The notes under the pieces were generated by a model, which saw nothing but the letters and a program-made list of their open reading frames with translations, ran no database searches and was not told where the DNA came from. Positions 1-32,034 of a stretch of 32,034 nt of DNA are shown in pieces (the first letter of the stretch is position 1; each line of letters begins with the position of its first letter). The DNA is from Sedimenticola hydrogenitrophicus (GTDB taxonomy: Bacteria; Pseudomonadota; Gammaproteobacteria; Chromatiales; Chromatiaceae). The stretch spans positions 1-32,034 of the forward strand of contig NZ_JANIOA010000046.1 of the NCBI RefSeq assembly GCF_025175675.1. Direction: 5' to 3'. A program made the position numbers and the translations under genes.

Positions 1-1
1 A

Positions 2-880
2 CTGATCCAGATCCTGAGTTCCGCGCCAAAACGGGAGTTCGTCCGCACCCGGCTCAATTTCGAATTGAAAGTGGCCGTGGGGGTGACCTCGATCCACTGC
101 CTGCTGATCGGCGACGGCACAGCGGAGGAACCGGCGGCCCCGCAACGGCCGGACCGGGGGCTGGAGTGGATGGATCAGCCGGCAGGCGACCTGCTTGACC
201 GCTCTTCCTACACCTTGGCGGGACACAAGCTGAGCCTGGAGGGATTTGATGAATCGATCCAGGAGACCATCATCGCGAGCAGTATCAATGAGCCGGGCTC
301 CGGACAGGGTGGCGCACCCCTCTGGGCATCCCGGCAATCCGCGCAGCAGCATGAGGCCTACGCCTGCAAGACCATTAACGAAAGCGCCGGCGGCTACTGC
401 ATCAACTGGCAGGGTATGCATGCCCCGAAGATCAAGATCGGCGAAGTCATCGGCGTACAATCGGCCACCAACAAGCGTCAGTTTGCGATCGGTATCAGCC
501 GCTGGGCGAGAAACCTGCCCGGCCAGGGACTGCAGCTTGGCCTGCAGATGATCGCCCCGAGCGCCGCCGCGGTGCTGATTCATTACCTGGCAGGCGATGA
601 CCCGGCCAGCCACCCGCACAAGGGCCTGCTGTTGCCGGAACTGGCGGCTACGGATCAATCCGCCTGTCTGATATTGCCCACCCTGCCGTTCAAAACCGGT
701 GATCTGGTGATGATCGTCAATGAGGAGGGGACCGAACGCAAGGCCAGACTCAACCGCCTGCTTGAAACGACCGGCGCCTTTGCCCAGTTTCACTTCAGCT
801 ACGCCGATGCGCAGACCGGCAACGGCGACAACCTGGCGGGTGACGAGACAGACTTCGACAATATCTGGCCCATGCTGTAG
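2..880 (+). CDS. FimW/PilZ-like c-di-GMP effector, C-terminal part (truncated by window edge)
   Basis: The frame is open from the first bases of the window, so the gene begins outside it. About 292 codons are visible, ending in TAG. The visible part has no signal peptide or membrane segment, suggesting a cytoplasmic protein. A stretch near residue 130 of the visible part, with SAGGYCINW followed by a segment on GEVIGVQ and the RQFAIGISRW motif, resembles a PilZ-like beta-barrel. The gene lies directly upstream of a FimX-like gene, the same arrangement as PA4958 (FimW) and FimX in Pseudomonas aeruginosa. FimW there is a c-di-GMP-binding protein needed for surface adaptation. The assignment rests on this synteny plus a weak motif match. 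The N-terminal half, which could confirm it, is missing. Confidence 0.5.
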   Translation: MIQILSSAPKREFVRTRLNFELKVAVGVTSIHCLLIGDGTAEEPAAPQRPDRGLEWMDQPAGDLLDRSSYTLAGHKLSLEGFDESIQETIIASSINEPGSGQGGAPLWASRQSAQQHEAYACKTINESAGGYCINWQGMHAPKIKIGEVIGVQSATNKRQFAIGISRWARNLPGQGLQLGLQMIAPSAAAVLIHYLAGDDPASHPHKGLLLPELAATDQSACLILPTLPFKTGDLVMIVNEEGTERKARLNRLLETTGAFAQFHFSYADAQTGNGDNLAGDETDFDNIWPML

Positions 881-924
881 CGATGCATGGGCCGTGGATT
901 CAATACACTGGACACCCGACACCT

Positions 925-3012
925 ATGAATGGATACGCCGAGACCGACATACCGATAAGCCTTTTGGTCATTGAGCCCTCCCTCAATGAGGCCGAGACCT
1001 ACATCAGTACATTGCGCAATGCCGGCCTGGTAATCCATCCCACATTTGCCGCGGATGAGGAGACATTGCTCGACCTCGCCGACGGCGACCAACCCGAACT
1101 GATCCTGCTCTCCCTGCCGGAGACCACCGACAAGCTGGCATCCACCACCCGGTTGTTCCGCGCCGCTTATCAGGACGCGCCTTATATCCTGCTCTACAAG
1201 GACGCGGAAACCAATCCGGAAATCCTGCTCCAGGCGATGCGTGACGGGGCACGGGACGTGGTCTCCAGCAGCGACCCGGACCATCTGCAGCTGGTGATCC
1301 GGCGCGAGTCGGAGGATCGGCGGGTGCGCCAGGAGCTGGCCCTGACGCGGCAGAAACTGAAAGAGGCCGAGGCGCGCTGCAATACCCTGATCGACAGCTC
1401 CCAGGATGCCATCGCCTATATACACGAAGGGATGCACATGCAGGCCAACCCGGCCTATCTGCAGATGTTCGGTTTCGTCGACATGGGTGAGCTGGAGGGA
1501 CTGCCTATCCTCGACATGGTCTCGCCCAAGGACCATAAACGGATCAAGTCGTTCCTCAGAACCCTGGGCGACGAGCACAGCGAACTCAGCATCGCCTGCC
1601 AGAACAGCGCCGGCGAGACCTTTGATGCGAAGCTGGATTTCTCGCCCGCCACCTACGACGGCGAACCCTGCACCCAGCTGGTGATCCGCAATGAGGCGCA
1701 GAGCAAGGAGCTTGAACAGACCATTGAACTGCTGAGCAACCAGGATTCCCAGACCGGCCTGTCCAACCGGCAGTATTTCATGGCCAAGATGGAACAGACG
1801 ATCGCGGCGCAGCGTGAAACCGGGGCAAGCTGTTCCCTGTTCTACATCGTGATCGATAGCTTCCGCGAGATCCGCGCTGAAATCGGCATCACCGCCAGTG
1901 ACCTGCTGCTCAAGGAGTTGGCACGGATTCTCGCCACCAACATCGACCAGGAGGAGCTGCTCTCGCGTTTCGGTGATCACACCTTCACCATTCTGAGCGA
2001 CAAGGCGAACCCGGTCGACGCGGAGGCCATGGCGGAGCGGTTGCGGCAACTGGTCGAGGCGTATGTCTATCAGCAGACCAATGCCACCTGCTGCATTGGC
2101 GTCACACTGCTGGATCAGGAGATCAGCGGCAGTCAGGATTTCATCAACCGCGCCTACAACGCCTACGAAGCGGCGCGCAATGCCGGCGGCAACCGCTGCT
2201 CACTCTACGAAGCCGGCGAGATGCAGGCCAGTTACGGGGAAGATAATACCGGCGATGAGGCGCGCATCAACGAGCTGATCCAGCATGCCCTGGAAAACGA
2301 CCGTTTCCGCCTGGTCTATCAACCGATCGTCAGCCTGCAGGGAGACAGCCGGGAACACTACGCGGTGCTGACCCGGCTGCTGGACAACAATAATGAGGAG
2401 ATCCTTCCCGACTACTTCATCCGCCATGCCAAGCAGGGGGAGCAGATGGCCAAAGTCGATCGTTGGGTCATCAACAGGGCGATCCAGGAGCTGGCGGAAC
2501 AGCGCAACGAGGGCAAGAAGGTCAACTTCTTCATCAATATCTCCAGCGCCGGCCTGGAAGATGACGGCATGCTGCTGTGGATCTGTGACTGCCTGCGCAA
2601 GCACAAGGCCAAGGGCCCCTGGATCACCTTCCAGATACATGAGCAGGAGCTGCGCAATCATATCCAGTCCGCGAAGAAACTGATCGAGGGCCTGAAAAAG
2701 ATCAAGTGCCAGCTGGCCATCGATCAGTTCGGCGCCAGCCCGAAGGCGGAAACCCTGTTAAAGCATCTGGCGGTGGATTTTGTGAAGTTCGATTTTGAAC
2801 TGATGCAGGAGCTGGCCTCCAGGCAGGACCAACAGGATCATCTGAATGAACTGAACGCACTGGCCAGGCAACACAACATCAAGACCATAGCCATGGGGGT
2901 GGAGGACGCCAACAGCCTGGCCATCCTCTGGACCGTCGGGGTCAATTACATCCAGGGCTATTTCCTCCAGGAGCCCTCGGAAAGCATCTCCTACGAGTTC
3001 AGCTCCGCCTAG
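925..3012 (+). CDS. fimX: FimX-like REC-PAS-GGDEF-EAL protein with degenerate catalytic motifs
   Basis: A cytoplasmic protein of 695 residues that probably acts as a c-di-GMP receptor for type IV pilus assembly or twitching. Domains from the chosen start: a receiver-like domain (about 8-125), a coiled linker, a PAS domain (about 153-265), a GGDEF domain (about 270-435) and an EAL domain (about 450-690). The GGDEF signature is replaced by RFGDHTF (348-354) and EAL by AVL (480-482), so neither cyclase nor phosphodiesterase activity is expected. FimX proteins are known to bind c-di-GMP in a degenerate EAL domain. The ATG at 925 is preferred because the protein then opens directly into the receiver strand, as FimX does. 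An upstream in-frame ATG at 883 adds 14 residues, and neither start has a strong ribosome site. It follows the FimW-like gene closely. Confidence 0.8.
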   Translation: MNGYAETDIPISLLVIEPSLNEAETYISTLRNAGLVIHPTFAADEETLLDLADGDQPELILLSLPETTDKLASTTRLFRAAYQDAPYILLYKDAETNPEILLQAMRDGARDVVSSSDPDHLQLVIRRESEDRRVRQELALTRQKLKEAEARCNTLIDSSQDAIAYIHEGMHMQANPAYLQMFGFVDMGELEGLPILDMVSPKDHKRIKSFLRTLGDEHSELSIACQNSAGETFDAKLDFSPATYDGEPCTQLVIRNEAQSKELEQTIELLSNQDSQTGLSNRQYFMAKMEQTIAAQRETGASCSLFYIVIDSFREIRAEIGITASDLLLKELARILATNIDQEELLSRFGDHTFTILSDKANPVDAEAMAERLRQLVEAYVYQQTNATCCIGVTLLDQEISGSQDFINRAYNAYEAARNAGGNRCSLYEAGEMQASYGEDNTGDEARINELIQHALENDRFRLVYQPIVSLQGDSREHYAVLTRLLDNNNEEILPDYFIRHAKQGEQMAKVDRWVINRAIQELAEQRNEGKKVNFFINISSAGLEDDGMLLWICDCLRKHKAKGPWITFQIHEQELRNHIQSAKKLIEGLKKIKCQLAIDQFGASPKAETLLKHLAVDFVKFDFELMQELASRQDQQDHLNELNALARQHNIKTIAMGVEDANSLAILWTVGVNYIQGYFLQEPSESISYEFSSA

Positions 3013-3023
3013 TCGGCTGCCGC

Positions 3024-4103
3024 ATGCAGTGTGCCCACTGTCATCACCAGATCGATGATCCGGAAGCACTGTTCTGTGCCCGGTGCGGTCACTCCCTCCG
3101 TCGCGAGGAACTCTGCCGTTGTTGCGGCAAACATCTGCAGGAGCAGGCAAACTTCTGTGACCGATGCGGCGCCCCGGCCGGCACGCTCCCTTCACATGGG
3201 GCCCGCCGGCACGCTCCCACCACCCTCCCCGACCTGCCCGAGGTCGCCCCCCTCAAGGGCGTTATCGAGGCGGAGGTCCGGCATCACCTAGAGGAGGCGC
3301 AGGTCAACCGCAGCATCGCGCGGGCAATCAGCGAGGAGAAGGCGCAACAGGCCAGGCTGCTGCAATACGGTCTGCGGGAAAATGACTGGATCGGGCTCTC
3401 GGGCGGGACCTTTCTGATGGGTTCACCCGAGGAGGAGAAGGACCGGTTTGAAAATGAGCGGCAGCACACGGTGTCGGTTAAGCGTTTTGAGATACTGAAG
3501 ACCCCCGTCACCTTTGCGATGTTCGATATCTTCTGCGACGGGACGCGACGCAGCCGGCCGCGCGATGAGACCTGGGGCCGGGGCGATCGGCCGGTAATCA
3601 ATGTCAGCTACTGGTCGGCCATGGACTACTGCCGCTGGCTGTCAAAACGTACCGGCACCCCGATCCGCCTGCCGACCGAGGCGGAGTGGGAATATGCCTG
3701 TCGCGCCGACACCACCACACCCTTCTGGAGCGGCGATTGTCTCTCGCCCGAACAGGCCAACTTCGATGGCAACTACACCTATGGTGGCAGCGGCAAGGGG
3801 CCTTCCCGCGGGCAGACAACACCGGTCAGCCGGTTCCCCGCCAACCCCTGGGGCCTGCACGACATGCACGGCAATATCTGGGAGTGGTGCGCCTCCGTCT
3901 ATGACGAACACTACAGCGGGCTGGAACAGCTGGATGCCGGCTACGACGCGGATGACCCGCGCGAGCGTGTGGTAAGGGGCGGCTCCTGGCACAACGTACC
4001 CGGTGGCCTGCGCTCCGCCTCGCGTAACAAACTGAGGCCGAACTACCACTATCTGAGGATCGGTTTCCGGATCGTGCGGGACGTGGAACACGCGGGCGGT
4101 TGA
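3024..4103 (+). CDS. Double zinc-ribbon protein with FGE-sulfatase (SUMF1-like) domain
   Basis: This 359-residue protein starts with two zinc ribbons: Cys3/Cys6 with Cys18/Cys21, and Cys31/Cys34 with Cys45/Cys48. A linker with a charged helix (about 78-115) follows. From about 118 to 353 there is a formylglycine-generating-enzyme fold, recognisable by GGTFLMGS, LPTEAEWEYACR, GLHDMHGNIWEWC, RVVRGGSW and IGFRIVRD. The two catalytic cysteines of true formylglycine-generating enzymes, expected after the GGSW segment, are absent: that stretch reads HNVPGGLRSASR. No sulfatase gene is nearby. It is therefore more likely a ligand- or protein-binding member of the family than a sulfatase activator. 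It lies 11 bases after the FimX-like gene and is probably co-transcribed. A link to c-di-GMP signalling is inference from position only. Confidence 0.75.
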   Translation: MQCAHCHHQIDDPEALFCARCGHSLRREELCRCCGKHLQEQANFCDRCGAPAGTLPSHGARRHAPTTLPDLPEVAPLKGVIEAEVRHHLEEAQVNRSIARAISEEKAQQARLLQYGLRENDWIGLSGGTFLMGSPEEEKDRFENERQHTVSVKRFEILKTPVTFAMFDIFCDGTRRSRPRDETWGRGDRPVINVSYWSAMDYCRWLSKRTGTPIRLPTEAEWEYACRADTTTPFWSGDCLSPEQANFDGNYTYGGSGKGPSRGQTTPVSRFPANPWGLHDMHGNIWEWCASVYDEHYSGLEQLDAGYDADDPRERVVRGGSWHNVPGGLRSASRNKLRPNYHYLRIGFRIVRDVEHAGG

Positions 4104-4219
4104 CACCCGAAGCACGAAGCGTGGGCTCGAACAGCGCGGCCACCCTCCACTCCCGCGCCCGGGGCGTTCATTAGAGCCGATCCAATGCACCACGGAGACC
4201 CAGAGAACTCGGCGGTGGA

Positions 4220-4426
4220 GTAACTACTCGCGGAGTGATTGGCCTGCCTTGTTGGCCGATCTTGATGGCGCCTCGAATCCGGCCCCTTTTTCAGATTCAA
4301 GCCTGCCCTTGTTTGAGCGAAGCGAGTTTGGGCAGGCGCTGAAAATGGGGCCGGATTCGAGGATACAAGCCATCGTGTGAGGCCGGCAAGGTAGGCCAAT
4401 CACTTACATACCGGGTGAGTAGTTGC
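4220..4426 (+). mobile_element. MITE-like palindromic repeat, copy 1 (carries a nested insert)
   Basis: The left arm begins GTAACTACTCG then CGGAGTGATTGGCCTGCC. The right arm ends in the inverted form with an extra 8 bases, finishing GTGAGTAGTTGC. The core has CCTTGTTGGCCGATCTTG on the left and ACAAGCCATCGTGTGAGGCC on the right, shared with copies 2 and 3. Flanking octamers GCGGTGGA and AAGATGGA match at 5 of 8 positions, possibly a decayed target duplication. An 89-base block (4271-4359) is extra relative to copy 2. No coding capacity. Confidence 0.85.
4271..4362. repeat. Palindromic insert nested in repeat copy 1
   Basis: The perfect 16-base inverted repeat CCTCGAATCCGGCCCC (4271-4286) pairs with 4347-4362. 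A second inverted pair lies inside it, GCCTGCCC (4301-4308) with GGGCAGGC (4330-4337). Aligning copy 1 with copy 2 shows continuous core sequence on both sides of 4271-4359. This block therefore looks like a secondary insertion into an existing element. Confidence 0.75.
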
Positions 4427-4497
4427 AAGATGGAAATGGTTGATCCAGTGCGGCAGCACGCAGGGGACGCGTTTTCCGCGCCGTCGCCAACCTGCAT

Positions 4498-4532
4498 AAA
4501 AAATCCGCGGCACCCGGAAGGATGGCGCGGAT
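4498..4532 (-). terminator. Rho-independent terminator downstream of livF
   Basis: Read on the minus strand, the stem ATCCGCG pairs with CGCGGAT around a 16-base loop and is followed directly by six T. It lies about 25 bases beyond the livF stop and closes the importer operon. The 7-bp stem is modest but GC-rich. Confidence 0.65.
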
Positions 4533-4556
4533 GTTTCAGGCCCGAATCGGGCCGGC

Positions 4557-5327
4557 TCAGATGGCCAGGTACTGCTGACGCAGTTCCTGGTTATCCAGCA
4601 CCTCCTGGGCCATTCCGTCAAACACCACCTGCCCCATATCCAGAATGATCGCCCGGTCCGCCAGGCGCAGGGCGGCGACCGCATTCTGCTCAACAATAAT
4701 GGTGGTGATACCGAGCTTTTTAATACCATCCACGATCCGCTCGATCTCTTGCACGATAACCGGCGCCAGACCCTCGTAGGGTTCATCCAGCAACAGCAGC
4801 TTGATGTCCCGGGCCAGGGCACGGGCTACCGCCAGCATCTGCTGTTCGCCGCCGGAGAGGGTGGTGGCCTCCTGACTGCGCCGTTCCGCCAGGCGCGGAA
4901 AGTGTTCATAGATACGCTCAATGCTCCACCCGATCGGCGGCGCGATCTGCGACAGGATCAGGTTCTCCTCGACCGTCATGCCGGCGATGATACGCCGGTC
5001 TTCCGGAACCAGGGCGACGCCGTTCTGCGCGGCCTCGTGGGACTTCATGTTGTGCAGTGGTTTGTGGTCGAGCCAGATCTCCCCATGGGTCACCTGCGGG
5101 CTGTCCACCCGGGCTATAGAGCGCAGGGTCGACGTTTTGCCGGCACCATTGCGGCCCAGCAGGGCCAGCACCTCGCCCTCACGCACATCGAAACTGACCC
5201 CCTGCACGATATAGCTCTCGCCATAGTAGGAGTGGATATCCCAGCAGGAGAAGAACGCCGGATCAGAACCGGTACGGGTGACCGGCGTAACCGGATTGAC
5301 CCGATAGGATGCATTGATATTAGTCAT
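4557..5327 (-). CDS. livF: Branched-chain amino acid (HAAT) ABC transporter ATP-binding protein LivF
   Basis: One of two cytoplasmic ATPases that drive import of branched-chain amino acids, amides or similar solutes through LivHM. The 256-residue protein has Walker A GRNGAGKTS (58-66), ABC signature LSGGEQQ (157-163), Walker B LLLLDEP with the catalytic Glu at 182, and the LivF-typical YEGLAP right after it. About 30 extra N-terminal residues precede the usual family start. Its ATG overlaps the livG stop by four bases (ATGA), indicating translational coupling. It is the last gene of a five-gene operon and is followed by a terminator. The substrate cannot be told from the sequence. Confidence 0.92.
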   Translation of the reverse strand: MTNINASYRVNPVTPVTRTGSDPAFFSCWDIHSYYGESYIVQGVSFDVREGEVLALLGRNGAGKTSTLRSIARVDSPQVTHGEIWLDHKPLHNMKSHEAAQNGVALVPEDRRIIAGMTVEENLILSQIAPPIGWSIERIYEHFPRLAERRSQEATTLSGGEQQMLAVARALARDIKLLLLDEPYEGLAPVIVQEIERIVDGIKKLGITTIIVEQNAVAALRLADRAIILDMGQVVFDGMAQEVLDNQELRQQYLAI

Positions 5328-6082
5328 AGTTCAGCCCCTCCCAGATAGGCTTCCTGAACTTTCGGGTTACCGCGGATCTCATCCGGTGTGCCGCTGGCGA
5401 TAATCCGCCCCTGGGCCAGCACGCTGATGCGGTCGGCCAGACTGAACACCACGTGCATATCATGCTCGATGATAATCTTGGTCATACCACGTTCCTTGAT
5501 CCGCTTCAGCAGGTCGATGGTGCGGTTGGTGTCATGCCGTGCCATGCCGGCGGTCGGCTCATCCAGCAGCAACAGCCGGGGATGCTGAACCAGCCCCATG
5601 GCCAGTTCCAGCCGCCGCTTGTCGCCGCGGGACATGCTGCCGGCATGTTTATGGATATGCGCCTTCAACCCCATGTCCTCCAGGATATGCACCGCATCGG
5701 CCTCGATCCCCTTCTCCGCGGCCAGGCTGCCGAAGGCATTGAATTTGAAGGTGCCGTCACGCTTGGCCAGCGCGGGGATCATCACATTCTGCAGCACCGA
5801 AAGATCTGGAAAGATCTCCGGCGTCTGGAACACCCGCACCATCCCGGCGTGGTTGATCTCGTGGGGCTGCATGCCGATCATGTTCTTGCCATCGAACTCC
5901 ACCGTCCCACTGTCCGGGATCAGGCGGCCGATACAGCAGTTGAGCAGCGTGGATTTGCCGGCCCCGTTGGGACCGATGATGGCATGGGTCTTACCCTCTT
6001 CAATGTCCAGATTGATATCACCCAGGGCATGCAAACCGCCAAAGGTTTTATCGACATTCTTGATGCTTAATACAATACTCAT
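5324..6082 (-). CDS. livG: HAAT ABC transporter ATP-binding protein LivG
   Basis: The second ATPase of the importer, 252 residues when started at the ATG at 6082. This start is preceded by a clear AAGGAG site and lies 4 bases after the livM stop. The frame stays open upstream only because it overlaps livM. Walker A is GPNGAGKST (37-45) and Walker B LLLLDEPTAGM (about 170-180), the latter typical of LivG. The ABC signature reads MSRGDKRRLE instead of the usual LSGGQQR, so its Ser-Gly-Gly core is altered to Ser-Arg-Gly. The H-loop is in IIEHDMHVVF. ATPase activity is still expected, since all other motifs are intact. Confidence 0.92.
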   Translation of the reverse strand: MSIVLSIKNVDKTFGGLHALGDINLDIEEGKTHAIIGPNGAGKSTLLNCCIGRLIPDSGTVEFDGKNMIGMQPHEINHAGMVRVFQTPEIFPDLSVLQNVMIPALAKRDGTFKFNAFGSLAAEKGIEADAVHILEDMGLKAHIHKHAGSMSRGDKRRLELAMGLVQHPRLLLLDEPTAGMARHDTNRTIDLLKRIKERGMTKIIIEHDMHVVFSLADRISVLAQGRIIASGTPDEIRGNPKVQEAYLGGAEL

Positions 6083-6086
6083 CACA

Positions 6087-7223
6087 TCACTCCTTCTCTG
6101 CCGCCAGGGTCGCGGTGTTGGTGCCGGAGGACTGGACGAGCCGGCGCAGGAAGCCATTGGCACGGCGTATACCCTCCACCACACCGCCCGGCAGGAAGAT
6201 CACCACGATCATGAACAGCAGACCCAGGGTCAGATGCCAGCCGTCGCCAACGAACTCGCCGGTAATGGCCACCACGATATTCTCCAGCCAGTCGGGCAGG
6301 AAGGAGAATATCTCGTGCAAACGGCCATCATTCATCGCCGAGAAGATGTTCTCGAAATACTTGATGATACCGGCACCAAACAGCGGCCCAAGCAAGGTAC
6401 CCGTGCCACCCAGGATGGTCATCAGCACCACCTCGCCGGAGGCGGTCCACTGCATCCGCTCCGCACCCGCCAGCGGGTCGGTAATCGCCATCAGCGAACC
6501 TGCCAGTCCGGCGTACATACCGGAGATCACAAAGGCCGTCAGCAGATAGGGCCGGGTATTGAAACCGGTATACTTCATCCGGGTCTGATTGGATTTAATC
6601 GCCAACAGCTTCAATCCAAACGGTGACCGGAAGATGCGCAGGGAAATAAAGAAGGCGATAATCAACATCACCGCACAGAAATAGAACCCCGCGTAGCCGC
6701 TCATATCCAGACCGAAGAGGGTGGTCGAAGGCAGCCCCTGACCCGCGGGGCCATCCAGGATTCGCGGATCATTCATGGTCAACTGCAGGCCCGTCTCGCC
6801 ATTGGTAATCGGCGTCAACACCGAATAGGCCATGTTGTATGACATCTGCGCGAATGCCAGTGTCAGGATGGAAAAATAGATACCCGAGCGTCGCAGACTG
6901 ACATAGCCGATCACGACGGCAAACACCCCCGCCAACAGGGTGGCGAATATTACCGCGGGCAGTACGTTCATGGTCAACAGCTTGAACGACCATACCGCGG
7001 TATAGGAACCGACACCGAGAAACACGGCGTGGCCAAAAGAGAGATAGCCGGTCAGTCCAAACAGGATGTTGAAGCCGATGGCAAATATCCCGAAGATGGC
7101 GAACTTCTGCAGCAGATCCGGATACCCGGCACCGACCGGTGTAAGCCAGAGGGGGGCGGTCAGTACCACGGCGGTAAAAATCGCCATGATGACCCAATCA
7201 TTACGTATCGATGGCACAATCAT
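6087..7223 (-). CDS. livM: HAAT ABC transporter inner-membrane permease LivM
   Basis: The 378-residue integral membrane subunit pairs with LivH to form the channel. It has multiple hydrophobic helices over about 15-330 and the family-typical [20 protein letters not shown] segment near residue 55. [17 protein letters not shown] segment near residue 255 lies in the region that contacts the ATPases. The ATG at 7223 is preceded by GGAGGA. The livH stop ends one base upstream, so the two are tightly coupled. The C-terminal 35 residues are polar and probably cytoplasmic. Confidence 0.92.
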
Positions 7224-7224
7224 A

Positions 7225-8241
7225 TCAATCCTCCATCACACCTTTGCGTCCCATCAGACCACGCGGCCTGACCAGGATGATAATTACCGCGACCAGATAG
7301 ATAATGATCTGGTCGATACCGGGGATGATGGCCTTGACTTCGTTCATCGAGGCGAACGACTGCAGGATACCAAGCAGGAACCCCGCGGCCACGGCGCCAC
7401 CCAGCGATCCCATGCCGCCGACCACCACGACCACGAACGAGAGCACCAGAAAATCCATACCCATATGGTAATCAGGAGGCAGGATCGGCGCGTACATGAC
7501 GCCGGCCAGTCCAGCCACGACAGCCGCGATACCAAAGACGATGGTGAAGCGGTGTTCGACATCGATGCCGAGCAGTCCGACCGTCTCCCGGTCATGCATG
7601 CCGGCCCGTACCACCATACCGAAAGTGGTAAATTGCAGGAACGCAAACACGGCAAAGATCACCGCACCCGAGAACAGCAGGTAGATCATGCGCCACCAGG
7701 GGTAGACCACCGATTCGCCAAGACCCAGCAGGACACCGATGGGCGCACTGCCGGAAACGATCCCGGGTGCCGGGCTGGGAATCGGGTTGGCGCCGAAGAA
7801 GGATTTGACGATCTCCTGCAGCACGATGGCCAGGCCGAAGGTGACCAGGATCTGCTCCGCGTGGCTCCGCTTGTAAAAATGGCGGATCAGGCCGCGCTCC
7901 ATCGCCAGCCCGATAAGCAGCATGATGGGCATCGCCAGCAGTATCGAGATCGGCACGGACCAGTCAATAATCGCCGTACCGAAATCGCCAAACCAGATTT
8001 CCAGGTAGGGCTGCTCTTTGTAGGCATCAAAGAAGGTAATGCTCTCGTCTTTTACCTTCATGGAAATGGTCAGGATTTTTTGTACGGTCACCGCGCAGAA
8101 CGCACCCAGCATGAACAGCGCCCCGTGGGCGAAGTTCACGACACCAAGCGTCCCGAACACGAGCGTCAGGCCCAGGGCAATCAGTGCATAGGCACCGCCC
8201 TTATCGAGGCCATTTAAGATCTGAAGAAGGATTGCATCCAT
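7225..8241 (-). CDS. livH: HAAT ABC transporter inner-membrane permease LivH
   Basis: The 338-residue permease opens with the family-typical [19 protein letters not shown] and [20 protein letters not shown] segments. Later it has [16 protein letters not shown]-like membrane strands (as [15 protein letters not shown]) and GLLGIDVEH, the ATPase-contact region. It carries a longer periplasmic or cytoplasmic loop (about 60-90, rich in charged residues) than Escherichia coli LivH. It is separated from the binding-protein gene by an 80-base gap with a strong palindrome, which probably lowers its expression relative to the binding protein. Confidence 0.92.
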
Positions 8242-8278
8242 TACTGTTTACACACCGGAGATAGTCAAAGAATGGACA

Positions 8279-8306
8279 GTGCCGGCCGCCCGCGGGCGGC
8301 CGGCAC
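8279..8306. terminator. 28-base perfect palindrome between binding-protein gene and livH (attenuator candidate)
   Basis: GTGCCGGCCGCCC is followed by its exact inverted complement with essentially no loop. It sits in the 80-base gap after the binding-protein stop codon and before livH. Hairpins here commonly stabilise the upstream mRNA or cause partial termination, so that binding protein is made in excess. No strict U-tract follows on the minus strand, so full termination is unlikely. Confidence 0.6.
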
Positions 8307-8321
8307 ACGCACAACAGCGGA

Positions 8322-9677
8322 TTAGACCTCGTAGGGACCGAGCTCGCCGCCGAAGATCTTGGCGTCGTACTCAACCTGCGAACGTGGAACAATCTGCTCA
8401 ACCTTCAGAATATCGAACTGGGAGGATGGCGCCTCATTACCGCGCACCACCAGTACATCCTTGAAGCACTGATGGTCGTCCGCACGGTACTCGGTCGGGC
8501 CATTGCCTGCGCCGTCGAACTTGAAGCCTTCCAGCTGCTTGATCACCTCGGGCGGATAGAAGCTGCCGGCGGACTCAACCGCGTTGGCATACAGCAGGGC
8601 CTGTACATAGGTGGTCTGAGCCGCCTGCGAGGGGGGGAAACCGTACTCCTGACCGAAGGACTTGACGAATGCCTTGGAGCCTTCATCCTGCAGCGACCAG
8701 TGCCAGTTGGTGGTACCCAGGATACCCTTGATGTTATCACCCGCACCCTGCGCCATCAGGCGGGAGAACAGCGGCACGATGATCTCGAAGTTCTTGCCGT
8801 TGACCTGCTTGTCACGCAGACCGAACTGCACCGCCTGGGTCAGGGAGTTGATCATGTCCTTGCCGTAGTGATTGAGGATCAGCACGTCCGCACCGGAGTT
8901 CAGCACCGGGGTGATGTACTGGGAGAAGTCACCGGCGCCCACCGGGGTACGCACGGCGGCGGTGGTCTGCCAACCCAGGGCTTCGGTGGTGTTCTTGATC
9001 GACTCTTCCTGGGTCCAGCCCCAGGTGTAGTCGGCGGTCAGGTGATAGGCCTTGCGCTCGGTGCCCATCTCTTTCTGCAGCACCGGGCCCAATGCGGCGC
9101 CGGACATGTAGGCATTGAAGAAGTGACGGAAACCGTAGCGGCGCTTGTCCTTGCCGGTGGTGTCGTTGGAGTGGGTCAGACCCGCCATGAAGATGACCCC
9201 CATCTCCTGGCACAGCCCCTGAACGGCGACCGCCACACCCGACGAGGAGCCACCGGTGATCATCACCACGCCATCCTTCTCGATCATGCGCTTGGCCGAG
9301 GCACGGGCCGCATCCGACTTGGTCTGGGTATCACCGGTCACGTACTCGACCTTCTTGCCCAGGATGCCGTTGCCTTTCAGGGAAAGCGGTTTCATGGTGT
9401 TCAGCATACCGCCGTCACCCTCGCCATTGATGTGCTTGACCGCGAGTTTGTAGGCACGCAACTCGTCGGCGCCCTCATCCGCGTAGGCACCGGTCTGGGG
9501 CACGTTGAAGCCGAATTTCACCGAACCGGCATTGCCCGGGTTGTTGCGAAAATCCTTGGCGGCCCAGGCGTCCTTGACGAAGAACATGGGCATGCTGGCG
9601 GCGGTAACTGCCGTGGCGCCAACCTTGATAAAACCACGACGGGAAAGTTCGCTGATCTTGGACTTGTCTTCACTCAT
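8322..9677 (-). CDS. HAAT-family periplasmic substrate-binding protein, Tat-exported
   Basis: The 451-residue periplasmic binding protein (type I fold, LivK-like) captures the substrate for the LivHMGF importer. It begins with a twin-arginine signal, SRRGFIK at 12-18, then a hydrophobic stretch ending in DAWAAK near residue 40. This points to export as a folded protein through Tat. The mature region has KFGFNVPQTGAYADEG, the strand opening this fold, and VMITGGSSSGVAVAVQ, part of the ligand cleft. Roughly 60 residues longer than E. coli LivK. It is the first gene of the operon and starts about 680 bases from the next gene, so the promoter lies upstream in 9678-10000. Substrate specificity is not determinable; urea, amides or amino acids are all possible. 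Confidence 0.88.
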   Translation of the reverse strand: MSEDKSKISELSRRGFIKVGATAVTAASMPMFFVKDAWAAKDFRNNPGNAGSVKFGFNVPQTGAYADEGADELRAYKLAVKHINGEGDGGMLNTMKPLSLKGNGILGKKVEYVTGDTQTKSDAARASAKRMIEKDGVVMITGGSSSGVAVAVQGLCQEMGVIFMAGLTHSNDTTGKDKRRYGFRHFFNAYMSGAALGPVLQKEMGTERKAYHLTADYTWGWTQEESIKNTTEALGWQTTAAVRTPVGAGDFSQYITPVLNSGADVLILNHYGKDMINSLTQAVQFGLRDKQVNGKNFEIIVPLFSRLMAQGAGDNIKGILGTTNWHWSLQDEGSKAFVKSFGQEYGFPPSQAAQTTYVQALLYANAVESAGSFYPPEVIKQLEGFKFDGAGNGPTEYRADDHQCFKDVLVVRGNEAPSSQFDILKVEQIVPRSQVEYDAKIFGGELGPYEV

Positions 9678-10355
9678 TACGTTTTATCCTCTCTCATTCC
9701 GGGCTGGATGCCCTGTTATTTGTGCACGCGCATCAGGTGCCGGAAGGCGCCCATTGCGTTTTCGCGATGTTGGCTGAGTGCCGGGGTAACGCCGCTGAAT
9801 CCGATCGATGCCAATAGACCATCTTCAACTGACGAAACAATGCAACGGACAGCCAGATCATCAATCGATGGGATGGCTCTCCAGTTCTTTTTCTAATGTC
9901 TGCTTTAATGGATAAAGCTGTTTGCTGACTCTTTATTTATTATGTGTTTCAGTCGATAAAGCTGCCCGCTTCCCCGACTGATCCCACACTGGAGCAAGAT
10001 CCATGCCGCCCTCGAGTAGAGTGAAAAATCAAGGAGATGAAACCTGGCACAGGCCATCTGTGTTACCTAAACACACAGCCCGCGGTAACAGCCACCGGGT
10101 AGATTCGTAACGCCATGCATAATTACCACGCGGGAATCACGTCGGTCGCGGAGCTGCTTCGTTGACCCTGGATAGCGGAAAAACAGCCGGATTCTCCGGC
10201 AGTTCCGGGGCGAGATTGAAGGATTGCGCAGCCAGGCTACGGGGGGGGAATGTCCTCGCAATGACCGCAAGGGGATTACTTTTGACCCATCCAGGTCGAA
10301 GCGGCTGGGCCAATCAGACAGCTATGGCCTGATCCGCTTCAGCCAAAACCGGCCA
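9678..10355. other. Long non-coding gap; probable importer promoter region
   Basis: No convincing gene. The part nearest the binding-protein gene (about 9880-9965) is AT-rich and carries a direct repeat, GATAAAGCTG at 9911-9920 and 9955-9964, which could be an operator. At 10221-10262 there is a degenerate REP-like stretch with ATTGCG and CGCAAT arms around a G-rich centre. I found no convincing sigma-54 promoter. Confidence 0.5.
9911..9964. promoter_or_regulatory. Direct repeat upstream of importer operon (operator candidate)
   Basis: GATAAAGCTG occurs twice, 44 bases apart (about four helical turns), in the AT-rich zone about 235-290 bases upstream of the binding-protein start. The spacing on the same helix face would suit a cooperative regulator. 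No regulator is identified and the repeat could be chance. Confidence 0.3.
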
Positions 10356-10823
10356 CTACGGCATCATGTTGTTCATGAAGTTCATGGGGCGGGCAATATT
10401 GTGATTAAAGCGGGTAAAATCCCGTTGCATGATATAGGTGGACTGGGTCATCTGCTGGATCGAGCGATCCATCGACCCGATAGTCTCGAGCATTGGTTCA
10501 AGGGTGCTGATCTTGTCATTGATCTCGGACATATGGTCGGACATGGTGCGGATATTGTTGGTCATCTGCCCCATGTTGTCCGACACGGACTGCATATTGC
10601 TGGCCAACCGCGTCATGTTGGTATCCACGCTGACCGCCAGATAATGCACATCCTTGGCCAGGTTGTAGACCAGAAAAAATCCATAGGCCGCGAGGATAAT
10701 AAAGGCGAACAGGGAGGGATAGACAATCAGCTCCCAGCGTCGGGCACTGGTCTCGAACGCTTCCGAAAGACGCTCCATCGAATACGCCGGCCCTTGATCC
10801 AGCTGTTCTTTTTCTTGGACCAT
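10356..10823 (-). CDS. Single-helix membrane protein with Met-rich coiled coil
   Basis: No named family is recognised. The ATG at 10823 has AAGGTGG seven bases upstream; an upstream TTG at 10853 is the only way to lengthen it. This gives 155 residues. One hydrophobic helix (about 35-58, LIVYPSLFAFIILAAYGFFLV) is followed by a long heptad region with repeated Asn-Met and Ser-Asp-x-Met steps (about 70-125), resembling the signalling helices of methyl-accepting proteins but far too short. The C-terminus, RPMNFMNNMMP, is strikingly Met- and Asn-rich. The N-terminus is probably cytoplasmic and the coil periplasmic. It is the last gene of a co-oriented envelope cluster. An AT-rich stretch at 10855-10915 may hold its own promoter. 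Confidence 0.7.
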   Translation of the reverse strand: MVQEKEQLDQGPAYSMERLSEAFETSARRWELIVYPSLFAFIILAAYGFFLVYNLAKDVHYLAVSVDTNMTRLASNMQSVSDNMGQMTNNIRTMSDHMSEINDKISTLEPMLETIGSMDRSIQQMTQSTYIMQRDFTRFNHNIARPMNFMNNMMP

Positions 10824-11002
10824 CTGTTCCACCTTCAGGCCGAGCCCGGACAATATTATTTATTAGTTGGTTATATTTGAATAAGCTAATACATACTACC
10901 ACATACTGCTTTTCTTGGCCCCGTTTTTTCCTTATCCCGGGCGGCTGTACCGGAGCCGGGGGAACCGGCTGAACAGTGATTCGCCGGCAGCCGGAAATAC
11001 CC

Positions 11003-11581
11003 TCAGAAATCGCCAGCCGCGCCCCGCCGCATGATTTCGAGGATCACCTTTTTCACCTGCAGCGCCTCCTCCTTGAGCGCCGCGGGCAGTGGCTCACCGC
11101 CATGAATCATCAGGTCCATGTTCAGGGCATACAGCCAGAGTTGCCCCTGTTTGTCTTCAACCAGGGTAATCCGGCACGGCAGATAAGCGGAGAAGGCGTC
11201 GCTGTAATCCAGCATCCGGGCGGCGGTGAGGGAGTTGCAGAACATGTAGATCTTGACGAAACGGTACTGCTGGCCGCTTTTCGCCTCCACATCCTTGTAC
11301 AGGGGAAGCTCCCCCACATTGGAGATGTTCAGTTCATTGGCGACCGTCTTCATGGACAGTTCGACATCCTCGGGTGTCAGCCCCTCCTCAACCGGTACCT
11401 TCCAGACGGCTGCCTCGGCGGCATTGCGGGTCTCGACTATTTTCCCGGCCAGTTCCCGGTAGACCTGCACGGCACCGGGGTCGAACCCATCCAGCACGGT
11501 CCGGGTTTTCACCACCGCCACGGCGGCGGCGATCACCGCCACCACGCCGATCAGGGCAAACAGATTTCTGATGACACGCAT
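11003..11581 (-). CDS. DUF302 family protein with N-terminal membrane anchor
   Basis: This 192-residue protein has a hydrophobic N-terminal helix (about 5-24) that is either a signal anchor or a signal peptide, placing the rest in the periplasm. Residues about 75-180 match the DUF302 style: ELPLYKDVEAKSGQQYRFVKIYMFCN, then LPCRITLVEDKQGQLWLYALNMDLMIHGG, split by an exposed segment. DUF302 proteins are small alpha-beta folds of unknown activity, common in sulfur- and metal-oxidising bacteria and often near envelope or stress genes. The ATG at 11581 is the natural start because the hydrophobic helix follows directly. A MITE-like repeat lies in its upstream region, 90 bases before the start. Confidence 0.75.
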   Translation of the reverse strand: MRVIRNLFALIGVVAVIAAAVAVVKTRTVLDGFDPGAVQVYRELAGKIVETRNAAEAAVWKVPVEEGLTPEDVELSMKTVANELNISNVGELPLYKDVEAKSGQQYRFVKIYMFCNSLTAARMLDYSDAFSAYLPCRITLVEDKQGQLWLYALNMDLMIHGGEPLPAALKEEALQVKKVILEIMRRGAAGDF

Positions 11582-11670
11582 GATTACACCTCTCCCCGGC
11601 CTATATTGGCCCTGTGTATCGGGCCGGCTGGTTCATCTGCCGAATCCCTGGCTGCTTATTGAGTCTTATC

Positions 11671-11788
11671 GTAACTACTCACGGGGTGATTGGCCTGCCT
11701 TGCAGGCCTCACACGATGGCTTGTTTCCTCGCCAGCAAGATCGGCCAACAAGGCAGGCCAATCACTTACAGACCGGGTGAGTAGTTAC
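11671..11788 (-). mobile_element. MITE-like palindromic repeat, copy 2
   Basis: Perfect 12-base ends GTAACTACTCAC and GTGAGTAGTTAC. The short arm is on the left and the long arm (with the extra CCGGTCTG-type bases) on the right. The core holds ACAAGCCATCGTGTGAGGC and CCGATCTTG segments but in the orientation opposite to copy 1 relative to the arms. No clear 8-base target duplication is visible (GTCTTATC against GGTCATAT), so this copy may be old. It lies between the parA-like and DUF302 genes, both minus strand. Confidence 0.85.
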
Positions 11789-11796
11789 GGTCATAT

Positions 11797-12429
11797 TTAC
11801 TTCAGCATCCCGGGATAAAGTTTTGCACAGAGCGCGTTCAGCTCCTGGCTCCCCTTGCCCCGCGGATTCAGTTCAAACACCGCCAGCCCCTCGCTGAACG
11901 AGCGGCGAAAAATGGTACGCTGCGACAGTCGCGGCTTGATGAATTTCATCCCGGGCAGCGACACCAGGGCCGCCGCGGCCTCATCGGTCTCCCGCACGGC
12001 ATGATGGGTATCGCCCCGATTGATGAATCCGATCATCTCCGGGCTCTTCCCCTCGGTGGTGGAATTTACAAACTGGATGAACCGCTGGGTCGACCAGATA
12101 TCCGCCTGGGAGGGCGGAACCGGGACCAGGATGCGGTCGGCCAGCCGGATAGCGCGTTTCATCATCTCGATATCAGCGGTACCGATATCGATCAGCACTT
12201 CATCCACGCCATTCAGCCTGTTGCCATCCAGCTGTTTTTTCCCCTTCACGGAGATCCGGGGGTGATACCCCTCTTCATCCCGGACGTCCACCACGTCCCG
12301 CAGCGTGGCCTGGGGATCCAGATCGATAACCTGTACCTCGACTTCCGCCAGCGCCAGCCAGACGGCGAGGTTGAAGGTTACCGTGCTCTTCCCCGAGCCG
12401 CCTTTCAGACTACCCACGACAGTGATCAT
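11797..12429 (-). CDS. Orphan ParA/MinD-type partition ATPase
   Basis: A 210-residue deviant-Walker ATPase of the ParA family. The P-loop is KGGSGKST (9-16) with the signature first lysine. Next come VIDLDPQAT (switch I, 35-43), VLIDIG (about 78-83; the usual second Asp-x-Pro motif is altered) and PVPPSQADIW. It is short and lacks an N-terminal DNA-binding helix-turn-helix, like plasmid type Ib or VirC1-type ParA proteins. There is no ParB or centromere-like repeat beside it. Such orphans often position cargo other than chromosomes, for example envelope complexes, by cycling on the nucleoid or membrane. AAGGG precedes the ATG. Its location inside an envelope gene cluster suggests a positioning role, which is inference. 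Confidence 0.85.
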   Translation of the reverse strand: MITVVGSLKGGSGKSTVTFNLAVWLALAEVEVQVIDLDPQATLRDVVDVRDEEGYHPRISVKGKKQLDGNRLNGVDEVLIDIGTADIEMMKRAIRLADRILVPVPPSQADIWSTQRFIQFVNSTTEGKSPEMIGFINRGDTHHAVRETDEAAAALVSLPGMKFIKPRLSQRTIFRRSFSEGLAVFELNPRGKGSQELNALCAKLYPGMLK

Positions 12430-12501
12430 GCCAGGCCCTTATGTTTGTTGTTCAGATTCAGCCGACTACTACAGCGGCAACTCAATATCCCTGCCGCCAC
12501 C

Positions 12502-13452
12502 CTACCGCCACATGGGTGGCGCCCCACCGTCCCGGATGGCCAGCGACGCGTCCCGGTGGCCGGGTCCGTAGGCCGCCCCGCCACGCGCCAGGGGCTGCCC
12601 ATAGCGATAGGGAGCGGTGGGCATCCGCTGCCCGACTAGTGGATGAAAACGTGGATCCTGGCGGAAACGGTAGTCCCGTGGATAGGCCGGGCCGGGTCGG
12701 TACGGCATTGCGACAGGGTGGCCCTGAAGTGCCACCGACCGGGGCATGGGGCGAAATCGATAATCCCGTCGTGCCCCCGGATAGCCCGCATAGGGCTGGT
12801 AACGTCTGGCCAGTTGCCCGGCAACCGCAGGTGGCGCCGGCCGCGCCGGCTGTCTGAGCCAGGGCCGACCGGGATACCCGGAATAGGGCGGCGGCGCGCC
12901 CGCCACGGCCGGCGGCATCCGCAACGGCGGAGGCAGGAAGGCAGGGGCAACCGGCGGATAGGCCGGGCGTTGCCGATACGGCACCGGGCGAGGATAACCC
13001 CAGGCTCCGATCGGCGGACGCGACGGATAGGGGTACCCGGTCCACGGCATCGGCCGCACTCCATACCCCCTGACCGGGACTGGGAATGGGACTTGGCCCG
13101 GCAACGGGTAAGCGGACCAGCGCGGCCCTTGTCCCGGGTAGCCATAGCGGGGCATCCGCGGAGGCGGCGGTGCGATGGGACGATAACTCACCGGTATCGG
13201 CCAGGCTGCGGCCCGCGGTAGTGGCGCGTGCATCGGCCGTCTGACACCGGGCCGGGCGAAGCGCGGCATCCACTGCGCGGGCTGCATGCGATAATGCGGC
13301 CGGAAGCTGGCAACTCCCCGATCGGGTGATGCCGGCGCATAGCCGGGCAGCATCTGCTGGGGCAGGCCCGCCGGAGCCGCGAATGCTCCCCCCGCCATCC
13401 CGGCCAGGGCCAAGGCGACCGTCGTCAATATCCATCCGAATCTGATCTTCAT
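12502..13452 (-). CDS. Secreted Pro/Arg/Tyr-rich low-complexity protein
   Basis: No family recognised. The 316-residue protein opens with a clean Sec signal (MKIRFGWILTTVALALAG, cleavage near AFAAP at about 25). The rest is dominated by Pro, Arg, Tyr, Gly and Ala with repeated short units: YPGR, RPxP, PPxR, and two RDYRFR copies near residues 233 and 264. The ATG at 13452 has GGAGTAAAG upstream and the frame has a signal peptide. The alternative minus-strand frame over the same DNA (12482-13435) lacks both and is a low-complexity shadow. Disorder and cationic composition suggest a structural or polyanion-binding envelope component. A comparison with sulfur-globule envelope proteins is tempting but unsupported by sequence. 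Confidence 0.7.
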   Translation of the reverse strand: MKIRFGWILTTVALALAGMAGGAFAAPAGLPQQMLPGYAPASPDRGVASFRPHYRMQPAQWMPRFARPGVRRPMHAPLPRAAAWPIPVSYRPIAPPPPRMPRYGYPGQGPRWSAYPLPGQVPFPVPVRGYGVRPMPWTGYPYPSRPPIGAWGYPRPVPYRQRPAYPPVAPAFLPPPLRMPPAVAGAPPPYSGYPGRPWLRQPARPAPPAVAGQLARRYQPYAGYPGARRDYRFRPMPRSVALQGHPVAMPYRPGPAYPRDYRFRQDPRFHPLVGQRMPTAPYRYGQPLARGGAAYGPGHRDASLAIRDGGAPPMWR

Positions 13453-13505
13453 AGCTTTACTCCATGATCATCCGATCACTCAATGCGTTTCCCGGCACTC
13501 CGTCA

Positions 13506-13675
13506 GCTAGGAGCCTGTCGGGTTTGACCGACCGTAGCGAGGGAAAGCCGATTTGAGCCAGATTTTTCGATCTTTCGAGGCGAATAGTGGACCTATTTAA
13601 CGAGAAAGATCGGAAAATATGGCCAAATTCGGCTTTTCCGCAGTAGGTCAGTGTTAAATCCGACAGGCTCCTAGC
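13506..13675. mobile_element. 170-bp imperfect palindrome with 16-base perfect ends (MITE-like, second type)
   Basis: The ends are GCTAGGAGCCTGTCGG (13506-13521) and its exact complement (13660-13675). The interior is also a diverged inverted repeat, e.g. GGGAAAGCCGA against CGGCTTTTCC and CGATCTTTC against GAAAGATCG. CTAG at both outer edges could be a 4-base target duplication or part of the repeat. The right end overlaps the TAG stop codon of the next gene upstream. No coding capacity. Confidence 0.75.
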
Positions 13676-14441
13676 GTTGCTGACCCGGCTGCTGCGGTAC
13701 GATTTGCTTGAACTGTTCCGGTATCTTGAACAGCTCCGGATCCTGCGGCCCGATCGTGATGTTCTGCAGCTCACGGACATAGCCTCCCGGATTTGCCTCC
13801 TTGATCGCCAGATTGAGTTGCGGATCAAACCAGCGGGTAGAACGCTGGGCCGGCTGCTCGCCCTGGGTCAGGACCATCTCCCACTTCTCGACGGAACGTC
13901 CATGGAGCACTTCCATCGCCAGCAGACGCTGTTCCATCACCGTCCCTCCCTGGATCTCCTGCCGCAACAGGAATGAGCGCTGTTTGCCGATCCACTGGGT
14001 ACTTTCCACCACACCGCGCGGCGACGGCAGCATCACCTGCCATTTGCTGGCGGGGCGGCCATCGACAGGTTCATCACCCAACCGTTTACAACGGGCGCCG
14101 GGGATACCGGCACAGGGGCTCTCCGGCGCTGTCTCCTCCCCGGTCTCCATCCGATATTCGATATAACTTCGCTGCTGTGGATAGAGTACCCAGGTTATCC
14201 GCTGCCCGGTATCGATGATATTAACCACCGGCTGGCCATTCTGTTCCATCTCACTGCGTATGCGACTGGTGCCGACATAGATATGGCCGACCCGCTGCCG
14301 CTTTTGCGGATCAGTCTGGACGGTATCGGCGGAAAATTCCACCGCGGCGGGGGGGCTCGCCTCGCCCCGAGCCACACCGGGTGCCACACCGGCAACCAGT
14401 AGCGAGAGGCCAAGTGACATGCATTGACCACGGATAGACAT
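13671..14441 (-). CDS. Periplasmic DUF4412/LolA-like protein
   Basis: The 256-residue protein has a Sec-type signal (hydrophobic 8-22, cleavage near ARGEA). The mature part resembles beta-sheet lipoprotein-carrier-like folds (DUF4412 or outer-membrane lipoprotein-sorting type), as suggested by RVGHIYVGTSRIRSEM, ITWVLYPQQRSYIEYR, ESTQWIGKQRSFLLRQE, STRWFDPQLNLAIKE and ELFKIPEQFKQI near the end. No lipobox is seen, and two Cys (in PCAGIPGARCKRLGDEPVDG) may form a disulfide. GGAGG lies six bases before the ATG at 14441, which settles the start. The stop codon lies within the end of the palindromic element. The family assignment is from overall pattern and moderate. Confidence 0.7.
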   Translation of the reverse strand: MSIRGQCMSLGLSLLVAGVAPGVARGEASPPAAVEFSADTVQTDPQKRQRVGHIYVGTSRIRSEMEQNGQPVVNIIDTGQRITWVLYPQQRSYIEYRMETGEETAPESPCAGIPGARCKRLGDEPVDGRPASKWQVMLPSPRGVVESTQWIGKQRSFLLRQEIQGGTVMEQRLLAMEVLHGRSVEKWEMVLTQGEQPAQRSTRWFDPQLNLAIKEANPGGYVRELQNITIGPQDPELFKIPEQFKQIVPQQPGQQR

Positions 14442-14525
14442 CTATACCTCCAAAATGGCCTCCGGATACTGTCGCCGGATGGGCCTGTTTTCTTCTATTT
14501 CGGTCTCCCGCACGAGACCATCGGG

Positions 14526-14969
14526 CTACTCATGACGGCCCCGCCCCGGTGGCCGGAAGCGGTAGGCCGATTCCGGCGGCGCCGACAGCACAGGGTAGAA
14601 GCCCTTGTCCAGCGAACGAACGGAGGACGCCCGCTGCGCCGGCGCCTTGCCGCTGCGCGGACCGGACCGGAATCGCAGACCCGGCGATCCATGCGGATAA
14701 GCCATGAAAAAACCGCTCTGCACCGCCGGCCTCCGCGGGTATGGGTCGCCTGACGGTGCATAGGCGGGGGGAGCGTCCGTCGGCCCCCTCAGGTGATATC
14801 CCGCCTCGCCGGAATAGCGCCGCGCTCGCTGCGCGACCGGAGGCTTCTCCCCCGGTTGATGCAGGGGACGGAATTTTCCATACCACGGCCCGACCCCTTC
14901 GGCAATCAGCAGCCGCGGCAGCACCAGGGCACACAGGATGCCCAGGGCGAGCAGCCGCCTCAGCACCAT
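14526..14969 (-). CDS. Small signal-anchored protein with C-terminal YRFRP motif
   Basis: Unrecognised. The ATG at 14969 follows GGCAGG and opens directly into a hydrophobic segment, LLALGILCALVLPRLLIA, giving 147 residues. An ATG at 15005 adds 12 residues. Longer versions of the frame run through a palindromic repeat and are unlikely. The mature part is Pro/Arg/Gly-rich and probably disordered. It contains PGLRFRSGPR and ends with AYRFRPPGRG, echoing the YRFR units of the Pro-rich protein two genes away. That suggests both are handled by the same envelope machinery or bind the same partner. It lies between the RND pump gene and the DUF4412-like gene, same strand. Confidence 0.6.
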   Translation of the reverse strand: MVLRRLLALGILCALVLPRLLIAEGVGPWYGKFRPLHQPGEKPPVAQRARRYSGEAGYHLRGPTDAPPAYAPSGDPYPRRPAVQSGFFMAYPHGSPGLRFRSGPRSGKAPAQRASSVRSLDKGFYPVLSAPPESAYRFRPPGRGRHE

Positions 14970-15028
14970 CCTGCCTGCCACTCTGTTCAGGGCTCGCGCA
15001 AGCATAATTTCGTAGTACCGAGGGTGTT

Positions 15029-15111
15029 CCTGGGCCCCGCTGGCGAGGCACGCTTTGCAGGCAATGGCTGTTCCCTTGCCAAAAAGCGTAACGCCGCCAG
15101 CGGGGTCCAGG
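15029..15111. repeat. 83-bp hairpin-forming inverted repeat
   Basis: The 17-base arms CCTGGGCCCCGCTGGCG (15029-15045) and CGCCAGCGGGGTCCAGG (15095-15111) match with one mismatch. A second imperfect inner pair, ACGCTTTGCAGGCAA (15050-15064) with TTGCCAAAAAGCGT (15076-15089), extends the stem. It lies between the RND pump stop and the small anchored protein. No T-tract follows on the minus strand, so it is more likely a dispersed REP-like element or mRNA processing site than a terminator. Confidence 0.65.
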
Positions 15112-15159
15112 GGCGATCGAATACCGGAACTTATTTTTGCGTGAGCCCTCACCACCTGT

Positions 15160-18100
15160 TCACTCAATACCGCTCTCATTATCCACCTTCAGGCGAATCC
15201 CGCGCCGCCCCCCCTTGCGTCCAGCCGGGGTCGGCAAGGTGTGCACATCATCGCCAGCGGACGCCGGCTCCGTCACGGGCCCCGGAGGGGGCGCGCTGCG
15301 TGGCAGTGCCGACTGGATCTTGGCGGCCGCCTTCTTGTCGGCTTTTTTCTTGGCGGCCAACTTTGTTCCGGCCGCCGCCTTTTTCCCGGGAACCGGTGTT
15401 TTCTCTGGCGCCGTTTTTTTCTCCGGGGTCGGTTTTTTCATTGCCGCGGCCTTCCCGGCGGCACGCTTGACCGCTGCCGGCCGGTCTTCGCCCCGATCAT
15501 CGGCAACTGTTGCCCGAGAAACCGCCGGCCCCGTATCTTGCCCCGCTTTCGGTGCGTTCGCGTTGGCGCCTTCGCCGCCCGGTGACGACGGGCCCTTGGT
15601 CACCGGTGGCGGCGCAACAGCGGCTTCCATGGCGGATGGAGGCACATCGGCTTTAGGCCGCGGCAGCAGTTCTCCCAGCAGCAGGAAGATTCCACGCCCG
15701 GCATAGAACAGCATCAGCAGCAGGCTGGCGATCTTGCCCCATAGCACCAGCAGCAGCGAGGGACCCCGGACAGTGGGCGGAGCCGCCGCGCAGGAGGGCT
15801 CATCGACCAGCTCCGGCAGTGGGGTATTGCCGCCGTCATAACCGGCGGCCGCCACTTCACAAAGCGCGGCGCTGGCCTTCATGCAGCCGAGCGGGATAAC
15901 GATCAGGGTCAGGATGGTGGAGACCATGACGCCCGAGGCCAGCGAGATGGCCATGCCCTGGAAGATCGGATCGGTAAAGATCACGCTGGAGCCGCACACC
16001 AGGGCCAGGGCGGTAATCATGATCGGCCGGGTCCGGGTGGTGCAGGCGCGTATTACCGCCTGCTCCACCGACACCCCGCGCTGGATCTCGTGGATGGAGA
16101 AGTCCACCAACAGGATCGAATTGCGCACGATGATGCCGGCCAGGGCAATCCAGCCGATCATTGAGGTGGCGGTGAACTCCGCCCCCATCAGCGCATGCAT
16201 GGGGATGATGCCCAGCAGGGTCAGGGGAATCGGCGCCATGATCAGCGCCGGAATGCGGAAATTGCCGAACTCCCACACCACCAGGATATAGATCAGTACC
16301 AGCGCCACCATGAACGCCGCCCCCATGTCGCGGAAGGTCTCGAAGGTCACCGTCCACTCGCCGGTCCACTCGATGCTGGAGCTGTTATCGTCGGCCGGCG
16401 GCTTGAACCAGAAGGCGTCCACCTTGACTCCGTCGGGTGCCGTGTAATCGGCCGCCAGCAGGTCCTGCACCTGGAACATGCCGTACACCGGGGCCGCCAG
16501 TTCGCCACCCACATCGGCCACCACATACTCCACCGGGCGCAGGTCCTTGTGATAGATGATCGGCTCCTCCTGCATCATCTCGAAGGCGCCCAGCTCGCGC
16601 AGCGGCAGGGTGACCCCACTGGTGGACTGGATCGGCAGATCGCCCAGCCGGTTGATCTGCGAACGCTCGGCCAGCGGCACCTGGATCAGGATATTGATCG
16701 GCTCATGCCCCGCCTTCTGCTTCACGTCGCCCAGGCGCATTCCGCCCAGCGCCATGGAGAGATTGCGGTTGATGGTGTCGACCGAGACACCGCGCCGTAC
16801 CGCCTTCTCGGTATCCACCTTAAACAACCAATACTCGTAGCTGCCGCGCAGGTAGTTGTCCACATCCACCAGACTCTCCGTCTGCTCGAATATGCCGGTC
16901 AGATCGGCGGCCAGCTGGCGGCGGATCTCCGGGGTCGGACCATGCACCTCGGCCACCACCGACTGCAGCACCGGCGGCCCGGGCGGCATCTCCACGACGG
17001 CGAACCTGGCCCCCGATTCACGGGTGATCTCCCTGACCGCCTCGCGCGCCGCCAGTGCCAGCTCATGGCTGCTGCGCTCCCGCTTGCTCTTGTGCAGCAG
17101 CTGTACCTGGACCTCCGCCTGCCACGGGTCCTGACGCAGATAGTAGTGACGCACCATGCCGTTGAAATCGAATGGACGGGCGGTACCCACATACACCTGC
17201 AGGGCCGACACCTCGGGCATCTGACGCAGCCGCTCGGCGATGCGGTGCGCCAGGTTGGCGGTGACCGGCAGGGCCGTGCCCTCCGGCATGTCCAGCACCA
17301 CCGAGAACTCGGGCTTGTTGTCCAGCGGCAGCATCTTCACCGTCACCCACTGGGTGTAAAACATGGAACAGGCGAAGAGGAAGCTCCCCCACAACAGCAC
17401 GCGGAACAGGATGCGCTTGTTGCGCGAGCGGATCAGCGGGGTGAGGATCTTTTCGTAAAAGCGCGCCAGGCGTTGCGTACCCACCTTCTCGCGCTCTTCC
17501 GCCACCTCCAGGTAGGCCATGCTGGGTCGCAGCCAGCGGGAGATAGCCAGCCAGGGGGTGAAGACGAAGGCGGCGAACAGGGAGATCAGCATGGCGGCCG
17601 AACCCAGCGCCGGAATCGGTTCCATGTAGGGCCCCATCATGCCGGTGACGAAGCCCATCGGCAGCAGCGCCGCGATCACGGTAAAGGTGGCCAGGATGGT
17701 GGGATTGCCCACCTCCCGCACCGCGTCCACCGCGGTATAGGCGTCGGTGGAGCCTTTCTCCAGCCAGCGCCGGTAGATGTTCTCCACCACCACGATGGCG
17801 TCATCCACCAGGATGCCGATGGAGAAGATCAGGGCGAACAGGCTGACCCGGTCGATGGTGTAGCCGGTCACCCAGGCGTAGAAGATGGTCATCAACAGCA
17901 CCACCGGGATCACCAGCACCACCACGATGGCCGGGCGCAGGGCGCGGAACGCGAACAGCACCAGCAGGAACACGAAACCGGTGGCGACGAACAGCTTGAA
18001 GATCAGCTCGTTGACCTTGTCCTCGGCCGTTTCACCGTAGTTGCGGGTGATGCTGACACCGACGTTGGAGGGGATGCGCAGTCCCTTCAGGTGCTCGACC

Positions 18101-19140
18101 CGGTCGATAATGGCACCGGCCACGGTAACACCGTTTACTCCCGGTTTCTTGGCCACGGCTATGGTCACAGCGGGAATGCCGCTGGCCGGTTGCTCATGCT
18201 CGCCGGCCGGACCCGTGTAATAGGCCACCAGCTGCTGGGCATCCTCGGGACCCTGCACCACCCGCGCCACGTCGTGCACATAGACCGGCACGTCGTTGTG
18301 GGTGCCGATCACCAGGCGGCTGATATCGTCGGTGGTCTTGAGGAAGGCGCCGGTCATCACCGTGAAGCGGGTGTTGCCGGATTCGACTCCGCCCGCCTGC
18401 TGCTCGCTGTTGGAGGTCTGGATGCGGTTGGCCACCTGATCCAGGCTGATACCGTAGCCGGAGAGCCGCTCCGGCGATACCTCGATGGTCACCTGCTCGG
18501 CACGCCCGCCCACCACGAAACCGTTGCCGGTATCCGGGATCTCCTTGATGCTCTGCAGCACATCGTGCGCCAGCATGCGCAGCTGGCCGTCATCCACGTC
18601 CGGCAGGCCGTTGCTGTCCAGATCCCTGGACCAGAGGGTGATGTTGACCACCGGTACGTCGTCAATGCCCTTGGCCTTGACCAGGGGTGGCGACACCCCG
18701 GGAGGAATCCGGTCCATGTTGGAGTCGAGCTTGTCGTTCACCTTGACCAGCGAGGGGCCCATCTGCTCGCCCACATCAAATTCGATGGTCACCATGCCCA
18801 TGCCACGCTGCGAGGCGGAGTAGACGTGCTTGACGCCGTCGATCTCGCTCATGATCCGCTCCAGCGGCTCGATGGCGAGATTGGAGACCTGGTCGGCGGA
18901 GGCGCCGGTGTACTGGACGAAGATGTCCACCATCGGCACCGAGATCTGCGGGTCCTCCTGCCGGGGCGTCATCATCAGGCCCAGCAGTCCCATCAGCATC
19001 ATGGAGATAAAAAACAGCGGCGAGAGCGGCGAGTTGATGAAGAAGCGCGCGGTACGCCCGGCAAGCCCCAATTGCTCGTCGGTCAGTTGCGCGTTGTTCC
19101 GCTCATCTTTATTTGCATCTTCCTGATTCATCATTTTCAC
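15160..19140 (-). CDS. RND efflux pump inner-membrane subunit with extra helix and Lys/Ala/Pro tail
   Basis: The 1326-residue protein starts at GTG 19140; ATGs at 19134 and 19131 are alternatives. Residues about 1-1087 form a complete AcrB-type proton/substrate antiporter: TM1 near 45, porter domains, then the TM4 segment IGILVDDAIVVVENIYRRW with the conserved Asp pair. The TM10 segment GIIVRNSILLVDF has Arg where AcrB has its proton-relay Lys. After TM12 there is a 239-residue extension. It contains a further hydrophobic segment (1127-1157), then a Pro/Ala linker and a Lys/Ala/Pro-rich stretch (about 1225-1275) like histone H1 or AlgP tails. Normal family length is about 1020-1100. The adaptor gene lies 64 bases upstream. 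No outer-membrane channel gene is present. The substrate is unknown. Confidence 0.93.
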   Translation of the reverse strand: MKMMNQEDANKDERNNAQLTDEQLGLAGRTARFFINSPLSPLFFISMMLMGLLGLMMTPRQEDPQISVPMVDIFVQYTGASADQVSNLAIEPLERIMSEIDGVKHVYSASQRGMGMVTIEFDVGEQMGPSLVKVNDKLDSNMDRIPPGVSPPLVKAKGIDDVPVVNITLWSRDLDSNGLPDVDDGQLRMLAHDVLQSIKEIPDTGNGFVVGGRAEQVTIEVSPERLSGYGISLDQVANRIQTSNSEQQAGGVESGNTRFTVMTGAFLKTTDDISRLVIGTHNDVPVYVHDVARVVQGPEDAQQLVAYYTGPAGEHEQPASGIPAVTIAVAKKPGVNGVTVAGAIIDRVEHLKGLRIPSNVGVSITRNYGETAEDKVNELIFKLFVATGFVFLLVLFAFRALRPAIVVVLVIPVVLLMTIFYAWVTGYTIDRVSLFALIFSIGILVDDAIVVVENIYRRWLEKGSTDAYTAVDAVREVGNPTILATFTVIAALLPMGFVTGMMGPYMEPIPALGSAAMLISLFAAFVFTPWLAISRWLRPSMAYLEVAEEREKVGTQRLARFYEKILTPLIRSRNKRILFRVLLWGSFLFACSMFYTQWVTVKMLPLDNKPEFSVVLDMPEGTALPVTANLAHRIAERLRQMPEVSALQVYVGTARPFDFNGMVRHYYLRQDPWQAEVQVQLLHKSKRERSSHELALAAREAVREITRESGARFAVVEMPPGPPVLQSVVAEVHGPTPEIRRQLAADLTGIFEQTESLVDVDNYLRGSYEYWLFKVDTEKAVRRGVSVDTINRNLSMALGGMRLGDVKQKAGHEPINILIQVPLAERSQINRLGDLPIQSTSGVTLPLRELGAFEMMQEEPIIYHKDLRPVEYVVADVGGELAAPVYGMFQVQDLLAADYTAPDGVKVDAFWFKPPADDNSSSIEWTGEWTVTFETFRDMGAAFMVALVLIYILVVWEFGNFRIPALIMAPIPLTLLGIIPMHALMGAEFTATSMIGWIALAGIIVRNSILLVDFSIHEIQRGVSVEQAVIRACTTRTRPIMITALALVCGSSVIFTDPIFQGMAISLASGVMVSTILTLIVIPLGCMKASAALCEVAAAGYDGGNTPLPELVDEPSCAAAPPTVRGPSLLLVLWGKIASLLLMLFYAGRGIFLLLGELLPRPKADVPPSAMEAAVAPPPVTKGPSSPGGEGANANAPKAGQDTGPAVSRATVADDRGEDRPAAVKRAAGKAAAMKKPTPEKKTAPEKTPVPGKKAAAGTKLAAKKKADKKAAAKIQSALPRSAPPPGPVTEPASAGDDVHTLPTPAGRKGGRRGIRLKVDNESGIE

Positions 19141-19204
19141 ACTTGGTTGCAGCGCTATGACAGGCCTGGATGGCGTTCACGGATACCGGCGGCTTCACGC
19201 CCGT

Positions 19205-20383
19205 TCAGCGTTGATCCACAGGACGGGTCCAGCCCGAGGCGATTCCGCTTGCAGGATCGCGCAGTATCCGTTCACCGGCACTCAAACCGGAGAGCACACT
19301 GACAAAACCGTTGTCCAGGCTTTCGCCGGCCCGAATCAGGCGCAGTTCCGGGCGGCCATTTTGACCTTCCACATAGACCCCCGGCAGACTCCCGTTGTAG
19401 CGGATGGAGGAGGCGGGAATGACCGGATGATTGCGCGCCGGTGCGGTGTGGTCCGGCACCCTGACCTTGACATACATGCCGGGAGCGGAGACCCCCTGGG
19501 GCAGGTCAAACTTCACCTTGACGGTGTGGCGCTGTGAATCGGCGGTCGGGAAGATCTGCGCCACCCGTACCGGCACTACCTGACCGGTAACATCCAGTTC
19601 CGCCTGCAGCATCATCTGCTCATAGAGACCGGGGCGCAGCCTGGCCGGCACGTCCACCATGATCTGCAGATACTCCACATCGGCATACACCAGCAGCGGC
19701 TGACCCGGCTGCATGGTATCCCCCACCTCGACGAACTTCTTCAGGATCACCCCGTCAAACGGCGCCAGACTGATGGCATCGCGCAGCTTGGCGTCGATCG
19801 CCTGGATCTGGGACTGGGCGGAAAGGATGGCATTCTGTGCCTGGGTGATCTGCACCCCGGAGCTGTACAGGTCGGCACGCCGTTCCACGGTCTGGTTACG
19901 GTTGCCGGAGAAGCCCTCCATCGGCCGCGTGAACATCTGGTCGAACAGGTTCGGCAAGCCCATGCCACCCATCGCCTGCTGGGACTGGGGCGACCAGAGT
20001 TCACGGTTATACTGCACCCCGGCGGCACGCAGTTGCGCATCGGCATTGGCCAGCTGGGCCAGGGCGGCATTGCGCGTGGCCAGCAACTCACTGTCGTCCA
20101 GGGCTACCAGCAGCGTCCCCTTATCAAAGGTATCCCCCTCGATACCGGCCAAGTGCCTTACCCGCCCGGGCAGTTGGGCCGTCAGCGTCACCTCCTTGTA
20201 GGGCATCACCGTTCCGCCGAGCGAGACGGTTGAGGTGCCGCGCGCCTGCTGGACGACAAAGTATTCGCCACCCTGTGTCTGAGCGGCTGTCTGCGCAGCC
20301 GTCTGCGCAACACCCAGCCGGGGCAACATGGCGGCGACACCAAGGGCTGCCGCCAGCGCAATCGCATGGACCTGTATTTCCAT
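19205..20383 (-). CDS. RND efflux periplasmic adaptor subunit (HlyD/MFP family)
   Basis: The 392-residue adaptor links the RND pump to an outer-membrane channel. A signal peptide (hydrophobic 5-25, cleavage near GVAQT) without an evident lipobox Cys precedes the lipoyl half-motif TVMPYKEVTLTAQLPGRVRHL, then an alpha-hairpin region (about 95-185). The second lipoyl half is SLAPFDGVILKKFVEVGDTMQPGQPLL, followed by a beta-barrel and membrane-proximal domain. The hairpin contains an unusual insert rich in Met, Gly and Pro (QQAMGGMGLPNLFDQMF and beyond, about 118-145). A short AAQT repeat follows the signal. It is the first gene of the pump operon. The pump follows after 64 bases. No regulator is adjacent. 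Confidence 0.92.
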   Translation of the reverse strand: MEIQVHAIALAAALGVAAMLPRLGVAQTAAQTAAQTQGGEYFVVQQARGTSTVSLGGTVMPYKEVTLTAQLPGRVRHLAGIEGDTFDKGTLLVALDDSELLATRNAALAQLANADAQLRAAGVQYNRELWSPQSQQAMGGMGLPNLFDQMFTRPMEGFSGNRNQTVERRADLYSSGVQITQAQNAILSAQSQIQAIDAKLRDAISLAPFDGVILKKFVEVGDTMQPGQPLLVYADVEYLQIMVDVPARLRPGLYEQMMLQAELDVTGQVVPVRVAQIFPTADSQRHTVKVKFDLPQGVSAPGMYVKVRVPDHTAPARNHPVIPASSIRYNGSLPGVYVEGQNGRPELRLIRAGESLDNGFVSVLSGLSAGERILRDPASGIASGWTRPVDQR

Positions 20384-20541
20384 TTTTCTAGTTATCCCGC
20401 TGATTTTTAACTGCTATTGAAATACCACCCCGATTGACTCTACCACGAGCGGCAGAGTGCGGGGTATTCTCAAATCGCCGGGCGTCTTATGCTACACGCG
20501 CCCTGGACGGATGTGGTAATGCGCCGTCAAGGCGGGTCTCA

Positions 20542-20604
20542 CCGTTATGATGAATAACGGAGAGATCGGCTACGGCAACGCTACCGGACCGTGTCCTCGA
20601 CACG
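20542..20604. repeat. Two short perfect hairpins in the gap between SCP2 and RND adaptor genes
   Basis: CCGTTAT (20542-20548) pairs with ATAACGG (20554-20560) around five bases. CGTGTC (20590-20595) pairs with GACACG (20599-20604) around three. They lie downstream of the SCP2-domain gene on the minus strand and upstream of the pump operon. They may end SCP2 transcription or regulate the pump operon. Neither has a T-tract. Confidence 0.4.
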
Positions 20605-20616
20605 ATCCTCACGCCG

Positions 20617-21012
20617 TCAGGCCTTAGCCATGACGGCAAAACTCTTGATGAACGGACCGGCCATGCGCGGATCCTTCAGCATGGAGGCATAGTCGCCCAC
20701 CTTGAATTTCATTTTGCCCGAGGTAAACGCCACCCCGAGCCCCATCATGCCGGGCGGCTTGCCGATCCACTTTTTCCACTGCGCTTCACTGCAACGGATA
20801 TCCCAGTTCAGAACCTCTCCCTGGTAGGCCCCGGCCGATACCGCGTGGCCGTTTTCCACGTTGATCACACCACGCGGCTGCGCCTCGCCGTCGAACCCGT
20901 AGCCGATCACACTGCCGAAACCGATCTGCTCCAGGGCACCGGCCAGTTGGGGCTCGTCATTCCACTGGTCCATAAAACGCTGCATCCACGCTTCCGAAAA
21001 AAGTTCCGTCAT
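20617..21012 (-). CDS. SCP2 sterol-binding-domain protein
   Basis: The 131-residue protein probably has the SCP-2 fold, a small alpha-beta lipid-binding pocket. Supporting segments are IGYGFDGEAQPRGVINVENGH, LNWDIRCSEAQWKKWIGK and LGVAFTSGKMKFKVGDYASMLKDPRMAGPFIKSF, which carries the conserved Gly-Lys-Met-Lys-x-Lys-Gly-like step before the last helices. No signal peptide, so cytoplasmic. Bacterial members are poorly characterised; ligands may be fatty acyl or polyprenyl lipids. A GGGAGCG site precedes the ATG at 21012. It stands alone between two long gaps. The AT-rich zone at about 21070-21150 is the likely promoter. Confidence 0.75.
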   Translation of the reverse strand: MTELFSEAWMQRFMDQWNDEPQLAGALEQIGFGSVIGYGFDGEAQPRGVINVENGHAVSAGAYQGEVLNWDIRCSEAQWKKWIGKPPGMMGLGVAFTSGKMKFKVGDYASMLKDPRMAGPFIKSFAVMAKA

Positions 21013-21516
21013 GTTCTCGCTCCCTCACCTGTAAGATCCTTCGGCCGTATCCGGGCATGATGCCGGGCAAGTCTATTAAGTATCTCTTATATACTGATAT
21101 TCTGCAATAGCCCGAGTACAATCTGCAACGGATAGCATATATATAAGTACTTGGGCAAATACGGTTTTTCTCCCGTCAGCTCTCCAACATCCGGCCCCGG
21201 CCGGCCAGCCACAGTACCCGTCGGGTGCTGGAAACCACATCGCCAGACTACCACCCGGCGTTGTGGCGCGTTAGTATTGCCGGTAGATAAATCCGGGGTA
21301 ACAGTGATCTGAGGCAAAAGAACGACGCTATTCCGATTATTTGCTGAAGTCGATTAGGCAGGGTAAATCATCCCGCAGGAGCGGCCTCGGCTGCGAGATT
21401 CGCGGATAAATCCGCCCCTACAAAAGCAGGATCCCTCAGGCAACACCTGACGGGTAGATGGCCAGAATATAGCGCGGTCGAGGCTTATACCCCTTTCCCT
21501 ACACCAGGAGCAGTTC
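21013..21516. other. Non-coding gap between divergent genes
   Basis: It contains an AT-rich stretch (about 21070-21150, several TATA-like words), probably the promoter of the minus-strand SCP2 gene, and a REP-like sequence at about 21371-21420. A possible minus-strand frame at 21087-21317 has no recognisable domain or ribosome site and I do not support it as a gene. Confidence 0.55.
21371..21420. repeat. REP-like dispersed palindromic sequence
   Basis: The centre GCGGATAAATCCGC (21402-21415) is a palindrome with 6-base arms, followed by CCCTACA and preceded by CGCAGGAGCGGCCTCGGCTG. This layout resembles the REP-type repeats with a GTAGGGGCGG head found in many gammaproteobacteria. One copy only in this window. 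Confidence 0.55.
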
Positions 21517-23052
21517 ATGAACACGGCAGGAAGACTTATCGAGGGACGTCTGAAACATCTAGAGAGCCATCTGGAACAAGAGAACCCGGTACTGCTCAAG
21601 ACAGTACAGAGTTTCAAGAAGCTGGACCGCATCGCCTACCGCACCGGTCTGCTCGGCACCGATGAATCCTATGCCACCCAGATACCCTGGTGGCCGCTGA
21701 TCGCCGTGCTCGGCACTTTCTCATCCGGCAAATCCACCTTCATCAATCACTACCTCGACTACAAGCTGCAGCGTACCGGAAATCAGGCCGTGGACGACAA
21801 GTTCACCGTCACCTGCTATAGCCGGGAGAAAACGGCACACGCCCTGCCGGGAGTGGCGCTGGACGCGGATCCACGCTTCCCCTTCTACCAGATGAGCGAG
21901 GATATCGAGCGGGTCGCCAAGGGCGAGGGGGAGCGCATCGACTCCTACCTGCAGTTGAAGACCTGCCCCAGCGACCGACTGCGCGGCAAGATCCTGATCG
22001 ATTCCCCGGGATTCGATGCCGATGCCCAGCGCACCTCCACGCTGCGCATCACCGATCACATCATCGACCTCTCCGACCTGGTCCTGGTGTTCTTCGACGC
22101 CCGCCATCCGGAACCGGGCGCCATGCAGGATACCCTGAACCACCTGGTGAGCAATACCATCAGCCGCAATGATGCGGGCAAGTTTCTCTATATCCTCAAC
22201 CAGATCGATTCCGCCGCGCGCGAGGACAATCCGGAAGAGGTGGTGGCCGCCTGGCAGCGGGCTCTGGGAGAAAGGGGCCTGACCGCCGGCCGCTTCTACA
22301 CCATCTATAACCCGGATGCCGCCGTGCCGATCGATGACGATAATCTCCGCCAGCGCTTCGAACGCAAACGCGATGCGGATCTGGAAGAGATCCACAACCG
22401 CATGCATGAGGTGGAGATCGAACGTGCCTACCGTATTGTCGGGGTACTGGAACGAACCGCGCGGGACATCGAGGAGCGGGCCATACCCGCCGTCAGGGAG
22501 GCCATCGCGCGCTGGAAAAGACGCGTACTCTGGGGCGATGCGCTGACCTTCGGGCTGCTGTTGATCGCCCTGGTCGCCATCACCCTGAACCAGGGTTATT
22601 GGCAGGGATTCAGTTTTGCACCACCCTGGCTGGACGCCCTCCTGGCCAGTCCGCCCCTGCAGATCGGCGTGACGATCGCCAGCCTGGCCGTGGTACTGGG
22701 GCTGCATTTCCTGATCCGCTCGCTGGCGGCCCGCAGTCTGTTGGGTCAGCTGAAACGGCAGACGGACAAGCTGGCGCTCCGCGGCAACCTGAGCAACGCC
22801 TTCCTGCGTAACACCAAGCCCTGGCGCAGCATCTTCAGCAACGTCCCGGCCGGTTGGGGACGCGGCGCCAGGAAACGCCTGGCCCAGGTCAAGGAGGATG
22901 CCGACAACTACGTGCAGACCCTCAATGACCGCTTTACCAATCCGTCGGGGGACGCCTCGGTACACCTGGAGAACCAACCCCTGCTCGCCGCCGCGCAGAT
23001 CGAGCCGGATGCGGAGGCACCATTGAGTCCGGCCTCCACCGCTCCCTCCTGA
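21517..23052 (+). CDS. Dynamin-superfamily GTPase with two membrane helices
   Basis: The 511-residue membrane-anchored GTPase has G1 GTFSSGKST (66-74), the G2 threonine in KFTVTCY (about 95-101), G3 DSPGFD (162-167) and G4 NQID (228-231). This matches bacterial dynamin-like/EHD-type proteins rather than Era/Obg GTPases. A helical stalk-like region (about 265-340) precedes two hydrophobic segments (about 345-370 and 385-410). The polar C-terminal tail then starts with a Lys/Arg-rich segment. Bacterial dynamin-like proteins remodel or repair membranes; this one lacks a partner of the paired type. An AGGAG site lies 8 bases before the ATG. The sugar kinase gene follows 19 bases downstream, so co-transcription is likely. 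Confidence 0.82.
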   Translation: MNTAGRLIEGRLKHLESHLEQENPVLLKTVQSFKKLDRIAYRTGLLGTDESYATQIPWWPLIAVLGTFSSGKSTFINHYLDYKLQRTGNQAVDDKFTVTCYSREKTAHALPGVALDADPRFPFYQMSEDIERVAKGEGERIDSYLQLKTCPSDRLRGKILIDSPGFDADAQRTSTLRITDHIIDLSDLVLVFFDARHPEPGAMQDTLNHLVSNTISRNDAGKFLYILNQIDSAAREDNPEEVVAAWQRALGERGLTAGRFYTIYNPDAAVPIDDDNLRQRFERKRDADLEEIHNRMHEVEIERAYRIVGVLERTARDIEERAIPAVREAIARWKRRVLWGDALTFGLLLIALVAITLNQGYWQGFSFAPPWLDALLASPPLQIGVTIASLAVVLGLHFLIRSLAARSLLGQLKRQTDKLALRGNLSNAFLRNTKPWRSIFSNVPAGWGRGARKRLAQVKEDADNYVQTLNDRFTNPSGDASVHLENQPLLAAAQIEPDAEAPLSPASTAPS

Positions 23053-23071
23053 TTCTCCCGCGACGCAAGCC

Positions 23072-23980
23072 ATGCGTATCGGGGTTGATCTCGGCGGCAC
23101 CAAGATAGAGGCGCTGGCCCTGGATGAGCGGGGCCAGCGCCTGACCCGGCGGCGCATCCCGACACCCGCAGGTGACTACCGGGCCACCCTCCTTGCGGTG
23201 GCCGGACTGATACAGCGCATCGAACAGGAGACCGGCCGGCGCGGCACGGTCGGCATCGGCACGCCCGGATCACTCTCTCCTGCCAGCGAACTGATCAGAA
23301 ACGCCAACTCCACCTGCCTGAATGGCAACCCCCTGCAACAGGATCTCGAACGGCTGCTGGAGCGTCCCGTGCGCCTGGCCAATGATGCCGACTGCTTTGC
23401 CCTCTCGGAGTCCATCGACGGCGCCGGTCAGGGCTACGCTTCGGTTTTCGGTGTCATCATCGGCACCGGTGTCGGGGGCGGGATCGTCATCAATGGCAGC
23501 CTGATCTCCGGAGCCAACCGCATCGCCGGTGAATGGGGACACAACCCACTCCCCTGGCCCGGTACGGCGGAGCAGCCCGGGGCGGCCTGCTATTGCGGAA
23601 AAAGGGGCTGTATCGAGACCTTCCTGTCGGGGGCCGGCCTGGCCGCCGATTACCACCGGGAGACGGGGGTATCGATCAGTGCCGCGGCGTTGTCCGAACG
23701 ACTGGCACAACAGGAGCAAGCGGCGCAACGGGTCATGGCGCGTTACGAGGATCGGCTGGCACGCAGTCTCGCCGCAGTCATCAATCTCCTGGATCCCGAA
23801 GCGATTATCCTCGGCGGCGGCTTATCCAACGTCGCGCGACTGTATCAACAGGTACCGCGGGTCTGGACGGACTATATCTTCTCTGATGTGGTGCGTACCC
23901 GCTTGCTGCCACCGCGGCATGGCGACGCCAGCGGGGTGCGCGGCGCCGCCTGGCTCTGGGCTGTGGGCGAACAGGACTAA
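23072..23980 (+). CDS. ROK-family sugar kinase (fructokinase/N-acetylglucosamine kinase type)
   Basis: A 302-residue cytoplasmic kinase expected to phosphorylate a hexose with ATP. The N-terminal phosphate-binding motif is DLGGTK (6-11), and NDAD (104-107) holds the catalytic Asp. GTGVGGGIVING is the second ATP motif. The ROK zinc site is formed by GEWGHN (His157) and CYCGKRGC (Cys173, Cys175, Cys180), all intact. LDPEAIILGGGLSN completes the nucleotide pocket. It resembles the Mak/NagK branch, but substrate choice cannot be read reliably. There is no N-terminal helix-turn-helix, so it is a kinase and not a ROK repressor. Its end is 12 bases from the end of the convergent GGDEF gene. Confidence 0.88.
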   Translation: MRIGVDLGGTKIEALALDERGQRLTRRRIPTPAGDYRATLLAVAGLIQRIEQETGRRGTVGIGTPGSLSPASELIRNANSTCLNGNPLQQDLERLLERPVRLANDADCFALSESIDGAGQGYASVFGVIIGTGVGGGIVINGSLISGANRIAGEWGHNPLPWPGTAEQPGAACYCGKRGCIETFLSGAGLAADYHRETGVSISAAALSERLAQQEQAAQRVMARYEDRLARSLAAVINLLDPEAIILGGGLSNVARLYQQVPRVWTDYIFSDVVRTRLLPPRHGDASGVRGAAWLWAVGEQD

Positions 23981-23992
23981 GCCGGGCACCGA

Positions 23993-25180
23993 TCACTCAT
24001 CCGGCAACGGTCCGAGGGCCGGCTCCAGCGCCGCCGCATAGAACAGCCGCCGGTTGCGCCCCACCTGCTTACACCGGTCAACCGCGTAACCGGCCTGGCG
24101 ATAGAGCAGGTCAAGCTGATCCACAAGCCTGATCTCCGCCTGTCGGCACAACGTGGTCATGCCGATGCTCACGGAGAGATTCACCGGTTCATCCTGCGGC
24201 CGCAACTCCAGCTCGGCGACCGCCGCCTGAATGCGTCCGGCCATACTCTCCAGTCCATCCGGCAGGGTATGGGGCAGCAGCAGCGCAAATTCGCTGTCTC
24301 CCAGCCGGGCCAGCAGATCACCCGTGCGCGCCTCTTTTTGCAGGGTCTCCGCTATCCGGCAGATCGCCTGATCCCCCGCCAGGTGCCCCCATTTGTCATT
24401 GAGCCCTCGCAGCTGATCCACATCGATCAGCAACAGCCCCAGCGGGTGACCGTAACGCACCGCCCGGGCGAGCATCGGTTCACCTTCGGAGAAGAAATAG
24501 CGCCGATTGTACAGCCCGGTCAGCTCATCCATGATCGAGCGTTCCTGGTAGCGTGCGCGCAACCGCTCTGACTCCTCCAGCGACTGGGCCAATGCCTGGG
24601 TGCGTGAGCTGATCCGCTCCTCAAGCCGGTTGACCAGACGGTGCAGATGCAGCAGCCGACCGAGAAAATTGGCGAACAACATGAGAAAATGCTGATGCCA
24701 GGTCTGGAAAAACTCCGGCTGATGATGGGACACATTGAGCACACCCAACACCTCGTCATCCGAGACGATAGGGGCGGAGATCAGCGAACCATCGCCATAG
24801 AACAGGGTGGTGTTGGCGAAGGGTTTGAAACGCGGATCGGTCTTGCAGTTGCGGCAATACTGAATCTGGCCGCTCTCCAGGGCCAGCCCCATGATCCCTT
24901 CCCCGGCGCTGAACAGCATGCTTGCGCCCTCCGTTGCGGGCTGCTCGGGATCGCGCCGGCCGAAGGTATTCAGGCCACCCCCCACCGCGCAGCGCAACAC
25001 CTCACCCTCGAGCAGAAAAATCGAACACTGCTCGAGGTCCTGGTACTCGATCAGTGCCTCCAGTGCCCGGCTCAACAACAGCCCCTCCGGGACACCCTCC
25101 AGCGGTATCCGGGAGAGCAGGCGGATGGCCGAGAGTGAATCGACAAGTGAAAAAAAATGGTCCTGATGGCCAAATATCAC
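23993..25180 (-). CDS. GAF-GGDEF protein with altered GGDEF signature and intact I-site
   Basis: The 395-residue cytoplasmic protein has a GAF sensor domain (about 25-175), a coiled linker (about 185-215) and a GGDEF domain (about 220-390; SIMDELTGLYNRRYFF opens it). The signature reads GDSEF (294-298) in place of GGDEF. The product-inhibition site RTGD (285-288) stands at the canonical distance of five residues before it, so c-di-GMP binding is likely even if cyclase activity is reduced. The GAF domain carries a Cys-x-x-Cys (QYCRNCK, about 108-114) that could bind metal or sense redox. The start is GTG at 25180, preceded by AAAGAG; there is no in-frame ATG nearby. A MITE-like repeat lies just upstream. 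Confidence 0.87.
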   Translation of the reverse strand: MIFGHQDHFFSLVDSLSAIRLLSRIPLEGVPEGLLLSRALEALIEYQDLEQCSIFLLEGEVLRCAVGGGLNTFGRRDPEQPATEGASMLFSAGEGIMGLALESGQIQYCRNCKTDPRFKPFANTTLFYGDGSLISAPIVSDDEVLGVLNVSHHQPEFFQTWHQHFLMLFANFLGRLLHLHRLVNRLEERISSRTQALAQSLEESERLRARYQERSIMDELTGLYNRRYFFSEGEPMLARAVRYGHPLGLLLIDVDQLRGLNDKWGHLAGDQAICRIAETLQKEARTGDLLARLGDSEFALLLPHTLPDGLESMAGRIQAAVAELELRPQDEPVNLSVSIGMTTLCRQAEIRLVDQLDLLYRQAGYAVDRCKQVGRNRRLFYAAALEPALGPLPDE

Positions 25181-25214
25181 ATTGGATCTCTTTAGTTGGT
25201 ATTCTTGTTCATGC

Positions 25215-25373
25215 GTAACTACTCACCCGGTCTATAAGTGATTGGCGTGCCTTGTTGGCCGATCTTGGAGGAGCCATCGTGTGAGGCCGCTCCTGGGCAT
25301 CCCTGCCCTCGCGGCATTAGTGAATCCGTTCACGTCGCCGGCAAGGCAGGTCAATCACCCCGTGAGTAGTTAC
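25215..25373 (-). mobile_element. MITE-like palindromic repeat, copy 3, with perfect 8-bp target duplication
   Basis: The ends are GTAACTACTCAC and GTGAGTAGTTAC. It is flanked by the identical octamer GTTCATGC at 25207-25214 and 25374-25381. The long arm is on the left, inverse to copies 1, 2 and 4. The core shares CTTGTTGGCCGATCTTGG and GCCATCGTGTGAGGCC with copies 1 and 2. It also contains an extra stretch (about 25290-25340) ending in the short palindrome GTGAATCCGTTCAC. The right duplication includes the TGA stop codon of the HDOD gene. Confidence 0.9.
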
Positions 25374-25375
25374 GT

Positions 25376-26275
25376 TCATGCCAGCTGTCCCGCGACCCGT
25401 TCCAGATCATCCAACTGATGGCGCAAGGTCTCTTCGACCTGGGGGGTCCGCTCCCGATCCAGCCCATCGATGTTATCCAGCCAGCGGCAGTCGACCAGTG
25501 CGTACGCCTCGCCGCTACGAATAGCGCCCACCCAGTCGACCGCGCTATTCAACAGGTTGATCGCTGTCTGATGCGCACCGGAATAGCTGTCGTCGCCGAG
25601 AGATCCCATCATGGTCACAATGACGGGTGGCAGGTGCCAGCGCTCGGTCAACCAGGCCCCCGCTTGCCGATGGTCCATCCCGAGTCGTTCCCGTTCGATA
25701 TCCAGCAGATTTCCCGCCGGTTCCAGTGCCGCCACCTGCAGGACGGCGGTGTAGGCCTCGCCCATCACATGCACCAGCAGCAGGGCCCCAAGATTGTGGA
25801 ACAGTCCGCCCAGATAGAGCGCCGCCGCATCCGGTCGCCGCGCCGCCGGCAGCAACAGGGCGAGCGACCGTGCCAGCTGGCCGGCCGCCAAGGCTTTATA
25901 CCAGTAACCCGGCAGATCAAAAACAGGACACTTTTCCAGGTTGAACACCCCGGCGATGCTGATGCCCAGGGCGAGGCTCTTGACCATATTCAAGCCGAGC
26001 ACCCGGATAATGGCCTCCTCCACGCTGTAGACCGGCGCAGGCTGGGCGAAATAGGCCGAGTTAGCCAACCCCACGATGCGCGCGGCCAGCCCCGGATCCT
26101 GATCGATAATCGCCGCCAGCGCCTTCAAGTCGATGTCGTCGTTGGAGACGGCCTCCAGCAGTTTGGCGGCGGTGGTCGAGAGTGGCGGCAGCTGCTTGAC
26201 CTTGAGCAGTTCCCGCACCACGCGCTCTTGTTCAGCGTCCATAGCAATAGTGTTCCCGGTTATTTTCGTATCCAT
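25376..26275 (-). CDS. HDOD-domain signalling protein
   Basis: The HDOD domain is a degenerate relative of the HD phosphohydrolase fold, found in regulators of motility, biofilm and c-di-GMP signalling. It is visible as KQLPPLSTTAAKLLEAVS, then LKALAAIIDQDPGLAARIVGLANSAYF, IRVLGLNMVKSLALGI and LYLGGLFHNLGALLLVH, where metal-binding HD residues are missing. No other domain is attached. The ATG at 26275 gives 299 residues; the ATG at 26242 (GGGAA upstream) is also plausible. A still longer frame to 26392 would run into the nrtR promoter and is rejected. It lies upstream of the GGDEF gene on the same strand, separated by a MITE-like repeat. Confidence 0.82.
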   Translation of the reverse strand: MDTKITGNTIAMDAEQERVVRELLKVKQLPPLSTTAAKLLEAVSNDDIDLKALAAIIDQDPGLAARIVGLANSAYFAQPAPVYSVEEAIIRVLGLNMVKSLALGISIAGVFNLEKCPVFDLPGYWYKALAAGQLARSLALLLPAARRPDAAALYLGGLFHNLGALLLVHVMGEAYTAVLQVAALEPAGNLLDIERERLGMDHRQAGAWLTERWHLPPVIVTMMGSLGDDSYSGAHQTAINLLNSAVDWVGAIRSGEAYALVDCRWLDNIDGLDRERTPQVEETLRHQLDDLERVAGQLA

Positions 26276-26345
26276 GTTAGCGGGGGTTGGCGGGTTTTCT
26301 TTAGTGGCTATCACATCTACCCGGATAACCGGATAAACAGACCGC

Positions 26346-26393
26346 TTGACATGTTGCAGCGCAACGACCAAGATATAGTGTATTTTTAACACT
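26346..26393 (+). promoter_or_regulatory. Promoter and operator candidate for nrtR-nadA
   Basis: A perfect -35 hexamer TTGACA (26346-26351) is followed by AAGATA (26370-26375) at 18 bases and TATAGT at 22 bases. The inverted repeat AGTGT (26377-26381) with ACACT (26389-26393), 7-base spacer, overlaps or follows the -10 region. GTTGC/GCAAC (26353-26365) forms a second palindrome between the hexamers. NrtR regulators bind palindromes in front of NAD genes, so autoregulation is likely, but the precise site is inference. Confidence 0.5.
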
Positions 26394-26409
26394 TAGTAAT
26401 CGGATAGCC

Positions 26410-27078
26410 GTGCCTTTTCAGTACCAATACCCCCACCCTGCCGTCACCACCGATGTGGCGGTCTTCGCCCTGCGCGACCAGCAGCTGCAACTGCTGCTGA
26501 TACGCCGGGCGCGTGAGCCGTACAAGGACCGCTGGGCGTTACCCGGAGGCTTTCTTGAAATCGACGAGGATCTGGACAGCTGTGCCAAACGGGAGTTGGC
26601 GGAGGAGACCGGGGTCGCCGATCTCTACATGGAACAGCTCTACACCTTCGGGTGTCCCGACCGGGACCCGCGGGAGCGGGTCATCAGCGTCACCTATTAT
26701 GCCCTGGTATCGGCCGACAAGCTCAGCCTGTCGCCCGGCAGCGATGCCGCCGAGGCCGCCTGGTTTCCGCTGCAGCGGCTCCCGGAACTGGCCTTTGACC
26801 ACGCGGAGATCATTCGCCTGGCACGCGAACGGCTCGCCGCCAAGACCCATTACTCCACCATTGCATTCCAGCTCATGCCGGAGACATTCACCCTGAGCGA
26901 ACTGCAATCGGTGTACGAGATCCTGCGCAACGAAAAACTCGATAAGCGGAATTTCCGCAAATGGGCCCTGGCCCTCAACCGCCTGGAAGAGATCGGCGAC
27001 AAGCGCCGCAACGGCAATCACCGCCCGGCTAAAATCTACCGACTAACCGCCCCGGATCGGGTCGATATCATACGCTGA
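26410..27078 (+). CDS. nrtR: NrtR-type Nudix-related transcriptional regulator of NAD biosynthesis
   Basis: This 222-residue protein fuses a Nudix domain (about 8-145) with a C-terminal winged helix-turn-helix (about 150-220, including [27 protein letters not shown] and PAKIYRL), the NrtR architecture. NrtR represses NAD synthesis genes and is released by ADP-ribose. The Nudix box, [20 protein letters not shown] plus ETGV (46-69), keeps all consensus catalytic residues, so ADP-ribose pyrophosphatase activity is possible; many NrtR proteins have lost it. The start is GTG at 26410. It precedes nadA by 25 bases, which strongly supports the regulatory assignment. A palindrome lies 17-33 bases upstream. 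Confidence 0.87.
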
Positions 27079-27103
27079 GCCGACCAACCACAGAGAGAAC
27101 ACC

Positions 27104-28156
27104 ATGACGCAGACAATCGCTCCTGCAGAAATCCGACTGCACCCGGTCATCGTCCCTCCCCATCCGCAATGGCCGATCCTCAATGCGGATGAGAAACAGG
27201 CGATCAAGGCGCGCATCAAGGCGCTGTTGAAGGCACGCAATGCCGTACTGGTGGCCCACTACTACACCGATGGCGACCTGCAGGAGCTGGCGGAGGAGAC
27301 CGGTGGCTGTGTCTCCGACTCCCTGGAAATGGCCCGCTTCGGCGCCCAGCAGGAGGCCACCACCCTGGTGGTCTGCGGTGTCCGCTTCATGGGCGAGACC
27401 GCGAAGATCCTCAATCCGGAAAAGCGGATTCTGATGCCCGACCTGGACGCCACCTGCTCCCTGGACGAAGGCTGTCCGGCCGATGAATTCAGCGCCTACT
27501 GTGATCAGTATCCCGATCACACGGTGGTGGTGTATGCCAATACCAGTGCCCGGGTGAAGGCGCGTGCCGACTGGGTCGTCACCTCCGGCATCGCCCTGCC
27601 GATCGTCGAGCATCTGGCCGCCCGCGGTGAAAAGATCATCTGGGCTCCGGACAAGCACCTCGGTCACTACGTACAGAAGCTGACCGGCGCCGACATGCTG
27701 TTCTGGAACGGCGCCTGCGTGGTGCATGAGGAGTTCAAATCGGTGGCCCTGGAAAGGGTCCGGCGACTGCACCCGGACGCCGCCGTGCTGGTTCATCCCG
27801 AATCCCCCGAGGCGGTGATCGAGCAGGCCGATGTGGTGGGCTCCACCACCGCCCTGATCAAGGCGGTGGTGGAGATGGACAACAGTGAATTCATCGTCGC
27901 CACCGATGGCGGCATCTTCCACAAGATGAAGCAGCTGGCGCCACACAAGAAACTGATCGAGGCGCCCACCGCCGGTGAAGGCGCCACCTGCGAGAGCTGT
28001 GCCCACTGCCCCTGGATGGGCATGAACGCACTGCAGAATCTGCTGCAGGTACTGGAACGGGAAAATAACGAAATCCTGATCGATCCGGACATCAGGGAGC
28101 TGGCGGTGAAACCGATACAGCGGATGCTGGATTTCGCCCGGAGCCGGCAGAAATAG
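27104..28156 (+). CDS. nadA: Quinolinate synthase A
   Basis: The enzyme condenses iminoaspartate with dihydroxyacetone phosphate to quinolinate in the de novo NAD pathway. The 350-residue length and motifs match the family: [25 protein letters not shown] split over residues 50-74, [11 protein letters not shown] (95-105), ATCSLDEGC (116-124), [11 protein letters not shown] (201-211) and [10 protein letters not shown] (296-305). Cysteines at 118 or 124, 205 and the 296-302 cluster would ligate the oxygen-sensitive 4Fe-4S cluster. No NadB gene is seen here. It is co-transcribed with the nrtR-like gene. A bidirectional terminator follows 31 bases after the stop. Confidence 0.96.
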
Positions 28157-28187
28157 CCCGCGCATCCGGCCGGTGATCGATCATGAC

Positions 28188-28227
28188 TAAACGAGAGAGG
28201 GCGCCCTGAAGCGCCCTCTTTCGTTTA
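28188..28227. terminator. Bidirectional terminator between nadA and the DNR-type regulator gene
   Basis: TAAACGAGAGAGGGCGC (28188-28204) pairs with GCGCCCTCTTTCGTTTA (28211-28227) around CCTGAA, with one bulge-type mismatch. The A- and T-rich outer stems serve both convergent genes. Confidence 0.88.
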
Positions 28228-28250
28228 ACCTGGGATCAGCAACCCCGACA

Positions 28251-28958
28251 TCAACTCTCCGGGCCGATCTGCTGGCCGCAGATACCCGACGACTCGGCAT
28301 GTTTGCGCAGCCCATCGACATCGAGGATTTCAATATGACCGCCCCGCACCTTGACCAGCCCCTGGTCGGTAAAGTTGTGCAGAATTCTCGAGAAGGTCTC
28401 CGGCTTCACCGACAGTCGTGAGGCCAACACCCCTTTTGGAGTCGCCAGCTCAAAGGCGACCCGCGTCTGGCCCTTTAACATGGATTTACCGCACAGATAA
28501 CCGGCCACCCGGCCGGTGGCACTCTGCAGGGTCAGGTCATCGATCTCCTTGATCATGCGGCGCAGCCGCATGCTCATATCGCCCATGACCCGGAAACAGG
28601 TATCGGTCGACTCCCTGAGCAGATCCAGGAAGCCCCGGCTGTCCACCGCGACGAGTCGCGATTTGCCGATGGATGTGGCACGTACCGGATATGACGGTTT
28701 ATCCGAGAACATCAGGGCCTCGGCGAATGTATAACCCGCCGTTACCACTTCAATCACCTTCTCGTTGCCGTTCATTGAGAGCCGGGAGAGTTTTATCTGC
28801 CCCTCCTGGACCAGAAAGAAGCGCCTCGCCTCATCACCCACCTCAAACAGGGCCTCATTATCCTGCAAGCGGATCTCGCTGCTCATCTTGCGAACGCGCT
28901 CCAACTGACCCTCATCAAGCTGGGAAAAAAGGAAGGCCTCACTCAGTTCGGTCGGCAT
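28251..28958 (-). CDS. dnr: CRP/FNR-family regulator, DNR type
   Basis: A transcription factor of about 235 residues with an N-terminal cyclic-nucleotide-binding fold (about 10-120, AGYTFAEALMFSDKPSYPVRA), a dimerisation helix (about 125-150) and a winged helix-turn-helix. The recognition helix, RLSVKPETFSRILH, is the DNR/FNR type that reads TTGAT half-sites. The N-terminal Cys cluster of oxygen-sensing FNR is absent. Cys occurs only at scattered positions, so NO sensing through haem, as in Pseudomonas DNR, is more likely than an iron-sulfur cluster. The ATG at 28958 is favoured; GTG at 28964 adds two residues. The start is about 530 bases from the next gene. It is the probable regulator of the boxes beside norC. 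Confidence 0.82.
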   Translation of the reverse strand: MPTELSEAFLFSQLDEGQLERVRKMSSEIRLQDNEALFEVGDEARRFFLVQEGQIKLSRLSMNGNEKVIEVVTAGYTFAEALMFSDKPSYPVRATSIGKSRLVAVDSRGFLDLLRESTDTCFRVMGDMSMRLRRMIKEIDDLTLQSATGRVAGYLCGKSMLKGQTRVAFELATPKGVLASRLSVKPETFSRILHNFTDQGLVKVRGGHIEILDVDGLRKHAESSGICGQQIGPES

Positions 28959-28985
28959 AGTCACACCATCAATAGTAACAATTGC

Positions 28986-29004
28986 TTAACTTTCAGTAAG
29001 TTAA
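28986..29004. promoter_or_regulatory. Perfect palindrome upstream of dnr
   Basis: TTAACTT (28986-28992) and AAGTTAA (28998-29004) flank TCAGT. It lies 28-46 bases before the regulator start, in an AT-rich zone, and could be an operator. It does not fit the TTGAT-N4-ATCAA box. Confidence 0.4.
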
Positions 29005-29124
29005 TATTTGAGGAGTGGGTATTTTAGCGCAGAAAACAACTGATGGAAATCACTTCACATGGACATCAGTAATTCTAAGTATGGCTTTCAATAGCCGTTT
29101 AGTTATCCCGGCCCGGTTAGTAGG

Positions 29125-29204
29125 GAACCACGGATGGACACGGATTCACACAGATAGGAGATCAGAATACCGAATCCGTGTTTATCTGTGTGCATCCGTG
29201 GTTC
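29125..29204. repeat. Inverted repeat of the CCACGGATG type
   Basis: GAACCACGGATG (29125-29136) pairs with CATCCGTGGTTC (29193-29204), and inner CACACAGATA (29147-29156) pairs with TATCTGTGTG (29183-29192). The left arm has ten additional bases (GACACGGATT) whose partner, AATCCGTG, sits at the loop base. This looks like a dispersed intergenic repeat; only one copy is in the window. Confidence 0.7.
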
Positions 29205-29315
29205 TCCTGGGTCCCGCCCATTATGAACTTGTCCGTATGCCTCACCGCTCTGGCGCCCACCAAACCACCTGACGGGATTATAGTGAATTTATTCGCTTTC
29301 ACTCCATCCTTAGGT

Positions 29316-29358
29316 CCGTATACGGTGCATGGCATCCTCGGCTCCGTAAACGGTACAT
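29316..29358 (+). repeat. Near-duplicate 15-base words 28 bases apart
   Basis: CCGTATACGGTGCAT (29316-29330) and CCGTAAACGGTACAT (29344-29358) match at 13 of 15 positions. They lie in the gap downstream of the membrane-protein gene. No function is evident. Confidence 0.4.
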
Positions 29359-29490
29359 CCCTGTACCACTCCTCCTGCACCACTCCTCGCGGCTGAAATT
29401 TTTCCAGGTAGGGCTAATAGTGATGGCAAAAGCCGGGACCACTCCGCCGGAATCTCCTGCGGACAGGAAGAATTCCGGGTTTTGCGGCGC

Positions 29491-30849
29491 TCAACCCACG
29501 CCGTCGCTGGACGATTGGGCACTCTCCGCATAGGCCGACAGGGCGTGGAGGGTCTGCCGATACCGATGCATGGCGAGCAGCAGATTTTTCATCAGCAGGG
29601 CATTCGACGCAAGGAAGAACAGTCCCGCCAAGTGGGCAAACCAAGCGGGGAACAGCGTGGCCGCCAGGGTCAACAGCAAGGACGCCTGAAACAGATACAA
29701 TTGCAGGCGCGCGGCCTTGTCAGGGATAAACTCCTTCATGTTCGGCACCTTCACGGTCATGCACATCAGACTCATCTGCCGGTTCTGCAGGTGGAACCAG
29801 GAGAGGAAGGGGACGATCTTGTACAGCATACCGTTGATTACGGCCACGCCCACTCCCAGCAGCAGGCCCACGCCGAGGAGTAGACTGTAATGGGGGTCAT
29901 TGCCGATAGCGGGTGAGACGCTCCCGGCTATCCAGATCAGTGCGCAGAAGGGAATGAACAGCATGCCGGTACGCCAGAACAGCAGGGTGATATCCGGGAC
30001 CCGGCGTTTTCGCTGCGCCTGCAGCCGGATAGTCGTCACCGCATAGAGCACGAAGCCGCAGATCAGAATGAACATTCCCACCTCCGCTACCCACCCGTTC
30101 ACCACCCCGGAGATCGCCCCCAGCATCAGCAGGGTCCAGATCAACAAGCCGACAAACAGCGCGGGCGCCAGCAGCCGACGCAGGCGGGGCGGGTATTCCG
30201 GCGTCACCTGAAACATGGGAACCACCTGATAAGAAATACCGATCAGCAACAGCCCGATCCAGCCCAACAGGCCCCAGGCGAGATGGACATCCACCAGCGA
30301 GGCGATATCCCCGAACCCCAGGGAGCCGAGAATGCCGCTCCCCAGCAGCAAGCCGAACAACAGCGTAATCAGTAAGGCGGCCACGGCAAGGCGTATCGCG
30401 ACAATCGTGGCACTGACGTGCTTGACCCGCCACAGGGCGATCGTAACGGCGACAAAAAACACGATGACGCCACCGCCCATCATGCCCAGCGCCACCACCT
30501 CACCGACAACACTCCCCGATAGAAAGGCAAAAATCAGCATGCCGGTTCCCAGGGTGATCAGGATATGACAGAAAGTGCCGACCGCAACCACCCCGGGTAC
30601 AGGTGAACCCGCGATCACGGGCAGCATCTGCAATAGCGCACCGCACATCACCATCGCCAGCATGCCGAGCGTGATCATATGGGTCAGGCCCAGGGTCAGG
30701 GGCGACCAGCGGGTGAGGAACAGATCGGGGCCATTGATCAGCAACATCAGCGCCGCGGCCAGACCAAATAGCGGCGCGGTCAGAAAGTACCTGAAGGGAA
30801 TCGAAATCGGCGGAGCCTGATCCAGGGAGAGCGTCGCGGTGTTGAGCAT
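29491..30849 (-). CDS. Polytopic membrane protein of denitrification/NO-response operons (NnrS- or oxidase-subunit-I-like)
   Basis: The 452-residue protein has about 12 hydrophobic helices and little else. Two similar blocks, LTHMITLGMLAMVMCGALLQMLP and VHLAWGLLGWIGLLLIGISYQVVPMFQ, share a His-x-n-Gly-x-n-Gly-x-n-Gln-x-x-Pro pattern, suggesting an internal duplication and possible haem or metal binding by membrane His. INGMLYKIVPFLSWFHLQ near residue 350 is a third His site. This resembles haem-copper-type NnrS proteins found beside NO reductase genes, but I could not assign it firmly. It follows hemerythrin and DUF2249 on the same strand, with a MITE-like repeat in the gap. It is likely controlled with them by DNR. 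Confidence 0.65.
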   Translation of the reverse strand: MLNTATLSLDQAPPISIPFRYFLTAPLFGLAAALMLLINGPDLFLTRWSPLTLGLTHMITLGMLAMVMCGALLQMLPVIAGSPVPGVVAVGTFCHILITLGTGMLIFAFLSGSVVGEVVALGMMGGGVIVFFVAVTIALWRVKHVSATIVAIRLAVAALLITLLFGLLLGSGILGSLGFGDIASLVDVHLAWGLLGWIGLLLIGISYQVVPMFQVTPEYPPRLRRLLAPALFVGLLIWTLLMLGAISGVVNGWVAEVGMFILICGFVLYAVTTIRLQAQRKRRVPDITLLFWRTGMLFIPFCALIWIAGSVSPAIGNDPHYSLLLGVGLLLGVGVAVINGMLYKIVPFLSWFHLQNRQMSLMCMTVKVPNMKEFIPDKAARLQLYLFQASLLLTLAATLFPAWFAHLAGLFFLASNALLMKNLLLAMHRYRQTLHALSAYAESAQSSSDGVG

Positions 30850-30887
30850 CTGTTAACCAAGCCGTCAGTTCATAACCAAACAATTGA

Positions 30888-30990
30888 GTATCGAACGATA
30901 AAGTATCAAACGATGTAACTACTCACGGGGTGATTGGCCTGCCTCGCCGGCCAATCACTTACTGACCGGGCGAGTAGTTACCAAACGATA
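30888..30990. repeat. 15-base tandem repeat interrupted by a MITE-like insertion
   Basis: Removing the element at 30915-30981 and one copy of its target octamer restores GTATCGAACGATAAA directly followed by GTATCAAACGATACT. This was therefore a tandem repeat with period 15, perhaps an operator upstream of the membrane-protein gene, now split by the element. Confidence 0.5.
30915..30981 (+). mobile_element. MITE-like palindromic repeat, copy 4 (core-less), with perfect 8-bp target duplication
   Basis: It has only 67 bases: short arm GTAACTACTCACGGGGTGAT, a CGCCGGC centre, and long arm ending GCGAGTAGTTAC. It is flanked by the identical octamer CAAACGAT at 30907-30914 and 30982-30989. It lacks the core present in copies 1-3, so the arms alone appear sufficient for mobility. 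It sits between the DUF2249 gene and the membrane-protein gene. Confidence 0.9.
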
Positions 30991-31035
30991 CTATATATCT
31001 ATATCCGAGGAGAACGTTGTAAATAAAGGTTCCAG

Positions 31036-31293
31036 CTACTCGCTGACAGACTCCACAGCAAGGGCCGCGGCAAGATCATCCGTCTTCCAGATGAATACCT
31101 CATAGCCCCCCGACTCGTCGCCCCGGCATTGCCAGGTAAAACCGCTTTTTTCCAACAGGGGGTAGAGCAGGTGAGGTTCACGCCGATGCAGTACACGCAG
31201 ATAATCCCCCGGATGCAACTGCTGTATCGCCTCCAGGGTTCGTTCCAGCGGCTCGCAGGGCTCCAGCTTGCTTACATCGATCCGCACTTCCAT
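31036..31293 (-). CDS. DUF2249 domain protein
   Basis: An 85-residue cytoplasmic protein with the DUF2249 pattern, a TusA/SirA-like alpha-beta fold: EVRIDVSKLEPCEPLERTLE, then LHPGDYLRVLHRREPHLLYPLLEKSGF, ending in a strand with GGYEVFIWK. Cys13 sits where related sulfur-carrier proteins keep their active Cys, but sulfur-carrier function is not established for this family. It is frequent in denitrification clusters. Its ATG overlaps the hemerythrin stop by one base (TAATG), indicating translational coupling and a shared function. Confidence 0.85.
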   Translation of the reverse strand: MEVRIDVSKLEPCEPLERTLEAIQQLHPGDYLRVLHRREPHLLYPLLEKSGFTWQCRGDESGGYEVFIWKTDDLAAALAVESVSE

Positions 31294-31727
31294 TAGAGCA
31301 TTTTCATCTCTTGCAGGGTGGCTTCCGCATCATCGGCGAACGCCTGATCCGTCATCGGATAAAGCATCTGCTCCTCTTTCATATTGTGTTGCTGCATCAC
31401 CATCATCATGGTTTCGGAAAGTCCCAGATAGCGTTCATCATCCTCATGCGCCACCGCCGCTTCCATGTCCGCCATCAGCTGGCGCATCTGCGCGTGCTCC
31501 ATGCGCATCATCTGGGTCGGTCCCATTGTCTGGCCGGTACGCTGTTCGAAACCGGGAAAAAGCACCCCCTCCTCCATCGTGAAATGGTTTTCGGTGGTAT
31601 CACGAAAGGCCTCAAACTGCTCACGTCCCTGCACCCAGTCTCCCTGCGCAATCAACTCCTCCGCTTGAGCAAAAAGTTCATCGCAATGCCGGTGATTGCG
31701 TGCCATGGTTTCGGTGATCGTTGTCAT
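31293..31727 (-). CDS. Hemerythrin-domain protein
   Basis: The 144-residue four-helix protein is expected to carry a non-haem di-iron centre. Probable ligands are His12 (NHRHCDELF), His48 and Glu52 (HFTMEEGVLFP), His78 (MRMEHAQMR), and His114 and Glu118 (QQHNMKEEQMLYP). Such proteins bind oxygen or NO, or help repair iron centres under nitrosative stress, as YtfE does. The ATG at 31727 is preferred; a GTG at 31742 would add five residues and sits nearer the promoter. It is the first gene of an operon with DUF2249 and the membrane protein. The predicted start of transcription is 39 bases upstream of the ATG, behind a perfect DNR/FNR box. Confidence 0.87.
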   Translation of the reverse strand: MTTITETMARNHRHCDELFAQAEELIAQGDWVQGREQFEAFRDTTENHFTMEEGVLFPGFEQRTGQTMGPTQMMRMEHAQMRQLMADMEAAVAHEDDERYLGLSETMMMVMQQHNMKEEQMLYPMTDQAFADDAEATLQEMKML

Positions 31728-31772
31728 TACTCGTATTCTCACATTGTCAGTTTAAATATTCCGGAGCGGTAG

Positions 31773-31814
31773 AGTATCGAAATACCCGCCCCCTGGCACC
31801 TTGATTTCAATCAA
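31773..31814 (-). promoter_or_regulatory. DNR/FNR-activated promoter of the hemerythrin operon
   Basis: The perfect box TTGATTTCAATCAA lies at 31801-31814. Reading leftward, a -10-like GATACT (complement of 31773-31778) is placed so that the box is centred at about -41.5 from a start near 31766. This is the standard class II arrangement for FNR-type activators. Confidence 0.75.
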
Positions 31815-31855
31815 TCCAGAGCAAATTCAAAACGTTACCGATCCATAATATTCTC

Positions 31856-31897
31856 TTGATCAAAGTCAAGGAATCCAGGGGGAACTGCAGGCCTAAT
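31856..31897 (+). promoter_or_regulatory. DNR/FNR-activated promoter of norC
   Basis: The box TTGATCAAAGTCAA (31856-31869; one departure from the palindrome, and the GTCAA half is common in denitrifiers) is followed by CCTAAT at 31892-31897 as -10. That places the box centre at about -41.5 from a start near 31904, 50 bases before the norC ATG. Confidence 0.75.
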
Positions 31898-31953
31898 GCC
31901 TCCCTGTACACCTTTCGCGGTACTTACATACGGAAAAATAATGGGGGGTAACA

Positions 31954-32034
31954 ATGGCCCAGGCCTTCACAAAAACCATGGCGCGGAACATCTTTTATGG
32001 TGGAACCGCGTTTTTCTTCCTCCTTTTCCTGGCG
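31954..32034 (+). CDS. norC: Nitric oxide reductase subunit C, N-terminal fragment (runs off the window)
   Basis: Only 27 codons are visible, from ATG 31954 after a GGGGGG-type site. They read as a positively charged start with TKTMARNIFYGG followed by the beginning of a membrane helix, TAFFFLLFLA, without a stop. This pattern is that of NorC, the membrane-anchored cytochrome c subunit that feeds electrons to NorB for NO reduction. The haem-binding Cys-x-x-Cys-His lies beyond the window and cannot be checked. The DNR box and the hemerythrin/DUF2249 operon opposite support the assignment. Confidence 0.85.
   Translation, partial: MAQAFTKTMARNIFYGGTAFFFLLFLA

Follow-up and report, generated by a model that had tools for sequence, protein, structure and literature searches.

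MITEs with IS66-type ends in a Sedimenticola genome, probably remodelled in place after insertion

Introduction

It is well established that bacterial MITEs can have IS-type ends, and orthologous length variants are known for BOX elements. According to excerpts from the respective papers, RUP of Streptococcus pneumoniae consists of short repeats in 108 copies, which share their ends with an IS and are thought to be mobilised by IS630-Spn1 (PMC2229807); MITECca01 of Cardinium is about 240 bp long and is present in 169 copies with IS ends (PMC9769881); and orthologous BOX elements vary in length between strains (PMC3049150). The Correia/NEMIS repeats, as far as an excerpt describes them, are short and modular, with variants of 107 and 155 bp and an internal part of 50 bp. 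No description of IS66-derived MITEs was found in searches of the open-access literature, a coverage that leaves most subscription journals outside.

The stretch of DNA analysed here, referred to as the window, comprises 32,034 bases of a draft genome of 4.71 Mb in 132 contigs, from a Sedimenticola-like gammaproteobacterium to which, among named genomes, S. hydrogenitrophicus SN1189 and S. selenatireducens DSM 17993 are closest. An initial annotation had proposed that it contains four IS66-like MITEs. Inverted ends GTAACTACTCAC, 8-base duplications, dispersal, vacant sites and IS66 elements sharing the ends are observed directly. Judged from sequence comparison, the elements are very probably MITEs whose ends were recognised by a single-ORF IS66 transposase of the ISBst12 group, and which would later have been remodelled in place.

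Results

Four copies in the window

The elements and their flanks are located as follows.

4220..4426, + strand: MITE copy 1, 207-bp class, long nested hairpin
4212-4219 and 4427-4434: flanks of copy 1, GCGGTGGA and AAGATGGA, 5/8 identical
11671..11788, + strand: MITE copy 2, 118 bp
11663-11670 and 11790-11797: octamers of copy 2, left GTCTTATC and right GTCATATT, with one additional G before the right one
25215..25373, - strand: MITE copy 3, 159 bp
25207-25214 and 25374-25381: octamers of copy 3, GTTCATGC, a perfect pair
25286..25336, no strand given: REP-like module of 51 bp within the interior of copy 3
30915..30981, + strand: MITE copy 4, 67 bp
30907..30914, + strand: left target-site duplication of copy 4, CAAACGAT
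30982..30989, + strand: right target-site duplication of copy 4, CAAACGAT

The coordinates of the four copies, 4220-4426, 11671-11788, 25215-25373 and 30915-30981, were verified, and the near-identical ends attributed to them were recovered. A 25-base query from the left arm matched the window four times (2, 0, 1 and 0 mismatches) and a 17-base query from the right arm seven times with at most three mismatches; 100 shuffled windows gave a mean of 0 matches for either query. The perfect 8-bp direct repeats reported around copies 3 and 4 are present (GTTCATGC and CAAACGAT). The target duplication of copy 2 has decayed, its octamers agreeing at 6/8 positions.

All four copies are intergenic, provided that the longer ORFs are genes. 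Their predicted folds have energies of -136.6, -65.4, -82.3 and -35.6 kcal/mol for copies 1 to 4 (RNA parameters). The window has no match to any Rfam family at the gathering score, and copy 1 (207 bp) has none in phage and plasmid collections at E 1e-5. The segment 3016-10357, which contains copy 1 and genes that we take to be ABC-transporter-like from their ORF sequences, is missing from the otherwise collinear locus L012 of S. hydrogenitrophicus SN1189 (G001).

A genome-wide family

A search of the whole genome with the 12-base end GTAACTACTCAC revealed many copies beyond the window: 86 forward and 88 reverse occurrences, or 174 exact ends, were found, with 0 in the backward control. The same 12-mer occurs 69 and 52 times in SN1189, once in each orientation in S. 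selenatireducens DSM 17993 (G002), and 0 times in the six remaining genomes of the genus. The annotated density of about one copy per 8 kb fits the window, with 4 copies in 32,034 bases, but does not extend to the genome, where 4.71 Mb contain 174 exact ends.

From 113 stretches of the genome and the window, 94 paired copies were catalogued, the window's four included, so that the family is by no means confined to the window. The catalogue is incomplete, as its DNA contains 154 of the 174 exact ends. Lengths range from 27 to 418 bp (n = 94), and no copy has a transposase gene. The commonest sizes are 207 bp (27 copies), 108 (9), 259 (8), 206 (7), 301 (6) and 107 (3); ten copies measure 27-75 bp. 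The 36 copies of 206-208 bp share a mean identity of 91%, and their interiors lie in either orientation relative to both arms: 17 versus 12 were assigned by script, and the 7 left over were split 4 versus 3 by eye. The 51-bp REP-like module of copy 3 is found at the same position in seven further copies of the catalogued stretches.

Two other kinds of dispersed repeat occur in the window. A palindromic repeat of about 161 bp (14989-15149), mostly flanked by TT and TA, occupies at least nine distinct places with 83-92% identity, among the 14 of 18 matches listed. A third repeat, of the CACGGATGGACACGGAT type (29094-29180), directly adjoins a MITE in L033.

Target duplications and vacant sites

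Octamer flanks were compared for 93 copies: 39 are perfect, 28 have one mismatch, 8 have two and 18 have at least three. At most one mismatch is thus seen in 67/93 copies, whereas 1000 shuffled pairings yielded 0.89 such copies on average and never more than 5; in the catalogue, the choice among several possible end pairs was made partly on flank agreement. In one case a 172-bp element is nested in a 418-bp element, with perfect octamers around each. This nested element (L058, 200-371) has the end GTAACTATTCAGCC, equal to one ISGst1-type IS66 end from Geobacillus plasmids.

Empty orthologous sites, which the initial annotation had proposed to look for, were found with one octamer and not two. 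The copy 4 site is vacant in five genomes of the genus, with a single CAAACGAT in G003 and a single CAAATGAT in G002, G004, G005 and G008; the G002 site was initially read by eye and then verified by a pattern scan. The copy 3 site is vacant in four genomes, with a single GTTCATGC in G005 and a single octamer with 1-2 differences in G002, G004 and G006. Ends resembling GTAACTACTCAC with up to two mismatches are absent from the 14 genus loci examined. Octamers duplicated without the element, which would have spoken against transposition, were not seen in these relatives. In SN1189, the L159 and L100 sites are exactly vacant, their flanks overlapping by exactly 8 bases. The window copies with a comparable site (n = 3) are all common to SN1189.

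Around the copy 4 insertion (30890-31000), the vacant site of the genus relatives is a conserved palindrome, AGTATCAAAYGATACT, with the form ATATAGTATC..GATACTATAT in G003. Immediately upstream, the window has a near copy, GTATCGAACGATA. Copy 4 has apparently interrupted an intergenic operator-like site.

Palindromic elements in many copies could also be REP/REPIN-type repeats moved by a Y1 transposase (RAYT, PF01797), of which the genome has five profile matches, and copy 3 does contain a REP-like module of 51 bp. Y1 transposition is not known to generate a target duplication. The matching octamers of 67/93 copies, together with the single octamer at vacant sites, largely refute this explanation, and the ends are identical to those of IS66 elements; we regard it as extremely improbable.

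The REP-like modules measure about 50-94 bp and occur in the window (25286-25336), in L277 (1720-1767), where one interrupts the palindromic repeat of about 161 bp, and in the L071 and L080 copies. Their central position in two unrelated hairpin families suggests a preference for hairpin loops. Three of the five PF01797 matches (C75:30674-30997, C99:13317-13640 and C83:16328-16669) span at least 111 of 121 profile positions without stops and are candidate RAYT enzymes for these modules.

Ends shared with single-ORF IS66 elements

The 12-mer was searched in 369 genomes of the class, including that of the window. It is present in 49 of them, and one or two hits are a level that the backward control columns show as well. 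Five end pairs 1711-1712 bp apart were found in G292 and one pair 1709 bp apart in G184, all with exact GTAACTACTCAC. Perfect 8-base duplications flank four of these six IS66 elements and are missing from two. IS66 profiles (PF03050 and NF033517) were scanned against three ORFs, from G292, G184 and L056. The single-ORF transposases of G292 and G184 (one from each, 483 and 495 amino acids) pass both cut-offs. The L056 element, from a genome of the window's family, has ends GTAACTTCTCAATAA and a 7/8 duplication, and its protein lies above the PF03050 cut-off and below that of NF033517.

Relatives of the G292 transposase adjoin GTAACTACTCAC ends in 10 of 20 stretches, from genomes G292, G184, G194, G249 and G093. 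Among the 29 new loci of the class-wide search, 3 have such a relative and 26 have none within about 1.5 kb; most single 12-mer hits elsewhere are therefore not such an IS. In two other genera, short elements with GTAACTACTCAC-type ends were noticed (L229, 121-275, and L238, 154-342), with octamers matching at 7/8 and 8/8 positions, and three further short end pairs (L230, L232 and L240) lack matching octamers.

Of six plasmid IS66 records, four have ends of the GTAACTATTCA, GTAACTACTTA or GTTACTGCCCA type and perfect 8-base duplications, and two gave no end pair under the criteria used. Ends GTAACTATTCAGCC and perfect octamers are seen in two plasmid copies, one of them annotated as ISGst1 family. 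An excerpt on ISDge4, a member of the ISBst12 group of IS66, gives its ends as GTGACTACTCAGCA / GTAACTGCTCAGCA and describes an 8-base repeat after actual transposition in the laboratory (PMC12898284). Since the G292/G184, plasmid and ISDge4 ends agree, the ends of the MITEs are those of single-ORF IS66 elements. This bears out the assignment of IS66-type ends and 8-bp duplications in the initial annotation, with exact ends in the G292 and G184 elements and near-identical ones in ISDge4.

The terminal inverted repeats are identical over 12 bases to those of the six G292 and G184 elements, and the identity with IS66 ends is limited to about 12-16 bases. MITE interiors bear no convincing likeness to seven IS66 elements, outside which the parent may lie. 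Matches away from the IS ends were found for 4/94 copies at E ≤ 0.01, the best covering 38 bases with 82% identity (E 7e-4). Other IS66 elements differ, such as L035 in SN1189, with GTAAGCG ends.

An IS66 transposase elsewhere in the genome had been put forward as the probable driver, which the present data do not support. The sole PF03050 match in the genome is a broken fragment covering profile positions 16-118 of 284 with two internal stops; the intended comparison with the ends of resident IS66 elements therefore found no intact fitting element. The G292 transposase had no match in nine genomes of the genus, in a search run without a positive control and therefore of little weight. SN1189 has four PF03050 matches, of which L035 alone has readable ends; L042, L049 and L053 gave no end pair under the criteria used. 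Given a broken fragment in the genome and no match in the nine genus genomes, the MITE family has probably been left without its driver, unless this is hidden in an assembly gap.

Comparison of the same sites in SN1189

Both flanks were placed on SN1189 stretches for 31 of the 94 catalogued copies. Two sites were empty, and six (L140, L115, L084, L075, L128 and L104) were set aside, since their ends or octamers failed to establish the same site. The 23 kept include L091, despite a refined octamer shifted by one base, and L165 and L124, of which the octamers are mismatched in either species, yet the flanks and ends agree. As the SN1189 stretches had been selected for holding copies, the shared fraction is uninformative on how many insertions are shared.

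At the 23 co-occupied sites, the two lengths agree to within one base in 7 pairs and are 10-193 bases apart in 16. The flanks of the same sites (46 pieces, 7181 aligned bases) have a mean identity of 0.962 and a single indel of at least 10 bases, in a comparison where few indels were favoured, since the flanks had to align near the element. Among the equal-length orthologs, five of 207-210 bp have 201-207 identical bases (97-99%), and the short ones L091 and L145 have 106/106 and 96/102.

The two assemblies compared are both drafts, of 132 and about 120 contigs, in which a copy is sometimes cut by a contig end (for example L102, L135 and L164). The main rival to change in place attributes the differences in length and orientation to errors in the assembly or sequencing of repeated hairpins. 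Its force is reduced by the identity of same-length orthologs, 97-99% against the paralog mean of 91%, with L091 fully identical and L145 lower; because same-length orthologs exceed paralog identity, there was no general mixing of copies. In its short form, copy 4 moreover retains right-arm bases that are private to its ortholog. We consider artefacts an unlikely source of these differences, and change in place is the preferred reading.

Kinds of probable change in place

At the copy 4 site, SN1189 has a 207-bp element between the same octamers, a difference of 140 bp. With this ortholog, copy 4 is most likely an internal deletion derivative of a 207-bp copy that lost 140 bp and not a 67-bp transposon, as judged from one ortholog pair. 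The right arm of the short form retains the bases private to its ortholog. Deletions are seen between short direct repeats: at GGCC in copy 4 and in L165 (207 versus 67 bp), and at TCAC in L258 (35 bp).

The ortholog of copy 3 measures 108 bp and lacks the 51-bp module, which is also one-sided in the L088 and L138 pairs. Inner modules of 52 and 94 bp distinguish L071 and L080. The interior is flipped between the species in L083 and in copy 2, the ortholog of which measures 108 bp and has a perfect GTCTTATT pair. L076 combines a flip of the whole element with a change of size. Inversion of whole elements is argued from L076 alone, which may instead reflect two independent insertions, because its octamer GTTCGAAC is palindromic. 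Standard interiors of 107/108 and 207 bp are swapped in L067 and L066. Both swaps use the standard 108 junction, and L066 retains an arm variant common to both species; this suggests exchange among dispersed copies rather than new deletion. L144, L068 and L103 are among the remaining changes, mixed or simple deletions. The four window copies thus stand as family members and not as four intact size types, copies 2, 3 and 4 differing from their orthologs.

The recurrent lengths could mean that each size (27, 35, 67, 108, 207, 259 and 301 bp) is an independently transposing element. An [A/G]TCCA junction is common to 13 of the 14 short copies in which the junction is readable, and the 108 class at least has therefore spread as such. 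However, a 67-bp copy faces a 207-bp one twice (L165 and copy 4) and a 35-bp copy does so once (L258 versus L085), so that the smallest forms can arise in place. We regard independent transposition of every size as quite improbable. Copies of 27 bp (L109, octamers 8/8, and L121, 7/8) and of 35 bp (L097, 7/8, and L119, 6/8) had been considered as tiny transposons; this was dropped on one ortholog pair, the 35-bp L258 of S. hydrogenitrophicus, whose counterpart at that site measures 207 bp.

The hairpins might also have been retained as regulatory RNA, acting as terminators or on mRNA stability, rather than as plain mobile DNA. Their folds are very stable and the window copies intergenic, on the above proviso about ORFs. 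Against this, interiors vary freely between sister species (16/23 sites) and Rfam recognises nothing in the window; neutral parasites accumulate intergenically too. A regulatory role, which would be compatible with the main reading, is given little credence here.

Discussion

It is presumed that the copies were inserted by an ISBst12-group transposase that bound to their ends, and that this enzyme arrived on an autonomous element since lost from the genome or left unassembled. Most insertions would be old. After insertion, the near-perfect hairpins appear to have been altered where they stand, through shortening, inversion, interruption and re-assortment. Replication slippage and template switching at the hairpin, together with recombination between copies, would be the most likely causes. 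Copy 4 would be one such shrunken copy, on the evidence of its single ortholog. A bolder proposal, offered tentatively and at less than even confidence, is that long-hairpin MITEs are fixed docking sites with constantly rewritten interiors, as 16/23 sites differ between flanks about 96% alike.

With its ends, duplications, vacant sites and matching IS66 elements, such a family could serve as a type case, and the pairs of orthologous copies constitute a natural experiment on the mutation of long hairpins in bacterial chromosomes. They also call for caution, since a small size that recurs is not necessarily that of a transposing unit.

Elements of the ISBst12 group of IS66 (ISDge4, ISGst1-type) have the same GTAACT-type inverted ends and 8-base duplications as these MITEs. 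The complete IS66 elements with ends found measure 1.5-1.8 kb and contain a transposase ORF, whereas the MITEs measure 27-418 bp and have neither an ORF nor a matching interior. MITECca01 goes back to an IS982-family element of which the same genome retains intact copies, whereas no intact fitting IS was found here. RUP has IS630-type ends and TA targets, in contrast to the IS66 ends and 8-base duplications of the present family. BOX elements vary by the number of boxB modules, whereas these MITEs vary through deletion, inversion, nested insertion and class swaps.
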